This document shows positions 1 through 48,767 of a stretch of DNA of 48,767 nucleotides, one piece after another. The stretch is from a virus. The stretch lies in the IMG/VR virus record IMGVR_UViG_3300042863_000767, positions 1-48,767 of that record. The stretch is one strand, 5' to 3'. How positions within the stretch are numbered: position 1 is the first letter of the stretch; each line of letters begins with the position of its first letter. Both the position numbers and the translations under genes were made by a program. The notes beneath the pieces are model-generated. The model saw only the letters and a list, made by a program, of their open reading frames with translations, did not search any database and was not told where the DNA came from.

Positions 1-3000
1 ACATATTTTCTTTAAGTTTAACTGCATCAACGGCTAATATTTCGTCTGCTGAATCTTCAATATTTCCTGCAAAGCTTTCGTAAGTTTCTCCGGCGGCTTT
101 CATTCTACCATTACCCCACCAGAATTGAGTATTATCTAACATACCTACATTTGTAATAGCGCTAAATAAACCTTGTACAATTGTCCCTAGTTTTGTAACA
201 TCTATTTTTTTATCTATGAAGCCTAATACATCTTTTATAGTTGCTGTTAAAGTTTTATATGGTTCTGATAATGCTTCAACAATTGCTACTCCTTTTTCAA
301 ATTCTGTATCACCTTGCCACCAACTAGATGTTTTGCTTTTACCACCACCGATAGTAACAAAAGTATCTGTTAATGCTTGAATTAATGTTTGCGTGTTTGT
401 ACCTATTTTAGCTTTTATATCGTCAACTGACATTGCAGAAAGATTAATCCATCCGGTAGCTTTACCATCTTTATCATAAGTTGTTGGAAATTTCATATCA
501 GCCATCATGATAACACTTTCGGCTAAGTTTTTCAAAGGAGTACCTAAACCTGCTACTACGTCAACACCTTTTTGGAAATCAGTATCTCCGCCCCACCATG
601 ATGATTTTTGTCCTGCACCAATATCTGCAAATGTACCGCTTAATGAAGTTACAATTGTTCTTGTGTTATTTGCAACACGTATTGCTGCAGCCTCTAAATC
701 AATACCTTCAGCATAAGCTGTTGGTTTACCATCTTTGTCCCATGCTATTGGGAATCTAAGATCAGCCATTGCTTGGAATCCCATAGCAATACCTGTTAAA
801 GCACCTCCCATTCCCATTACGGATTGAATACCTATTTCAACAGGATTCTTTGGACTAGTTCCAAATAACCAATCTGCTACACTTTTCTTAACTCCATATT
901 CTTTACCGACTTCTCCGAAAACCATACTTAAACCATATACGATAGCCATTGTATTTGCAGCTACTCTTGCAGGTGCATCAGAATCCATTGATTCATACGC
1001 AATAGGTTTACCGTTTTTATCGTATTTTACAGGGAACTTAAGGTTTGCCATATTTTGCATACCCATCGCTATGTTGGTTAAAGCTTCACCCATTCCCATT
1101 ACTGATGTAATACCCTGTGAAACAAATGATCCACTGGTAAATAATCCTGCAGCACCTCCTGGAAATTTCTTACCGATTTCTCCGAAAGCATTTGCTAATA
1201 TAGTTGTTATTAGGGTTACATTAACACCTAATAAAAGTAAGTCTGTTTCTGCAGCTATTTTTTGGAATTCTTGTAAACCTTTAGCAATCGTAATTAATGC
1301 AATTCCAGCCATAATTAATGCAGGTGAAGTAACATATAATGCAGCAATTTGTAATGGACCAAGTGAGAATGAATTTGCAATAGCTTCAAACATAACTTCC
1401 ATATTGGTCATTGCTCTACCACCACCGATTCCTAAGAAACCTTTAGTTACATTACCGCTATCTCCAAATAATCCTTTTGATGCGAACATTTCTGCTATTG
1501 GTAGTTTACTTAATGCAAGTACACCTAACGCGATTGGTAATAATGCAAGACCAGCAATTCCCATTGCTGCTGCACCTATAACTATAAATGGTGCGGCAAA
1601 ACCTGCGCCTGCAAATGCTAAACCTACGCCAACAATTACAGCACCCATCATACCTACCTTTTCCCAAGTAGCGTCTTTTAAAGCTACCATGAACATTTTT
1701 GTACCAAGTCCTAAAGTTATTAATGCAACACCTGCTACTATCATTGCAGCTGAACCTAATGCTATAGCAACTGGAATTGGTCCAATTCCTGCAACTCCCA
1801 TAGCAACAGCGAGTCCAACGATAACTGCACCCATCATACCTAGATTTCCCCAAGTAACACCTTCAAGTGCTTTTTTCATTGCAAAAACACCAATAGCTAT
1901 TGTAACCATTGCAATAGCTGCAACAATCATTGCTGCTGAACCCTTTTCAATTTCTTTGTCTGCTAAACCTGCAACTCCCATTGCAACTCCAAGTCCAACA
2001 ATAATTGCACCCATCATGGCAATAGTTTCCCATGAAACGCCATCTAGTGCTTTTTTCATTGCCCATATACCAATAGCCAAAACTATTAATGAACCCGCAG
2101 CCCACATCATGGCCTGTGCTCCGTTTTTAATTTGTTTATCAGCTTCACCTGCAAGTGCAAATACTAGAGCAACTCCAGCTACTATAGCAAGTGATTTAAC
2201 GGTCTTGATAACATCTTCGGTTTTCATGTCGCCAAGAATCATATTCATGATCCATATTGCAAGTGATAATGCAACTATAGCCACTGCACATAACATTAAT
2301 GCCATAGCACCCTTACTAACATCTCCTACTTTTTTGGCAATTAAGCCAAATACTAGTGCAACGCCTCCGACAATTAACATTACTTTAGCTACTTCTTCAA
2401 AACCTATAGAATTTAATATAAGGTGAGATAATACTAATGCAATAGCAATTGATAAAATAGCTCCAGCGGCAAACATTAATGCCATACCGGTTTTTCTCAT
2501 AGCCTTATCAACTTGCATTTTATCCATAAGCCAGAATACTCCACCAATGGTTAAAATAACCAAAGCTGCAACTCCTAAACCTTTCAGAACATATTCTGCT
2601 AAAAGTCCTATTAATACAAGTGATACACTTAAAAATAAAACACCTAGCGCTAAACTTTGTATAGCTTTACCAAATAAAACGATTCTTTTTGAATCTAATT
2701 TCATTTTGTCTAATAGCATCATAATTAATCCAAAACCTAATAAAACTACGCCTGCTACTAATAATCCTTGTAATATCTGAGGAGCTAATAATGCCATTAA
2801 CACTAAACTTACAGATAACCATAATAATGCTTTACCAACATCTCCCAATGCTGTAATGCGCTCTAATCCCTTTTCATCTAATTTCGAGGTAGCCCACATT
2901 AGACCATCCACCATCAATTTTAATAGAGGTACTATTAATAACATCGCCACTCCAGCAATGATTAATAATGGTAACGCTAAGATCATTAAGGCTGCAAATT

Positions 3001-3373
3001 TAAGTATTGACCATCCTATATCTCCAAGTGCTAATAAACCATTGGTTAAAGCTTCCATTTTTAATTTAAGCTCTTTACCTTCTGGTGCTCTTTCTAATGC
3101 ATCAATAATTACACCTAAACCAAGTCCAATTGGTTCTAATGCACCTGCTGTAATTCTAAGTACTAATGCTTCTTTAATGGATACTTTACCACCTGCATTG
3201 CCGCCAGTTTTAAGGGCGTTGACAAGTTCGTCCATTTTTTTATATAAATCACCACCAACAGAAACAGACGCTGCTGTTTCTTTAGTATTGACCGCTACTT
3301 GATCAAGTGCCTTAGATTGTGAACCTAATCTTTCAAATGCCGTTGCTAAAAATGGGGGTATTAATTGAGCCAA
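1..3373 (-). CDS. Tape-measure-like tail protein, C-terminus cut off by window edge
   Basis: The frame is open from a TTG at 3373 to base 1, giving at least 1124 residues; no ATG comes earlier and an in-frame TAA at 3382-3380 bounds it. The N-terminal two thirds is very hydrophobic and Gly/Ala/Met-rich, with many potential membrane-spanning helices and repeats of about 60 residues, each starting near a Trp. The later part has three spaced repeats built on a FP-x3-DKDGK core. A long repetitive hydrophobic protein directly after an overlapping gene pair and the tube gene fits a tape measure, which sets tail length and may enter the host membrane during DNA ejection. The role is inferred from position and composition; another large virion protein is possible. 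Confidence 0.6.
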   Translation of the reverse strand, partial: MAQLIPPFLATAFERLGSQSKALDQVAVNTKETAASVSVGGDLYKKMDELVNALKTGGNAGGKVSIKEALVLRITAGALEPIGLGLGVIIDALERAPEGKELKLKMEALTNGLLALGDIGWSILKFAALMILALPLLIIAGVAMLLIVPLLKLMVDGLMWATSKLDEKGLERITALGDVGKALLWLSVSLVLMALLAPQILQGLLVAGVVLLGFGLIMMLLDKMKLDSKRIVLFGKAIQSLALGVLFLSVSLVLIGLLAEYVLKGLGVAALVILTIGGVFWLMDKMQVDKAMRKTGMALMFAAGAILSIAIALVLSHLILNSIGFEEVAKVMLIVGGVALVFGLIAKKVGDVSKGAMALMLCAVAIVALSLAIWIMNMILGDMKTEDVIKTVKSLAIVAGVALVFALAGEADKQIKNGAQAMMWAAGSLIVLAIGIWAMKKALDGVSWETIAMMGAIIVGLGVAMGVAGLADKEIEKGSAAMIVAAIAMVTIAIGVFAMKKALEGVTWGNLGMMGAVIVGLAVAMGVAGIGPIPVAIALGSAAMIVAGVALITLGLGTKMFMVALKDATWEKVGMMGAVIVGVGLAFAGAGFAAPFIVIGAAAMGIAGLALLPIALGVLALSKLPIAEMFASKGLFGDSGNVTKGFLGIGGGRAMTNMEVMFEAIANSFSLGPLQIAALYVTSPALIMAGIALITIAKGLQEFQKIAAETDLLLLGVNVTLITTILANAFGEIGKKFPGGAAGLFTSGSFVSQGITSVMGMGEALTNIAMGMQNMANLKFPVKYDKNGKPIAYESMDSDAPARVAANTMAIVYGLSMVFGEVGKEYGVKKSVADWLFGTSPKNPVEIGIQSVMGMGGALTGIAMGFQAMADLRFPIAWDKDGKPTAYAEGIDLEAAAIRVANNTRTIVTSLSGTFADIGAGQKSSWWGGDTDFQKGVDVVAGLGTPLKNLAESVIMMADMKFPTTYDKDGKATGWINLSAMSVDDIKAKIGTNTQTLIQALTDTFVTIGGGKSKTSSWWQGDTEFEKGVAIVEALSEPYKTLTATIKDVLGFIDKKIDVTKLGTIVQGLFSAITNVGMLDNTQFWWGNGRMKAAGETYESFAGNIEDSADEILAVDAVKLKENM
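456..1051 (-). repeat. Three spaced FP-x3-DKDGK repeats in the tape-measure-like gene
   Basis: Near-identical blocks lie at about 1051-1003, 769-723 and 506-456. Each encodes MA-[ND]-[LM]-[KR]-FP, then YDK or WDK, [ND]-GK and a short tail. Spacing is about 280 and 265 bases. Between the last copies lies a SSWW-containing segment that also recurs. Confidence 0.6.
1490..2210 (-). repeat. Tandem imperfect 180-186 base repeats inside the tape-measure-like gene
   Basis: Trp codons at 2032, 1852 and 1666 mark successive units of 180 and 186 bases. Each unit encodes a Trp, then MMGA-x-IVG, a Gly/Ala-rich hydrophobic stretch and a closing AMKKAL-like helix. A partial unit precedes the first Trp. Such periodicity suggests internal duplication of a two-helix module. 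Confidence 0.6.
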
Positions 3374-3400
3374 TGTGTATTAGTCTTTTTTAGGTATAAG

Positions 3401-3428
3401 ACAAACGCTACTGTATTGTAGCGTTTGT
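3401..3428 (-). other. Perfect 11-bp hairpin in the leader of the tape-measure-like gene
   Basis: ACAAACGCTAC and GTAGCGTTTGT flank a 6-base loop. The hairpin lies between a GATATATAA motif at 3438 and the TTG start at 3373. No U-run follows directly on the minus strand, so it may control translation or RNA stability rather than stop transcription. Confidence 0.5.
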
Positions 3429-3437
3429 CCATACTCT

Positions 3438-3446
3438 TTATATATC
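3438..3446 (-). promoter_or_regulatory. Candidate late promoter GATATATAA before the tape-measure-like gene
   Basis: Exact copy of the motif that recurs before structural genes, 65 bases upstream of the TTG start and just after the preceding stop codon. Promoter function is inferred from recurrence and placement. Confidence 0.45.
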
Positions 3447-3447
3447 T

Positions 3448-3759
3448 TTAGAATTTAGGCATCTTCATAGAAGGTGCTTTCATTCCCTGGATCTTAGGCA
3501 TCGATGGCGCTTTATATTTAGAACTCATATCGCTCTGTTGTTTCGCCGTCTGTTCTTCCTGATCCTTATTCTGATTATTTTTCTCTTTAATGTATTCCGA
3601 GAGATTTTTCAAGTAGTACCAAAATTCATAGTAGTACATGTTCTCGATCTCTGACGGTTGCATCCTGAGATGTATGCCCAGATAGAACTTAGTCTTAAAG
3701 TAATTCTCCAGCGAGATCTGAAATAATGAAAAGACTTTTGATGCCACCTGGGAAGTCAA
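3448..3759 (-). CDS. Overlapping tail-assembly ORF, probable frameshift extension of the upstream gene
   Basis: Up to 103 residues if begun at the TTG at 3759; no ATG is available near the start. The frame is open from about 3795 and overlaps the end of the 333-residue gene by 65 bases in the +1 frame. The C-terminus has a Gln/Asn/Lys-rich linker and a Met-Pro-Lys-rich tail with two KAPSM motifs. A short ORF overlapping the gene just before the tape measure matches the layout of the lambda G/GT tail chaperones, which are made by programmed frameshifting. I infer that it is translated mainly as a fusion. Independent initiation at TTG, or a T4 gp51-like role, remains possible. Confidence 0.5.
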   Translation of the reverse strand: MTSQVASKVFSLFQISLENYFKTKFYLGIHLRMQPSEIENMYYYEFWYYLKNLSEYIKEKNNQNKDQEEQTAKQQSDMSSKYKAPSMPKIQGMKAPSMKMPKF

Positions 3760-4696
3760 GAGGGGCTTTTGCGATCTCCCCGTCGTATTCCATTTCTAAT
3801 GTAGTTTCAACTCCAATTTTCATTTTTTCTGCAAGTCTATAGATTACCATAAACTTATTTTGATCCCATGATTTATAATCAACTTCTAAGCTAAAAATTC
3901 TAGGTAAATTCAATTGTCTCCAATCAGGTGTGATATAAGGCAATACTTGAATAAATGCTTTATCGAACTCAACTTCTTTTTCTTGACGATCTTTAAGATA
4001 CTTAGTGATCTCTTGCATTACACCAATTGAAGGTGGACGCATTCTAACTTCACCAGCAGATCTAGTCTTGATAACATAAGTTCTTTCTTTAGAACTGTAA
4101 TAAGCCTCGATTTCAGTAGGTACTAATGTAGCAACTAAATATCTTGAAGCTAATTCAATGTCTACAGCAACTTTACTGTGTTCAGTTTTACCTTTGAGGA
4201 TCAGTTTGTTTTCTGGTTCAGGGAAAGTAAGATCTCTAATACTTAATAAAAGTACAATTCTGTCCTCTTCTAAAATATCTTTGTAAGATAATCTTTTTTC
4301 ACCTGCAGTAATTTGAGTACACATTTCTACAATGTGATTCAATTTCTCTTCCATGTCAATATAATTATTTTCATCCATTGTTGAAAAATGTCTGATCTCA
4401 GCAGCTCTCGCCGATCTGATTTTAATAATAGTGTCATGTGGGTAGAATTTACCTTTTGATGGTAATTCTTCTTGATCAAGTATCATCCATCCTAAAAATT
4501 GGTCTGCAGATTTTTCAGGTCTTGCTTGACCAAAATTATCCATGTTAACTTTACCCAATCCTTTTGATTCTACAGCACTTAACATGTCAACTACAACTTC
4601 TTCGTTGTCATGTTGATTAGCTGTAGGATTATTGATTTGATCTCTAGCTTCTAACATTGCTGCTGCTATTTCTTCTTTGTTTAATTCTTCGCTCAT
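3695..4696 (-). CDS. 26: Baseplate hub / tail-assembly protein, gp26-like
   Basis: 333 residues. The centre has the phrase LPSKGKFYP followed by I-x-IRSARAAEIRHFS, which I recognise as the signature of the T4 gp26 baseplate-hub family (T4_baseplate in Pfam, from memory). T4 gp26 is about 208 residues, so this protein is longer, with an acidic Asn-rich N-terminal extension. It starts 1 base after the small upstream gene and overlaps a +1-frame ORF at its 3' end. Its place between the tube gene and the tape-measure-like gene supports a tail or hub assembly role, possibly as a tape-measure chaperone. Hub subunit and chaperone cannot be separated by reading alone. Confidence 0.6.
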   Translation of the reverse strand: MSEELNKEEIAAAMLEARDQINNPTANQHDNEEVVVDMLSAVESKGLGKVNMDNFGQARPEKSADQFLGWMILDQEELPSKGKFYPHDTIIKIRSARAAEIRHFSTMDENNYIDMEEKLNHIVEMCTQITAGEKRLSYKDILEEDRIVLLLSIRDLTFPEPENKLILKGKTEHSKVAVDIELASRYLVATLVPTEIEAYYSSKERTYVIKTRSAGEVRMRPPSIGVMQEITKYLKDRQEKEVEFDKAFIQVLPYITPDWRQLNLPRIFSLEVDYKSWDQNKFMVIYRLAEKMKIGVETTLEMEYDGEIAKAPLDFPGGIKSLFIISDLAGELL

Positions 4697-4697
4697 T

Positions 4698-4919
4698 TTA
4701 TTTGTTGTTTAGGTTTTTAATTTTATTTTTTATGTACGACTGTTGTTCAACTGATTTAATACTTAATTCTTTTTTTATTAAGTCTCTAATCCATGCACTA
4801 ACAGATATTGGCCTTGTTTCGGTATCTATAGCATCATTTAAGATGCATCGATTAACCGCAGCCACTTCATCTTCTGTAAGAAGAACTTGAAGTTTTTTAA
4901 TTAGTTTGTGGTTATTCAT
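4698..4919 (-). CDS. Small ribbon-helix-helix-like protein
   Basis: 73 residues from ATG 4919. A longer TTG-initiated reading from 4961 is possible but would begin inside the terminator region. A short basic strand, KKLQVLLTEDEVAAVN, is followed by SVSAWIRDLIKKEL, the strand-helix-turn-helix pattern of small RHH DNA-binding proteins. The tail is Lys/Asn-rich. It is separated from the tube gene by a terminator and runs into the gp26-like gene with a 1-base gap. A regulatory or DNA-binding role is a guess; it could also be a small structural protein. Confidence 0.6.
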   Translation of the reverse strand: MNNHKLIKKLQVLLTEDEVAAVNRCILNDAIDTETRPISVSAWIRDLIKKELSIKSVEQQSYIKNKIKNLNNK

Positions 4920-4964
4920 AATATTTTGATATGTTAATAATATATTATATTTATCTTGCAAAAA

Positions 4965-4994
4965 ATAAGAAGGTAATTTTCATCACCTTCTTAT
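4965..4994 (-). terminator. Rho-independent terminator after the tail tube gene
   Basis: On the minus strand ATAAGAAGGT pairs with ACCTTCTTAT across a 10-base loop and is followed by TTTTTTG. It lies 12 bases after the tube stop codon, suggesting that abundant tube mRNA ends here. Confidence 0.75.
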
Positions 4995-5006
4995 ATTAAG
5001 TGTTTA

Positions 5007-5564
5007 TTAGTTTACTTCTTCTGCGTATACATCAGATCTCCAAGTGATTTCTAATGTTTGAACGTCAGCTGCTGAATAGTCTAATGCATCTGTAAATCCA
5101 AGTCCTGAAGTGATGAAGCAATCATCTAATGTGATTTTTCTCCAAATATCACCTTCTCTGTTGAATTGTACAATTACAATTGTTCCTACGTAATTCTTTT
5201 TCAAGCCCATTTCACCAGTTTCTGGATTATATTGTGCTCTGTACCATTGTCTTAATGTTTTGTATAAGTACGCTTGGTTAGCGTCATTTAAGTTCAATGA
5301 AAAGTTTACAGTAACATCGATTGAAGTATTGTCTACCATACCAGCGAATGATCTAGTAGCAAATTTATACTTTTGTTCGATTGCAGCAACTTCTTTGTGT
5401 AAAGCTGCAAGACCTGAGATTGTGTTTACATGTTGTAATAACAATTCTTGTCCAGTTACTCCATCAGGAGGTAAGATAGTCACCTCAAACAGGTTTGCCT
5501 GTACTGGTTCGAAGTTCTTTCCTTTCTTCTGTGTTTGATCTTCTGAATAATGTGGTAAAGCCAT
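5007..5564 (-). CDS. 19: Tail tube protein, gp19-like
   Basis: 185 residues, close to T4 gp19 (163). It forms the stacked hexameric rings of the inner tail tube through which DNA passes. The sequence keeps the family layout: an N-terminal EVTILPP strand, a long loop around GLAALHKEV, a YKFATRSF strand, an LNDANQAYLYKTLRQWYRAQYNP helix and a closing VQTLEITWRSDVY strand. The sheath gene lies directly upstream, as in T4. It has its own GATATATAA motif 19 bases before the ATG and a terminator after the stop, as expected for a high-copy virion protein. The assignment rests on recognisable pattern and synteny. Confidence 0.88.
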   Translation of the reverse strand: MALPHYSEDQTQKKGKNFEPVQANLFEVTILPPDGVTGQELLLQHVNTISGLAALHKEVAAIEQKYKFATRSFAGMVDNTSIDVTVNFSLNLNDANQAYLYKTLRQWYRAQYNPETGEMGLKKNYVGTIVIVQFNREGDIWRKITLDDCFITSGLGFTDALDYSAADVQTLEITWRSDVYAEEVN

Positions 5565-5582
5565 AGTTTTTATGTGTTTATT

Positions 5583-5591
5583 TTATATATC
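5583..5591 (-). promoter_or_regulatory. Candidate late promoter GATATATAA before tail tube
   Basis: Exact motif 19 bases upstream of the tube ATG, in the 35-base gap after the sheath gene. Confidence 0.5.
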
Positions 5592-5599
5592 TTATTTTA

Positions 5600-8428
5600 T
5601 TATGCAAAGTTTCCGGTTGCAATTTCTCCCGTGTTCAAGATAGTTACTCTCGATACTAAGATTTCAAGACCTTTAACTGGCTCAACAAATGTATCTAAAA
5701 TACCCATGTTATTATCGATTACTTCATTTGTGTTGTTTGTTCCGTCCATGATGTTTCTATAGTCGTATACACCTCCATCTTTTTTAACTGATTCCATAAA
5801 TGAATCTGCTAAAGTTTTAATCTCTAATCTTGTTTGAGCCGTGTTGAATTCAAATAAGTAGTTTTTCAAGATTTCTGCTAAACCATCTTCAATGTAGATC
5901 ATTGCTTCTCTTACGTGAGCTGAAGACAATGCTGACTGAATTGATTGTTGTGCAGTTTTGTTACCTTTGATAGTCAAACCAACACCTCTTTCGAATACGA
6001 TTGGGTTAATACCGAATGGCTCTAAGAAATCTCTATCTGTTTTATCAAATGCAAATTCTAATCCTTGTACTCCTGTACCACCTACAACACCTCTTCTAGG
6101 TCCTGCGATGATTGACCAAGGCAATGCATTTAAATATTTATCAACATAGTTGTTAGATACGTAAGCTGCTGGTGGAATAACTTTAGTTCTACCGTTTTCA
6201 ATTACGTTAAGTCCTGGTGAGTAGTAAAAACCAAAGTTTGCACCTTCATTAAGACTTGGTAATGTATAGATTGCAGTAGGATTAAGTTCTAAATTACCTC
6301 CAGTTGCTACTAATCTTGTTTCGAATGATCCAGTGTTTGTATCTAAGAAAGAAGGATTAGTTGCTGCTTTAAATTCTTTCACCATTGGTGCGTTAAGAAT
6401 TGCAGAAGCATTTTGTCTCTCTTTACAAAGAGCTGTAATTTCTTCTTTGTTAAGAATTCCTCCGTTTTCTAATGAACCGAAAGTATCTACAACATATCTG
6501 AATGTGATAGCATCTTTGTCAATCAATGTGTTTGATAAACCATTACCTGGTTTCATTTGAGTTAATAAAGTTGCGATTGATTTATCTGCTTGTGTTGCTG
6601 CAGCTAATGGGAACATAGTGTAAGTAGTTGTACTTTCTTCGTATCTCTTAAGTGCATATGCTGGTCTAGAAGAAACTGGTCTATGACATTCAAATGTATA
6701 GAAGTTAGATCCAGACTGAGTAGTTTTGATAATTCTTTTGATTCTCGCTAATTTTCCGCCATCAGCAGGTACATACATACCAACTTTAACGTCAGTCCAA
6801 TCAAATGTATCATTTGCTAAAGTAGCAGATAATACGAATTTACCGGTTTGTAAATCTGAGAAGTTGTAATCATCTACTAATGTAGGTAACATAACCGCTC
6901 TTGAGTTTGGATCAATTGTAGTGTATTCGAATGTGTGTGATTCTGTTCTTATTCTTGCAGTAAGTGAAGTAGCTGAAGCTGTAGCATATGTTGAACTAAA
7001 TGATTCACCACCAGCTGCAGTAATTTTTACAACATTACCACCAATTACTGGGTGTAATTCAGTTACTGTTGAAATTGCAACGTAATCTGTATTGTTAGCT
7101 CCTAATAAGAAGTTACCTGGGATAAGACTTCCTGGAGTAGTTAATATAGCTGTTGGACATGCAATTAAGATTTCACCGTTAACAACTGTGATAGGTCCAG
7201 CTCCAAAAGTAGCTGGAGTTCCAGCGTTAAAACTTTCGTAAGTTGATTTTCTAATAGCAGATTCAGTTTCGATGATAACATCTAAACCGTCTTGTGAAAT
7301 TGATACAATTGGTGTATATTCACCAGCAATATCAGCTCTTAAGAAACCTGCTTCTGTAATACCTTCTGAAGTTAAATCTAAAACACTAGCGCCAACTACT
7401 GTTAATTCATTACCATCAACGATTAATGTATTTTCAATTGCAATGTTTTCAGTTGAAGCATCTTGCTCAACTCTGTGAGAAAGAACTTTATAATCTTGAT
7501 AGATGTTAAAACCATTACCAACGAAATCAATAGATGCTAATGCTTCTTCGTTAATTGCACAGAATAAACCTGTTCTTCTTGCTTCCAAGTTGATCAAAGT
7601 TTCAATGTATAATAAATTACCTTCTTGATCTTGGAATTCAGGAATAACTGATCCAGTATATTGTGCTACTAAACTAACTTCTCTTAATGCAGTGAATTTA
7701 GCTAATTGATCTCTAAATAAACCTTTTTCGCTAAAGTAAGCACCGTAAGTTGGGTCATTGTTTAAAATTGCAGCATCGTAAAGTCCTTTATATACGAATA
7801 CATCTACCATGTAGTCTGATACGTAATCTAAATCTTCGATACCTTCTGGTACATTACCTTCACCATACCATTCTCTAGCTGTCATTTCAAAACCTGCAGT
7901 ATTAGCAGCTTGTCTAATGATAACTGAAATAGGCTCTTGTTTAATGTTTGCGAAAGTAATTGCATTTGAAGAATCATCTGCAATATTTCCAGCAGCTTGT
8001 AATGTTTTAATGTCTGAAGGAACCCAGAATTTATCAGTGTCAAAAATGTCACTGTATTGAACAGAAGCTTCTCTTGCTGCTAAACCTTCGATAGAAGAAT
8101 TAGTTGCTGGAGATACTAATGCAACTCTGTCTGCTGCATCTGCTGCAGTTAAGTTCAAAGCCAAGATCGGTCCTCTTGAAAGAGTTTCGATACAAGATCT
8201 GTGAAAGTACATTCCTTTCTTTTCTAAAGACGAATCAATACCACCAAAAACTTGAACGAATTGCTCAGTGTTTTCAATAAATACCGGAGTGTTGTATGGA
8301 CCTTTTTTAGATCTACCAACAACAAGTCTAATAGTCTCAGCTGGAATATTAACTGTTTGCGATTTGTCAAATTCTAGACGATATACGCCTGAGCTTTTGA
8401 ACTGTAATAATTGAGGACTTAGTGCCAT
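5600..8428 (-). CDS. 18: Tail sheath protein, gp18-like
   Basis: 942 residues, longer than T4 gp18 (659). It forms the contractile sheath around the tube. The N-terminus has the family's opening (PSxGVYRLEFDKSQ, then IRLVVGRSKKGPYNTPVFI and a FVQVFGG motif). The C-terminal third, with NGRTKVIPPAAYVSNNYVDKY, PWSIIAGPRRGVV and the SALSSAHVREAMIYIEDGL helix, is the conserved sheath core. The extra length sits in the middle, about residues 330-620, which is rich in Thr, Ala and Val beta-strand sequence, like surface-exposed inserted domains. It is followed by the tube gene, as in T4. Confidence 0.92.
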   Translation of the reverse strand: MALSPQLLQFKSSGVYRLEFDKSQTVNIPAETIRLVVGRSKKGPYNTPVFIENTEQFVQVFGGIDSSLEKKGMYFHRSCIETLSRGPILALNLTAADAADRVALVSPATNSSIEGLAAREASVQYSDIFDTDKFWVPSDIKTLQAAGNIADDSSNAITFANIKQEPISVIIRQAANTAGFEMTAREWYGEGNVPEGIEDLDYVSDYMVDVFVYKGLYDAAILNNDPTYGAYFSEKGLFRDQLAKFTALREVSLVAQYTGSVIPEFQDQEGNLLYIETLINLEARRTGLFCAINEEALASIDFVGNGFNIYQDYKVLSHRVEQDASTENIAIENTLIVDGNELTVVGASVLDLTSEGITEAGFLRADIAGEYTPIVSISQDGLDVIIETESAIRKSTYESFNAGTPATFGAGPITVVNGEILIACPTAILTTPGSLIPGNFLLGANNTDYVAISTVTELHPVIGGNVVKITAAGGESFSSTYATASATSLTARIRTESHTFEYTTIDPNSRAVMLPTLVDDYNFSDLQTGKFVLSATLANDTFDWTDVKVGMYVPADGGKLARIKRIIKTTQSGSNFYTFECHRPVSSRPAYALKRYEESTTTYTMFPLAAATQADKSIATLLTQMKPGNGLSNTLIDKDAITFRYVVDTFGSLENGGILNKEEITALCKERQNASAILNAPMVKEFKAATNPSFLDTNTGSFETRLVATGGNLELNPTAIYTLPSLNEGANFGFYYSPGLNVIENGRTKVIPPAAYVSNNYVDKYLNALPWSIIAGPRRGVVGGTGVQGLEFAFDKTDRDFLEPFGINPIVFERGVGLTIKGNKTAQQSIQSALSSAHVREAMIYIEDGLAEILKNYLFEFNTAQTRLEIKTLADSFMESVKKDGGVYDYRNIMDGTNNTNEVIDNNMGILDTFVEPVKGLEILVSRVTILNTGEIATGNFA

Positions 8429-8458
8429 AGTTGTTATTATTTATTTTTTTTACTTTTA

Positions 8459-8467
8459 TTATATATC
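8459..8467 (-). promoter_or_regulatory. Candidate late promoter GATATATAA before tail sheath
   Basis: Exact motif 31 bases upstream of the sheath ATG, in the 56-base gap after the large terminase. Confidence 0.5.
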
Positions 8468-8484
8468 TATTCTCTTTTCGAAAT

Positions 8485-10311
8485 TTATATCAAATCATAT
8501 ATGTCGTACTGTAAATCTCCGTCAAATGAACTATCTTTATATAAAATCTTTTCCATTTCTTCATGTAAGTCAGGATCTATAAAATCCAGAAGCTCTTCTA
8601 CATAATCGGCATAATCAGTGGTGTTGAAAAATTCAGTAGAACTAATCACAGTCATAATGGTATCATCATTTCCCATTTGAGCTCCATAACCACCTCTTGG
8701 TAAACCTCCAAAAAGACTCGCTTCATTTATAGTCATTTCATCTGTTATATTTATCCTATTTATTTTGTAAAGCTTTGCAAAATTTTGACAAAATATAGCT
8801 TTATTATCAGATTTTATTTTTATACCTGCTTTTAATGTCTTGGAATCGTGACGATGTCTAAACTTAACAACCATCTCATCATCAAAATCATTTTTCTGTG
8901 GAAACACAGATCTTAAGTATTGGAATAAAACTGAACCATATGTATTGTATTCCACAATCATCTTAACGTTCTCATTATAGAATATCTCACATGATAGTGT
9001 ATATAAGACCTTTGCGAAATCTTCAATAACGTGTTCGTTTGATCTAAATATACCAACTTGATTTATTTTAAAGAAATCATACATCGCTCCAGGATTTGAA
9101 GCATTATTAATCTCTTCTTTATTCATAGGTTCTACTTGAAATATATTGATAACTGAATAATCACCACCATTTCCTTCTGCAATATCTACTGAAAATAACC
9201 AGAAATTTTCTGGATCTTTTGTAGTTTCTATATCAAATGTAGGATCCCACATTAAGAAATCTTTAACGTCAATTGAAATATAATCAAATTCATCAAAATC
9301 ATGATAAACATATTTCTGCATACGCTTACGCATTTTCTTTAAATCTATAGGATCTAATAATAAGTTAGAAGATGAAACGAATTCATTTCCATACTGTCTA
9401 TTAAAGGCTTCAATAGTTCCTAAGTTACCTAATTCTCTTTTGTACCAATCATCATCTCTGTCTGGATGTTCCCACCAGTCAATACGCATTGCTTTGTATT
9501 CATTATCACCTCTATCAGCAGCAGCATAGATTTCATAAAATTTGTTAAATCCATTTGGTGTTGATGTAATTGTGATACGAGATACCTTTGATGCTGATAA
9601 TGTAGGATAAACGTTTTCATAGAATGCATCCACAATAGTTGGGTGAATATGCGCAAACTCATCTAAGTATAAGTTATGAATTGTAAATCCAATACCTGCT
9701 TTAGATGTGGTAGCTTGTCCAACTAATCTACAACCATTATCACAACGAACGTTCATAACGTCATATTTGATAATACCAGGTTTCATAAAGAATGGGACAT
9801 TCTCAACTACAACTTTTGCTTTATCAATGATCTCTTTTGTAGAATCAGATTTATTGGCTAAAAGTAGTGTGTTTTTATCTGTATTAAAGATTAAGTACCA
9901 TGCATTGAAAATACTGGCAGTTACGGTTTTACCCATCTGTCTCGATGCTAATACAATGTTAAATCTTTCATTTTGAAAGTTTCTTAACATTCTTTTTTGA
10001 TATTCTCTAAGTTTTACTTGCTGAATACCATTATCTGTCATTACTACTGCATATTTCTCTGCGAAATAAACAATATCTGTTGCACATCGTGCTAATTCTG
10101 TAATCTCTTCGTCAGTGTATTCGAATACAATGTTACCTTTACGTAAGAAATTCTTACCTTCATAGAATGGCATAGCGACCTTAGGTCTAAAACCTTGGTC
10201 CATTGCAATCATCAAATCATTTACTTGTTTAGTAGACCAAACAATTTTATCTGACATTACATCACCCTCATCTTTGGGGATCCATTTATTATCGCCTACG
10301 TAATCACTCAT
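8485..10311 (-). CDS. 17: Terminase large subunit, gp17-like
   Basis: 608 residues, as in T4 gp17 (610). It is the ATP-driven DNA packaging motor and headful nuclease at the portal. Walker A is LASRQMGKT (about residues 121-129) and Walker B is LYLDEFAHI (about 214-222), followed by the coupling motif TITSTPNG. The C-terminal RNase H-like nuclease domain shows FSVDIAEGNGGDYSV (first Asp), MIVEYNTYGSVLF and a downstream GNDDTIM acidic site. The start overlaps the stop codon of the small subunit, implying coupled translation. All catalytic motifs appear intact. Confidence 0.95.
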   Translation of the reverse strand: MSDYVGDNKWIPKDEGDVMSDKIVWSTKQVNDLMIAMDQGFRPKVAMPFYEGKNFLRKGNIVFEYTDEEITELARCATDIVYFAEKYAVVMTDNGIQQVKLREYQKRMLRNFQNERFNIVLASRQMGKTVTASIFNAWYLIFNTDKNTLLLANKSDSTKEIIDKAKVVVENVPFFMKPGIIKYDVMNVRCDNGCRLVGQATTSKAGIGFTIHNLYLDEFAHIHPTIVDAFYENVYPTLSASKVSRITITSTPNGFNKFYEIYAAADRGDNEYKAMRIDWWEHPDRDDDWYKRELGNLGTIEAFNRQYGNEFVSSSNLLLDPIDLKKMRKRMQKYVYHDFDEFDYISIDVKDFLMWDPTFDIETTKDPENFWLFSVDIAEGNGGDYSVINIFQVEPMNKEEINNASNPGAMYDFFKINQVGIFRSNEHVIEDFAKVLYTLSCEIFYNENVKMIVEYNTYGSVLFQYLRSVFPQKNDFDDEMVVKFRHRHDSKTLKAGIKIKSDNKAIFCQNFAKLYKINRINITDEMTINEASLFGGLPRGGYGAQMGNDDTIMTVISSTEFFNTTDYADYVEELLDFIDPDLHEEMEKILYKDSSFDGDLQYDIYDLI

Positions 10312-10976
10312 TAGTCTTCTGTTATTTCTTCGACGTCCTCAATATCTTCTGCAGGTCCTCGTTTAATACCAGCTTGAATGGCTGCCATTAAATCTTTAGT
10401 ACCTCTTTGTAGATTTTTATTTGTAGTATCACCTCCAGAGGCTTCTATTTCTCTAACATCGTCTCGTTTCTTGTAGATTTCAATGTCACGTGCAATTCTC
10501 TTAGTAGATTCCTCAGAAGCCATTAAGTACATTGTTTGTGATTTGATAATATCTAACATGGATTTTTGTAGAGTAGCAAGTACTTCAAACATTCGAGGTG
10601 CTAATTCACCATCATCAATAGTTTGTAAAAGTGTGGTTAATGCTCTTTCTCCCGCTTGTAATTGGTAAATCAAAGATGACATAGTCATTTCGTCCATCTT
10701 TTTCTTTGCGGCAATATATTCGTCCTTTTCAATAATATCTGCATCGAGATAAAATTTCATAAGAGCTGTAATAGTCTTTTCTGCTTTTCTAGTTGCAGCT
10801 GACTTTAATTCTTCATAACTGACTCTTGGTGCCAAATCGGTCCTAGGTTGTTTGATTGGAAGATCTACTGGATCAGTCTCAACATCCATCATACCTGTGT
10901 CTCCTATTAGATCGTCTAATTCTCTACGAATTTGATCTGCTTGTTCAGATATATTCTTTTTCTTTTCTTCGCTCAT
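10311..10976 (-). CDS. 16: Terminase small subunit, probable gp16
   Basis: 221 residues, larger than T4 gp16 (164). Small terminase subunits form rings that recognise DNA and regulate the large subunit. The protein is mostly helical: an acidic N-terminus, a long central segment (about residues 75-180) with coiled-coil character, and an acidic C-terminal tail ending in EDVEEITED. No distinct DNA-binding motif is readable. The call rests mainly on its place, overlapping the start of the large terminase, plus size and helical content. A GATATATAA motif lies 19 bases before its ATG. Confidence 0.7.
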   Translation of the reverse strand: MSEEKKKNISEQADQIRRELDDLIGDTGMMDVETDPVDLPIKQPRTDLAPRVSYEELKSAATRKAEKTITALMKFYLDADIIEKDEYIAAKKKMDEMTMSSLIYQLQAGERALTTLLQTIDDGELAPRMFEVLATLQKSMLDIIKSQTMYLMASEESTKRIARDIEIYKKRDDVREIEASGGDTTNKNLQRGTKDLMAAIQAGIKRGPAEDIEDVEEITED

Positions 10977-10994
10977 AAAAATGTTATTTATAGG

Positions 10995-11003
10995 TTATAT
11001 ATC
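10995..11003 (-). promoter_or_regulatory. Candidate late promoter GATATATAA before small terminase
   Basis: Exact motif 19 bases upstream of the ATG at 10976, in a 46-base gap. Confidence 0.5.
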
Positions 11004-11022
11004 AACCTATGCTGGATACGTA

Positions 11023-12972
11023 TTATCTGGCTTGATTGTAACGTCTAAGCTGAATAGAAGGAATTGCGTTGTCTATAATCGTTGCAAGTTGATTATCTCT
11101 AACCACATATTGTTGTAATATATTAAGTCTTTGCTCTGATTCTATAGGTTTTTTAAACATTCTTATGTTGGTCATTTTTATTTTACCTGGCATAAGTGCA
11201 TATTGTTTCGTAGTTATCCAACTGTATTGCGTTATAGATTTGGTTTCATCTAATATATTCGTAATACTATTCTGCGTTGTATTATTAGGTAATAAATTGT
11301 TACCTGGTTCTAATTTATAGACTGTGGTCGATATTTGATTATATTTGTTATTCAAATTAAATACCATTCCGTACCATGCTGCCGAACTTACTGGAGCATT
11401 GTATGTAAATTGATGTATATCATTATTTATTTGAACAAATATGTTTTCATTTGTTGTTGATATTTTTAGACCTTTTTGATCTATTAATCCATCCAATAAA
11501 ACAGCAGAAGGATTAGCCGCAGATAAATCTGGTCTAAACCATAAAGTTACTGCTAAATTTTCATCTGTTGCTAAAGTTGATTTTCTTTTATAAACAACAG
11601 CTTCAATTCCCACATCACTAATAGAACTTAGATCATATGTGTTCTTGCTAATAATGGTCCATTTATTTCTAATCTCAGTATCTAATATAGTTAAATTATT
11701 ATGGACTCTATCGCGTATACCATCACCTACAGTATTAAATACTGTTTGATATTGTTCTGGTTTGCTAACTTGTGCAAATTCTTGTTGCATTTCTTCACCA
11801 AATACTTCTTCAATACCTGTAATTAAATCGCTAAGTTCCTGTTCTATTGCAGAATCGGTATGTATAGAACTAGTTTTATTTTCAAATTTCTTAAGCATTA
11901 CTCTCCAATATGTCATATTCATATTGAATTCATCTGCAAATGTAACTGCGGTAACTTCGTACATTCTATTATTTAACGGAAAGTACATATAGTCTCTAGC
12001 TCTTGGGCTTTTTCCAAAACCAAATGCAGAACTAAACTGTGTTGCAGTTATATGAATTTCAAAATCTTCAAAACTCATTCCATATATGTCAAATTTAAAG
12101 TCATTAGAAGGCAACTCATTATCTGGTACCATGATTTTAAATTCACCAGTTTCTTTTACATTATACAATGAATATTCCATTAATATAACGTCGCGTGATC
12201 TTTGATCTGGTTCTACTCTAAAATATTTAACCGGGTGGCCAAACATATTAGTTGAAAGATCAGACATTTGCTTATATAAATTTGTAGGTTTTGTTAGATT
12301 ATATGGATTAAATAGATTCTCATCACAATCTACGATAATATTTGCACAACCATTCATTGCGTATGGATCTGTACAATCTGTACAATATTGAGGACATGAA
12401 ATTATTTCACCAGCCACTGTTTCTATATTAAATGTAAGACTTAATAAGGATACTGTATGTGCTGTAGATAATCTATTAACTGTAAATCTAACTGTGATCC
12501 ATAATGGTTTTAATGGATCGAATGTTAAACCTAAAATATCTGTTGGATTTGTACCATTATTTAATGGTCTATATTCTGACATTATGCCACCATCACTATT
12601 TAAAGGTTCTTGTGACCATTTAAATTCATAGTCAAAGAAATTGTCTTCATCTAATGGTTTATAAAACTTGAGACCTGTTCCTGAAAATTGAGGTGGTGTT
12701 GTTACAGTGAATACAAATGTACTAACTATACTAGCTACTTCAAATTCTACATTACCTACGATAATCTTATCGCCTATTGCTAGATCCAGATTAGTACGAT
12801 AACCAGTAACTACATTACTTCCAGCACTCATTGTTAGAGTACCTATAGTATTAGAATTACTTACACCAGCAATTATGTTCCATGAATTAATGCCTACGAC
12901 ATCATTATATGGAGTAATTAGTTTGGCTATAAATGCATCGCCTATTTGATCTGCTGTAAAGTTTCTTACCAT
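11023..12972 (-). CDS. Neck-region virion protein (gp14-like position) with LamG-like C-terminal domain
   Basis: 649 residues. The central part contains FEIHITATQFSSAFGFGKS and ARDYMYFPLNNRMYEV, which recall the gp14 neck family (from memory), and the gene sits just before gp16-gp17, where T4 has genes 13-15. T4 gp14 is only 256 residues, so most of this protein is extra. Residues about 200-225 are Cys-rich (CPQYCTDCTDPYAMNGC). The C-terminal 200 residues (AVTLWFRPD, then WYGMVFNLNNKY and KMTNIRMFKKPI) read as a concanavalin/LamG-like beta-sandwich, often a glycan-binding module on virions. Neck assignment is tentative; a virion role is likely. Confidence 0.5.
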   Translation of the reverse strand: MVRNFTADQIGDAFIAKLITPYNDVVGINSWNIIAGVSNSNTIGTLTMSAGSNVVTGYRTNLDLAIGDKIIVGNVEFEVASIVSTFVFTVTTPPQFSGTGLKFYKPLDEDNFFDYEFKWSQEPLNSDGGIMSEYRPLNNGTNPTDILGLTFDPLKPLWITVRFTVNRLSTAHTVSLLSLTFNIETVAGEIISCPQYCTDCTDPYAMNGCANIIVDCDENLFNPYNLTKPTNLYKQMSDLSTNMFGHPVKYFRVEPDQRSRDVILMEYSLYNVKETGEFKIMVPDNELPSNDFKFDIYGMSFEDFEIHITATQFSSAFGFGKSPRARDYMYFPLNNRMYEVTAVTFADEFNMNMTYWRVMLKKFENKTSSIHTDSAIEQELSDLITGIEEVFGEEMQQEFAQVSKPEQYQTVFNTVGDGIRDRVHNNLTILDTEIRNKWTIISKNTYDLSSISDVGIEAVVYKRKSTLATDENLAVTLWFRPDLSAANPSAVLLDGLIDQKGLKISTTNENIFVQINNDIHQFTYNAPVSSAAWYGMVFNLNNKYNQISTTVYKLEPGNNLLPNNTTQNSITNILDETKSITQYSWITTKQYALMPGKIKMTNIRMFKKPIESEQRLNILQQYVVRDNQLATIIDNAIPSIQLRRYNQAR

Positions 12973-13000
12973 TAATTAGTGACAAGTAGTCTGTTTTTTA

Positions 13001-13009
13001 TTATATATC
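13001..13009 (-). promoter_or_regulatory. Candidate late promoter GATATATAA overlapping an upstream stop codon
   Basis: The motif encodes the last residues (Asp-Ile-stop) of the upstream gene and lies 29 bases before the ATG at 12972. Confidence 0.5.
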
Positions 13010-13651
13010 TGAATTTCTGTCCGTTATTAAAAGGATTTCCGGATCATCAATTTCATATGGTTCTAATTTTTGAATAATGGTATTTATAACGCTAAATGTT
13101 TCACTACCTGTATCGTCTGTTAAATACATGTCAAGAACATTCATGAATTTTCTTAATTTGAATACTTTATACATTTGACCATCTGGTAATAGTTTACAAC
13201 GATCCATTATATCATTAACTATATTCAGTTCTCTTGTCTCAAATAAATCAAAAAGTCTTAAACTACCTCGTATAATTTTTATATTGTATCTAATCGTTTT
13301 GATTTGATCAATATTTACAATTCTATTGTAAGTTATATTTTTATTTAGATTAATTTTGATCCACGACAAATTAGATATGTTATTTAGCATTTGCCAAATA
13401 AAATAAATAGAAGTGGCTTCTTTATGAATGGACATCTCACCTACTGATTGAAATCTATTGACATCAGCAGAAAACCATTTATTAATATACATTTGCATTT
13501 TACTAGCAGAAACCAAATAAGATTCATCTGCTAGTTTTTTACTTTCTATGTCGCGTTGAATTAATCCCCATATTTTAATATCTATGGAATTATATTTGTA
13601 TAATGTAATGTCAACTACCTCTGAGAAATCATCTTTATTTTCTATAGACAT
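13001..13651 (-). CDS. Hypothetical protein in the neck cluster
   Basis: 216 residues; family not recognised. It is Ile/Asn/Lys-rich and predicted mixed alpha/beta, with an N-terminal EVVDITLYKYNSIDIKIW strand segment and a C-terminal helical part. It overlaps the preceding gene by 17 bases, and its final codons form the candidate promoter of the next gene. T4 has neck genes 13-15 here, so it could be a diverged gp13 or another connector protein, but I cannot show this. Confidence 0.75.
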   Translation of the reverse strand: MSIENKDDFSEVVDITLYKYNSIDIKIWGLIQRDIESKKLADESYLVSASKMQMYINKWFSADVNRFQSVGEMSIHKEATSIYFIWQMLNNISNLSWIKINLNKNITYNRIVNIDQIKTIRYNIKIIRGSLRLFDLFETRELNIVNDIMDRCKLLPDGQMYKVFKLRKFMNVLDMYLTDDTGSETFSVINTIIQKLEPYEIDDPEILLITDRNSDI

Positions 13652-14063
13652 CTAACTGTGTTTCAATTTTTTGTAAGTCACTGAATAAATCAGCCTTGGC
13701 GAATTGTTTTAATTCATTAAATTCTCTCATACCTATTTCATTTTTAGTTAGGTATAATTCGATCACAGCTTCGCTAGGTGTATATTTATCTACGATTTCT
13801 TTCTCTGCTTTTTTTGTTTTGGTGTAAAACCACATTGGAACACTCTTGAATCTTTGTGCGACCATTCCCCATGATTCTACCACATTACCACCATTAATGC
13901 CATTAAAATTAAACATATTGGCATTAGCAGGGTACTTAATAGCGAAGAAGCGGTTAATCATAAAATGATGGCGCTTCTTCGTATGTAGTTTCATATTATT
14001 GAATTGATCTGGCTTTGTGAACATAATTTTCACAAAGTCGAATAATTTAGTCTCGTCTAGCAT
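13635..14063 (-). CDS. Hypothetical protein upstream of the neck genes
   Basis: 142 residues; family not recognised. A basic, aromatic N-terminal half (KLHTKKRHHFMINRFFAIKYP) is followed by a Gly/Asn turn region and MWFYTKTKKAEKEIVDKY, then a helical C-terminus ending in a KIETQLDVYRK coil. The basic face suggests nucleic-acid or protein contact, without proof. It lies between the replication genes and the neck cluster and overlaps the next gene by 17 bases, so the two are probably co-translated. Confidence 0.75.
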   Translation of the reverse strand: MLDETKLFDFVKIMFTKPDQFNNMKLHTKKRHHFMINRFFAIKYPANANMFNFNGINGGNVVESWGMVAQRFKSVPMWFYTKTKKAEKEIVDKYTPSEAVIELYLTKNEIGMREFNELKQFAKADLFSDLQKIETQLDVYRK

Positions 14064-14093
14064 ATTGTTTATACTCTATATGATGATTATGTT

Positions 14094-14252
14094 TTATTTT
14101 ATCCATTCATCATATGCTAGGTGATGTGCAGTTACAGCTTCAACACCCTCGCTTATGAATTTATTAGCCCATTCTTGTACTTCACGTCTTAAACCAAATG
14201 CAGATGCTTCTTCTAGAATTGCTTCGATTGTTGCTTGATCTTCTATACTCAT
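14094..14252 (-). CDS. Small acidic hypothetical protein (52 aa)
   Basis: ATG at 14252 overlaps the RNase H stop as TAATG, so translation is probably coupled. The 52-residue product is mostly helical and acidic, opening MSIEDQATIEAILEEASAFG and ending AYDEWIK. The base composition and A-rich codon choice match the neighbours. No family is recognised. It fills the gap between RNase H and the 142-residue gene. Confidence 0.65.
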   Translation of the reverse strand: MSIEDQATIEAILEEASAFGLRREVQEWANKFISEGVEAVTAHHLAYDEWIK

Positions 14253-15523
14253 TAGAATAATTTTTTAGTCATTGGTAATGCAGTAGTTTTAGTAGGCTCT
14301 GTTTTTTTACCAACTAATTTCATTGGTTCTTTTTTAACTGTTTCTTCTACTGGAATATCCATACCTGCGAAAGCATCTACACCAAATCCAACTTTATCAT
14401 CTAACCAATGTGTACCTTCTAAGATTTTTTCCATATCCATGAATTGATCTACTTGTTCTAAAGCACCTTCCCAATCTTTGTCAATTGCATCATAAATAGC
14501 ACGCTGAATTGAATCTGGAATAGTTTTAACGTGTAATAACATTAATGCTATATTATTGGATAATGAAGATTTGATCAGTGTTAAGTTACCATGACCAACT
14601 ACTCTATAAATAATATCTGTTAATTTGTTTTTATATTCTTGATTAAATAGGTGCTCTATTGTAAAGTTATCTAACTCTTTAACGAATTGCTCATAAACAG
14701 TATCTGCCATTTTCTCGGTGATTGAGAAGATTCTTAATTTACCACCTTTCATTTCTTTTTGCCAAGTAACTACTGATGGAATATTATCTGACTTATCACC
14801 GATTAATATTTTATTAAAAATAAATCTATCGCAATCAACTTCTGTCATTTCTATTTTAAGATCTTTTACCCATGCTAAAATATTAGTTTGATAAGTATCT
14901 CTTGTCATGTGCTCACCACCCATATTAAATAATAAATCATCGGCACTCATATCATTAGCAATAGATTGAGTCATATCACGCTCAAAGCCTTCATACACAT
15001 ACAGTGACTTCTTGGTGTTGTAATACCATATTGTATGTGCATCATTAGTCTTAGAATAGTTAACTAACTGGATAAGATCCCTGTCACCTGACCATACGAT
15101 ACATGATTTACCTCTATTATTAAGAGCCGTTGACCAACCAAATATAACATCATCTGCTTCAGCTCCTTGAATTTGATGCACTGTAACACCTTTAGATGCT
15201 AAGATCTTTTGAAATTCTTCATATACGCTATATACGTTTGTCCAATTGACATCGCTGCTTTGTTTTCTAGTGCCTTTATAATCAGCTTCTGGATATAAGT
15301 CTTTACGCCATGATTTTGAATCTACTGTCAATACCACGTCATCCACGAACATTTTTAACTTTCGCATCTCTGATGCAAAGTCAATGGCTAATTTTCTCAT
15401 AAACTGTGACTTTTGTTTATCATCTCCTAAAAGCTGTCCGCTCTTAGGTTTTTGAAGTACAAAAAGCCTACTGAATACAAAATAATTACCGTCTATTAAT
15501 AGTGTATGTTTTCCCACTTTCAT
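14252..15523 (-). CDS. rnh: RNase H / 5'-3' flap exonuclease, T4 Rnh-like
   Basis: 423 residues; T4 RNase H has 305, so there is a C-terminal extension. This PIN/FEN-fold nuclease removes RNA primers and flaps during lagging-strand synthesis. Metal-binding acidic motifs follow in family order: LLIDGNYFVFSR near the N-terminus, VVLTVDSKSWRKDLYPEADYKG with the conserved Arg/Lys, QGAEADDVIFGW, VWSGDRDLIQLV, and the helix-hairpin-helix-like ILIGDKSDNIPSV. The last 45 residues are a Lys/Thr/Pro linker ending in MTKKLF, resembling a clamp-binding tail (inference). It is transcribed after gp44. Confidence 0.88.
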   Translation of the reverse strand: MKVGKHTLLIDGNYFVFSRLFVLQKPKSGQLLGDDKQKSQFMRKLAIDFASEMRKLKMFVDDVVLTVDSKSWRKDLYPEADYKGTRKQSSDVNWTNVYSVYEEFQKILASKGVTVHQIQGAEADDVIFGWSTALNNRGKSCIVWSGDRDLIQLVNYSKTNDAHTIWYYNTKKSLYVYEGFERDMTQSIANDMSADDLLFNMGGEHMTRDTYQTNILAWVKDLKIEMTEVDCDRFIFNKILIGDKSDNIPSVVTWQKEMKGGKLRIFSITEKMADTVYEQFVKELDNFTIEHLFNQEYKNKLTDIIYRVVGHGNLTLIKSSLSNNIALMLLHVKTIPDSIQRAIYDAIDKDWEGALEQVDQFMDMEKILEGTHWLDDKVGFGVDAFAGMDIPVEETVKKEPMKLVGKKTEPTKTTALPMTKKLF

Positions 15524-15591
15524 ATTTATATTTCTTTACTTAGTCAAATATACTAAAAAATATTGAGACTAAAAAATTATTTATTAGTTAT

Positions 15592-16548
15592 TTACGAATT
15601 AATTATACTTTGTATCTCATATACACAGCTTAACATCGTGATTACAGGATCAATAACATGTACCCTTTGTGCTTGATGTTTAGCGACAGTTATAACAACT
15701 TGTGGTATATGTTTTATATATTGCCCTTTCTCTTGCTGAATATATTCGATAAATTCTGCACCCAATGTTTGCAATACATCATCAACTCTATTAGCATAAT
15801 TTCCTACCAATGTTTGATAGTTTTTAGCTGGATCTGTTTCGTTAAAGATTAACTCGAATACATCTTTGTAAACTGAATTAAATTTCTTAACATCTTCTGC
15901 TGTGATATTAGAAGTACCCTGTGTTTTGTAACCTTGTAATTTATTTAAAGTAGTTCTTAAATCTGGAAAGTTTCTTTTAACAAATTCTACCAATGCTGGT
16001 TTTTCAATTGTCATGTCTTCTTTGCCACAGATCTCATACACTCTCTTAATGTATTTCTTGGTCAATTCTGTTTCTTCTTGTTTATCAAAGTCAAAATCAA
16101 TAACTTCAAAACGACTAAGAATTGGATCTGGTAATTTATTAATGTAATTACACGTTGCTATAAAACGAGAATTACTTGAGAATGTTTCCATAGTTGCACG
16201 AAGTGCTTTAAAGAATTGATCAGATACACCATCGACCTCATCTAGAATAACTACCTTGAACATTCCAGGTGCATCCATAATGGAAACTGTAGAACAGAAG
16301 TCTGTGATTCTGGTTCTAATAACATCTACCGAAGTATCGGTTGACGCGTTAATGTACAAGTATGGTAACTTGAATTGATTAACAATTGCTTTTGCGCATG
16401 AGGTTTTACCAGTACCTGGACTACCTGCAAACAACATGTTTTGTACCAAACCATCTTTGAATTTTGACATTACTCTTTCTGGTAATATAAGTTCTTCTAA
16501 GTTTGAAGGTCTGTACTTTTCTGTAAAAAGTTGATTTATTGATTTCAT
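15592..16548 (-). CDS. 44: Sliding-clamp loader large subunit, gp44-like
   Basis: 318 residues, equal to T4 gp44 (319). This AAA+ ATPase opens the gp45 clamp and loads it on primer-template junctions. Walker A is AGSPGTGKTSC (residues 41-51), Walker B is VVILDEVDGV, sensor 1 is RFIATCNYINKL and the SRF arginine finger follows in PDPILSRFEVIDF. The C-terminal collar helices are present. No clear small subunit gp62 is adjacent: the neighbour is divergently transcribed and does not resemble it to my eye. Confidence 0.93.
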   Translation of the reverse strand: MKSINQLFTEKYRPSNLEELILPERVMSKFKDGLVQNMLFAGSPGTGKTSCAKAIVNQFKLPYLYINASTDTSVDVIRTRITDFCSTVSIMDAPGMFKVVILDEVDGVSDQFFKALRATMETFSSNSRFIATCNYINKLPDPILSRFEVIDFDFDKQEETELTKKYIKRVYEICGKEDMTIEKPALVEFVKRNFPDLRTTLNKLQGYKTQGTSNITAEDVKKFNSVYKDVFELIFNETDPAKNYQTLVGNYANRVDDVLQTLGAEFIEYIQQEKGQYIKHIPQVVITVAKHQAQRVHVIDPVITMLSCVYEIQSIINS

Positions 16549-16601
16549 GTATGTATATGATATGTTTACATGTTATACGATTAATACGTTAAAAGGTTTC
16601 A

Positions 16602-17126
16602 ATGATAAATACATTAATGGCAATGTCTTATTCACACATAAACATCTCTCGCACGTCTGGTCCTAATCCAAGGAATAGGTACGGTATTATACTTGCTCCA
16701 TTAGCAAAGTTCTTCAGGAAGTTCCTAGTAGACCACAGACATATTAGAAGGTGGTCTGACAATGATCAATTTGTCCAATGTGTACTTAGAATGCAAAAAC
16801 CTCCAGTAAAAAATGTTACGCTAACTAAAAAATATTGGGATCATACCAATGGTAAATTAGTAGACTTAGCTACTTTGTATAATAATTGTAATGTAATCGA
16901 TTGGATCTGTGCAGTAAGTTTTAAACCAATTCAAGCCAAATTCATGAATTTTGATCTAGAAAACTTTTTACATCCTGAATATTATGATGTACTAAAGGCA
17001 CCGATGATCGATAGTCGTATCTTAAAGAGTTCAATTGAGTTTCGCAAGAAATGCAAAAAACTCCTGCTCGAAGAACGAGAGGAGTTTCTTAAACTTGCAA
17101 AGAAGAACGCTAAGCGTCGTCTTTAA
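16602..17126 (+). CDS. Hypothetical protein, only plus-strand gene in the window
   Basis: 174 residues; family not recognised. It is the only convincing gene on this strand, divergent from gp44 and tail-to-tail with the next gene, whose stop lies 1 base away. It is strongly basic: RTSGPNPRNRYG and FFRKFLVDHRHIRRW near the N-terminus, and an Arg/Lys coil (EFRKKCKKLLLEEREEFLKL) ending KKNAKRRL. Three Met codons (16602, 16617, 16623) could start it. The basic tail fits nucleic-acid or ribosome binding. Alternatives include a diverged gp62, which I could not confirm. Its promoter should lie in 16549-16601. Confidence 0.7.
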   Translation: MINTLMAMSYSHINISRTSGPNPRNRYGIILAPLAKFFRKFLVDHRHIRRWSDNDQFVQCVLRMQKPPVKNVTLTKKYWDHTNGKLVDLATLYNNCNVIDWICAVSFKPIQAKFMNFDLENFLHPEYYDVLKAPMIDSRILKSSIEFRKKCKKLLLEEREEFLKLAKKNAKRRL

Positions 17127-18659
17127 TTATTTGTTCATCAATCTTGCAAATTTCTCTGCGATTGTCATACTTTCGTCTAATTTAATAGTTTTAGGTAATT
17201 CTACTTCTTTTGTTTCTGATAAATCATAAACACCATCCGTAATATCTTCAGCATGTCCTGATATTCCAGCTAATTTCATAACTGCTGCTTTATCACCAGA
17301 AAAACCAAGTTCATCATAACCATCTCCATAAGGATCTTTGTTTACACTTACTTTAACTCCTAGCTTTTTAGCTTGAGCTTTAAGATATTTGTATCCATCT
17401 TCTTCATCATCAGATGCCATTAAACCGCTTACAGATGCTTCAATAAGTGCTGCTTCAAAAGATAAACCTTCTTCAGTTACTTCGTCTGTTTCTTCTGCAG
17501 GTGCTGATACTTGTGGAATTACTTTAGCATTCATTTTTGCAGTTTCTTGTTCTAATTCTTGTTTAAATCCATCTATAACTTCTGCATCATCTTCTTTAAG
17601 TTGAGCTTGCTTTAATTGAATCTGTAAAAGTTTCACCTTTGCAGCTGCTTTAGTTTTCATATCTGCATCCTCAGGAAGTGCATCATACGCTTCTTTGGCT
17701 GTGGTTTTTGCAGTTTCTAATTTTTCAATTTCTGCATCCTTTGGATCAGTTTCTTCTTCACCTTCTTTTCCACCCTTAGGTTCAGTTTTATCTGCTGCTG
17801 GAGTTTTAGCTGCTGGAGTTTTAGCTGCTGGAGTTTTAGCTGCTGGAGTTTCTGCAGTTTGAACATCATCTGTTTGTTCTGCGGATTTATTTTTAATCGC
17901 TTCTTTGTCAATTGCATCTTGAGCCTCTTTGTCAGCTTTCTCTTTATCAGTTGGTCCTGCTTTAGCAGAATAATCTTTTAATGATTGTTCATCATCAGCA
18001 ACTCTATCTTCTAAAGTAGCAATTTTTAATTTAAGAGCTTTTGCTTCTTCACCTGATGCAGCTTTCATTACTATTTTAGCTGCAGCTAATTTTGATTTAC
18101 TTTTACCAACAGCAACTACTTTTGCTAAACCTTCATCATCCGCACTAAGTTGTGACATTCTATCGACAATAGCATCTACTTGATCTTTAAGTGCTAAATT
18201 TTTAGCTAAATTAGCTTGCTTAAGTACTTCTAATGCTTTAGGATTAGGATCTTCTTTTGAAGCTTCTTTTTTCTTAGCGAAATCAATTTCATTAATAGAT
18301 TGTTGAACAAGAGCTTTTTGGTACATTTTCATGTTCTTTTGGATTTTCATGAATTTGATAGGACTTTTAATAAAATCCAAAATACCTTCATTTAAATCAG
18401 AAACATTTAGTAATTGAAAAAGTTCTTCATATAATTCATTAATTTCAATTTCAACGCCTTCTCCGATTCTGTCTGATAATTCAATTAAATTATTAAGAAT
18501 TGAATCTACGTCTTTGGTTATTTCTGTTCTGATAGTATTTTCTTTATCTACAGATACCTTATCAATTGCAACATCAGTTTTCGTTGCATTAGAGTCATTT
18601 ACTTGACGGGTTACATTTACAAATTCTTCGTAAAGTTTTAATTTTGATTTTAGTTTCAT
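17127..18659 (-). CDS. Acidic coiled-coil repeat protein next to the capsid gene
   Basis: 510 residues; no family recognised. It opens MKLKSKLKLYEEFVN, similar in style to other head-cluster proteins, and is rich in Lys, Glu, Ala and Asp. Long helical segments (about residues 100-240 and 310-380) suggest coiled coils. A Pro/Ala/Lys linker of four AAKTP repeats lies near residues 270-290, followed by an acidic stretch. The C-terminal 100 residues form a compact domain (YKYLKAQAKKLGVKVSV, FSGDKAAVMKLAGISGH) and end in an amphipathic helix, MTIAEKFARLMNK. Its place just after major capsid, with its own GATATATAA motif, suggests a prohead core or internal head protein. Confidence 0.7.
   Translation of the reverse strand: MKLKSKLKLYEEFVNVTRQVNDSNATKTDVAIDKVSVDKENTIRTEITKDVDSILNNLIELSDRIGEGVEIEINELYEELFQLLNVSDLNEGILDFIKSPIKFMKIQKNMKMYQKALVQQSINEIDFAKKKEASKEDPNPKALEVLKQANLAKNLALKDQVDAIVDRMSQLSADDEGLAKVVAVGKSKSKLAAAKIVMKAASGEEAKALKLKIATLEDRVADDEQSLKDYSAKAGPTDKEKADKEAQDAIDKEAIKNKSAEQTDDVQTAETPAAKTPAAKTPAAKTPAADKTEPKGGKEGEEETDPKDAEIEKLETAKTTAKEAYDALPEDADMKTKAAAKVKLLQIQLKQAQLKEDDAEVIDGFKQELEQETAKMNAKVIPQVSAPAEETDEVTEEGLSFEAALIEASVSGLMASDDEEDGYKYLKAQAKKLGVKVSVNKDPYGDGYDELGFSGDKAAVMKLAGISGHAEDITDGVYDLSETKEVELPKTIKLDESMTIAEKFARLMNK
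17794..17851 (-). repeat. Four tandem 15-base repeats encoding AAKTP
   Basis: The plus-strand unit GCTGCTGGAGTTTTA occurs three times exactly from 17794 and a fourth time truncated after GTTT. It encodes a Pro/Ala/Lys-rich linker. Nearly identical DNA units suggest slippage and copy-number variation between relatives. Confidence 0.9.
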
Positions 18660-18698
18660 AATGTTTGTTTATTTTATAGTTTTAATTATGTTGTTAGA

Positions 18699-18707
18699 TT
18701 ATATATC
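18699..18707 (-). promoter_or_regulatory. Candidate late promoter GATATATAA after the capsid terminator
   Basis: Exact motif 40 bases upstream of the ATG at 18659 and downstream of the capsid terminator, so the next gene would be transcribed independently. Confidence 0.5.
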
Positions 18708-18737
18708 TGCCTTAATTTACAAAAGTTTAAAACAAAA

Positions 18738-18763
18738 AAAAGGTCATCCTAAGATGACCTTTT
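18738..18763 (-). terminator. Rho-independent terminator after major capsid
   Basis: On the minus strand AAAAGGTCATC pairs with GATGACCTTTT across a TTAG loop, with a run of T following. Perfect 11-bp stem, 24 bases after the capsid stop. Confidence 0.85.
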
Positions 18764-18786
18764 CATATAAATTATTCTAGTTCAGA

Positions 18787-20214
18787 TTACAATACTAAAC
18801 CTGTAACGTTGAATTTTTGGTATTGTGTACCTGGGTGGAATCCAGCTTCAACTAATGCATATCTAGATTTAACAGCTACTTTCGGAGCCATTGTTCCTTC
18901 TGCAATCATTTGAACTGATTCAGCCATTAAGTAAGGCATGAATACTAATCCAGCACCGTTACCATCACCTTTTCTACCAACTAATACTTGTTGAGTAGTA
19001 GTTTCCCACTCTAAGTTAGGGTCAGTATAGATGTTAACACCTGCAACAGATCCTAATGGGTAGATAGCACCAGCAACTTGGTTGAAAGTGTTAGCCATTG
19101 GATTTGGTACGAAACCTGCAATTGATTGTAAAGCTGAAGCAACTTTTGCTCCTACAACTGCGAAGTTACCAGCACCTCTTCTTCCTCTGTTTGCGATTAA
19201 GTTCGCAGCAGCAAGAATGTTAGTTAAGATTCTTCTGTTAACATCACCGTAAGTGTTACCACCGTCTGTGTAAACTAAAGCAAGAGTTGGAAGACCTGTT
19301 TCAGCGATCGATCTCATTTTAGCTAAGATGTGGTTGTTAATAGATTGAGTTAATTCGTTAGTTAAAACTGCTTCTACTTGAGCAACAGCATCTACACCGA
19401 ATTGTTTTAAATCTTGTACTTGCTCTCTAGTAACTGCAGCAGCAACTTGGAAAGTTTCAGCAGCAACTGATTTAGAGAATAAAGAAAGACCCATTACTTT
19501 ATCAGCAGTTCTTTCACCAACTTCTCTCGCCATTGGACGTCCGTCAGCAGCAGCTCCAGAGAATCCTGGGATATGATCTTCTAATGCAGCAACTAATTCT
19601 ACATCTAATTGAGCTGTAGTTTTAGAAGTTGCAGCAGCTAAATCAGCAGCTACGTTAGCAGCTTCTAAGTCACCTACTACTTTGAAGATTGATTTACCAT
19701 CAATTCTAGAAGCACCTACGAATACGTATTCAGCGTTTGTTCCACCTACAGCAGGAATAGTAACTGCACCTGCGTGAGCTAAAGCCGCTTTAATGTAAGT
19801 TGGAGCAGTTCCGCCTAATGCGATTGTACCACCTTCGTAAGTAAAGTCTAAGTAAGACAATAATCCCATTGGACCAGCCATTGGTACTACTGGTACTAAG
19901 TCTAAACCGATAGTTTGAGCAGCAACTTGCATTGCTAAAGGTAATAACGTTGGTGATTTATCACCAGAACCGTTAGTTCCTACATTTGCACCTTGTCCAA
20001 TTTGAGAAGGAAAAGATACTGCACCCATACCTGTTAAGTTCATTGGGCCAGGGTTGTTAGATAAAGACATGATGTTCGCGTCTTCATAAAGTTTGTGGTT
20101 GTGACAGTAAGTCGACATCCAAGCTAATTTGCTAGATTCGTTGATACCTGTAGCTTCCGAGATAATCGGTGCCCATGTATTCTTGATCTCAGCTTCATTT
20201 AATAAATTTGCCAT
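18787..20214 (-). CDS. 23: Major capsid protein, gp23-like
   Basis: 475 residues (T4 gp23 is 521). It forms the hexamers of the head shell. The N-terminus has ESSKLAWMSTYCHNHKLYEDANIMS, and later come PVVPMAGPMGLLSYLDFTYEGG, GRPMAREVGERTADKVMGLSLFSKSV and the C-terminal YALVEAGFHPGTQYQKFNVTGL, all in gp23-family order. Possible prohead-protease sites of the [LI]-x-E type occur at LLNE (residues 4-7) and IISE (17-20), earlier than the T4 site, so any propeptide would be short. It follows the protease-scaffold gene and has its own promoter motif and a strong terminator, consistent with very high late expression. Confidence 0.93.
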   Translation of the reverse strand: MANLLNEAEIKNTWAPIISEATGINESSKLAWMSTYCHNHKLYEDANIMSLSNNPGPMNLTGMGAVSFPSQIGQGANVGTNGSGDKSPTLLPLAMQVAAQTIGLDLVPVVPMAGPMGLLSYLDFTYEGGTIALGGTAPTYIKAALAHAGAVTIPAVGGTNAEYVFVGASRIDGKSIFKVVGDLEAANVAADLAAATSKTTAQLDVELVAALEDHIPGFSGAAADGRPMAREVGERTADKVMGLSLFSKSVAAETFQVAAAVTREQVQDLKQFGVDAVAQVEAVLTNELTQSINNHILAKMRSIAETGLPTLALVYTDGGNTYGDVNRRILTNILAAANLIANRGRRGAGNFAVVGAKVASALQSIAGFVPNPMANTFNQVAGAIYPLGSVAGVNIYTDPNLEWETTTQQVLVGRKGDGNGAGLVFMPYLMAESVQMIAEGTMAPKVAVKSRYALVEAGFHPGTQYQKFNVTGLVL

Positions 20215-20312
20215 TTTTAATGATCGTTTTTTTTTGTTTGTTTAATTGTTTAGTTAAAAACTCGACATTCAATGGGTTTTCTGCTTCTGTCACCCTTATC
20301 GTCGATTGTTAA

Positions 20313-20321
20313 TTATATATC
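20313..20321 (-). promoter_or_regulatory. Candidate late promoter GATATATAA before major capsid
   Basis: Exact motif 99 bases upstream of the capsid ATG, in a 121-base intergenic region; this gives the longest leader among the structural genes apart from any processing. Confidence 0.5.
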
Positions 20322-20335
20322 CGTGTTCTTTTTGA

Positions 20336-21694
20336 TTATTTGTTAAATCTCTGTTTGAACGCTTCTGCCATACCAGTCATATCATATCCTAGTGTTGATT
20401 TAGGCTCTTCAGTTTTTGATTCAGTAACCATTGCAACTTTCTCCATTTCAACTTTAGTATCTCTTAGATCTCTAGTTTGCCAGAAATTAGCAACTTGGTA
20501 TTCAGTGTTCAATGTGTGGTATTTTGCTTGAGCAATGATTTGATTTTGTTTAGCTTCAGATAAATTAGTCCATGCTTCTGTGTATTCAGTTGGCATAAGA
20601 GCAATAAATGTAGGTTGTGCACCTGCGCTTTCAACAATAAGTTGAGCATTGTTCATTAATGATACGATTTCTGATTCAGTCATAAAACCTCTTTTAGAAA
20701 CTGTGCTTCTAACTTCTGATTTTGCAGATTCAGTTAATGCGTTGTATTTTTCTCTTGTAGTAGAAGAAACAACTCTAAAGAAAGATGGTGATTCATTTTC
20801 TTTTTTAGTTGCGCTTTCAACTAATGCATCTAATTTAGAAGAGATTTCATTTTTGTAAGCTTCTAAAGGATCTAATGCACCTTCTTCACCTTCTGCTTCT
20901 TCTTCACCTTCACCTGGTTCAGCTGCGTCAACTTTGTCTTTAACTTCAGCGTCAGATGTTTTAGCATTAGATTCTAAATCTTCTGCATCTTTTCCAACTT
21001 TTTCAGCATCTTTAGATACATCGCCTTCTTTTGAATTATCTCCGGCTTCAACTTCTTCACCTTCGATTTCTTCAACGTCTTTACCAGCGTTTTCGCCATC
21101 TTTAGCTACTGCACCTTCTTCTGAATTATCACCGATGTTTTCGATTTCGTCAGTTTCTTCTGCTTCGTCAGCATCTTTAGCAGGTGCATCTTCTTCAGTA
21201 ATAACTGTTTCGTTTAATGATTCTGCAATGTATTCTGCATATTCAGAAACTGATTGTAAGTTTTCTTTTAAGTATTCAACGTACTCTAATAAAGTAGAGT
21301 GTGATGTAGCACCTTCGTTATGAGCTTCAGCTAAATAATTAGCGAAATCTTTAACTTTAGAAACTGCTTCAGCAACGTGCTCTGTATAAGAGATACCTTG
21401 ATCTAATTTTTCAGCTAACGATTCTGAGTAAGCAATACCTTGATCTGCTTTTTCAGCAACGTGCTCTGAATATTGAATAGATTCATCTAATTTAGTTGCA
21501 ACGTATTCAACGTAGTCTGTTAATTTATTAACGGTTTCTACAATGTGGTTATTGTGTTCTTTTAGATTGTCTACCGTGTTGTCTTCCGAAACCTCAGCAT
21601 TTTTGGCTTCCATAGACTCTTTTAATGTCTTGATTTCATTCGCTAAATACTCAGAGTATCTATTGAAATCTTCAGATTTTACAAATTCTGCCAT
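20336..21694 (-). CDS. Scaffold/prohead core product from a probable internal start
   Basis: In-frame ATG at 21694, residue 209 of the fusion. The preceding bases AAAAGAAAATAAAAAC are A-rich, like leaders of other genes here. Initiation would give a 452-residue acidic coiled-coil protein without protease. The lambda C/Nu3 pair uses the same trick. This is an inference; no expression evidence is available from sequence. Confidence 0.5.
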   Translation of the reverse strand: MAEFVKSEDFNRYSEYLANEIKTLKESMEAKNAEVSEDNTVDNLKEHNNHIVETVNKLTDYVEYVATKLDESIQYSEHVAEKADQGIAYSESLAEKLDQGISYTEHVAEAVSKVKDFANYLAEAHNEGATSHSTLLEYVEYLKENLQSVSEYAEYIAESLNETVITEEDAPAKDADEAEETDEIENIGDNSEEGAVAKDGENAGKDVEEIEGEEVEAGDNSKEGDVSKDAEKVGKDAEDLESNAKTSDAEVKDKVDAAEPGEGEEEAEGEEGALDPLEAYKNEISSKLDALVESATKKENESPSFFRVVSSTTREKYNALTESAKSEVRSTVSKRGFMTESEIVSLMNNAQLIVESAGAQPTFIALMPTEYTEAWTNLSEAKQNQIIAQAKYHTLNTEYQVANFWQTRDLRDTKVEMEKVAMVTESKTEEPKSTLGYDMTGMAEAFKQRFNK

Positions 21695-22318
21695 GTTTTT
21701 ATTTTCTTTTATTTGTGTTTGTGTGTTTTCGATTGTGTTGATAGTTTCTAATGAAGTTTCAGAAGATCTGTTAATTTCATAAATAGAAATTAAACCATCA
21801 TTACTATATCCAAATGCTTCATTAACTCTCTTTAACTCAGCGTTTTCAAAACCTGGGTCAGCAACTAAATCATATGTGAATAATTGTTTGATCTTTACAG
21901 TACCATTAGATTCAACGGCACCAGCAGCTCTAGAAGAAATTTGTAATGGAACACCTGCATCAACTAAAGCCTTAGCTTGTCTACCTGCATCAGTATCCAA
22001 TAATTTAATTCTACCTCTAACTTCTTTACTAGCTTTGTCATATGTTAATTCTTCAATGATGTGTGACACATTTTTTAAAGAAATATCAAATTGAGCAGGA
22101 TGATCTAGTTCTCCTAAAAGTTTACTAGCTTTAATTTTAGCTTGTAATGCTTCAATTTGTGGAATATATTCCGATTCTGTATAGATACGGTTATTTCTAT
22201 TTTTTTGATCGATTTGACCAAAAACTCCTTCGAGGATGTATTCTTTATTATCTGAAGTTTTAACGCTCAGTGTAGAAGAAGACATTTCGACGATTAATAA
22301 ATCGTTAGTATTGTTCAT
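20336..22318 (-). CDS. Prohead protease (gp21-like) fused to scaffold/core protein (gp22-like)
   Basis: 660 residues in one frame. Residues 1 to about 175 are a T4 gp21-type serine protease domain with YILEGVFGQIDQKNRNNRIY, catalytic-type His in GELDHPAQ (His73) and Ser in LQISSRAAG (Ser128/129), ending in a FTYDLVADPGF strand. After a Ser/Thr-rich linker, residue 209 is a Met that begins a 452-residue acidic helical region: five 14-residue repeats, a long Glu/Asp stretch with two GDNS-x-EG repeats, and a helical C-terminus. In T4 the protease and scaffold are separate genes. Here the scaffold may be made as a fusion, from an internal start, or both. Confidence 0.82.
   Translation of the reverse strand: MNNTNDLLIVEMSSSTLSVKTSDNKEYILEGVFGQIDQKNRNNRIYTESEYIPQIEALQAKIKASKLLGELDHPAQFDISLKNVSHIIEELTYDKASKEVRGRIKLLDTDAGRQAKALVDAGVPLQISSRAAGAVESNGTVKIKQLFTYDLVADPGFENAELKRVNEAFGYSNDGLISIYEINRSSETSLETINTIENTQTQIKENKNMAEFVKSEDFNRYSEYLANEIKTLKESMEAKNAEVSEDNTVDNLKEHNNHIVETVNKLTDYVEYVATKLDESIQYSEHVAEKADQGIAYSESLAEKLDQGISYTEHVAEAVSKVKDFANYLAEAHNEGATSHSTLLEYVEYLKENLQSVSEYAEYIAESLNETVITEEDAPAKDADEAEETDEIENIGDNSEEGAVAKDGENAGKDVEEIEGEEVEAGDNSKEGDVSKDAEKVGKDAEDLESNAKTSDAEVKDKVDAAEPGEGEEEAEGEEGALDPLEAYKNEISSKLDALVESATKKENESPSFFRVVSSTTREKYNALTESAKSEVRSTVSKRGFMTESEIVSLMNNAQLIVESAGAQPTFIALMPTEYTEAWTNLSEAKQNQIIAQAKYHTLNTEYQVANFWQTRDLRDTKVEMEKVAMVTESKTEEPKSTLGYDMTGMAEAFKQRFNK
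21305..21514 (-). repeat. Five 14-residue (42-base) repeats in the scaffold region
   Basis: Consecutive units begin with an aromatic residue (Y, Y, Y, Y, F) and follow the pattern Y-x-E-x-[VL]-AE-[KA]-x-D-x-[GS]-I, such as YSEHVAEKADQGIA and YSESLAEKLDQGIS. Two heptads per unit imply a regular coiled coil, suited to a scaffold core. Confidence 0.8.
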
Positions 22319-22341
22319 AGTATTTTATTTTTCTATTTTTA

Positions 22342-22350
22342 ATATATATC
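22342..22350 (-). promoter_or_regulatory. Variant late-promoter motif GATATATAT before the protease-scaffold gene
   Basis: GATATATATT, one base different from the consensus, 24 bases upstream of the ATG at 22318. Confidence 0.35.
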
Positions 22351-22374
22351 ATACTTTATTATTGAAATATCTTA

Positions 22375-22716
22375 TTATAACCCAGCAAGAGGATCTTCAG
22401 CGTCTCCACCTTCTTCTTTACCTGATTCTTTTTCTTTCTCTTTCTCAGCTTCTAAGTCTTCTGCAGCTTTATCGTTATATATTTTAACTAACTGGTCAAT
22501 CTCACCTTCACCAAAAGCATTCTCTCCGTATTCATCATAGAAGTACTGTTTAAACTCTTCATCTGTGATAGAGGCAGAAATAGCTCCTAAAATTTCAGCT
22601 GCTTTTATAGTAGAACCTGAATCTAAATCGATATCATCGATAACTACTTGTGAATCTTCTCCAGCTCTTAAAGCGTCTTCTGTTAAGAAGTCTTCAAATG
22701 TTTTAATAATTTTCAT
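22375..22716 (-). CDS. Small acidic prohead-core-like protein
   Basis: 113 residues, strongly acidic, opening MKIIKTFEDFLTEDALRAGE and ending in a Glu/Lys-rich tail with EDPLAGL. It lies between portal and protease-scaffold, where T4 has the small core genes 67 and 68. The FLTE in the N-terminus fits the prohead-protease consensus ([LI]-x-E), so it may be processed during maturation. Assignment is by position, size and charge. A GATATATAA motif ends 3 bases before its ATG, an unusually tight arrangement. Confidence 0.65.
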   Translation of the reverse strand: MKIIKTFEDFLTEDALRAGEDSQVVIDDIDLDSGSTIKAAEILGAISASITDEEFKQYFYDEYGENAFGEGEIDQLVKIYNDKAAEDLEAEKEKEKESGKEEGGDAEDPLAGL

Positions 22717-22719
22717 AAT

Positions 22720-22728
22720 TTATATATC
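22720..22728 (-). promoter_or_regulatory. GATATATAA motif 3 bases before a start codon
   Basis: Exact motif, but too close to the ATG at 22716 for a normal leader. Transcription from it would begin at or inside the coding region, so it may serve the downstream protease-scaffold gene or give a leaderless mRNA. Confidence 0.35.
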
Positions 22729-22744
22729 TTTTTTCGTGAATAAT

Positions 22745-24337
22745 TTACATTGCGAATGGATCTTCAGCTTCTGGCTCTTGTGCCGTTGTTTTCTTTAACT
22801 TAGATTTAGCAGCTTCGTTACCTCTAATTTCATCATCACTTAGTTTAAGATATTTCTTAACTAGGTATTCTTGATCAAAGTAGTATTCTTCTTCCATTGT
22901 TTCTTGATTGGTTGTCATTAAACTATCTCTCATAGTACCAATGAATTCTAGTCGTTTTTCCATCAATTCCATGTCTTTTAATTCTGAGAACACATTCTCT
23001 TCATTAAATCTTAGGGCAACTTGTGTTTTAAATTGTGGATCATTTGTAAATTCTGGGTATTTAAGACACATTTGAATAAATAATGGCTTAGATAAAATTT
23101 CCATAAAGATTGATCTTAAACGTTTGATAAATTTACCAAATTTAATCTCATCTCTAATCATACCATCTGCTGCTAAATTAAAATCTCCACCACCATCTTC
23201 ATATAAGAATCTTGAGTAAGGAATTTTTGAAACGTGTTTTAATTTATCTGAGAAGTATTTAAGTGCTTCTGTATCTGAAAGATCTGGTCCTTCACTGTTT
23301 AATGTTTCAATTTCTGGTGATTCACCATCTTTAGAAGGCAACCAATACTCTTTACTAAATTGTAACATTGGTTTACCATCTGTTGCTAATGTACCTGATT
23401 CCCAATCAAAATCTACTGATTCTTTATAAGAATTCATTAATTGAGAAAGTGATTGTTTTGCTCTGGTCTTAGATTTACCACCAACAGGTATAACGAATTT
23501 CATTCTAAAAGATGCATTGGTAACAGCCCAAATAACTCTGGTATGTTCCATGATTCTTAATAGGTTAAATGCTCTTGTTAATCTTTCGATGTAAGAAACT
23601 CTTGATGCTGTAGTTATCGAAGAGTATGAAATGTATATAATCTGAGAATCGTATAATTTACGTTCTCTAATTGGATCATCTTTGTATTGTACCCAAACTT
23701 TTTTACCATCATCGTGGTTATAACCTGGGATAAGTGTGATAGGATCTAATTCTTTAAATCCAATAACTTCTTTTTGGTCTGGTGAATAAATGATCTCAAA
23801 TGCCAAATATCCATCAATTAAGAATTTTCTAAAGAAGTACCATGCTGATTGATCAGAGTTAAATCCAAAGTAATGATAGATTTGTCTAAAATATTTATTA
23901 AGATCCTTGTCAACATCCTCAGATATATCAATACCTAAAATTTCAGGATAACAGAAAAAGTTTTTTTCATCATATACAATAGTCTCATCACAAAGAATAT
24001 CTAGAATATCTTCAATCTCATCGTTAAGTGAAAATCTTCTAAGTTCTTCTCTTTTGCTTTCATATGATTTATCAAAAAATGGAATATTAGATCTTAAATT
24101 AATGTCGGTCATTGACATTGCAGCAAATGCTCCATATATGTCATCATTGTCTAGACCAAACGGGTTCATTTGACCATAACCAATTTCAGCTTCCATTGGT
24201 CCAATTGCTTGTGATTGTCTTAAGACTAAATCATCATAGCGCATACCAAACGAAGACAATGACTTTAAAGCATTTGAAATGCTAAAAGGTCTTGATCCAT
24301 TACTTAATGGTCCGTTTCTATCGTTAAATCCTGCCAT
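22745..24337 (-). CDS. 20: Portal protein, gp20-like
   Basis: 530 residues, matching T4 gp20 (524). It forms the dodecameric ring at the special vertex for prohead initiation, packaging and tail attachment. Recognisable family text includes DEIEDILDILCDETIVYDE, the KFLIDGYLAFEIIYSPDQKEVIGFKELDP strand block, an RAFNLLRIMEHTRVIWAVTNA helix with RMKFVIPVGG, LSQLMNSYKESVDFDWESGTL and the tail loop KYFSDKLKHVSKIPYSRFLYED. It is transcribed before the core, protease and capsid genes, the T4 order 20-67-21-22-23. Its ATG lies 24 bases after a GATATATAA motif. Confidence 0.92.
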   Translation of the reverse strand: MAGFNDRNGPLSNGSRPFSISNALKSLSSFGMRYDDLVLRQSQAIGPMEAEIGYGQMNPFGLDNDDIYGAFAAMSMTDINLRSNIPFFDKSYESKREELRRFSLNDEIEDILDILCDETIVYDEKNFFCYPEILGIDISEDVDKDLNKYFRQIYHYFGFNSDQSAWYFFRKFLIDGYLAFEIIYSPDQKEVIGFKELDPITLIPGYNHDDGKKVWVQYKDDPIRERKLYDSQIIYISYSSITTASRVSYIERLTRAFNLLRIMEHTRVIWAVTNASFRMKFVIPVGGKSKTRAKQSLSQLMNSYKESVDFDWESGTLATDGKPMLQFSKEYWLPSKDGESPEIETLNSEGPDLSDTEALKYFSDKLKHVSKIPYSRFLYEDGGGDFNLAADGMIRDEIKFGKFIKRLRSIFMEILSKPLFIQMCLKYPEFTNDPQFKTQVALRFNEENVFSELKDMELMEKRLEFIGTMRDSLMTTNQETMEEEYYFDQEYLVKKYLKLSDDEIRGNEAAKSKLKKTTAQEPEAEDPFAM

Positions 24338-24360
24338 ACTATTATATTATTATGTTCTGT

Positions 24361-24369
24361 TTATATATC
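24361..24369 (-). promoter_or_regulatory. Candidate late promoter GATATATAA overlapping an upstream stop codon
   Basis: The motif spells the final Asp-Ile-stop codons of the gene before portal and lies 24 bases before the portal ATG. Confidence 0.5.
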
Positions 24370-24987
24370 TTTTCTTTTTGAACGCGTTTTTAAGTGCTCT
24401 TGAAACGCTCTCTTTACTTCATTAATTCCAATACCATTAAGGTCTTGAAAATCACAAAGTGCTATTTTAGCCCAACTTTCATATGAAACTACTTGTTGAT
24501 TCTTTTTTAATTGTGGTACATATTGTCTAATCGCATAATCAAATCCAAATTGAACTAAAAACTTTTTAACATCTTTATAAATCAATTTAATTTGACCCTG
24601 TGTTAATGCATTATTTTCTTTTGATTTTCCATTTTGAGTTTTAATTTGACCTTCCATTCTGTCATATATCATATCCAAAAGATCCTCTTTAAATTGTACT
24701 GGCAAAAGATTTAAATTAATACCAACATCTGTGCCACTATCATGTGGTTCAAGAGCCAATACCACTGGATTTTTATCCCACCATTCTAGTGTTTTAATAT
24801 TTAGAGGTTTTTCATATCTAAATACATGGATCATGCCTGTTTTAAATGGTCTACTAAGTTTAGCAACTGTATTATCTCTAATAGATTTTGAAGCTTTTGT
24901 AAACCAATCTTCAGCAGCTTTCCGTGCTTTGATTTTACCTCCAGCTTCTTTACTTAATTTTTTAATATCTTGCTTTATCTTACCCAT
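24361..24987 (-). CDS. Possible DNA end-protector, gp2-like
   Basis: 208 residues. The core reads GMIHVFRYEKPLNIKTLEWWDKNP, then VVLALEP and GINLNLLPVQFKEDLLDMIYD. This resembles a family annotated as DNA end protector (gp2) in T4-like marine phages, from memory. In T4 genes 2 and 4 are neighbours, and here a gp4-like nuclease-fold gene overlaps the start, which supports the idea. The N- and C-termini are strongly basic, in keeping with binding DNA ends in the filled head. T4 gp2 is longer (274), so the call stays tentative. Confidence 0.45.
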   Translation of the reverse strand: MGKIKQDIKKLSKEAGGKIKARKAAEDWFTKASKSIRDNTVAKLSRPFKTGMIHVFRYEKPLNIKTLEWWDKNPVVLALEPHDSGTDVGINLNLLPVQFKEDLLDMIYDRMEGQIKTQNGKSKENNALTQGQIKLIYKDVKKFLVQFGFDYAIRQYVPQLKKNQQVVSYESWAKIALCDFQDLNGIGINEVKRAFQEHLKTRSKRKDI

Positions 24988-25460
24988 TATTTAAGAGACT
25001 TTTCTGTTAAGACAATGAATCGCCAACCTCTATTGACAGCCCATGCCTTTGCATATGTATATTTATCTCTATTTTTTACATACTGCTCTACCAAGAATTT
25101 GTAAGACTTTAAAGCCTTTTGACTATTCTTTTTAGGTGGTTCTGGTTTTGTAACTTGTGCTTCTGGTTTTATTTCAACTAGAAATTCTTCATCACCTTCA
25201 ACACCTTTGACTTTCATATAAAAGTCAGGATAATATTTATGTTCTCTTTTATCAAATGACCATATATATTTAATCTCAACCGGTTCACTGGACCATTTAA
25301 TTACATGTTCTTTAGTATCACACATAATCATAAACTTTCTTTCCCATGATGATCTATAGATTATTGGGATTGGTCCTATGTACTTATCTGGATTTTTTGG
25401 TGTATAATATCCTTGTACAAAACCTGAATTACCTGTGGGTTTGAGATTTTTTATTGACAT
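24987..25460 (-). CDS. 4: Head completion protein with endonuclease-like fold, gp4-like
   Basis: 157 residues, near T4 gp4 (150). The T4 protein completes filled heads before tail joining. The sequence has the restriction-endonuclease-like layout: YRSSWERKFMIMCD with Glu40, WSSEPVEIKYIW, then HKYYPDFYMKV with Asp79 and FLVEIKPEAQV with the E-x-K pair (Glu96, Lys98). A basic helical C-terminus follows. The catalytic-type residues are all present, so a nuclease activity is plausible. It abuts the sigma-like gene upstream with no spacing and overlaps the gp2-like gene. Confidence 0.75.
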   Translation of the reverse strand: MSIKNLKPTGNSGFVQGYYTPKNPDKYIGPIPIIYRSSWERKFMIMCDTKEHVIKWSSEPVEIKYIWSFDKREHKYYPDFYMKVKGVEGDEEFLVEIKPEAQVTKPEPPKKNSQKALKSYKFLVEQYVKNRDKYTYAKAWAVNRGWRFIVLTEKSLK

Positions 25461-25844
25461 TTAAATGTTGAACATTCCACCGCCACCATCTTCGCCTGAT
25501 CCACCCGTTGAGATGCGATCAATTGATAGTGTACCTTTGTATTTAAGTGGATGAATTTTATTCCAACCTTTTGCATATCCTCGTTTTGCAATTTCTGTAA
25601 AATATGCAAATGCATTAGGATATTTAGGATTGAAGTTTCTCCAATATTTTAATAGATCTAATAATGCAAACTGTAAGCAATCATCTCTATCATCGCTGTT
25701 AACATAACTTAGTTTATTAATAGCTCGTTCGGCCAATAACACTAGCATTTTTTCTGCTGTTGGTGTTAACTTGTCTAATTCTTTAGATTCTACAATCGCA
25801 TCGAATAGATCTTTGTTATTTAAGTAATTTTTCTTTTTTGCCAT
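25461..25844 (-). CDS. 55: Late-transcription sigma factor, gp55-like
   Basis: 127 residues; T4 gp55 has 185. T4 gp55 is a minimal sigma-family protein that directs RNA polymerase to late promoters with gp33 and the sliding clamp. The opening YLNNKDLFDAIVESKE and the stretch DDCLQFALLDLLKYWRNFNP, KYPNAFAYFTEIAKRGYAKGWNK read as sigma region 2, and the NPxAYF-type phrase matches gp55 as I remember it. The C-terminus is a short Gly-rich tail (GGSGEDGGGG) and MFNI, perhaps the clamp-binding end. It starts a new unit after a terminator. Confidence 0.8.
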   Translation of the reverse strand: MAKKKNYLNNKDLFDAIVESKELDKLTPTAEKMLVLLAERAINKLSYVNSDDRDDCLQFALLDLLKYWRNFNPKYPNAFAYFTEIAKRGYAKGWNKIHPLKYKGTLSIDRISTGGSGEDGGGGMFNI

Positions 25845-25875
25845 TTCGCGTATTATGTTTAATCTTATACTAAAA

Positions 25876-25903
25876 AAAGCCCAACTGTTTCCAATTGGGC
25901 TTT
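25876..25903 (-). terminator. Rho-independent terminator before the gp55-like gene
   Basis: On the minus strand AAAGCCCAA pairs with TTGGGCTTT and is followed by TTTT. It lies between the stop at 25923 and the ATG at 25844. Confidence 0.8.
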
Positions 25904-25922
25904 ACTTAAATATTATGTGAGT

Positions 25923-27107
25923 TTAAATAGAATCTTCAGCTGAAATTTGAAGTTTATTCTTTTCTACTCTTATTGGTTCGTCTTTAACAAATACTGTTAA
26001 TATATCTGATTTACCTTTTCCTGTAAATTCTAGTGCATCAACTTTAACTTTAGAACCTAATGGTAAACCTTCAGCTTCTACTGTAATTTCTGCATCTACA
26101 TATCCATCGTCTTTTGTTAATAAGTCTTCGTTTTGTAAATCAGTTAATTCTTCTGAAATTCTTTTGATTTCATCATTTAATAATTGATCTGCAGCTTTAA
26201 TGTCTGGTAACATTCTATTAGCTTCAGATAATCTACCTTTTTGATCTTTTAAGAATGCGATCATTTCATACATCAATTGAGTTTTCTGTAATTTAGCTGC
26301 TCTTCTTTCTTTGTAAGATTCTAAAATATCTTCAACCATTGGTGTAATATCTGCTCCTGTACTTTCTGCAACATAATCAATTGCAGCATCTGCTAATAAT
26401 TTAGAGAATTTATCAATCTTAGTAGATTCGTTGATTTTGTAAACAAATATATTGCTTTCAGTTCTCATTGCTAAAACTCTAACATCACCATCTTTAGATT
26501 CTGAAATGAATTCCAATACATTATAGTGATTATAGTTTTTAGATGCAAATTCAAATAAGTTGATTAATGCTTTATCTTCGTATCTAATGTAAGCCGCTGC
26601 TAACATAGACTCAGCTAGAGCTATTGAAGTTGAGAAAGCTAGTTCTACATTACCTGCATAAAACTTGTTCTCAGAAACGTTATATGATAATTTAACAACT
26701 ATTGATTTTGTAAGTACATCAGATCTTAATGATTCTAAAACTTTCAATTCATTTTCAACTTCGGTTACTGCTAATTTTTTACCAGCTACTTTGTATGATT
26801 TAATGTTTTCGTTTAAGAAATCAATCTTTTCGTTTAAACCAACCAATTTATCAAAATTAGCCAAAGCTGATTCTTCAATTTTAGAAATGGTTTTCTTATT
26901 ATTGTAATCATAATAAAATGAAATACCTTCGCTAGTTATGTTAAACATTTCGTTTGCTTTAACTAGAGCATTAAAGTCTTCTGAAACATTTTCAAATTTT
27001 TCAATGTGACTTCCTGTCATTCTGAAATTTTGTCCACCTGCATGAAATACAAATCCTTGTTTAGATTCTATAACAGGAGAAACAATTCCTTTGTTTAATT
27101 TTGCCAT
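25923..27107 (-). CDS. Coiled-coil head-cluster protein of unknown function
   Basis: 394 residues; family not recognised. The N-terminal part contains GFVFHAGGQNFRMTGSHIEKFE, the centre a long helical region with EKIDFLNENIKSYKV and YKERRAAKLQKTQLMYEMIAFLKDQ, and the C-terminus a beta-rich domain (DAEITVEAEGLPLGSKVKVD, TVFVKDEPIRVEKNKLQI). Acidic and Ser-rich overall. It follows the gp15-like gene and precedes a terminator, so it is probably an internal or structural virion protein. Confidence 0.75.
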   Translation of the reverse strand: MAKLNKGIVSPVIESKQGFVFHAGGQNFRMTGSHIEKFENVSEDFNALVKANEMFNITSEGISFYYDYNNKKTISKIEESALANFDKLVGLNEKIDFLNENIKSYKVAGKKLAVTEVENELKVLESLRSDVLTKSIVVKLSYNVSENKFYAGNVELAFSTSIALAESMLAAAYIRYEDKALINLFEFASKNYNHYNVLEFISESKDGDVRVLAMRTESNIFVYKINESTKIDKFSKLLADAAIDYVAESTGADITPMVEDILESYKERRAAKLQKTQLMYEMIAFLKDQKGRLSEANRMLPDIKAADQLLNDEIKRISEELTDLQNEDLLTKDDGYVDAEITVEAEGLPLGSKVKVDALEFTGKGKSDILTVFVKDEPIRVEKNKLQISAEDSI

Positions 27108-27126
27108 TTGTGTTATTTAATTTTTT

Positions 27127-27135
27127 ATATATATC
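27127..27135 (-). promoter_or_regulatory. Variant late-promoter motif GATATATAT
   Basis: GATATATATAAAAAA, 20 bases upstream of the ATG at 27107; differs from the consensus by an extra TA step. Confidence 0.35.
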
Positions 27136-27141
27136 TTTAGT

Positions 27142-28257
27142 TTATTCATTGAATGGGAGTGTAGTAGATGTAATATCTCTATCATCACCTAAAATAGGCT
27201 TATCTTTATCTGGAGTTCCTTCTTTATAATCTGAAGTTTGTCTAAATGCAAACATTCTATTTGAATTTTTTCTTCTAGCAGAAGTTCTTAAGAATTGAGA
27301 GTTTGTATTTAATAATGGACCAAATTCTGAAGCATCCACTGTTAAACCTAAAGTAAAAGGTGTATCAGTTTTTGGTCGAGTGTTTGTTAATATCCAAATC
27401 AATGCATCCCAATCCCATGTCCATACTGTAGTATTGTTATCATAATATAGTACCGGCTCTGGCATAGCAGTAGGGTGTGGATATAATACATTTGGATCTA
27501 ATGTAACTAAATTAGGATCTTCATAATTTCCAACGATTGCTGTTGTATAAACCGATCTAGTATATTTAGTATAGATGTCTTCTTCGAAATCGAATGAAGG
27601 TATAAATGTATTAATTTCTAAACTAAATGTTATCTTATAATTGTCTTTATCATCAAAACCATATTCAATAGGACGTTCTTGTGTATAATCATCTGGCATC
27701 ATGTACTCAGATGAAATTCTATATAAACCTTCTTCTAAATGACCAGCATCAACGTGAAAGAAATTAGCTTTGTACATTTTTTTAACAATACCTTCTGTAA
27801 GTTTGAATGTATCTAATTGACTAGATAAAAGAATTTCAACGTCTACACTTATAACTACTGGAATCATTTCGAATTCAGCAACATAACCTTCCATTAAACC
27901 TTGAGCATTCATCATAGAATAATTACCAAGATTTCTTTTATTAACTAGTTTTGAAGGATCTACTGCAAATGAAGTTAGATTAACAATACCTCTTGGTACT
28001 GAATCATAATTACCATTTGCATAATCACCATCAGGATTACAGTTTGGTCCATTTACATTAGAAAATAAAAAGTTATCCTTAATGAAATTATCATCGCCCG
28101 AAACTGCATAAAAAAATGGAACATCTACAATAACTCGCTCGTCATTAGATATTTGTCTAAAAAAACTAAGCTTACTATTTAGATCTGCTAAAAGACCAAT
28201 TATAATGTGTCTTATAACACTATCGTCTTTGTTGTATTTTAAGTTATACGTTGCCAT
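27142..28257 (-). CDS. Virion protein, possible gp15-like tail sheath stabiliser
   Basis: 371 residues. The order of features, VIVDVPFFYAVSGDDNFI, then VPRGIVNLTSFAVDPSKLVNKRNLGNY and EMIPVVISVDVEILLSSQLDTFKLTEGIVKK, resembles the gp15 tail-completion/sheath-stabiliser family as remembered from T4-like phages. T4 gp15 caps the tail at the neck. The C-terminus is Thr/Asp-rich with WTWDWDALIWIL and a basic SARRKNSNRMFAF segment. In T4 gene 15 lies between 14 and 16, whereas here it is far away, beside gp46. A related terminator such as gp3, or another neck protein, is possible. Confidence 0.5.
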   Translation of the reverse strand: MATYNLKYNKDDSVIRHIIIGLLADLNSKLSFFRQISNDERVIVDVPFFYAVSGDDNFIKDNFLFSNVNGPNCNPDGDYANGNYDSVPRGIVNLTSFAVDPSKLVNKRNLGNYSMMNAQGLMEGYVAEFEMIPVVISVDVEILLSSQLDTFKLTEGIVKKMYKANFFHVDAGHLEEGLYRISSEYMMPDDYTQERPIEYGFDDKDNYKITFSLEINTFIPSFDFEEDIYTKYTRSVYTTAIVGNYEDPNLVTLDPNVLYPHPTAMPEPVLYYDNNTTVWTWDWDALIWILTNTRPKTDTPFTLGLTVDASEFGPLLNTNSQFLRTSARRKNSNRMFAFRQTSDYKEGTPDKDKPILGDDRDITSTTLPFNE

Positions 28258-28275
28258 TTATTATATATTCTATTT

Positions 28276-29946
28276 TTAGTCAATGGTTTCTATAGTAAAC
28301 TTAGAGAATCCATTTTCACGATAAATCTGTATTTTCTTGTCAAAGATTTCATGAGGCAATACTGAGTGATTTATCACAAAGGTATTTATCTTGTTTTCTT
28401 TGATGACTTGGTTCAAGATCTTAAGGATGTTATAAACACCATCGTGGTCAACTGAACTTAATAACTCATCTAAGAACAACAAGTTTAACTGAGGAAATCT
28501 TAATTTAAGAATTTTTATAATAGCAATGATAATAATAAAATCTGCTTTCTTACGTTCTCCAGTTGAAAGTGTCATTGGATTAATATCTTCACCTAAGTGA
28601 TTGATAATACAATTAAACTTCTCATCAAATCTAATATGGAACGGTAAGTGCATTGTTTGACTCATCGCTGCAATATTGGTATTTAATCCTGGTAAAATAG
28701 TTTTAACAGCTAAGTTCTTAACACCATCTTCACCTAAAACCTGTTCAACAATTTCCATGAAATTGTAATTTACATTTAGATCGTCTTTATTTGAAGATTT
28801 TTCTGATTCTTTTGTTTCGAAATCTTCAATTAATGTTTTAAGATGTTCAAATTGTTGGTCATCTGGCGTGTCCTTTAATTTCAAGAGTTCTGTCTTGAAA
28901 GTTTTCATATTATATCTAATATCGTTAGCTTTCTTTTCTAGAATTCTTTTATTTTCTTTAAGCGTATCAATATTAGTTTTTAATGTATCTAATGAATCCT
29001 TAAGTGTTTTAATACTATTTGTATCTGTTTCTATTTTAGAACAAAAGTGTTCTTTTTGATCTATGTGCCATTGACTATCTAATTGAGTTTCACATGTTGG
29101 ACATTTTCCACTCTCGTATAGTTCTAACTTTCTTTTAAGATATTCAATCTCATGCTTCAATGTAGATGCGCTGGATCTTACAGTTTCATATGATTCTGAA
29201 TCTGTTTTAATATCTGTGTCTACTTGTGTTTTCTCTAGATCAAGAGCTTTTACAGTTTCATTTAATTCAAGTAAGCTTGCCTTTAATTCATCTATTTTAG
29301 AATTGTTCTTTTGTTGTGATTCTTCTAATAATGTATTAAGTTTGCCTCTTACTGATGCAATAGAGTCTAATATCTGTGCTAATTCTGATTCATAAGAATC
29401 AATGTCCATTTTAACAGATCTTCTTTCGTTCTTAATTGCAGTTTGCATGTCATTAAGAATTGAGAAACCAAACATCTTATCAATGATTTGTTTTTTATCT
29501 TGATTAGACATGGTTAAAAATGACTTAAAGTCATTAACTGATAAAATAATAATATTTTTGAATACATGATATGGTATTCCAAAGATTTCCTCTTCTAGAT
29601 AATCCTGTACTGATTTTTTACCAGCTTTATCGAAATCAACTCCATTTAATTTAACGCTAAATTTATTAGGCATTAAACCTCTTTCGATTTCTACATTTAT
29701 TGCACCACATTTTAAACCTATTTTAACATGTAGCTCTTTATTAATTCTATTTGGAAGATCTGATAGCTTTACACCTTCAATTCTACCATACAGAGCATAT
29801 ATAATGGCATTAGCGATAGTAGTTTTACCATCGCCATTCTTGCCTAATGTTAAGAATAATTTAGATTGATCTTCTTCAAATTCTAATCGTTGTAATTGAT
29901 TACCATATGAAGCAAAGTTTTTAAATTCTATGAAGTCTATTCTCAT
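28276..29946 (-). CDS. 46: Recombination exonuclease subunit, gp46 / Rad50-like
   Basis: 556 residues, equal to T4 gp46 (560). It is the SMC-like ATPase partner of gp47, resecting DNA ends for recombination-dependent replication. Walker A is LGKNGDGKTTIANAI (about residues 34-48), the zinc hook CPTC lies in the middle of two long coiled coils, the ABC signature is TLSTGERKKADF and Walker B is LNLLFLDELLSSVD, followed by the H-loop FVINHS. The start overlaps the stop of gp47 as ATGA, so the two subunits are translationally coupled. Confidence 0.94.
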   Translation of the reverse strand: MRIDFIEFKNFASYGNQLQRLEFEEDQSKLFLTLGKNGDGKTTIANAIIYALYGRIEGVKLSDLPNRINKELHVKIGLKCGAINVEIERGLMPNKFSVKLNGVDFDKAGKKSVQDYLEEEIFGIPYHVFKNIIILSVNDFKSFLTMSNQDKKQIIDKMFGFSILNDMQTAIKNERRSVKMDIDSYESELAQILDSIASVRGKLNTLLEESQQKNNSKIDELKASLLELNETVKALDLEKTQVDTDIKTDSESYETVRSSASTLKHEIEYLKRKLELYESGKCPTCETQLDSQWHIDQKEHFCSKIETDTNSIKTLKDSLDTLKTNIDTLKENKRILEKKANDIRYNMKTFKTELLKLKDTPDDQQFEHLKTLIEDFETKESEKSSNKDDLNVNYNFMEIVEQVLGEDGVKNLAVKTILPGLNTNIAAMSQTMHLPFHIRFDEKFNCIINHLGEDINPMTLSTGERKKADFIIIIAIIKILKLRFPQLNLLFLDELLSSVDHDGVYNILKILNQVIKENKINTFVINHSVLPHEIFDKKIQIYRENGFSKFTIETID

Positions 29947-31058
29947 ATTTCATTACCGTTGTTGTATGCACATTGATTGTACAGTATTTTAAGTTTTTCT
30001 TTAAGTTTAGCTTTGGTTTCATCGTCGCTGCCTAAACCTTCAACATAAGTATTACAAAGATTTAATATATTGTAATTCTTATACATTTCTTCTATTTCGT
30101 CTATATCATAAAAATCTTTATCGATATAATTCTCTTCTTGATAAATATTAGGCTCTAATTTTCTACTAATATTTTGAATTTTGTTTATAAGTTGACTAAG
30201 TGCATTTGTAGTTGCAATCTTAGAAGGTACAAATAAATCAACGAAATTGTTTTTAATTTGATTTTTAAATTGACCCAAAGGCATATCATACAGTTGTAAG
30301 ATATTGTATTTTATAAACTTAGGTGATACATCATTTACAAAGAAAGTCTCTGACATATCTTCTAAATTAACCAGATCAAATCCCTTTTCATTGTTTGCAT
30401 CAGATCTGGTCAATTGATATGGTGTACCTACCATTAATAATTTATTACGCTCTTGTCTATAATGAATATGTCCACTATAAACTCTTGTATATTTTTCATA
30501 TACATTAGAATCAGTTCCATGTTCGTTTTTAACTTTAGCGTTTAAGTAAATACCTTTAACTTCCGAATGACAAAATACTATTTGCGCTTGCGGGAAATTT
30601 GCTAGAGTTTCAGTTTCATGTTCTGTATCTCTTCGCCATGGCATCATTAAGATTTTCTTATTTGACCATTCTAAAAGTTTAGGTTCTTTATAGATCTGTA
30701 CATTAGGGATCCATTTAAGTGAATCAATTGAAGTAACATCATTTGAATTCTTGGCCCAAATATCATGGTTTCCACAGATAACATGGACTGGTAGGATTTT
30801 ACCTAATCTTTCAAAAAGATTCACAGCATAGTTTAATACTTTGATATTAATAGATTGTCTATTATCGAAAGTATCACCCACTTGTATTAGTACATCACCT
30901 GGTTTTACATTTGCAGTAAGAGTTGGTATAAAAACTTCTTCAAAGAATTGTTTTTGAATTTCTAACCATTCTACTGAATTTGCTCTTACGCCAAAGTGTA
31001 AATCACCGAGTACCCATATTCTATTGGCACCTTTTTTAAAAACGCTTGCTTCTATCAT
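29943..31058 (-). CDS. 47: Recombination endonuclease subunit, gp47 / Mre11-like
   Basis: 371 residues (T4 gp47 is 339). It is the metallophosphoesterase nuclease of the gp46-gp47 complex. Metal-binding motifs occur in order: LGDLHFG, QVGDTFDNR, CGNHDIW, VFCHSEV and YSGHIHYR. The C-terminal part is helical and Asn/Asp-rich, as expected for the Rad50-contact region. It precedes and overlaps gp46, the same pairing as in T4. Confidence 0.93.
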   Translation of the reverse strand: MIEASVFKKGANRIWVLGDLHFGVRANSVEWLEIQKQFFEEVFIPTLTANVKPGDVLIQVGDTFDNRQSINIKVLNYAVNLFERLGKILPVHVICGNHDIWAKNSNDVTSIDSLKWIPNVQIYKEPKLLEWSNKKILMMPWRRDTEHETETLANFPQAQIVFCHSEVKGIYLNAKVKNEHGTDSNVYEKYTRVYSGHIHYRQERNKLLMVGTPYQLTRSDANNEKGFDLVNLEDMSETFFVNDVSPKFIKYNILQLYDMPLGQFKNQIKNNFVDLFVPSKIATTNALSQLINKIQNISRKLEPNIYQEENYIDKDFYDIDEIEEMYKNYNILNLCNTYVEGLGSDDETKAKLKEKLKILYNQCAYNNGNEI

Positions 31059-31059
31059 T

Positions 31060-31494
31060 TTAGAAAAGTTTCATTATGTTCTTTCTCTTCAATATACCTG
31101 TTCGTAAATCTAATTCTTGTATTAGATCTTCTTTGTATACGTTAGATAATGAACTATAAAATTTAGTAGGATTAATGTCAAAATAAATACACAACTCGCT
31201 GAAAATATCTATACGACTATTTTTTTCAGCCATTTCATCAATGATATATCCATAAACATCATTAATGTCTGATTTTTTTAGTGTTGTACATCTACCTAGT
31301 TCATCCACATTGTTAAATACTTTGAATCTTGAAGCGGTAATTAATTGATGAATTTCTCTTGCAATTAATTCATAATGAATTTTATCCTCTTCGTCTTGAT
31401 TGTCCTTAGTAGCCGAATCTAATTCGAAGTTTATGTTACCGAATTCAGTGTCTGGAGATTCGAAATTGTTGTTAAAGATTTTATCGTTTGTCAT
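31060..31494 (-). CDS. Possible late-transcription co-activator gp33-like protein
   Basis: 144 residues from ATG 31494; a longer reading from 31560 would overlap the helicase gene. The N-terminal 45 residues are acidic and probably disordered. The C-terminal half, with IIDEMAEKNSRIDIFSELCIYFDINPTKFYSSLS and KEDLIQELD, resembles in pattern the C-terminal helices of T4 gp33, which bridges polymerase and clamp at late promoters. Evidence is weak and positional context (between gp41 and gp47) does not help. The gp55-like gene elsewhere makes a gp33 expected. Confidence 0.35.
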   Translation of the reverse strand: MTNDKIFNNNFESPDTEFGNINFELDSATKDNQDEEDKIHYELIAREIHQLITASRFKVFNNVDELGRCTTLKKSDINDVYGYIIDEMAEKNSRIDIFSELCIYFDINPTKFYSSLSNVYKEDLIQELDLRTGILKRKNIMKLF

Positions 31495-31496
31495 AA

Positions 31497-32813
31497 TTAT
31501 ATACTGTGTAAATTGGAGTTTGTAGTTTCTTCTGTTTCGATTAACCTCATATAATTCCAATTAATGTTTAATTTACATTTAGTTCCTTTTCCTTCACCAT
31601 CTCTGATTTTTAAAACTTTAAGCCAATATTCATTATTAGCTCTCATTAAATCATCTTGAATAATACCTAACATAATATCTGCTGTATGTGAAAGTCCTGC
31701 AGATTCTGCAATGTCAGTCATACCAATGTCTGATGAATTATAACCATTTCTTGTAATCTGTGTTGCTGTTACAATTAACCAGTTATTACGAATACCCATA
31801 GCTCTAAGATCTTCTGCAATTTGCTTGATCTTCATGTATGTGTTCTCAGTATTTTGGTTTCTGTAGTTTGCTAAGATATTAATGTAGTCAATAATAACTG
31901 CACCAACTTTGATTTGTCTTTCCTCTTCAATTTGATTTACATAAGCTTCAATATCTAATACTGTTGCTTGTGATGTTGGAAATTGTTTTACAAATAAAGA
32001 TCCTGGAGGAGTTAATCCATCACCTACGGTTTCTAATCTTCTTTGAATATGTTCTTTGTTTTTTGCTTTATCACCATATTCATTGATATTAATAGTTAAT
32101 AAATTAGAACCAATACGTTTAATGAATTTATGAGCTGCCATCTCTGCTGTTACAACAACAGTGTTTGTTCCCATTTTAACAAAGTTCGCAGCGTCATTTG
32201 CTAAGTAAATAGATTTACCAATGTTTTGTTCACCTGCGTAAACAATTAAGTTTCCACCTTTGTCATAACCACCACCTAACATTCTGTCTAAGAAGTTATA
32301 TCCTGTACTAACTTTTTCGGTGTCTTTTTGATCGTGAGAATCAACTTCGAAGAAGTCAAGTCCTAGATCTGAATTAAATGATAAATTATTTCTATCATTA
32401 ATAAGACCTTTAACCTTAGTAACTATACTGTCGACGTTTTCAGGTGTTACCTGAGTAGTTTTAATAAATTCTATAGTATCGATCAATGAAGTATCAAAGG
32501 TTCGCCATTTGATCCATGCTTCAGCTGTGGTAGTTAACCATTCTTCGTCATATTGATCTAAGTCTACTTCAAAGATAATATTTAAAATATCTTCTGTAAC
32601 TTTTTCTTTGGCCTTTTCACTTCTTTGGATCAACATTTGTAATTGATCTCTTTTTGGTGTTTCATTGAAACGCTCAAAAAACTTATTAGACAATTGACTT
32701 AAAATATCAATTTCTTGAGAAGTATAAAATCCACTCTTAATGCTTTTTAAATACTTAGTTTTAACTAAGGATAATCTAAAGAATATTTTTTCAAAGTCTT
32801 GTCCGAATTGCAT
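31497..32813 (-). CDS. 41: Replicative DNA helicase, gp41 / DnaB-like
   Basis: 438 residues (T4 gp41 is 475). It unwinds the fork as a hexamer and supports priming. The RecA-fold core has Walker A AGEQNIGKSIYLANDAA (about residues 193-209), the VVVTAEMA motif, Walker B VGAVIIDYINILANYR, and the DnaB-type ITRNGYN and DIAESAGLSHTADIMLGI segments. The helical N-terminal domain is present. Followed 2 bases later by the small possible gp33 gene. Confidence 0.92.
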   Translation of the reverse strand: MQFGQDFEKIFFRLSLVKTKYLKSIKSGFYTSQEIDILSQLSNKFFERFNETPKRDQLQMLIQRSEKAKEKVTEDILNIIFEVDLDQYDEEWLTTTAEAWIKWRTFDTSLIDTIEFIKTTQVTPENVDSIVTKVKGLINDRNNLSFNSDLGLDFFEVDSHDQKDTEKVSTGYNFLDRMLGGGYDKGGNLIVYAGEQNIGKSIYLANDAANFVKMGTNTVVVTAEMAAHKFIKRIGSNLLTININEYGDKAKNKEHIQRRLETVGDGLTPPGSLFVKQFPTSQATVLDIEAYVNQIEEERQIKVGAVIIDYINILANYRNQNTENTYMKIKQIAEDLRAMGIRNNWLIVTATQITRNGYNSSDIGMTDIAESAGLSHTADIMLGIIQDDLMRANNEYWLKVLKIRDGEGKGTKCKLNINWNYMRLIETEETTNSNLHSI

Positions 32814-32836
32814 GTTGTTTATTTTTAATTGTATTT

Positions 32837-33409
32837 CTATTCTATGCGCATAGCGCCATTTTGTTTACCCATCGGTTCTGTCAGCCATAGATTAATAGCT
32901 ATAGCTTTTCTAGTACCTTGCGTTACTTGTGTAACTGCGTGGACATATTTTCCAGCATCGAAGATTATTAATCTATTAGGTTTGGCATAAACTACTTCTG
33001 GTTTTTTATCAATACCTTCAGTATAAATTTCTAACATGCCGCCTTCAAATTTATCTTGCTCTGGATAATATACTGTGCCCATTGATGGTGTTACTATTTC
33101 ACCTGTTTTAGCAAATAGTTCCTCATCTTTGTCATAATGGTTACCTAAGTTATTGCTGAATCCAGTTTCTGTGTTAGCTGTTTGAATTCCTGTCCAGTAT
33201 TCAAAACCTCTGATTGACATTGGCTGACTAAGCGGACAATTGTCCGCCCATATTGCCTCAATCAATTTATGTTTTACAGTCTTTGCTTCACCGTTCCACC
33301 AACCATCCCACCAGTAATAAATACCTGGATCATTAAAGAAGTTTGTATCTTGTGATATTTCTTTTAATAAACCCTTGTCTTTTATAAAATCGTCTATTAC
33401 TAATATCAT
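32837..33409 (-). CDS. 2-oxoglutarate/Fe(II)-dependent dioxygenase
   Basis: 190 residues from ATG 33409, which overlaps the previous stop as ATGA; an upstream reading from 33436 is less likely. The double-stranded beta-helix iron site is readable: H-x-D at NHYDKDE (His91, Asp93), distal His157 in KYVHAVTQVTQG and the oxoglutarate-binding Arg167 in GTRKAIAINLW. A Trp/Tyr-rich segment (YYWWDGWWNG) lies near the N-terminus. The layout is that of the prolyl-4-hydroxylase type found in many phages. Substrate is unknown; protein, nucleotide or DNA base are all possible. Confidence 0.85.
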   Translation of the reverse strand: MILVIDDFIKDKGLLKEISQDTNFFNDPGIYYWWDGWWNGEAKTVKHKLIEAIWADNCPLSQPMSIRGFEYWTGIQTANTETGFSNNLGNHYDKDEELFAKTGEIVTPSMGTVYYPEQDKFEGGMLEIYTEGIDKKPEVVYAKPNRLIIFDAGKYVHAVTQVTQGTRKAIAINLWLTEPMGKQNGAMRIE

Positions 33410-33705
33410 TCGAATGGATTTGTTTTTATTGTCCATGATTCTTTACCTTCTGAATCGTTTAGGACTTCGACCAAATCAAGATTTACTAAGTCTTGAATAG
33501 AAGTTAAAAGATGTGCTTCATCGGTTTCTGGAAATCTATAAGTTTTTAGAGCATGTAAAGTGAAATTACCTTTATGTCTATCAGGCATTCTGACACACAA
33601 TTTAATTTCTGCTAAAAGAATATCGAATCCTGAAGGATAACCTGCAATCTCTTTTTCTATTCCTAGAATATACTTGATTGGAAGTTTATCTTCATTAATC
33701 TTCAT
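33406..33705 (-). CDS. Small hypothetical protein between UvsX and the dioxygenase
   Basis: 99 residues; family not recognised. The sequence alternates basic and acidic segments, with GFDILLAEIKLCVRM, then ETDEAHLLTSIQDLVNLDLVEVL and a final strand ESWTIKTNPF, which could be a small winged-helix-like fold. It overlaps UvsX by 11 bases and the dioxygenase by 4, so it belongs to the same translationally coupled unit. Confidence 0.7.
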   Translation of the reverse strand: MKINEDKLPIKYILGIEKEIAGYPSGFDILLAEIKLCVRMPDRHKGNFTLHALKTYRFPETDEAHLLTSIQDLVNLDLVEVLNDSEGKESWTIKTNPFE

Positions 33706-34804
33706 CTGATTCTAAAATTGCATCAATGTCAATCTCTCTTTCTTCTGTGTTGTAGTTAAAGATTGGTTTGATTCTTTCCTCAATTTTTTCTAATACTTCT
33801 TGAGTAAATACTTTTTCTGAGAAGAATTCTGCATTTGATACAGTTTCATCTAGGTGTTTGCAGATCCAATTTCTTGAAGATGCTTTAGGAATCTTTTCAC
33901 CCTTTTCAATTACACCTTTAGTAATACCAATTTCATCCCAATCAATGTATTGCTCTAATCCAACATATCTGTTCATACCTTTAGAGAAATCTAAATGGAA
34001 TTTAATATTAGTTGGTTTTGCAAAACGATTCTTGTTAGGTTTCGCTGTAACAATAATACCCGATCTTTCTCCAGCCGAATCTTTAAGTTGTGCTTTGTTT
34101 AAGAATAACACAATAGATGCTGCATATTCTGGTCCAGTTCCACCACCCGCTACTTGTCGTGAGATGAAATCTTGAGTTTGATATGTATGATTAGTAAAGA
34201 TGAAAGGTATCTTAAGATCAGCCATTGGAGTCATGATAATACGGAAGATTGACTTAAGTACTTTAGAACGAGTCATATCTGCTTTATCAGAACCTGATTT
34301 TGCATCTTCAATTTCTTTTGCAGTTGCTAAGTTACCTGCTGAATCAAGAATAATCATGATTTTTGGTACATTTCCACCTGCTGCTTTTGCATCTTGCATT
34401 TTACCTGTAATCGTAGTAACTGATGTTCTAAAATCTTGTACCGTGTTAATTGGTTGATAATTTACTTTACTTATATCAATACCAAACTTAACCATAAGAT
34501 CTTTATCTACTGCAGCTTCTGAATCGTAAAACACTACATTGTATCCCATATCAATTGCTCTTTTAACAGAGTTTAGGATTAAATAAGTTTTACCAGTACC
34601 AGAAGGTCCAGCGATTGAACATGTTCTGCTATTAGGCCATCCACCAAAAAGTGAACCACTAATACATGCATTTAAATGAAAGTTACCACTATCAATCCAT
34701 TCTGTAACCTCACTAAATGTTGAGAATTCCATAACAGATCCCATTGGATTTAGTGTTTTTAATTCACTGTTAATATCGTCGAAACTGAAATCTTTCTTTG
34801 CCAT
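33695..34804 (-). CDS. uvsX: Recombinase UvsX, RecA-like
   Basis: 369 residues (T4 UvsX is 391). It forms filaments on single-stranded DNA for strand exchange and recombination-dependent replication. Walker A is AGPSGTGKTYL (residues 65-75), followed by VVFYDSEAAVDKDL, Walker B IMIILDSAGNL, the FIFTNHTYQTQDF strand and the GGGTGPEYAASIVLFL loop region, all in RecA/UvsX order. The acidic C-terminal tail ends ILESDED. A variant AT-rich promoter-like sequence (GATATAATATAA) lies just upstream. Confidence 0.93.
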   Translation of the reverse strand: MAKKDFSFDDINSELKTLNPMGSVMEFSTFSEVTEWIDSGNFHLNACISGSLFGGWPNSRTCSIAGPSGTGKTYLILNSVKRAIDMGYNVVFYDSEAAVDKDLMVKFGIDISKVNYQPINTVQDFRTSVTTITGKMQDAKAAGGNVPKIMIILDSAGNLATAKEIEDAKSGSDKADMTRSKVLKSIFRIIMTPMADLKIPFIFTNHTYQTQDFISRQVAGGGTGPEYAASIVLFLNKAQLKDSAGERSGIIVTAKPNKNRFAKPTNIKFHLDFSKGMNRYVGLEQYIDWDEIGITKGVIEKGEKIPKASSRNWICKHLDETVSNAEFFSEKVFTQEVLEKIEERIKPIFNYNTEEREIDIDAILESDED

Positions 34805-34850
34805 ATTTGTTGTATTTTTTATATTATATCGTTAAATGCCAAATTGTTTC

Positions 34851-35033
34851 TTAATCTAGTTGTTCTGGAAAGGCATCACGTTCCCTAGATCTTAATGTGT
34901 TTAGTTCTTGTAAAGCTTCATCAGCTTCAATTTTTAACCCATCAATTCTTTCTTGAATACCCGATAACTTATTTAAAATGTGATTATAAGCGTCTACGTA
35001 TTCTTTTTGTTCTTTTGTTAAATTAACTTCCAT
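34851..35033 (-). CDS. Small coiled-coil hypothetical protein (60 aa)
   Basis: 60 residues, almost entirely one charged helix with heptad-like Leu/Ile spacing (YNHILNKLSGIQERIDGL). Function unknown. It is closely spaced with the 61-residue gene before it and with UvsX after it, so it probably shares their transcript. Confidence 0.6.
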   Translation of the reverse strand: MEVNLTKEQKEYVDAYNHILNKLSGIQERIDGLKIEADEALQELNTLRSRERDAFPEQLD

Positions 35034-35049
35034 AGTTTATTTTTTAAGA

Positions 35050-35235
35050 TTATTCATTATATGGATACTTAAATTCAGGTCCAAACATGTCTATTTGTCC
35101 AGGTAATTGTTCTTTAGCTATTTCTGCACTTTGAGTTTTTTTCATTTCCCAAATCAATGATCTAACTTTAGCACCAAATTCTTGGTTGTTTGGATTTTCT
35201 TTTTCTAGTAAGTATAAAATGTCTTTTAATTCCAT
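35050..35235 (-). CDS. Small hypothetical protein (61 aa)
   Basis: 61 residues beginning MELKDILYLLEKENPNN and ending with PGQIDMFGPEFKYPY. The QIDMFGP phrase resembles a short clamp-binding peptide (Q-x2-[ILM]-x-F type), which would suit its place just after the polymerase C-terminal half and near the clamp gene; this is inference only. It starts 1 base after the polymerase fragment ends. Confidence 0.6.
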   Translation of the reverse strand: MELKDILYLLEKENPNNQEFGAKVRSLIWEMKKTQSAEIAKEQLPGQIDMFGPEFKYPYNE

Positions 35236-35236
35236 G

Positions 35237-36445
35237 TTAAAATAATGCTGATGCGTAAATTAAATTTGTGTCTAATGTTTGTAGTCCTATTGCTGTAAGT
35301 ACTCTATTCAATGGATCAATCATTGCTTTCTCAAATTGAGTATCGTAATCAACTTGTGGTGCTATTTCATAAGGATATTCGTTTGGCATAAATGCATACA
35401 CTTCACTAATAGTTCCTATACAATTATAGATCTTAAGTTTCTCACCATTCTGAATGTGCTTATACTTATTCTTATATTTTTTATTGTTATTTAAAATATA
35501 GTTGTAGTATCCTGCAGCTTTTACATTGGCTGGACATTTTAGTCCAATTTGCAATTCTTTTTGATCGTCAATGATGTACTGATCGATATTGTTGGTTCTC
35601 TTATTAAAAGAGATGTCATCAATATTTGCTAACTTAAATTCCTTCTTACATTTTTTCATGAATTCAACCAATTGTTGCAATTCATTTGCATTTGGTGTTA
35701 CTCTAGATGTAAACAGAATTCTAAGACATTCTACTAATTTCTCTCTTGCAAATTTTGGAGTTGATGATTGGATCGTATCGAATCCAATAGTTTTTACTTT
35801 CTTTAATGATGGGTGACGATCAGTTACTTCTAACTTATCATCCCATGCAATATTTTGAATGTATTTCTTTTTACTCATCCAAATACCATTGTATGCAAGT
35901 GATTCTAATTCGAACACTAAGAAGTTATCAGTATTTCTCTTTTCAGCATATTTCTCCATACATTTCATGATATAATCTTTAAGACGATATGCATAAAATG
36001 CTAGAACGAATTCATCAATTGTCAATTTCTTAGATTCATCTAACCATGTAATTGATTCGTATAAATCTTGAAACTGTACATAACATGAATCGGTGTCAAT
36101 ATAGATTACTGCTGGTTTTTCAACTTTACCTTTAACCTTAATTCCAAATTGTTCATGAACCGCAGTGTCCTTATGCCAGAAATCATTAACATATTTGTTA
36201 AGTATTGTTTCTGAATAAAGGATTGCATTTTTACCTTGTTTGGTAATTGATTCTGCGATATCTAGATTAAAAAAGTGGAACCATTTGTTACCAAAGGCTC
36301 CATAGATAGAGTTTAGAGTTAACTTAACTGCTTGTTCATACGCAGTGAATTTGGCAGAAAGTTGCTTATAGTGGTCTATAAGCAACTTCGCCTCATCATC
36401 TGTTAGTTGGTCAATTGATTTATTTTCTAACTCTTCGATTGTCAT
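35237..36445 (-). CDS. 43B: DNA polymerase family B, C-terminal fragment (palm motifs B, C and thumb)
   Basis: 402 residues with an ATG of its own. It opens inside the fingers domain (IDHYKQLSAKFTAYEQ) and then carries polymerase motif B, KLTLNSIYGAFGNKW (about residues 41-55), and motif C, IYIDTDSCYVQF, with the two catalytic Asp (about 117-119). The SKKKYIQNIAW motif and a long thumb region follow; the C-terminus ends YASALF, possibly the clamp-binding tail. It lacks any exonuclease or motif A, which lie 3.8 kb away in the other fragment. Together the two make about 870 residues, near T4 gp43 (898), so an active two-chain enzyme is likely. Confidence 0.93.
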   Translation of the reverse strand: MTIEELENKSIDQLTDDEAKLLIDHYKQLSAKFTAYEQAVKLTLNSIYGAFGNKWFHFFNLDIAESITKQGKNAILYSETILNKYVNDFWHKDTAVHEQFGIKVKGKVEKPAVIYIDTDSCYVQFQDLYESITWLDESKKLTIDEFVLAFYAYRLKDYIMKCMEKYAEKRNTDNFLVFELESLAYNGIWMSKKKYIQNIAWDDKLEVTDRHPSLKKVKTIGFDTIQSSTPKFAREKLVECLRILFTSRVTPNANELQQLVEFMKKCKKEFKLANIDDISFNKRTNNIDQYIIDDQKELQIGLKCPANVKAAGYYNYILNNNKKYKNKYKHIQNGEKLKIYNCIGTISEVYAFMPNEYPYEIAPQVDYDTQFEKAMIDPLNRVLTAIGLQTLDTNLIYASALF

Positions 36446-36448
36446 GTA

Positions 36449-37192
36449 TTAGGCAGTTTGGCAGGTTGAAATTGTCAATAAAGTGTGTGAATCATTTGAT
36501 TCGAATACAACTTTGGAATCTGACACATAAACTGTTTGTTCCTCTTTGTCTAATAGATTTAAATACTTTTTGTAAACTGTAACTTTACCATTACCGTTTG
36601 TGTCTGGTGTAAGTACCACGTTAAATGATTTACCATTTACATTGATTCCTGCAACATCAGATTTGATACCGAATGTTTCGTCTTTGTCTAATGTAAATAA
36701 GTTTTTAACTTTACCGATCGAATGAGTGTCCAATCTAAAATCAAATTTAGAATCTGCTCTTGCAAAGATAGCATCGCGTTGTTCTTGTGAAAGATCTTTA
36801 AATCCTAAAGATGGTTCTGAGCAAGATAATGTGATTTCCAATTCGTCGTTAAAAATACGTAATGTAGATGCAACGAATTCTTCATCATTTTCGATGAATT
36901 CAAACTCACCTTTAATTGCGTCATGTTCGAAGTGTTTAATAGCTTCGATAACTTTATTACCCTCGAAGAATGCAATTTTCATTTCTTTTTCGGTATCAGG
37001 CCATTCACTTACTTGGAAGATTTTATCTGCCGGAATTGAGTGATGTTTTACAGCATCTCTTTGTGGAAGATATACCGTTGAATTAATTTGTCCATCTTTA
37101 ATTTTCATGTAGATGAAAGAGTCAATAAGTTTAACACGATTGATAAACTCTGTTAGTGCATGTTGGTCAATGCGATCAATTTTTAATTTCAT
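36449..37192 (-). CDS. 45: Sliding clamp, gp45-like
   Basis: 247 residues (T4 gp45 is 228). The trimeric clamp tethers polymerase to DNA and in T4 also activates late transcription. The sequence has the alternating strand-helix pattern with LTEFINRVKLID, DAVKHHSIPADKIFQVSEWPD, RADSKFDFRLDTHSIGKVKNLFTLD and a C-terminal VFESNDSHTLLTIST strand. It lies immediately before the polymerase C-terminal fragment, and after an RNA-structured intergenic region that follows nrdA. Confidence 0.85.
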   Translation of the reverse strand: MKLKIDRIDQHALTEFINRVKLIDSFIYMKIKDGQINSTVYLPQRDAVKHHSIPADKIFQVSEWPDTEKEMKIAFFEGNKVIEAIKHFEHDAIKGEFEFIENDEEFVASTLRIFNDELEITLSCSEPSLGFKDLSQEQRDAIFARADSKFDFRLDTHSIGKVKNLFTLDKDETFGIKSDVAGINVNGKSFNVVLTPDTNGNGKVTVYKKYLNLLDKEEQTVYVSDSKVVFESNDSHTLLTISTCQTA

Positions 37193-37258
37193 AAATTTGT
37201 TTATTAGATAATGATATTTGAATATTATACCGATATACTTGGGTTTGTTTCAAAAGAA

Positions 37259-37282
37259 AAGGCTTAGATTTCTCTAAGCCTT
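37259..37282 (-). terminator. Terminator hairpin upstream of the clamp gene
   Basis: On the minus strand AAGGCTTAGA pairs with TCTAAGCCTT across a short GAAA loop and is followed by TTCTTTT. It lies 67 bases before the clamp ATG and ends a short intergenic transcript. Confidence 0.7.
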
Positions 37283-37370
37283 CGGTCCAACGATACTATC
37301 GGAGGAGGGGTACAATTCGATGATACTCAAACTAGTATTTTGTATATATCTGATTTTATTAAACAAAAAA

Positions 37371-37402
37371 GGGCAGAGATAGTAGCGAACTTTTCTCTGC
37401 CC
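37371..37402 (-). terminator. Terminator after nrdA with a 16-base loop
   Basis: On the minus strand GGGCAGAG pairs with CTCTGCCC and is followed by TTTTTTG. The long loop holds TTCGCTAC, which is complementary to a conserved 23S rRNA sequence. Confidence 0.8.
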
Positions 37403-37409
37403 AACCCGT

Positions 37410-37427
37410 TAACTATAACGGTCCTAA
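37410..37427 (+). other. 18-base match to conserved 23S rRNA helix 69-71 (I-CeuI core)
   Basis: TAACTATAACGGTCCTAA on the plus strand equals the first 18 bases of the universally conserved 23S segment that forms the I-CeuI recognition site. GTAGCGAA, the continuation of that rRNA segment, lies nearby at 37382-37389 but on the other side. Minus-strand RNA would be antisense to the rRNA. The match is to a remembered sequence; significance is argued in the findings. Confidence 0.6.
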
Positions 37428-37458
37428 AATGTGGTCCTATTTCATACCACCGGATATT

Positions 37459-39174
37459 TTAACCTTCGCAGCTTGCACATTCAAGAATGTTTCTCGAAAA
37501 TGATTGTGCTGAACTTTGACTAAATTGATAATATAAAGTTTTAACTCCCAATTCGTGTGCTTTTAAATACAATTGATTAATATCTTTTGCTGGCACTGAA
37601 GGATGGATCATCAAATTCAAAGATTGTGATTGATCAATAAATTGTTGTCTTTGACCTGCTTGTAAAATTAATTCACTAGGGCTAATTTCAATAAATGATT
37701 TGAAAACCTCTTTAGTTGGGAAATCCAAGTGCTGTACACTTCCATCTCTTTTTAAGATTCCTTCCCAAACTTCTTGTGTATTTAAACCATATTTCTCTAA
37801 TTCTTCAATTAAGAACGGGTTCTTATAAATAGTTTTTGATTTTGCTAGATCTTTAATGAAGTAATTAGATTTGATTGGCTCAATTCCCATACTTACTGCA
37901 CCATGAATAAATGAACTAGATTTTGTTGGAGCAATTGCAATTAATGTTGTATTTGCAAATCCAGATCTAATTGATTCATAGCCTCTTTCATCATGTAACC
38001 ATTTAGAAGCTGCTTCTGTTTTTTCTTTAAGAGTTTTAAAGATAGTGTAGTTTAATTGTTTTGCTTCTAATGATTCAAATTCAATTAATTTAGATTGAAA
38101 TAGTGAGTGGTATCCTAAAACACCTAAACCTAAAGCTCTGTGTTGTTCTGCAAAACGATGTGCTCTTTTCATTCCTGGCATGTTATATGACTTTGTAACA
38201 AATTCATTCATAACTGCGTTTAAGAATAACGTATATGTTTCAATAGCATCTGTATCTTTTAATTCTTCCCAGTGTAATAAGTTAATAGAACCTAAACAAC
38301 ATACGAATGAATTAAATGAATCGGTTGGTAATTGAATTTCACTACATAAGTTTGAAGCTGTAATATCTAAACCTAATTCTTTGTAAGGTGAATTATTATT
38401 GGTATTATCTTTAAACATAATATAAGGAAAGCCGAATTCATTACGTCTTTGAATAACTTTAGCCCAAATCTTACGCTTATCTGCATCTCCAGCTTTCATT
38501 TCTTCAAGCCATTTGTCAGTTACTGTAACACCATATTGTAAATTTTGGATTGGATTTCCTTCTGAACCCATATCTAAGAATTCTAAAATATCGTTATGTT
38601 CTACTGGTAACCATGCTGCACATGCTCCACGTCTAGCTTCTGATTGTTTACATACATCAACTGTAGTGTCATACATTCTAGCGTAGTGGACTGGTCCATC
38701 TGCTGTTCCACCTGTAGAAATCTTAGCACCTCTTTCTCTAATATTTCCTAAGAAAATAGAAGTTCCACCACCATATTTAGACATCATTCCAATTTCTCTA
38801 GAGCCATTTAAGATACTATCTAAAGTATCGTCTACGTTTGATCCGTAGCAGCTAATTGGTAATCCTTTGTCTTTTCCGTAATTAATCCAAACTGGTGTTG
38901 ATAAACTATAAAAACCTCTTGCCATATAGTCTTCAAACTTTTTAGCAAAACCTTCAATTTTTAAGTTTTTCTCTGCAGTATTTGCAACGTCTTTAATTCT
39001 TTGTTCTGGTGATTCTGTAATGTAACCTCTTGATAAGAATGTTCTACTTTCTTCATTTAACCAATAATAACGTTCTCTTGTGTTTGGAATTTTATCGTTT
39101 GTTGTATTTTTCAGGATTGAATTTATTTCAAGTTCTTTAGTTTCTTCTAAAGAATAACCGTTATTCATATTCAT
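37459..39174 (-). CDS. nrdA: Ribonucleotide reductase class I large subunit
   Basis: 571 residues, much shorter than typical NrdA (about 750), because the N-terminal ATP cone is absent. Catalytic features are present: Cys109 in LPISCYGSN, the NLCSEI motif (Asn, Cys and Glu), the second redox Cys in CCLGSINL, the radical-transfer Tyr pair in KTLYYQFSQ, and a C-terminal CASCEG redox pair. It therefore should reduce ribonucleotides without the usual dATP on/off switch. It follows nrdB, the reverse of the usual nrdA-nrdB order, and ends at a strong terminator. Confidence 0.95.
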   Translation of the reverse strand: MNMNNGYSLEETKELEINSILKNTTNDKIPNTRERYYWLNEESRTFLSRGYITESPEQRIKDVANTAEKNLKIEGFAKKFEDYMARGFYSLSTPVWINYGKDKGLPISCYGSNVDDTLDSILNGSREIGMMSKYGGGTSIFLGNIRERGAKISTGGTADGPVHYARMYDTTVDVCKQSEARRGACAAWLPVEHNDILEFLDMGSEGNPIQNLQYGVTVTDKWLEEMKAGDADKRKIWAKVIQRRNEFGFPYIMFKDNTNNNSPYKELGLDITASNLCSEIQLPTDSFNSFVCCLGSINLLHWEELKDTDAIETYTLFLNAVMNEFVTKSYNMPGMKRAHRFAEQHRALGLGVLGYHSLFQSKLIEFESLEAKQLNYTIFKTLKEKTEAASKWLHDERGYESIRSGFANTTLIAIAPTKSSSFIHGAVSMGIEPIKSNYFIKDLAKSKTIYKNPFLIEELEKYGLNTQEVWEGILKRDGSVQHLDFPTKEVFKSFIEISPSELILQAGQRQQFIDQSQSLNLMIHPSVPAKDINQLYLKAHELGVKTLYYQFSQSSAQSFSRNILECASCEG

Positions 39175-39197
39175 ATTTAAGTTCTTTGTTTTTTATT

Positions 39198-40178
39198 TTA
39201 AAATAAATCGTCTTCTGTAATTGACTTACTCTTTTTGTTGTAGTCAACTTGTTTTTTGTAAAAGAAATCACCTTCTTTTGTTGCTGTAATTTCAACATCA
39301 AACCATAAAGTTTTTTCGATTTCTGCGAAATCAACTTCGAATACTGGTTTCATGCCAATGCGTGCTAATGAATTATTGAACCTATTTTGTATAAAATTCT
39401 TAATGGTATCTTTGGATAGGAACTCTAATTCACCTTTCTCAAAAATCCAATCTAAGATTTTAACTTCAGCGATATACGCTTTTTTACATGCAGAATCAAT
39501 TAATTGTTCGAACTCTTCGTCAAACCATTCAGGATTCTCTTCTTTAATAATGTTAATTAGTTCTGATCCAAAATTACCATGTATTTCCTCTTCCTTTGAG
39601 GTAGCTTCAACAACATTAGAAATACCTTTAAATAGGTTTTTATCTTTGTTAAATGACATCATAATTAAAAATTGACTAAATAAACTAACATGTTCAATAA
39701 ACAATGAAAATAATAATACTGATTTAGTATACATTTTATTGTCTTTACTTCTCGTACCGTCTAAGTACTTTGATAAGTATGCTATTCTATCTTTAATAGC
39801 TGGAATTTCTATAACATTTTGAAATTCCTCTTCTAATCCTAGGATTCTAAGTAGTTGTGCGTAAGCATCTTTGTGTCTTACTTCAGATTCTGCAAATGTC
39901 ATACCAACATCTCCGATTTCTGTGATTGGCATTCTCTTATAGAGATCAGCCCAAAAAGTTTTCACATTTACTTCAATTTGTGCGATAGCCAACATTGCTC
40001 TTTTAATCACTTCTCTTTCTTCGTCTGAAATCTTAGTTTTAAAATCATCAATATCTGTTGTAAAATTAAACTCTGTGTGAATCCAATAAGAGTGTCTAAT
40101 TGCATCTTTATATGCTAATAATGAAGGGTATTCGTATGGTAAAATGTTTACTCTTTTTTCGAAGATATTGTTATTCAT
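39198..40178 (-). CDS. nrdB: Ribonucleotide reductase class I small subunit
   Basis: 326 residues from ATG 40178; an upstream TTG frame starting at 40211 would run through the promoter motif and is unlikely. The di-iron site is readable: IAQIE (first carboxylate), E-V-R-H in FAESEVRHKDAY with the radical Tyr four residues after the His, IEHVSLF (Glu) and KEEEIHGNF (Glu and His). The C-terminus ends in ITEDDLF, the type of peptide that docks to NrdA. It generates the tyrosyl radical used by NrdA and is followed by nrdA after a short gap. Confidence 0.93.
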   Translation of the reverse strand: MNNNIFEKRVNILPYEYPSLLAYKDAIRHSYWIHTEFNFTTDIDDFKTKISDEEREVIKRAMLAIAQIEVNVKTFWADLYKRMPITEIGDVGMTFAESEVRHKDAYAQLLRILGLEEEFQNVIEIPAIKDRIAYLSKYLDGTRSKDNKMYTKSVLLFSLFIEHVSLFSQFLIMMSFNKDKNLFKGISNVVEATSKEEEIHGNFGSELINIIKEENPEWFDEEFEQLIDSACKKAYIAEVKILDWIFEKGELEFLSKDTIKNFIQNRFNNSLARIGMKPVFEVDFAEIEKTLWFDVEITATKEGDFFYKKQVDYNKKSKSITEDDLF

Positions 40179-40200
40179 CGTAGTTGTGTTTTTTTGTAAT

Positions 40201-40209
40201 TTATATATC
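40201..40209 (-). promoter_or_regulatory. GATATATAA motif before nrdB
   Basis: Exact motif 23 bases upstream of the nrdB ATG. It is the only exact copy before a nucleotide-metabolism gene rather than a virion gene, so either the motif is not purely late or nrdBA is expressed late. Confidence 0.45.
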
Positions 40210-40235
40210 AAGTGTATTGGTGATACCTTCGAAAA

Positions 40236-41648
40236 TTAATTTTTAATTTTTTTTAGTTTTTTTTCTAGCTCATGTGCTTTTTCATAATATTTATATGAAG
40301 TAGCTTTGTAATCTTTACGCTGAGCATATAAATCGCTTAGAATCTTTTTAAGAATTGAGTCTTCTTTCTTAAATACTACACCATTTTCACAAACAATTAC
40401 AGCTGTATCTTTTCGTCTTTCGATAATTTCAGATTCAGGAACTTGTTCAACGAATGACTCGGGAGAAATATTAAACTGTCTCATGATTGAAGGATATAGT
40501 GATGCAAAGTCAAATGCACTTACTCCACTATAATAACCAACAATGGGTTGCTTTACAAATGCTCCTTCAAATTTACCTTCTTTAAGAGAATCTGCTTTGC
40601 CATATTCTATACCAATCTTTTTATTTGTTTCTGCTAATTTTCTTGCTAACAAAGCTTCTGTGATTGCCACTGGTGATGAAGCTTTATACAAAGGCATTCT
40701 TGTAATAGTTGCTAATGTTAAAAGTACTTCCATCGATCTTAATTGTCGATCTATATAATATACAAGACATGAGTCAATTACGTTATAGAACACATACTTT
40801 GTAAAATCATTATTATAAAGATCCGTTAATGATCCAGCATATTTAATTTTGGTTACATCTAATACTGCACCAGAAACGAAGTCTAATGAATTTGATTCTT
40901 TTACAGCAACTGATCTGTCATATTTATCATACAATTGCATGTAATCCAAAATTCCCATGTGCATTGGTCGCTGATCTGTCTTGTCTAAGCTGCCAGTGAT
41001 TGCCACTTCAGTCAGGTCAATCTGTAATCGTTTACATCTATTGACTATATACTGCCAGTCATAGTTGATAAAGTTCCACCCTGTCATCATTGGGAACTTA
41101 GGCAAAAACTTATGTAAGAATGTATACAACATATTGTACTCATCATCAAACTTATGATATGAAAAGTCCCAATCTGTGTCGTAGTTTTTTAAGTGTGCAT
41201 TAGTATCCTTTTCAATTTTAGCAATTTGTTCTGATGTTAAATCTTCTAGACCTAATACAATTGCTTTACGTTCAGGTGTAATAATTGAAAATGTTAAGAT
41301 ACGAGACTTAGCCTCTTCTGGTTTTGGGAAACCATCAACGATCTCAGTTTCAATATCGACGAAGTATGTTCGTGGCATATTGAATTCATAGATCTCTTCT
41401 TTGTCTTTTTCAGGCAAAGAGTCCATGAAATATAACAAACTAAATTTATTAAAAGATTTTGCAATACCTCTTTTAAGTGGTCTATTGTCCCAATTTCTAT
41501 AGGTACTATCTTTATGCTTATCTTTTTCTTCTGTGACTACCCAATTTTGGAATTGGTTTACAGAATATCTCTTGAAGGAAACTTTTCCTTCTTTGTCGTA
41601 ATATGAAACTATTAGTTCCTTTTCGGTTTGTTCTATATCTAATAACAT
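40236..41648 (-). CDS. 43A: DNA polymerase family B, N-terminal fragment (exonuclease and palm motif A)
   Basis: 470 residues. The 3'-5' proofreading site is complete: Exo I TYFVDIETEIV (Asp98, Glu100), Exo II GWNFINYDWQYIV (Asn192 to Asp197) and Exo III YNVIDSCLVYYID (Tyr288, Asp292). Palm motif A is SAFDFASLYPSIMRQFNISPESF (Asp380). The chain ends in the first fingers helix (LYAQRKDYKATSYKYYEKAH) with a Lys-rich stop-proximal tail. Motifs B and C lie in the separate downstream gene. The start overlaps the dUTPase stop as TAATG. Both chains must associate to make an enzyme. Confidence 0.93.
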   Translation of the reverse strand: MLLDIEQTEKELIVSYYDKEGKVSFKRYSVNQFQNWVVTEEKDKHKDSTYRNWDNRPLKRGIAKSFNKFSLLYFMDSLPEKDKEEIYEFNMPRTYFVDIETEIVDGFPKPEEAKSRILTFSIITPERKAIVLGLEDLTSEQIAKIEKDTNAHLKNYDTDWDFSYHKFDDEYNMLYTFLHKFLPKFPMMTGWNFINYDWQYIVNRCKRLQIDLTEVAITGSLDKTDQRPMHMGILDYMQLYDKYDRSVAVKESNSLDFVSGAVLDVTKIKYAGSLTDLYNNDFTKYVFYNVIDSCLVYYIDRQLRSMEVLLTLATITRMPLYKASSPVAITEALLARKLAETNKKIGIEYGKADSLKEGKFEGAFVKQPIVGYYSGVSAFDFASLYPSIMRQFNISPESFVEQVPESEIIERRKDTAVIVCENGVVFKKEDSILKKILSDLYAQRKDYKATSYKYYEKAHELEKKLKKIKN

Positions 41649-42115
41649 TAATAGCCTCGTTTTTGACGGTTTTTATTCTCTTCTGCTTTTGCGAAATAAT
41701 AATTATATGCTGTTTTAGCATCTAGGCCAATTGATGCTGCATAATTAATAAAGAAATGTAATACATCGATCCATTCCATGAACAACTCTTTACGATCATC
41801 TTCTGATAGATCTGAAACTTTCATAGTTTCATATTTTGAGAAGTCTTTTTTCCAGTATTTCCATACTGCATTTCCAGAGCCATCTTTAATACCGCCAAGT
41901 GCATCTGTCATTTCATGTAACTCATCAATAACTGCGTGAGTATTAACATGCCAAAAATTCATTACTTCTCTAATTGACATTTCGTCAAACTTAATTCCAT
42001 AAGTTTTTTCTTGCATCTCTTTTTGATGCGACATAATATCTTCTAGGTGTGTTGTCGATTGGTCGTAAAAGTCTTGTACTTCTAGATCTTTACATTCATT
42101 GTCTATGTTTGCCAT
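41648..42115 (-). CDS. Dimeric all-alpha dUTPase / MazG-like NTP pyrophosphatase
   Basis: 155 residues. Helical metal-site motifs typical of the dUTPase_2 family are present: TYGIKF and HAVIDELHEMTDAL with paired acids, KYWKKD, and EWIDVLHFFINYAASIGLDAKTAYNYYFAKAEENKNRQKRGY. Such enzymes hydrolyse dUTP (sometimes dCTP) to dUMP, feeding thymidylate synthesis and keeping uracil out of DNA, or clearing the pool for a modified base. The gene precedes and overlaps the polymerase N-terminal fragment. Confidence 0.82.
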   Translation of the reverse strand: MANIDNECKDLEVQDFYDQSTTHLEDIMSHQKEMQEKTYGIKFDEMSIREVMNFWHVNTHAVIDELHEMTDALGGIKDGSGNAVWKYWKKDFSKYETMKVSDLSEDDRKELFMEWIDVLHFFINYAASIGLDAKTAYNYYFAKAEENKNRQKRGY

Positions 42116-42168
42116 TTTTTATTTTGTTATAGTATTAATATGAATATTTTTAATTTAGTTTCAGGTTT

Positions 42169-43065
42169 TTATTGGTCCATTTCCAAAACTTCTCCCCATC
42201 CTCTTTGAGAATTAACTGTTTCTTTTGTAGTCATCTGTTTTGGTTTAGGATCTCCACCTACATTCCAAAACCATGCACCTGGATTTCCATGTTTTTTCAT
42301 AAATTCCCATGCTTTTGCATCGTAGTTAGTAGCTGAAGGAAACGGTGGCATATATGCAGCATCTACATCTTGATTAAATTGTTTAGGATGTGACCATACA
42401 TTTGCTCTTCCTAATTCACCATCTTTGATATTACGCGCAACTGCCACTGCATTAAAGTCTGCATCTGGCCATGCGATTTGTAAAGCTCTTTGTAAAACTC
42501 CTGTTGAAATAGCAGACCAAACTTCTTTTGGGTATCCATGAGTCTCTGCAAGATCATATGCTACTTTAACTGCAGCAGCTGTAACTAATTCATGTTTTAA
42601 ACCTAATGGAATAAAAGTTGCATTGTTTTCTTCAGCCCATCTTTTTGCATGTGCATTCAGATTTGGCATTGCTGCGATTCTTTTAAATTTCATTTCAGCA
42701 CCGTTCTCAATACAAATAGCTTGATGATCTGAAATCTCTTTTTGAGATGGACTAAATAAGACCAATTTCTTATTGTACTTTTCAGCTAAGTATGCCAATG
42801 AAATTCCAGCAAAACCAAAACGAGGTTGAACGTATACTAATGTATCTGTTTGACATTTACTAACTAAGATGTCACCAAATCTACATTTAGATCCAAAGCC
42901 CATTAAATCTTCTCGAACTACGTTAAATCCATCATGTTCTACAATTTTAGGAGAATCGAATGGATCTTTCCAATCACCAGCTAAATCTAACCAAGCCTGT
43001 CTATTTGGCATCATTAGATTTAGATCTTGATTTCTATTACTGTTTGTGTGTTTATCGTGTGACAT
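42169..43065 (-). CDS. PLP-dependent enzyme-like protein, fold type II
   Basis: 298 residues. The segment VVREDLMGFGSKCRFGDILVS resembles the ACC-deaminase/D-cysteine desulfhydrase entry 'KREDL-x-GGNKxRK', placing Lys60 as the candidate Schiff-base lysine. Next come a Rossmann-like RFGFAGISLAYLAEKYNKKLVLFSP, a second domain, and VWSAISTGVLQRALQIAW, which suits the phosphate-binding loop. The protein is shorter than catabolic relatives. Substrate unknown; it sits between dUTPase and a LOG-type enzyme, so an amino-acid reaction tied to nucleotide chemistry is one inference. It could also be a non-catalytic homologue. Confidence 0.6.
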   Translation of the reverse strand: MSHDKHTNSNRNQDLNLMMPNRQAWLDLAGDWKDPFDSPKIVEHDGFNVVREDLMGFGSKCRFGDILVSKCQTDTLVYVQPRFGFAGISLAYLAEKYNKKLVLFSPSQKEISDHQAICIENGAEMKFKRIAAMPNLNAHAKRWAEENNATFIPLGLKHELVTAAAVKVAYDLAETHGYPKEVWSAISTGVLQRALQIAWPDADFNAVAVARNIKDGELGRANVWSHPKQFNQDVDAAYMPPFPSATNYDAKAWEFMKKHGNPGAWFWNVGGDPKPKQMTTKETVNSQRGWGEVLEMDQ

Positions 43066-43067
43066 AA

Positions 43068-43736
43068 TTAAAAGTTTGTTTTATCTGATAGTGTATCTGA
43101 ATTAATAAATGTTTTATGATATTCCATGATTTTGTCTCTGGCTTCTTCTGCGCTATCTACGATTCTAAATAGATCAAAATCTTTATCACTCATTTTACCA
43201 TTTTCAAGAACAGTATTTCTAAGCCAATCTACTAATCCTGTCCAGTATTCTTTACCAACTAGGACTATTGGATATTTTACGTTGTGTCCACATTGTGCTA
43301 ATGTAATGGCTTCAAATAATTCATCCATTGTACCAAGACCTCCAGGAAATACTGCAAATGCCTGTGAGTATTTTAAGAACATAACTTTACGTGTAAAGAA
43401 ATATCTACATTCAATACCAAGATCAACATACTTATTCATTCCTGCTTCAAATGGTAATTCAATTCCAATTCCAATAGATTTACCACCAACTTCTTTTGCG
43501 CCGTGATTAGCTGCTGCCATAATACCTGGACCACCACCAGTAATTACTCCAAAACCTTCACAAGCTATTAACTTACCAAATAATTTTGCCTCTTCATACC
43601 ATTTAGTTCCAACTTTGGTTCTTGCACTTCCGAATACGGAAATACATGGGCCCAGTTCGCTAAATGTATCAAATCCTTTTGTAAATTCTCCTTGAATTCT
43701 TAGGATTTGCCATGCATCTTCTGCTTTATTTTTCAT
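43068..43736 (-). CDS. LOG-family nucleoside 5'-monophosphate phosphoribohydrolase
   Basis: 222 residues. The Rossmann-type LOG family (once called lysine decarboxylase-like) hydrolyses the N-glycosidic bond of nucleoside monophosphates. Signature motifs are intact: SVFGSART, GVITGGGPGIMAAANHGAKEVGG (about residues 64-86), then FFTRKVMFLKYSQAFAVFPGGLGTMDELFEAITLAQCG with PGG-x-GT-x-x-E at about 131-139. Bacterial enzymes act on AMP or cytokinin nucleotides. In a phage, salvage of host nucleotides or removal of an unwanted nucleotide is plausible. It lies between the paralogous pair and the PLP-like gene. Confidence 0.88.
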   Translation of the reverse strand: MKNKAEDAWQILRIQGEFTKGFDTFSELGPCISVFGSARTKVGTKWYEEAKLFGKLIACEGFGVITGGGPGIMAAANHGAKEVGGKSIGIGIELPFEAGMNKYVDLGIECRYFFTRKVMFLKYSQAFAVFPGGLGTMDELFEAITLAQCGHNVKYPIVLVGKEYWTGLVDWLRNTVLENGKMSDKDFDLFRIVDSAEEARDKIMEYHKTFINSDTLSDKTNF

Positions 43737-43747
43737 TTTCTTTATTT

Positions 43748-44875
43748 TTATTCGTTAGGATAATCTTTACCCCACAAGTATCGTGTTGTTTCAGCATTTA
43801 CTACAACATTTTCTGTGGGATGTTTTGCTAAATTGAATGCTCCATCAAAAATCCATGTGTATGGAATTCTCTTAGTTGGAGATTTAATGTCATGACTAAT
43901 TGCAATGTGTTTGTAAAAGAAACATGTTTTATCTTCTACATTTAACATCTTTTGACTAGTCATCGGGTTATTTGGATGATTAGCTAAAATATTCATTTGT
44001 TCGATCCACATTTCAGCATACTTATTTTCTGCTATAAATTGTCCATCTTTGTCAATAGAATATTTTACTTTACCATTTAAGTTTGGTCCTCCAAAGATTT
44101 GCATCATACCGTCAAAGTGTCCTGTTCCACCAAAAAGAATTGACTCAGGATCTACAAGATCTGGTCTACTCATTGCAACATAACGTGCAGTGTTCTTACA
44201 TGGATATAATGGACTTCTAAAGTTTTGGTGTTCTTTAAAATACTTTTCTAGAATTTTTGCAAATTCCATCATTGTATATGGTCTCTCTAGATTTTCTAAA
44301 ACATGAGCCATTTCTTTGGCAGCTTTCTTAGGTCCATCTAATAACCAATCTTTAACTTGTGTACCTTTAGGATAATAGATTTGAAATAGATCATTACGTG
44401 CATGTCTGTTTTCAACAAAGTGTTCTCTTGTTTTTTCTTCACCTTCATTAATCAACCTCATAATAGTTCCCCAATGTTCATTACTGAATGAGAATACAAT
44501 CGTATAATAAAGAAGCTTTTCTAGATCTGTTTCATTTTGCATCATATAACAATATGGATGCTCGTGCCAGTGTAATCTGTGGGAAAATATTTGATAATCT
44601 TCCGATAATAATTTATCTTGTCTCTTATCAAACGCATGACAAAATTCAAAGAATTTATCAAAACGTTGTTCTTGAGTCCAATCTTTCATCCAGCTTTCCT
44701 TAGGTTTACCATTATGCATGATAATATCAGAAGTGCCTTCATATGAAATATTGTCATAAACCATATTAGTGTCATCTTCAAATTCAAATAATTTATTCTG
44801 AATTATACTTGACACTTTTCTTTTAGGTTCAATATCACATTGAGGTTCTCTTACTACTTGTTGGTCGTTAATCAT
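43748..44875 (-). CDS. Putative aGPT-PPlase / amino-acid:DNA transferase-like protein, paralogue A
   Basis: 375 residues; family call tentative. The C-terminal half has ARYVAMSRPDL, ESILFGGTGHFDGMMQIF (about residues 244-261) and LNVEDKTCFFYKH (311-323). These recall the glycosylase-like helical domain of thymine-hypermodification proteins (GPGA/GTG turn and the later 'vEH-x-x-C-x-F-x-K' motif, from memory). It aligns without gaps to the neighbouring paralogue from residue 224 to 275. The N-terminal part is acidic, with His/Trp-rich HRLHWHEHPYCYMM. Its start overlaps the paralogue's stop as ATGA, so they are probably made together, perhaps as a complex. Confidence 0.5.
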   Translation of the reverse strand: MINDQQVVREPQCDIEPKRKVSSIIQNKLFEFEDDTNMVYDNISYEGTSDIIMHNGKPKESWMKDWTQEQRFDKFFEFCHAFDKRQDKLLSEDYQIFSHRLHWHEHPYCYMMQNETDLEKLLYYTIVFSFSNEHWGTIMRLINEGEEKTREHFVENRHARNDLFQIYYPKGTQVKDWLLDGPKKAAKEMAHVLENLERPYTMMEFAKILEKYFKEHQNFRSPLYPCKNTARYVAMSRPDLVDPESILFGGTGHFDGMMQIFGGPNLNGKVKYSIDKDGQFIAENKYAEMWIEQMNILANHPNNPMTSQKMLNVEDKTCFFYKHIAISHDIKSPTKRIPYTWIFDGAFNLAKHPTENVVVNAETTRYLWGKDYPNE

Positions 44876-46080
44876 AGTTTACTTACCATTTTTTTATAAT
44901 CTTCTACTGAAACTCCAGCAGCTTGTAATATCTTGTCATCTGATGGAAACGAAGTCATACCATTGAAAGTCTCTACAAGACCTAAATCTAACATAGCTTT
45001 TTGTCTACCAAATGGATGATCGTTTATTGATGAAGAGTTCCACAGAGTGTCCATGTTGATGTGGGCATAGTCTGCTCCCGGTCTTAAGTAGTTTTCGATC
45101 CATCTAATATAATCGCAGGCCACATCTTCTGCGTTATATGGCAATGATCCTGTATCTTCATAGATCTTATTCATAACAGAATCTAAGAATTCTTCGCTTT
45201 TCTTGCCACCACCTGAAATTGGATCTGCCAAATAACCAATACATTCTACTGCATTTGTTCCATAATAAAACATAGATTCTCTGTTCATATATTCTGGGAA
45301 CCAATCTGCAACATCTGCAATTACTGCAGCGTATTGAAATCTATAAGCTCTTAAACCATTGTCTGCATTCCACTTAAACATCCAATCACCCAATTCTCTT
45401 AAGTCTTTTTTATCACCTGTTGTTAGATATGTTGCCATATCTCTTGCTAATCTTGGTGCATATTCACATAAGAAATAATCTCCACCTCGTTTGTAAACAT
45501 ATTCTGGTTTTTTAAACGATGACATACCTACAAAACTATCTTCATCTGATGTTGGTGTAGGTGGTTTTGGGAATGCCGGAAATTGATAACCAACTGAAGT
45601 ATAAAATGGCGTTGGATGATACTTAACTTTCTCACACATTTCTTCAATCGTATTACAATCATGTAAAGATGGCAATATTGTGTTGTGATAACCAGAAGGT
45701 TTGGTTGCATAATTAATTGCAGATCCACAAACTCTGTGTAATATAAACACATAAAGCCAATCTTCTAATCCAAATACTCTTTGTTTGTTTGTCCAATTAT
45801 TTGCAATCTCAAATCTTTGTGGTGTGTAAAGTCCTGCATCCATACGAGACCAATATGGATGATCTTCTGTCCAACCATAAAAACAATCATTGATGATGGC
45901 TGAGAATCCTGCAAATTTACGTTCTACTACATCATATAATTCAATATGGTGCATTAACTCGTCATTAACATCACTTTCATGATGAGGAATATGACCTAAA
46001 TTACTAAGCTCTTGTTGTTTAAGTGCAAGATCATAATATCTTAGGAATTCTTCATAGTATCTGGTAGTTTTTATTTGCAT
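44872..46080 (-). CDS. Putative aGPT-PPlase / amino-acid:DNA transferase-like protein, paralogue B
   Basis: 402 residues; family call tentative. Features include GLEDWLYVFILHRVCGSAINY in the first third, GLRAYRFQYAAVIADVADWFPEY (about 242-264), ESMFYYGTNAVECIGYL (268-284) and NAEDVACDYIRWIENYLRPG (317-335). The E-D-x-x-C-x-[YF]-x-[RK] spacing is the same as in the following gene, and both have [DN]-x-ES-x-[FL]-x-[YG]-GT. I read these as variants of the helix-hairpin-helix and 'EH-x-x-C' motifs of the HMUDK_hel/aGPT-PPlase superfamily. Catalysis and substrate are unproven. Confidence 0.5.
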   Translation of the reverse strand: MQIKTTRYYEEFLRYYDLALKQQELSNLGHIPHHESDVNDELMHHIELYDVVERKFAGFSAIINDCFYGWTEDHPYWSRMDAGLYTPQRFEIANNWTNKQRVFGLEDWLYVFILHRVCGSAINYATKPSGYHNTILPSLHDCNTIEEMCEKVKYHPTPFYTSVGYQFPAFPKPPTPTSDEDSFVGMSSFKKPEYVYKRGGDYFLCEYAPRLARDMATYLTTGDKKDLRELGDWMFKWNADNGLRAYRFQYAAVIADVADWFPEYMNRESMFYYGTNAVECIGYLADPISGGGKKSEEFLDSVMNKIYEDTGSLPYNAEDVACDYIRWIENYLRPGADYAHINMDTLWNSSSINDHPFGRQKAMLDLGLVETFNGMTSFPSDDKILQAAGVSVEDYKKMVSKL

Positions 46081-46081
46081 A

Positions 46082-46231
46082 TTACTTAATTACTTTCCAA
46101 TTAAAAGGATCTCTATTTCTTTGATATTGCATCATAGACCATTCTAATTCATTTGTTTTAATTTCTAATATCTCTATCGTACCATTAGTGTACGTTATTT
46201 CTATTTTGTATTTTTCGTCATTCTTTTCCAT
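46082..46231 (-). CDS. Small hypothetical protein (49 aa)
   Basis: ATG at 46231, stop at 46082, 1 base before the next start. The product reads as beta-strand then helix (KYKIEITYTNGTIEILEI, then NELEWSMMQYQRNRDPFNW). Tight packing between two real genes and normal codon use support it. Its place directly before the paralogous pair suggests a shared unit. No family is recognised. Confidence 0.65.
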   Translation of the reverse strand: MEKNDEKYKIEITYTNGTIEILEIKTNELEWSMMQYQRNRDPFNWKVIK

Positions 46232-46232
46232 T

Positions 46233-47306
46233 TTAAAAAAGTGCAAGCGTTTGTTTAATTAGTTTTTTGTTAGGTTCATTCTTAGCAACATCCCATCTGT
46301 AAAATTCACGGGCAATGTGTACTGATTTTGGTTTTTCCATAACATCAAATGTCAATTCGTTAAGTGCATTAAAATACACTTCTGGATGTTTATATGATTT
46401 CCATCCATTTCTTTGACACATATCATCGATAGATGAATTAATTTCTTTGACTAAAGCTGCACGTTCTGACCAAGTTCCAGTGTATGGTGTTCCTTTATAG
46501 TAACCTGTTTTAGGCAACACTCTTGATTCATTTTCAATAGGTAAACAATGTACTACTTCAATATTGGTAACACCACGTTCTTGTAGTTTCAATAATTCTT
46601 GCTCATATTTAATCATAAGATTTTTAACAGAAGCTGAAGGATTATCTTGTCTCATTAAATGGTGTCTTACGTCAATATTACCCATATAAACCCTAAGATC
46701 AGTAATCCATGGGTATACATATGTGTCTAATCCTCGTTTAAGTGCACCGTGCATAGTTAAACCATCATGACGTTGAGTCATGTAACCTGGAGAATATTGG
46801 CTAAATGAATGGCTATCACCAAAACAAAGTTTTTCTGTTTTAGCAATGTGATCAATTCTTGGAATATCGTTTGCACAAATTTCTCTTATTGATTCAATAT
46901 CTGGTTCGATAGATTTAAATAAGTCAGTTCCCGTTTTAAGTCTTTGTTCAATAAGTGTAGCAATACATGGCATATCATGATGTAAACTATACATCTGTGC
47001 ACCGCTTTTGATACGAATTAATTGGTGGTACAAATCATCGTTCGCACCACCAAAAATATTAAAAGTACCTTTGAATTCCATACCATGTTCGATAAGAATA
47101 CAATCGTAATCTTGCCATTTGGTTTCGGTATCTGTGATAACGTCTACTCTTTCAAATCCCAAGTTGGTTATTTGATTAGCTAAATGAAATGCCCAACCAC
47201 TTTTGTGTGAGCTTTCCTTTGGACTTAATTTACCAACTAAGGCTGCAATCGCTATACGAGACGACTTATCGGTAACATAGTCTGTTAAGTACTTAAATTC
47301 TGACAT
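46233..47306 (-). CDS. SGNH-hydrolase-like protein with N-terminal Rossmann-like domain
   Basis: 357 residues. Residues 1 to about 150 form an alpha/beta domain (RIAIAALVGKLSPKESSHKSGWAFH, then VDVITD and DYDCILIEHGMEF) that recalls glycosyltransferase-like folds. The second part has LCFGDSHSFSQY (block I Ser), YMGNIDVRHHL (block III Asn and His) and a closing DVMEKPKSVHIAREFY with a possible catalytic Asp/His. SGNH enzymes are esterases or acyl transferases. It begins the unit that includes the paralogous pair, so it may process an acyl group on a nucleotide or glycan; substrate unknown. Confidence 0.55.
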   Translation of the reverse strand: MSEFKYLTDYVTDKSSRIAIAALVGKLSPKESSHKSGWAFHLANQITNLGFERVDVITDTETKWQDYDCILIEHGMEFKGTFNIFGGANDDLYHQLIRIKSGAQMYSLHHDMPCIATLIEQRLKTGTDLFKSIEPDIESIREICANDIPRIDHIAKTEKLCFGDSHSFSQYSPGYMTQRHDGLTMHGALKRGLDTYVYPWITDLRVYMGNIDVRHHLMRQDNPSASVKNLMIKYEQELLKLQERGVTNIEVVHCLPIENESRVLPKTGYYKGTPYTGTWSERAALVKEINSSIDDMCQRNGWKSYKHPEVYFNALNELTFDVMEKPKSVHIAREFYRWDVAKNEPNKKLIKQTLALF

Positions 47307-47312
47307 ATGATA

Positions 47313-47615
47313 TTATTTAATAGGATCTTCTGATTCACCATAACCATGCTTTTCAACATAGTTGTCAAGAGCACCTAAGTATGCAACTGCATCTAATAGA
47401 TTATCTTGTTTATAATTATATGAATGACGACTCAATTTAAGTGCAACTAAAGCTGCATACATGTCAGATCCATTCATTTCTTTACCAGTCATGCCATTAA
47501 AAATCATTGCAGCTCTTCGCATACCTTCTTCGAAAGGTCCGTACATGCGTTCTTTTTCTTCTGAGCGTTCGTTAACAATTTTGTTAGCTTCTTCTAAAAT
47601 ATTAGTTTTGTTCAT
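47313..47615 (-). CDS. Small conserved phage protein (DUF6378-like)
   Basis: 100 residues. The helical pattern with a KERMYGPFEEGMRRAAMIF core, ALVALKLSRHSYNYKQDNLLDAVAYLGALDNYV resembles a small family of phage proteins of unknown function (DUF6378, from memory), related in shape to MazG-like helices. Lys, Arg and the final D-x-x-D-A acids could form a metal site. Located at the start of the nucleotide-metabolism block, after a -10-like TATAAT sequence. Confidence 0.65.
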   Translation of the reverse strand: MNKTNILEEANKIVNERSEEKERMYGPFEEGMRRAAMIFNGMTGKEMNGSDMYAALVALKLSRHSYNYKQDNLLDAVAYLGALDNYVEKHGYGESEDPIK

Positions 47616-47626
47616 GTGAAGTGTTT

Positions 47627-47649
47627 ATTATTATATGTATTAGCCTTAT
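47627..47649 (+). repeat. Left arm of an inverted repeat flanking the 66-residue gene
   Basis: Matches the reverse complement of 47886-47910 along its full 23 bases, apart from a 2-base AT insertion in the right arm. Shared core: TTAGCCTTAT. Confidence 0.7.
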
Positions 47650-47666
47650 TTTGTTTCGTTTTGCCT

Positions 47667-47867
47667 TTAATAAAGTTGAGCAAACACTGATTCGTTTACA
47701 AATTGGCTATCTTCATTTAAAATATCCAACTCTTCTTCGGTCATTTCACGACCATCATAATCAGCTGATTCAATGTAAGCATCACAGAAATCTCCATAAT
47801 CTTCCATATCAATTCCTCCAACAAATACGTTGTCAATCTTACTGTAATCTAATTCTATCTTTGTCAT
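47667..47867 (-). CDS. Small acidic protein (66 aa), conserved-phage type
   Basis: 66 residues, strongly acidic (Asp/Glu-rich), with the phrase DAYIESADYDGREMTEEELDILNED. I recall similar short phage and bacterial proteins of unknown role with this 'ESADY-x-GR' core, but give no family. The start ATG at 47867 follows an A-rich leader. The gene lies alone between the two arms of an inverted repeat. The negative charge could mimic DNA, as some anti-host proteins do; this is only a thought. Confidence 0.75.
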   Translation of the reverse strand: MTKIELDYSKIDNVFVGGIDMEDYGDFCDAYIESADYDGREMTEEELDILNEDSQFVNESVFAQLY

Positions 47868-47885
47868 AATGTGTTTGTTTTAATT

Positions 47886-47910
47886 ATAAGGCTAATATAC
47901 ATATAATAAT
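47886..47910 (-). repeat. Right arm of an inverted repeat flanking the 66-residue gene
   Basis: Reverse-complement match to 47627-47649 with one 2-base insertion. It lies 19 bases before the ATG and contains TATAAT-like elements, so it may be a promoter copy rather than a transposable end. Confidence 0.7.
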
Positions 47911-47941
47911 TGACATAAAAAAATATTAATAATAAAAGTTA

Positions 47942-48595
47942 TTAACAATTTTCTAGACTATCAGGATAGTACAATAGGGTTGGATTCTTCTTTTGAATGT
48001 CTAATTCAGGATAAGCCTCTTTAAACTTCATCACATCAAACTTCTTAGTGATTAAATGGTGTCCATTTTTAGTTGGAATAATCGCTTCAATCTTTGGTCC
48101 AACTTCATATCCAATTGGCATTCCTGCTTCATCAAATTTAACTTTAGTAATTGGTGCACAATTATATTCAATATAAGCCATCATTACTGGACTAGCTTCC
48201 ATCATATCATCTACATCAATGATCCATCTTTTCTCTTGAGTTTTGATTTGACCAACAACTGAATCAAATAATCCTTTTTGGTTATTGTTACCATCTTGAA
48301 TTCTTTGAGCCAATGCAACCATCATGTTGAGTGATACATCAAAGTGATTTTGTTTTTGTACATGGATGTAAGCACGTGCCTTAAACATCTCACATAATTG
48401 AATAATCTCATCCCATCTGCGTTCCAAATGGTCAATACTTTCAATACAATAAGTCTTAATAGTTCGTACTGATTGATGATTATCTCGTTCGCCTTCAGGT
48501 TGATCTTTCTTACGTTTAAAAACATAAAGCATATAAAAGTCACCCTTCTTTTCGAAGTTCAATAAAGGTCTAATTAATTCTAAATTGTTTATCAT
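47942..48595 (-). CDS. Hypothetical protein, weak resemblance to archaeo-eukaryotic primase fold
   Basis: 217 residues. RTIKTYCIESIDHLERRWDEI is followed by ARAYIHVQKQN, a helix, then KRWIIDVDDMM and IIPTKNGHHLITKKFD. The D-x-D pair followed later by a Gly-His-His strand recalls motifs I and II of AEP primases, but other motifs are not evident. T4 uses a DnaG-type primase, none of which is seen here. Alternatively it is an unrelated phage protein common in this host group. Function unproven. Confidence 0.55.
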   Translation of the reverse strand: MINNLELIRPLLNFEKKGDFYMLYVFKRKKDQPEGERDNHQSVRTIKTYCIESIDHLERRWDEIIQLCEMFKARAYIHVQKQNHFDVSLNMMVALAQRIQDGNNNQKGLFDSVVGQIKTQEKRWIIDVDDMMEASPVMMAYIEYNCAPITKVKFDEAGMPIGYEVGPKIEAIIPTKNGHHLITKKFDVMKFKEAYPELDIQKKNPTLLYYPDSLENC

Positions 48596-48599
48596 AATT

Positions 48600-48752
48600 T
48601 TATTTGTTTTTAGCTAAACCACCGTTTTTAATTGTAAAATTTTCCATGATGTATTCATCATATCCTCCCGCAATAATAGATCTATTTTGGTCAGATTGTT
48701 CAATTAAACTCTGCATCTCATTCTCATTATAATATTGAGATTGATAACTCAT
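48600..48752 (-). CDS. Small hypothetical protein, possibly cut by the window edge
   Basis: From ATG 48752 the product has 50 residues (polar, Gln/Asn/Tyr-rich, ending GGLAKNK). The frame is open to the right edge, so the true start may lie outside the window. No family recognised. Stop at 48600 is 5 bases before the next gene. Confidence 0.55.
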   Translation of the reverse strand: MSYQSQYYNENEMQSLIEQSDQNRSIIAGGYDEYIMENFTIKNGGLAKNK

Positions 48753-48767
48753 GAATAATTCTCTTAA

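Follow-up and report, generated by a model that had tools for sequence, protein, structure and literature searches.

Seven closely packed genes on the viral record IMGVR_UViG_3300042863_000767 (48,767 nt, analysed at its full length and called the window here) form a module that probably carries out post-replicative hypermodification of the phage DNA, most likely on 5-hydroxymethylcytosine (5hmC). The module is probably a variant of known amino-acid-to-DNA transferase chemistry, the cytosine counterpart of the thymine one; we infer every catalytic step, the donor, the activation step and the benefit. To our knowledge, amino-acid:DNA transferases are known only from thymine-based pathways, and a cytosine version, if real, would widen the known phage DNA chemistry and yield new 5hmC-tagging enzymes, this base being of interest in mammals too. 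Judged by titles and the openings of abstracts, no paper on this module was found in the literature.

Gene content and conservation of the module

The seven co-directional, closely packed genes described in the sequence-only reading are all present as open reading frames on the minus strand at 41648-47306, including a small protein that has the reported 49 residues when read from an internal ATG. The features, together with the linked gene directly upstream, are:

46233..47306, minus strand: SGNH-like protein, core; 357 aa (phrog_13881 3e-56, phrog_17781 4.7e-54)
46082..46246, minus strand: small ORF, non-core; 54 aa from TTG, 49 aa from the internal ATG
44872..46080, minus strand: A, amino-acid:DNA-transferase-like protein with predicted DNA-glycosylase fold, core; 402 aa (predicted structure and motif)
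43748..44875, minus strand: B, second amino-acid:DNA-transferase-like protein, usual partner of A; 375 aa (predicted structure)
43068..43736, minus strand: LOG-like phosphoribohydrolase family protein, accessory; 222 aa (Lysine_decarbox, PF03641, 1e-31)
42169..43065, minus strand: PLP enzyme, fold type II, of the M6-like subfamily by sequence comparison, core; 298 aa (phrog_7093 4.1e-40)
41648..42115, minus strand: MazG/dUTPase_2-like nucleotide pyrophosphohydrolase; 155 aa (phrog_173 5.5e-13, phrog_18650 'dUTPase' 2.3e-9)
47313..47615, minus strand: DUF6378 protein, directly upstream of the module and linked to it (PF19905 1.1e-11)

Across related loci, the conservation of the module exceeds chance, and its core consists of the SGNH-like gene, A and the PLP gene, with B as a usual member and LOG as an accessory. 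With A as the anchor, the PLP gene lies within 4.5 kb downstream in 33/34 near and 39/41 divergent distinct loci, and B is present in 26/34 and 37/41, being missing from the same 4.5 kb in 8 near and 4 divergent loci (e.g., L088, L091, L104, and L108). The SGNH-like gene is found upstream of A in all 31 near loci and downstream of A in 36 of the 41 divergent ones. These ratios were obtained after merging identical A sequences (169 loci to 112 sequences, some of the A ORFs being partial) and exclude loci in which less than 3.5 kb before A or 4.5 kb after it was available. The LOG gene, which the earlier reading had made part of the combination, occurs in 12/34 near and 0/41 divergent loci, a distribution that rules it out as a core gene. 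Among 146 loci, BLAST matched the small ORF in 78, L001 of the window itself being one of them, and the DUF6378 gene in 98.

Relatives of B are encoded on 265 IMG/VR stretches and those of A on 87, whereas a search of 50,697 phage records returned no B and a single chance-level match to A. A cellular origin of the module was considered and rejected, the six genome loci being contigs of metagenome bins according to their titles.

Structure and relationships of A, B and the PLP enzyme

The AF2 models of A (pLDDT 86.3, pTM 0.86) and B (pLDDT 84.7, pTM 0.83) both resemble in overall fold PUGT, the 5-phosphomethyl-dU glycinyltransferase of phage PaMx11 (PDB 8z2n/8z2m). In VIA-align, PUGT (8z2n) was the best PDB match for A (Z 9.8, rmsd 3.9, 212 aligned) and for B (Z 9.3, rmsd 4.2, 227 aligned, 15% identity), these Z values of 9-10 being modest for helical folds. 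The comparison with DNA glycosylases that had been suggested from the sequence did reveal a glycosylase fold, one also common to OGG/AGOG glycosylases, and PUGT ranked ahead of the glycosylases for both models. Foldseek alone against the PDB gave nothing for B at E<=0.001, and PUGT was not among its best 50 rows. Against BFVD, Foldseek matched B with aGPT-PPlase clade 1 (E 5.9e-4), an A-type protein (E 1.5e-4), and, at E 0.03, the helical domain of PhiW-14 HMUDK; each of the two proteins also matched the other's family. BFVD entries titled 'Amino acid:DNA transferase' may owe that name to machine prediction and were not counted as proof.

Both motifs noticed from the sequence, E-D-x-x-C-x-[YF]-x-[RK] and ES-x-[FL]-x-x-GT, are indeed present in A (E318-DVA-C322-DYI-R326 and ESMFYYGT) and in B (E314-DKT-C318-FFY-K322 and ESILFGGT), and the E and C of the former are invariant in 56/56 A and 47/47 B sequences. 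The wider pattern E-x3-C-x-[WFY] is shared by A, B, ADDT (27/27), and HMUDK (6 of 9 sequences), with Y324 in A and F320 in B at the position held by W in the C-terminal E-x3-C-x-W motif of ADDT, which was defined in this analysis from the 27 ADDT sequences. Of 24 other families of 300-500 aa proteins in divergent relatives, two contain the pattern as well, so it serves as supporting evidence only.

The proposal that A and B are paralogues finds no backing in BLASTP, where nothing was significant (best E 0.36), and little in hhalign, where 79 columns are collinear (E 0.0096), with a score that one of 150 column shuffles also reached; paralogy is weak by sequence and is supported by the structure comparison. 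Neither protein matched a family in Pfam or PHROG. The suggested profile comparison with HMUDK_hel and aGPT-PPlase-type families came out negative: PF18724 (ADDT) matched none of the 56 A and 47 B sequences and none of 14/14 A/B contigs (M6 control 2.3e-48), and hhalign of the A and B family alignments (A1 and A2; A3 is the PLP alignment) against ADDT, HMUDK, and ORF233c of Aeromonas phage 44RR2.8t gave no significant match. Column shuffles reached the observed score in 36/150 cases for A2-HMUDK, 14/150 for A1-HMUDK, and 0/150 for ADDT-HMUDK. Pfam searches with all A and B members returned unrelated families in 1-5 members (best E 0.00077, Agd3_CE, in one B member), and hmmsearch of alignments A1, A2, and A4 against PDB sequences gave nothing better than E 1.2. 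Structure, motif, and gene context make the two proteins look like amino-acid:DNA transferases of the DNA-glycosylase-fold class. They are not filed as members of PF18724, and amino-acid transfer is predicted from the fold. Of the earlier view of A and B as diverged thymine-hypermodification transferases, the enzyme class is upheld by the PUGT match, while the base is probably wrong, as the hydroxymethylases of the relatives suggest.

By sequence, the PLP enzyme, whose cofactor-binding lysine is probably K60, is a member of the subfamily of the phage M6 PALP enzyme. Its match to Pfam PALP is 2.4e-5, below the curated cut-off of that family, and a profile search of the PDB found cysteine synthases only (~0.002). 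The alignment with the M6 PALP family is much stronger (hhalign, P 96.5, E 8.4e-10) than that with a generic cysteine-synthase-like control (E 0.0022), and the C-terminal PFP-x-YD-x-K and FWN[VI]G are present in both the window and M6 enzymes and absent from the control. The sequence-only reading had called the pairing with LOG and a type II PLP enzyme unfamiliar; in M6, the homologous PALP gene directly adjoins the ADDT gene, which rules out a type II PLP enzyme as new in such a setting.

Hydroxymethylase, kinases and the identity of the base

As stated in the sequence-only reading, the window contains no hydroxymethyl-dUMP synthase, nor was a hydroxymethylase of any type found in its 48.8 kb. 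The search that it proposed beyond the window yielded, among relatives, a thymidylate-synthase homologue of dCMP-hydroxymethylase type and no base kinase. PF00303 homologues of this type are encoded on 5/16 A/B contigs, and in nearer relatives three large contigs have the gene elsewhere and not beside A. Of 29 distinct divergent loci, 23 have such a homologue and 17 a dCMP deaminase in the 3.5 kb upstream of A. The other 11 of the 16 contigs show no hydroxymethylase, including the nearest long relative (G001, 165 kb); five of them (123-183 kb) stop short of the expected upstream position, and six are fragments of 52-80 kb. In the window's own phage, the gene would be expected some 88-110 kb upstream of A.

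The PF00303 enzyme of M6 is presumably a dUMP hydroxymethylase. Asp179 sets the choice of dCMP versus dUMP in the T4 dCMP hydroxymethylase, according to the excerpted text of PMC6400193. Among 36 hydroxymethylase sequences from relatives (41 HM ORFs reduced to 33 distinct sequences, plus three from contigs G007, G009, and G011), a set collected with Asp-bearing seeds, Asp occupies this site in 35 and the catalytic Cys148 is present in all 36; the sole exception, with Asn, is a bacterial thymidylate synthase. Asn also occupies the site in 3/3 thymidylate synthases and 27/27 M6-type enzymes. Because the relatives encode an Asp-type hydroxymethylase and the M6-type enzymes carry Asn, 5hmC is the likely substrate, and for the window's own phage cytosine is likelier than thymine to be the modified base.

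The HMUDK_hel domain of 5-hmdU DNA kinase (PF18723) was absent from all 16 A/B contigs, which are possibly incomplete (M6 control 1.4e-57), and a T4-type dNMP kinase from 11/11 contigs, while phage 44RR has one. AAA_33 matches were obtained in 9/13 records at E<=0.01, above the cut-off in 4/11 A/B contigs, and they are uninformative as kinase evidence because all 14 control genomes have them as well; those in contigs G008 and G009 are ORFs of 241 aa. In contig G013, which looks nearly complete by gene content, 173 ORFs are at least 80 aa long, and seven of them carry a strict Walker A sequence. Visual inspection assigned these to SbcC-like, clamp-loader, DnaB-like, and PhoH-like proteins, with three matches judged spurious, and turned up no base kinase; the screen would overlook a more divergent P-loop, for example the one in the UvsX-like protein. 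The same contig contains, outside the module, an ORF that looks by eye like a radical SAM protein (133174-133971).

Proposed pathway, alternatives and the SGNH-like protein

In the proposed pathway, a dCMP hydroxymethylase encoded outside the window would supply 5hm-dCMP for incorporation into the phage DNA, with MazG-like enzymes holding dCTP low; the MazG/dUTPase_2-like protein of the window is a plausible dCTP/dUTP pool enzyme. The hydroxymethyl group in DNA would then be activated; candidates for this step are the SGNH-like protein and an as yet unrecognised kinase. A and B would flip out the base and couple its 5-methylene to an amino acid or a comparable amine donor, the model for this step being the transfer of glycine onto 5-phosphomethyl-dU by PUGT. 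The presence of two transferase-like proteins may reflect two substrates or two successive steps, the step of B being dispensable in some phages. The PLP enzyme could tailor the attached amino acid on the DNA (e.g., by decarboxylation to an amine), and the product would hide the phage DNA from host nucleases. The substrate of PUGT is phosphorylated, yet no DNA base kinase was found in the A/B contigs, which counts against the proposal, as do the negative profile searches, the near loci that lack B, and the contigs that show no hydroxymethylase. A bolder and less likely form is a cytosine branch in which one or two glycosylase-fold transferases would place an amino-acid-derived group on 5hmC, a PLP enzyme would trim this group on the DNA, and an SGNH-type enzyme would replace the DNA kinase as activator or derivatiser of the hydroxymethyl group; the fusion of SGNH-like and helical domains in 44RR-type phages would then represent the same swap in a cultured phage.

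Among the closest known systems is the locus for thymidine hypermodification in Pseudomonas phages M6 and PaMx11, which comprises ADDT/PUGT, PALP, radical SAM, HMUDK, and hydroxymethylase genes. The module resembles it in the glycosylase-fold transferase class, the E-x3-C-x-[WFY] motif, and the adjacent PLP enzyme of the same subfamily, ending in PFP..YD.K / FWN[VI]G, and differs in usually having two transferase-like proteins instead of one, an Asp-type hydroxymethylase in relatives, an SGNH-like protein, and no PF18723 or PF18724 match. The 5hmC pathway of T4 (gp42 and glucosyltransferases) shares with the A/B phages a dCMP-hydroxymethylase-type gene, a nucleotide pyrophosphohydrolase, and T4-like replication genes, but lacks A, B, and the PLP enzyme and has the dNMP kinase. 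A MetaGPA study reportedly found 5-carbamoyloxymethylcytosine in uncultivated phages; this is 5hmC modified further, as proposed here, through a carbamoyltransferase, a different enzyme class. An amino acid at C5 of phage cytosine, as proposed here, has a parallel in the 5-carboxymethylcytosine and its glycine amide made through CmoX/CmoY in Synechococcus phage S-B43 (PMC12783734). CmoX/CmoY are a carboxymethyltransferase and an ATP-dependent amide ligase, unlike the glycosylase-fold A and B.

Thymine hypermodification, with A and B acting on 5-hydroxymethyluracil (from a dUMP hydroxymethylase) or on oxidised thymine, is unlikely: the closest solved structure does act on 5-phosphomethyl-dU and the PLP enzyme belongs to a thymine-pathway subfamily, but PF00303, which detects the M6 enzyme, matches nothing other than thymidylate synthases and Asp-type paralogues in those A/B contigs where it gives a match (6 of 16), and HMUDK_hel is absent throughout. 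A role for A and B as DNA glycosylases, either destroying unmodified or host DNA or repairing that of the phage, is improbable. The fold would suit such a role, and a UDG-superfamily gene (PF03167 3e-5) occurs in 8 of 32 divergent loci examined, but PUGT outranks every glycosylase for both models, and the constant PLP neighbour and the hydroxymethylase in divergent loci fit modification better than excision.

There is similarly little probability that the SGNH-like protein and its neighbours add a sugar or acyl group to 5hmC, with A and B in a linked glycosylation route. In Aeromonas phage Aes012, the SGNH-like gene does adjoin two others, one for a UDP-galactopyranose mutase (PF03275 5e-54) and one whose product resembles a GT-B glycosyltransferase by eye only, and a GT-looking cluster (c22) is present in 4/32 divergent loci; against this, Pfam gave no significant match for the GT-looking proteins, and no glycosyltransferase match was obtained among the ten window proteins scanned (Pfam, PHROG). 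A free-nucleotide pool or salvage pathway (LOG, MazG, and PLP) unrelated to DNA modification is very improbable. LOG and MazG-like proteins act on nucleotides, judging by family matches, but LOG is missing from every divergent locus, and the PLP subfamily is fused with a DNA-methylase match in one polypeptide of Erythrobacter phage ZS04.

The assignment of the core protein at 46233..47306 as SGNH-like is by motif (GDSH 163-166, G-N-I-D 209-212, and SVH 328-330), with no Pfam and no PDB profile match; GDSH and H330 are invariant in 19/19 aligned sequences, two Aeromonas phages included, and G-N/S-I-D is conserved. The N-terminal half of 44RR2.8t ORF233c (Aeromonas Biquartavirus) is homologous to the SGNH-like protein of the window (35% identity) but, unlike in the window, is fused to an HMUDK_hel-like domain (sub-cut-off match), and this fusion in Aeromonas T4-like phages suggests that the SGNH-like protein may act on the hydroxymethyl group. 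The 44RR2.8t genome also has a gene-42 homologue, whereas no A, B, or PLP homologues were found in the Aeromonas records, and a search with the 44RR protein returned no viral contig other than that of 44RR. Aeromonas phages 44RR and 31 have a dCMP hydroxymethylase and lack known glucosyltransferases, and further modification of their hydroxymethylcytosine was an open question in 2010, according to the excerpted text of PMC2993671. The SGNH-helical fusion in 44RR and 31 bears on that question, which is directly testable because 44RR is cultured.

Genomic setting of the cluster

All seven ORFs that the sequence-only reading assigned to the cluster are present on the minus strand, with neighbors that overlap or are separated by short gaps. 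Pfam/PHROG searches give clear family matches for LOG and the MazG-like protein, and for the PLP enzyme, the PHROG match is good and the Pfam match falls below the cut-off; A and B match no family in either search. The window additionally encodes a terminase, portal, major head protein, tail sheath, and UvsX-like recombinase, and because of these genes and the DNA polymerase we interpret it as part of the genome of a T4-like phage with a contractile tail.

Features of the window
Entire window, 48,767 bases: virus record
44872-46080, minus strand: A, putative paralogue
43748-44875, minus strand: B, putative paralogue
40236-41648 and 35237-36445: DNA polymerase family B, matched in two ORFs

The two polymerase ORFs are separated by other genes, among them two ORFs that look, by eye, like ribonucleotide reductase.

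A and B as putative transferases

AlphaFold2 yields good models of both proteins (mean pLDDT 86.3 for A and 84.7 for B), and the top VIA-align match for both, among chains preselected by Foldseek, is the PaMx11 5-phosphomethyl-dU glycinyltransferase PUGT (8z2n/8z2m). These alignments (A: Z 9.8, rmsd 3.9, 212 aligned; B: Z 9.3, rmsd 4.2, 227 aligned) are followed by 8-oxoguanine glycosylases (Z <=7.5), and the tool itself warns that Z values of this size can be common among helical folds. By Foldseek alone, B has no significant PDB match. When predicted viral structures are searched, the two families find each other: B hits the A-type family at 1.5e-4 and A hits the B-type family at 5.7e-3. B also hits an aGPT-PPlase clade 1 protein at 5.9e-4 and, at 0.03, the helical domain of the PhiW-14 5-hmdU DNA kinase HMUDK. 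The A and B families are collinear over 79 columns (hhalign E 0.0096; 1 of 150 shuffles was as high), and neither aligns significantly by hhalign with HMUDK or the amino-acid:DNA transferases (ADDT, PF18724); nor does either match the PF18724 profile significantly. A C-terminal E-x3-C-x-[WFY] motif is common to A, B, ADDT (27/27), and HMUDK sequences (6/9), and is found in 2 of 24 other families too. We conclude that A and B are predicted remote members of the glycosylase-fold transferase class and probably function as transferases, an enzyme class that the sequence-only reading had recognized correctly from motifs alone.

Core genes and the PLP enzyme

Relatives of B occur in 265 IMG/VR stretches and relatives of A in 87, from which 80 loci were kept for each. 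Among 50,697 phage records, tblastn finds no B and a single, chance-level match to A; the species-genome collection yields 6 loci, all on contigs titled as metagenome bins. Merging identical A sequences reduces 169 loci to 112 distinct sequences, comprising a nearer group (n = 55, A at least 70% identical) and a remaining, divergent group (n = 57). Nearer loci carry the SGNH-like gene upstream of A in 31/31 cases and, downstream, B (26/34), PLP (33/34), and LOG (12/34), while the corresponding downstream counts in divergent loci are B 37/41, PLP 39/41, SGNH-like gene 36/41, and LOG 0/41. Since loci were picked through A or B, the informative part is the co-occurrence of SGNH and PLP. On these counts the core is the SGNH-like gene, A, and PLP, with B usual yet absent in some phages (e.g., L088, L091, L104, L108); the role earlier given to LOG in the cluster needs correction.

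The PLP enzyme belongs with the PALP family of the Pseudomonas phage M6 (gene order ADDT, PALP, radical SAM, HMUDK, Nmad5, thymidylate-synthase-like), both by profile (hhalign P 96.5, E 8.4e-10) and by a shared C-terminal end, PFP..YD.K / FWN[VI]G, that a cysteine-synthase-like control lacks. The M6 enzyme works on the amino acid once it is attached to DNA. Erythrobacter phage ZS04 combines the same PLP subfamily and an N6_N4_Mtase match in a single polypeptide, and this fusion, together with the M6 precedent, supports a PLP enzyme that may act on DNA. M6 DNA contains 5-(2-aminoethyl)deoxyuridine (PMC6449724).

PLP fusion in Erythrobacter phage ZS04_7
L151:2326-4764: M6-type PLP domain and N6/N4 DNA-methylase match, one polypeptide

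Microcystis phage Mae-JY30 has a similar PLP gene next to one with a methylase match, and four places in the unannotated 175 kb record of Escherichia phage ERS-1 (PP337211.1) match the M6 PLP enzyme. On contig G007, a cysteine-synthase-like gene, a thymidylate synthase, and a LOG-looking gene are grouped (L154:581-3134) far from the A/B module. The M6 thymine pathway includes a radical SAM gene; a radical-SAM-looking ORF on contig G013 (133174-133971; CxxxCxxC by eye) stands outside the A/B module.

The probable modified base and its possible activation

Thymidylate-synthase-family genes (PF00303) occur on 6/16 A/B contigs, and five contigs have copies with Asp at the site corresponding to T4 gp42 Asp179, which decides dCMP versus dUMP (PMC6400193). 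In G013 and G014 the copy lies directly upstream of A; in the nearer relatives G007, G009, and G011 it is separated from A by ~88 to 110 kb on the upstream side, and each of these three contigs has, in addition, an ordinary thymidylate synthase gene at another position. Of 29 divergent loci, 23 have this homologue no more than 3.5 kb upstream of A, and 17 have a dCMP deaminase in that interval. Asp occupies the site in 35/36 homologues, a set collected with Asp-bearing seeds and thus possibly biased toward Asp; the one homologue that departs from this comes from a MAG contig and is a bacterial thymidylate synthase, and Asn is found in three thymidylate synthases (44RR, G007, G011) and 27 M6-type enzymes. 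A reading built on 5-hydroxymethylcytosine (5hmC) is therefore likelier than the thymine proposed initially. For the window's own phage we infer the base, because nearer relatives have no hydroxymethylase-type gene beside A (0/31) and reach is limited: G001, G002, G006, G008, and G010, which extend only ~42 to 87 kb beyond A on the upstream side, carry no Asp-type copy, nor do six shorter contigs (52 to 80 kb).

An amino acid on phage cytosine already has precedent in CmoX/CmoY, which make 5-carboxymethylcytosine glycine amide in phage DNA (PMC12783734). What appears new is the proposed use on 5hmC of glycosylase-fold transferases, typically as a pair, together with an SGNH-like protein and no recognized DNA kinase; a title- and abstract-level search of open-licence papers turned up no description of the A/B module.

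HMUDK_hel is absent from 16/16 A/B contigs and T4-type dNMP kinase from 11/11, with the M6 and 44RR controls detected; the near-complete-looking G013 has no obvious small P-loop kinase, and AAA_33 matches exceed the cut-off in 4/11 contigs. SGNH-like relatives occur in 43 phage records (38 from Aeromonas). In 44RR2.8t and UP87 the SGNH-like part is fused to a C-terminal region whose HMUDK_hel match lies below the cut-off (E 0.0036 and 0.0022), and this region is present in 19 Aeromonas records.

SGNH-like genes in T4-like and Aeromonas phages
L150:7971-10358: SGNH-like and HMUDK_hel-like fusion, Aeromonas phage 44RR2.8t ORF233c, T4-like
L170:4847-7264: SGNH-like and HMUDK_hel-like fusion, UP87, T4-like
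L169:3761-7035: unfused SGNH-like gene, adjoining GT-B-looking protein and UDP-galactopyranose mutase, Aeromonas phage Aes012

In M6 HMUDK the helical domain (residues 171-475) is joined to an N-terminal kinase part. Because an SGNH domain replaces this kinase beside the HMUDK_hel-like domain, the fusions suggest, as a hypothesis, that the SGNH-like protein acts at the hydroxymethyl group. Alternatively, the protein may serve to transfer glycosyl or acyl groups, since the Aes012 gene lies near UDP-galactopyranose mutase, a neighborhood that suggests a sugar on hydroxymethylcytosine. 44RR has gene 42 and lacks all known T4 glucosyltransferases (PMC2993671). At two divergent loci (L121:7574-8782 and G013:64928-66136), a C5-cytosine methyltransferase family gene (PF00145 1.2e-15 in L121) and a glycosyltransferase-looking gene directly follow the SGNH-like gene.
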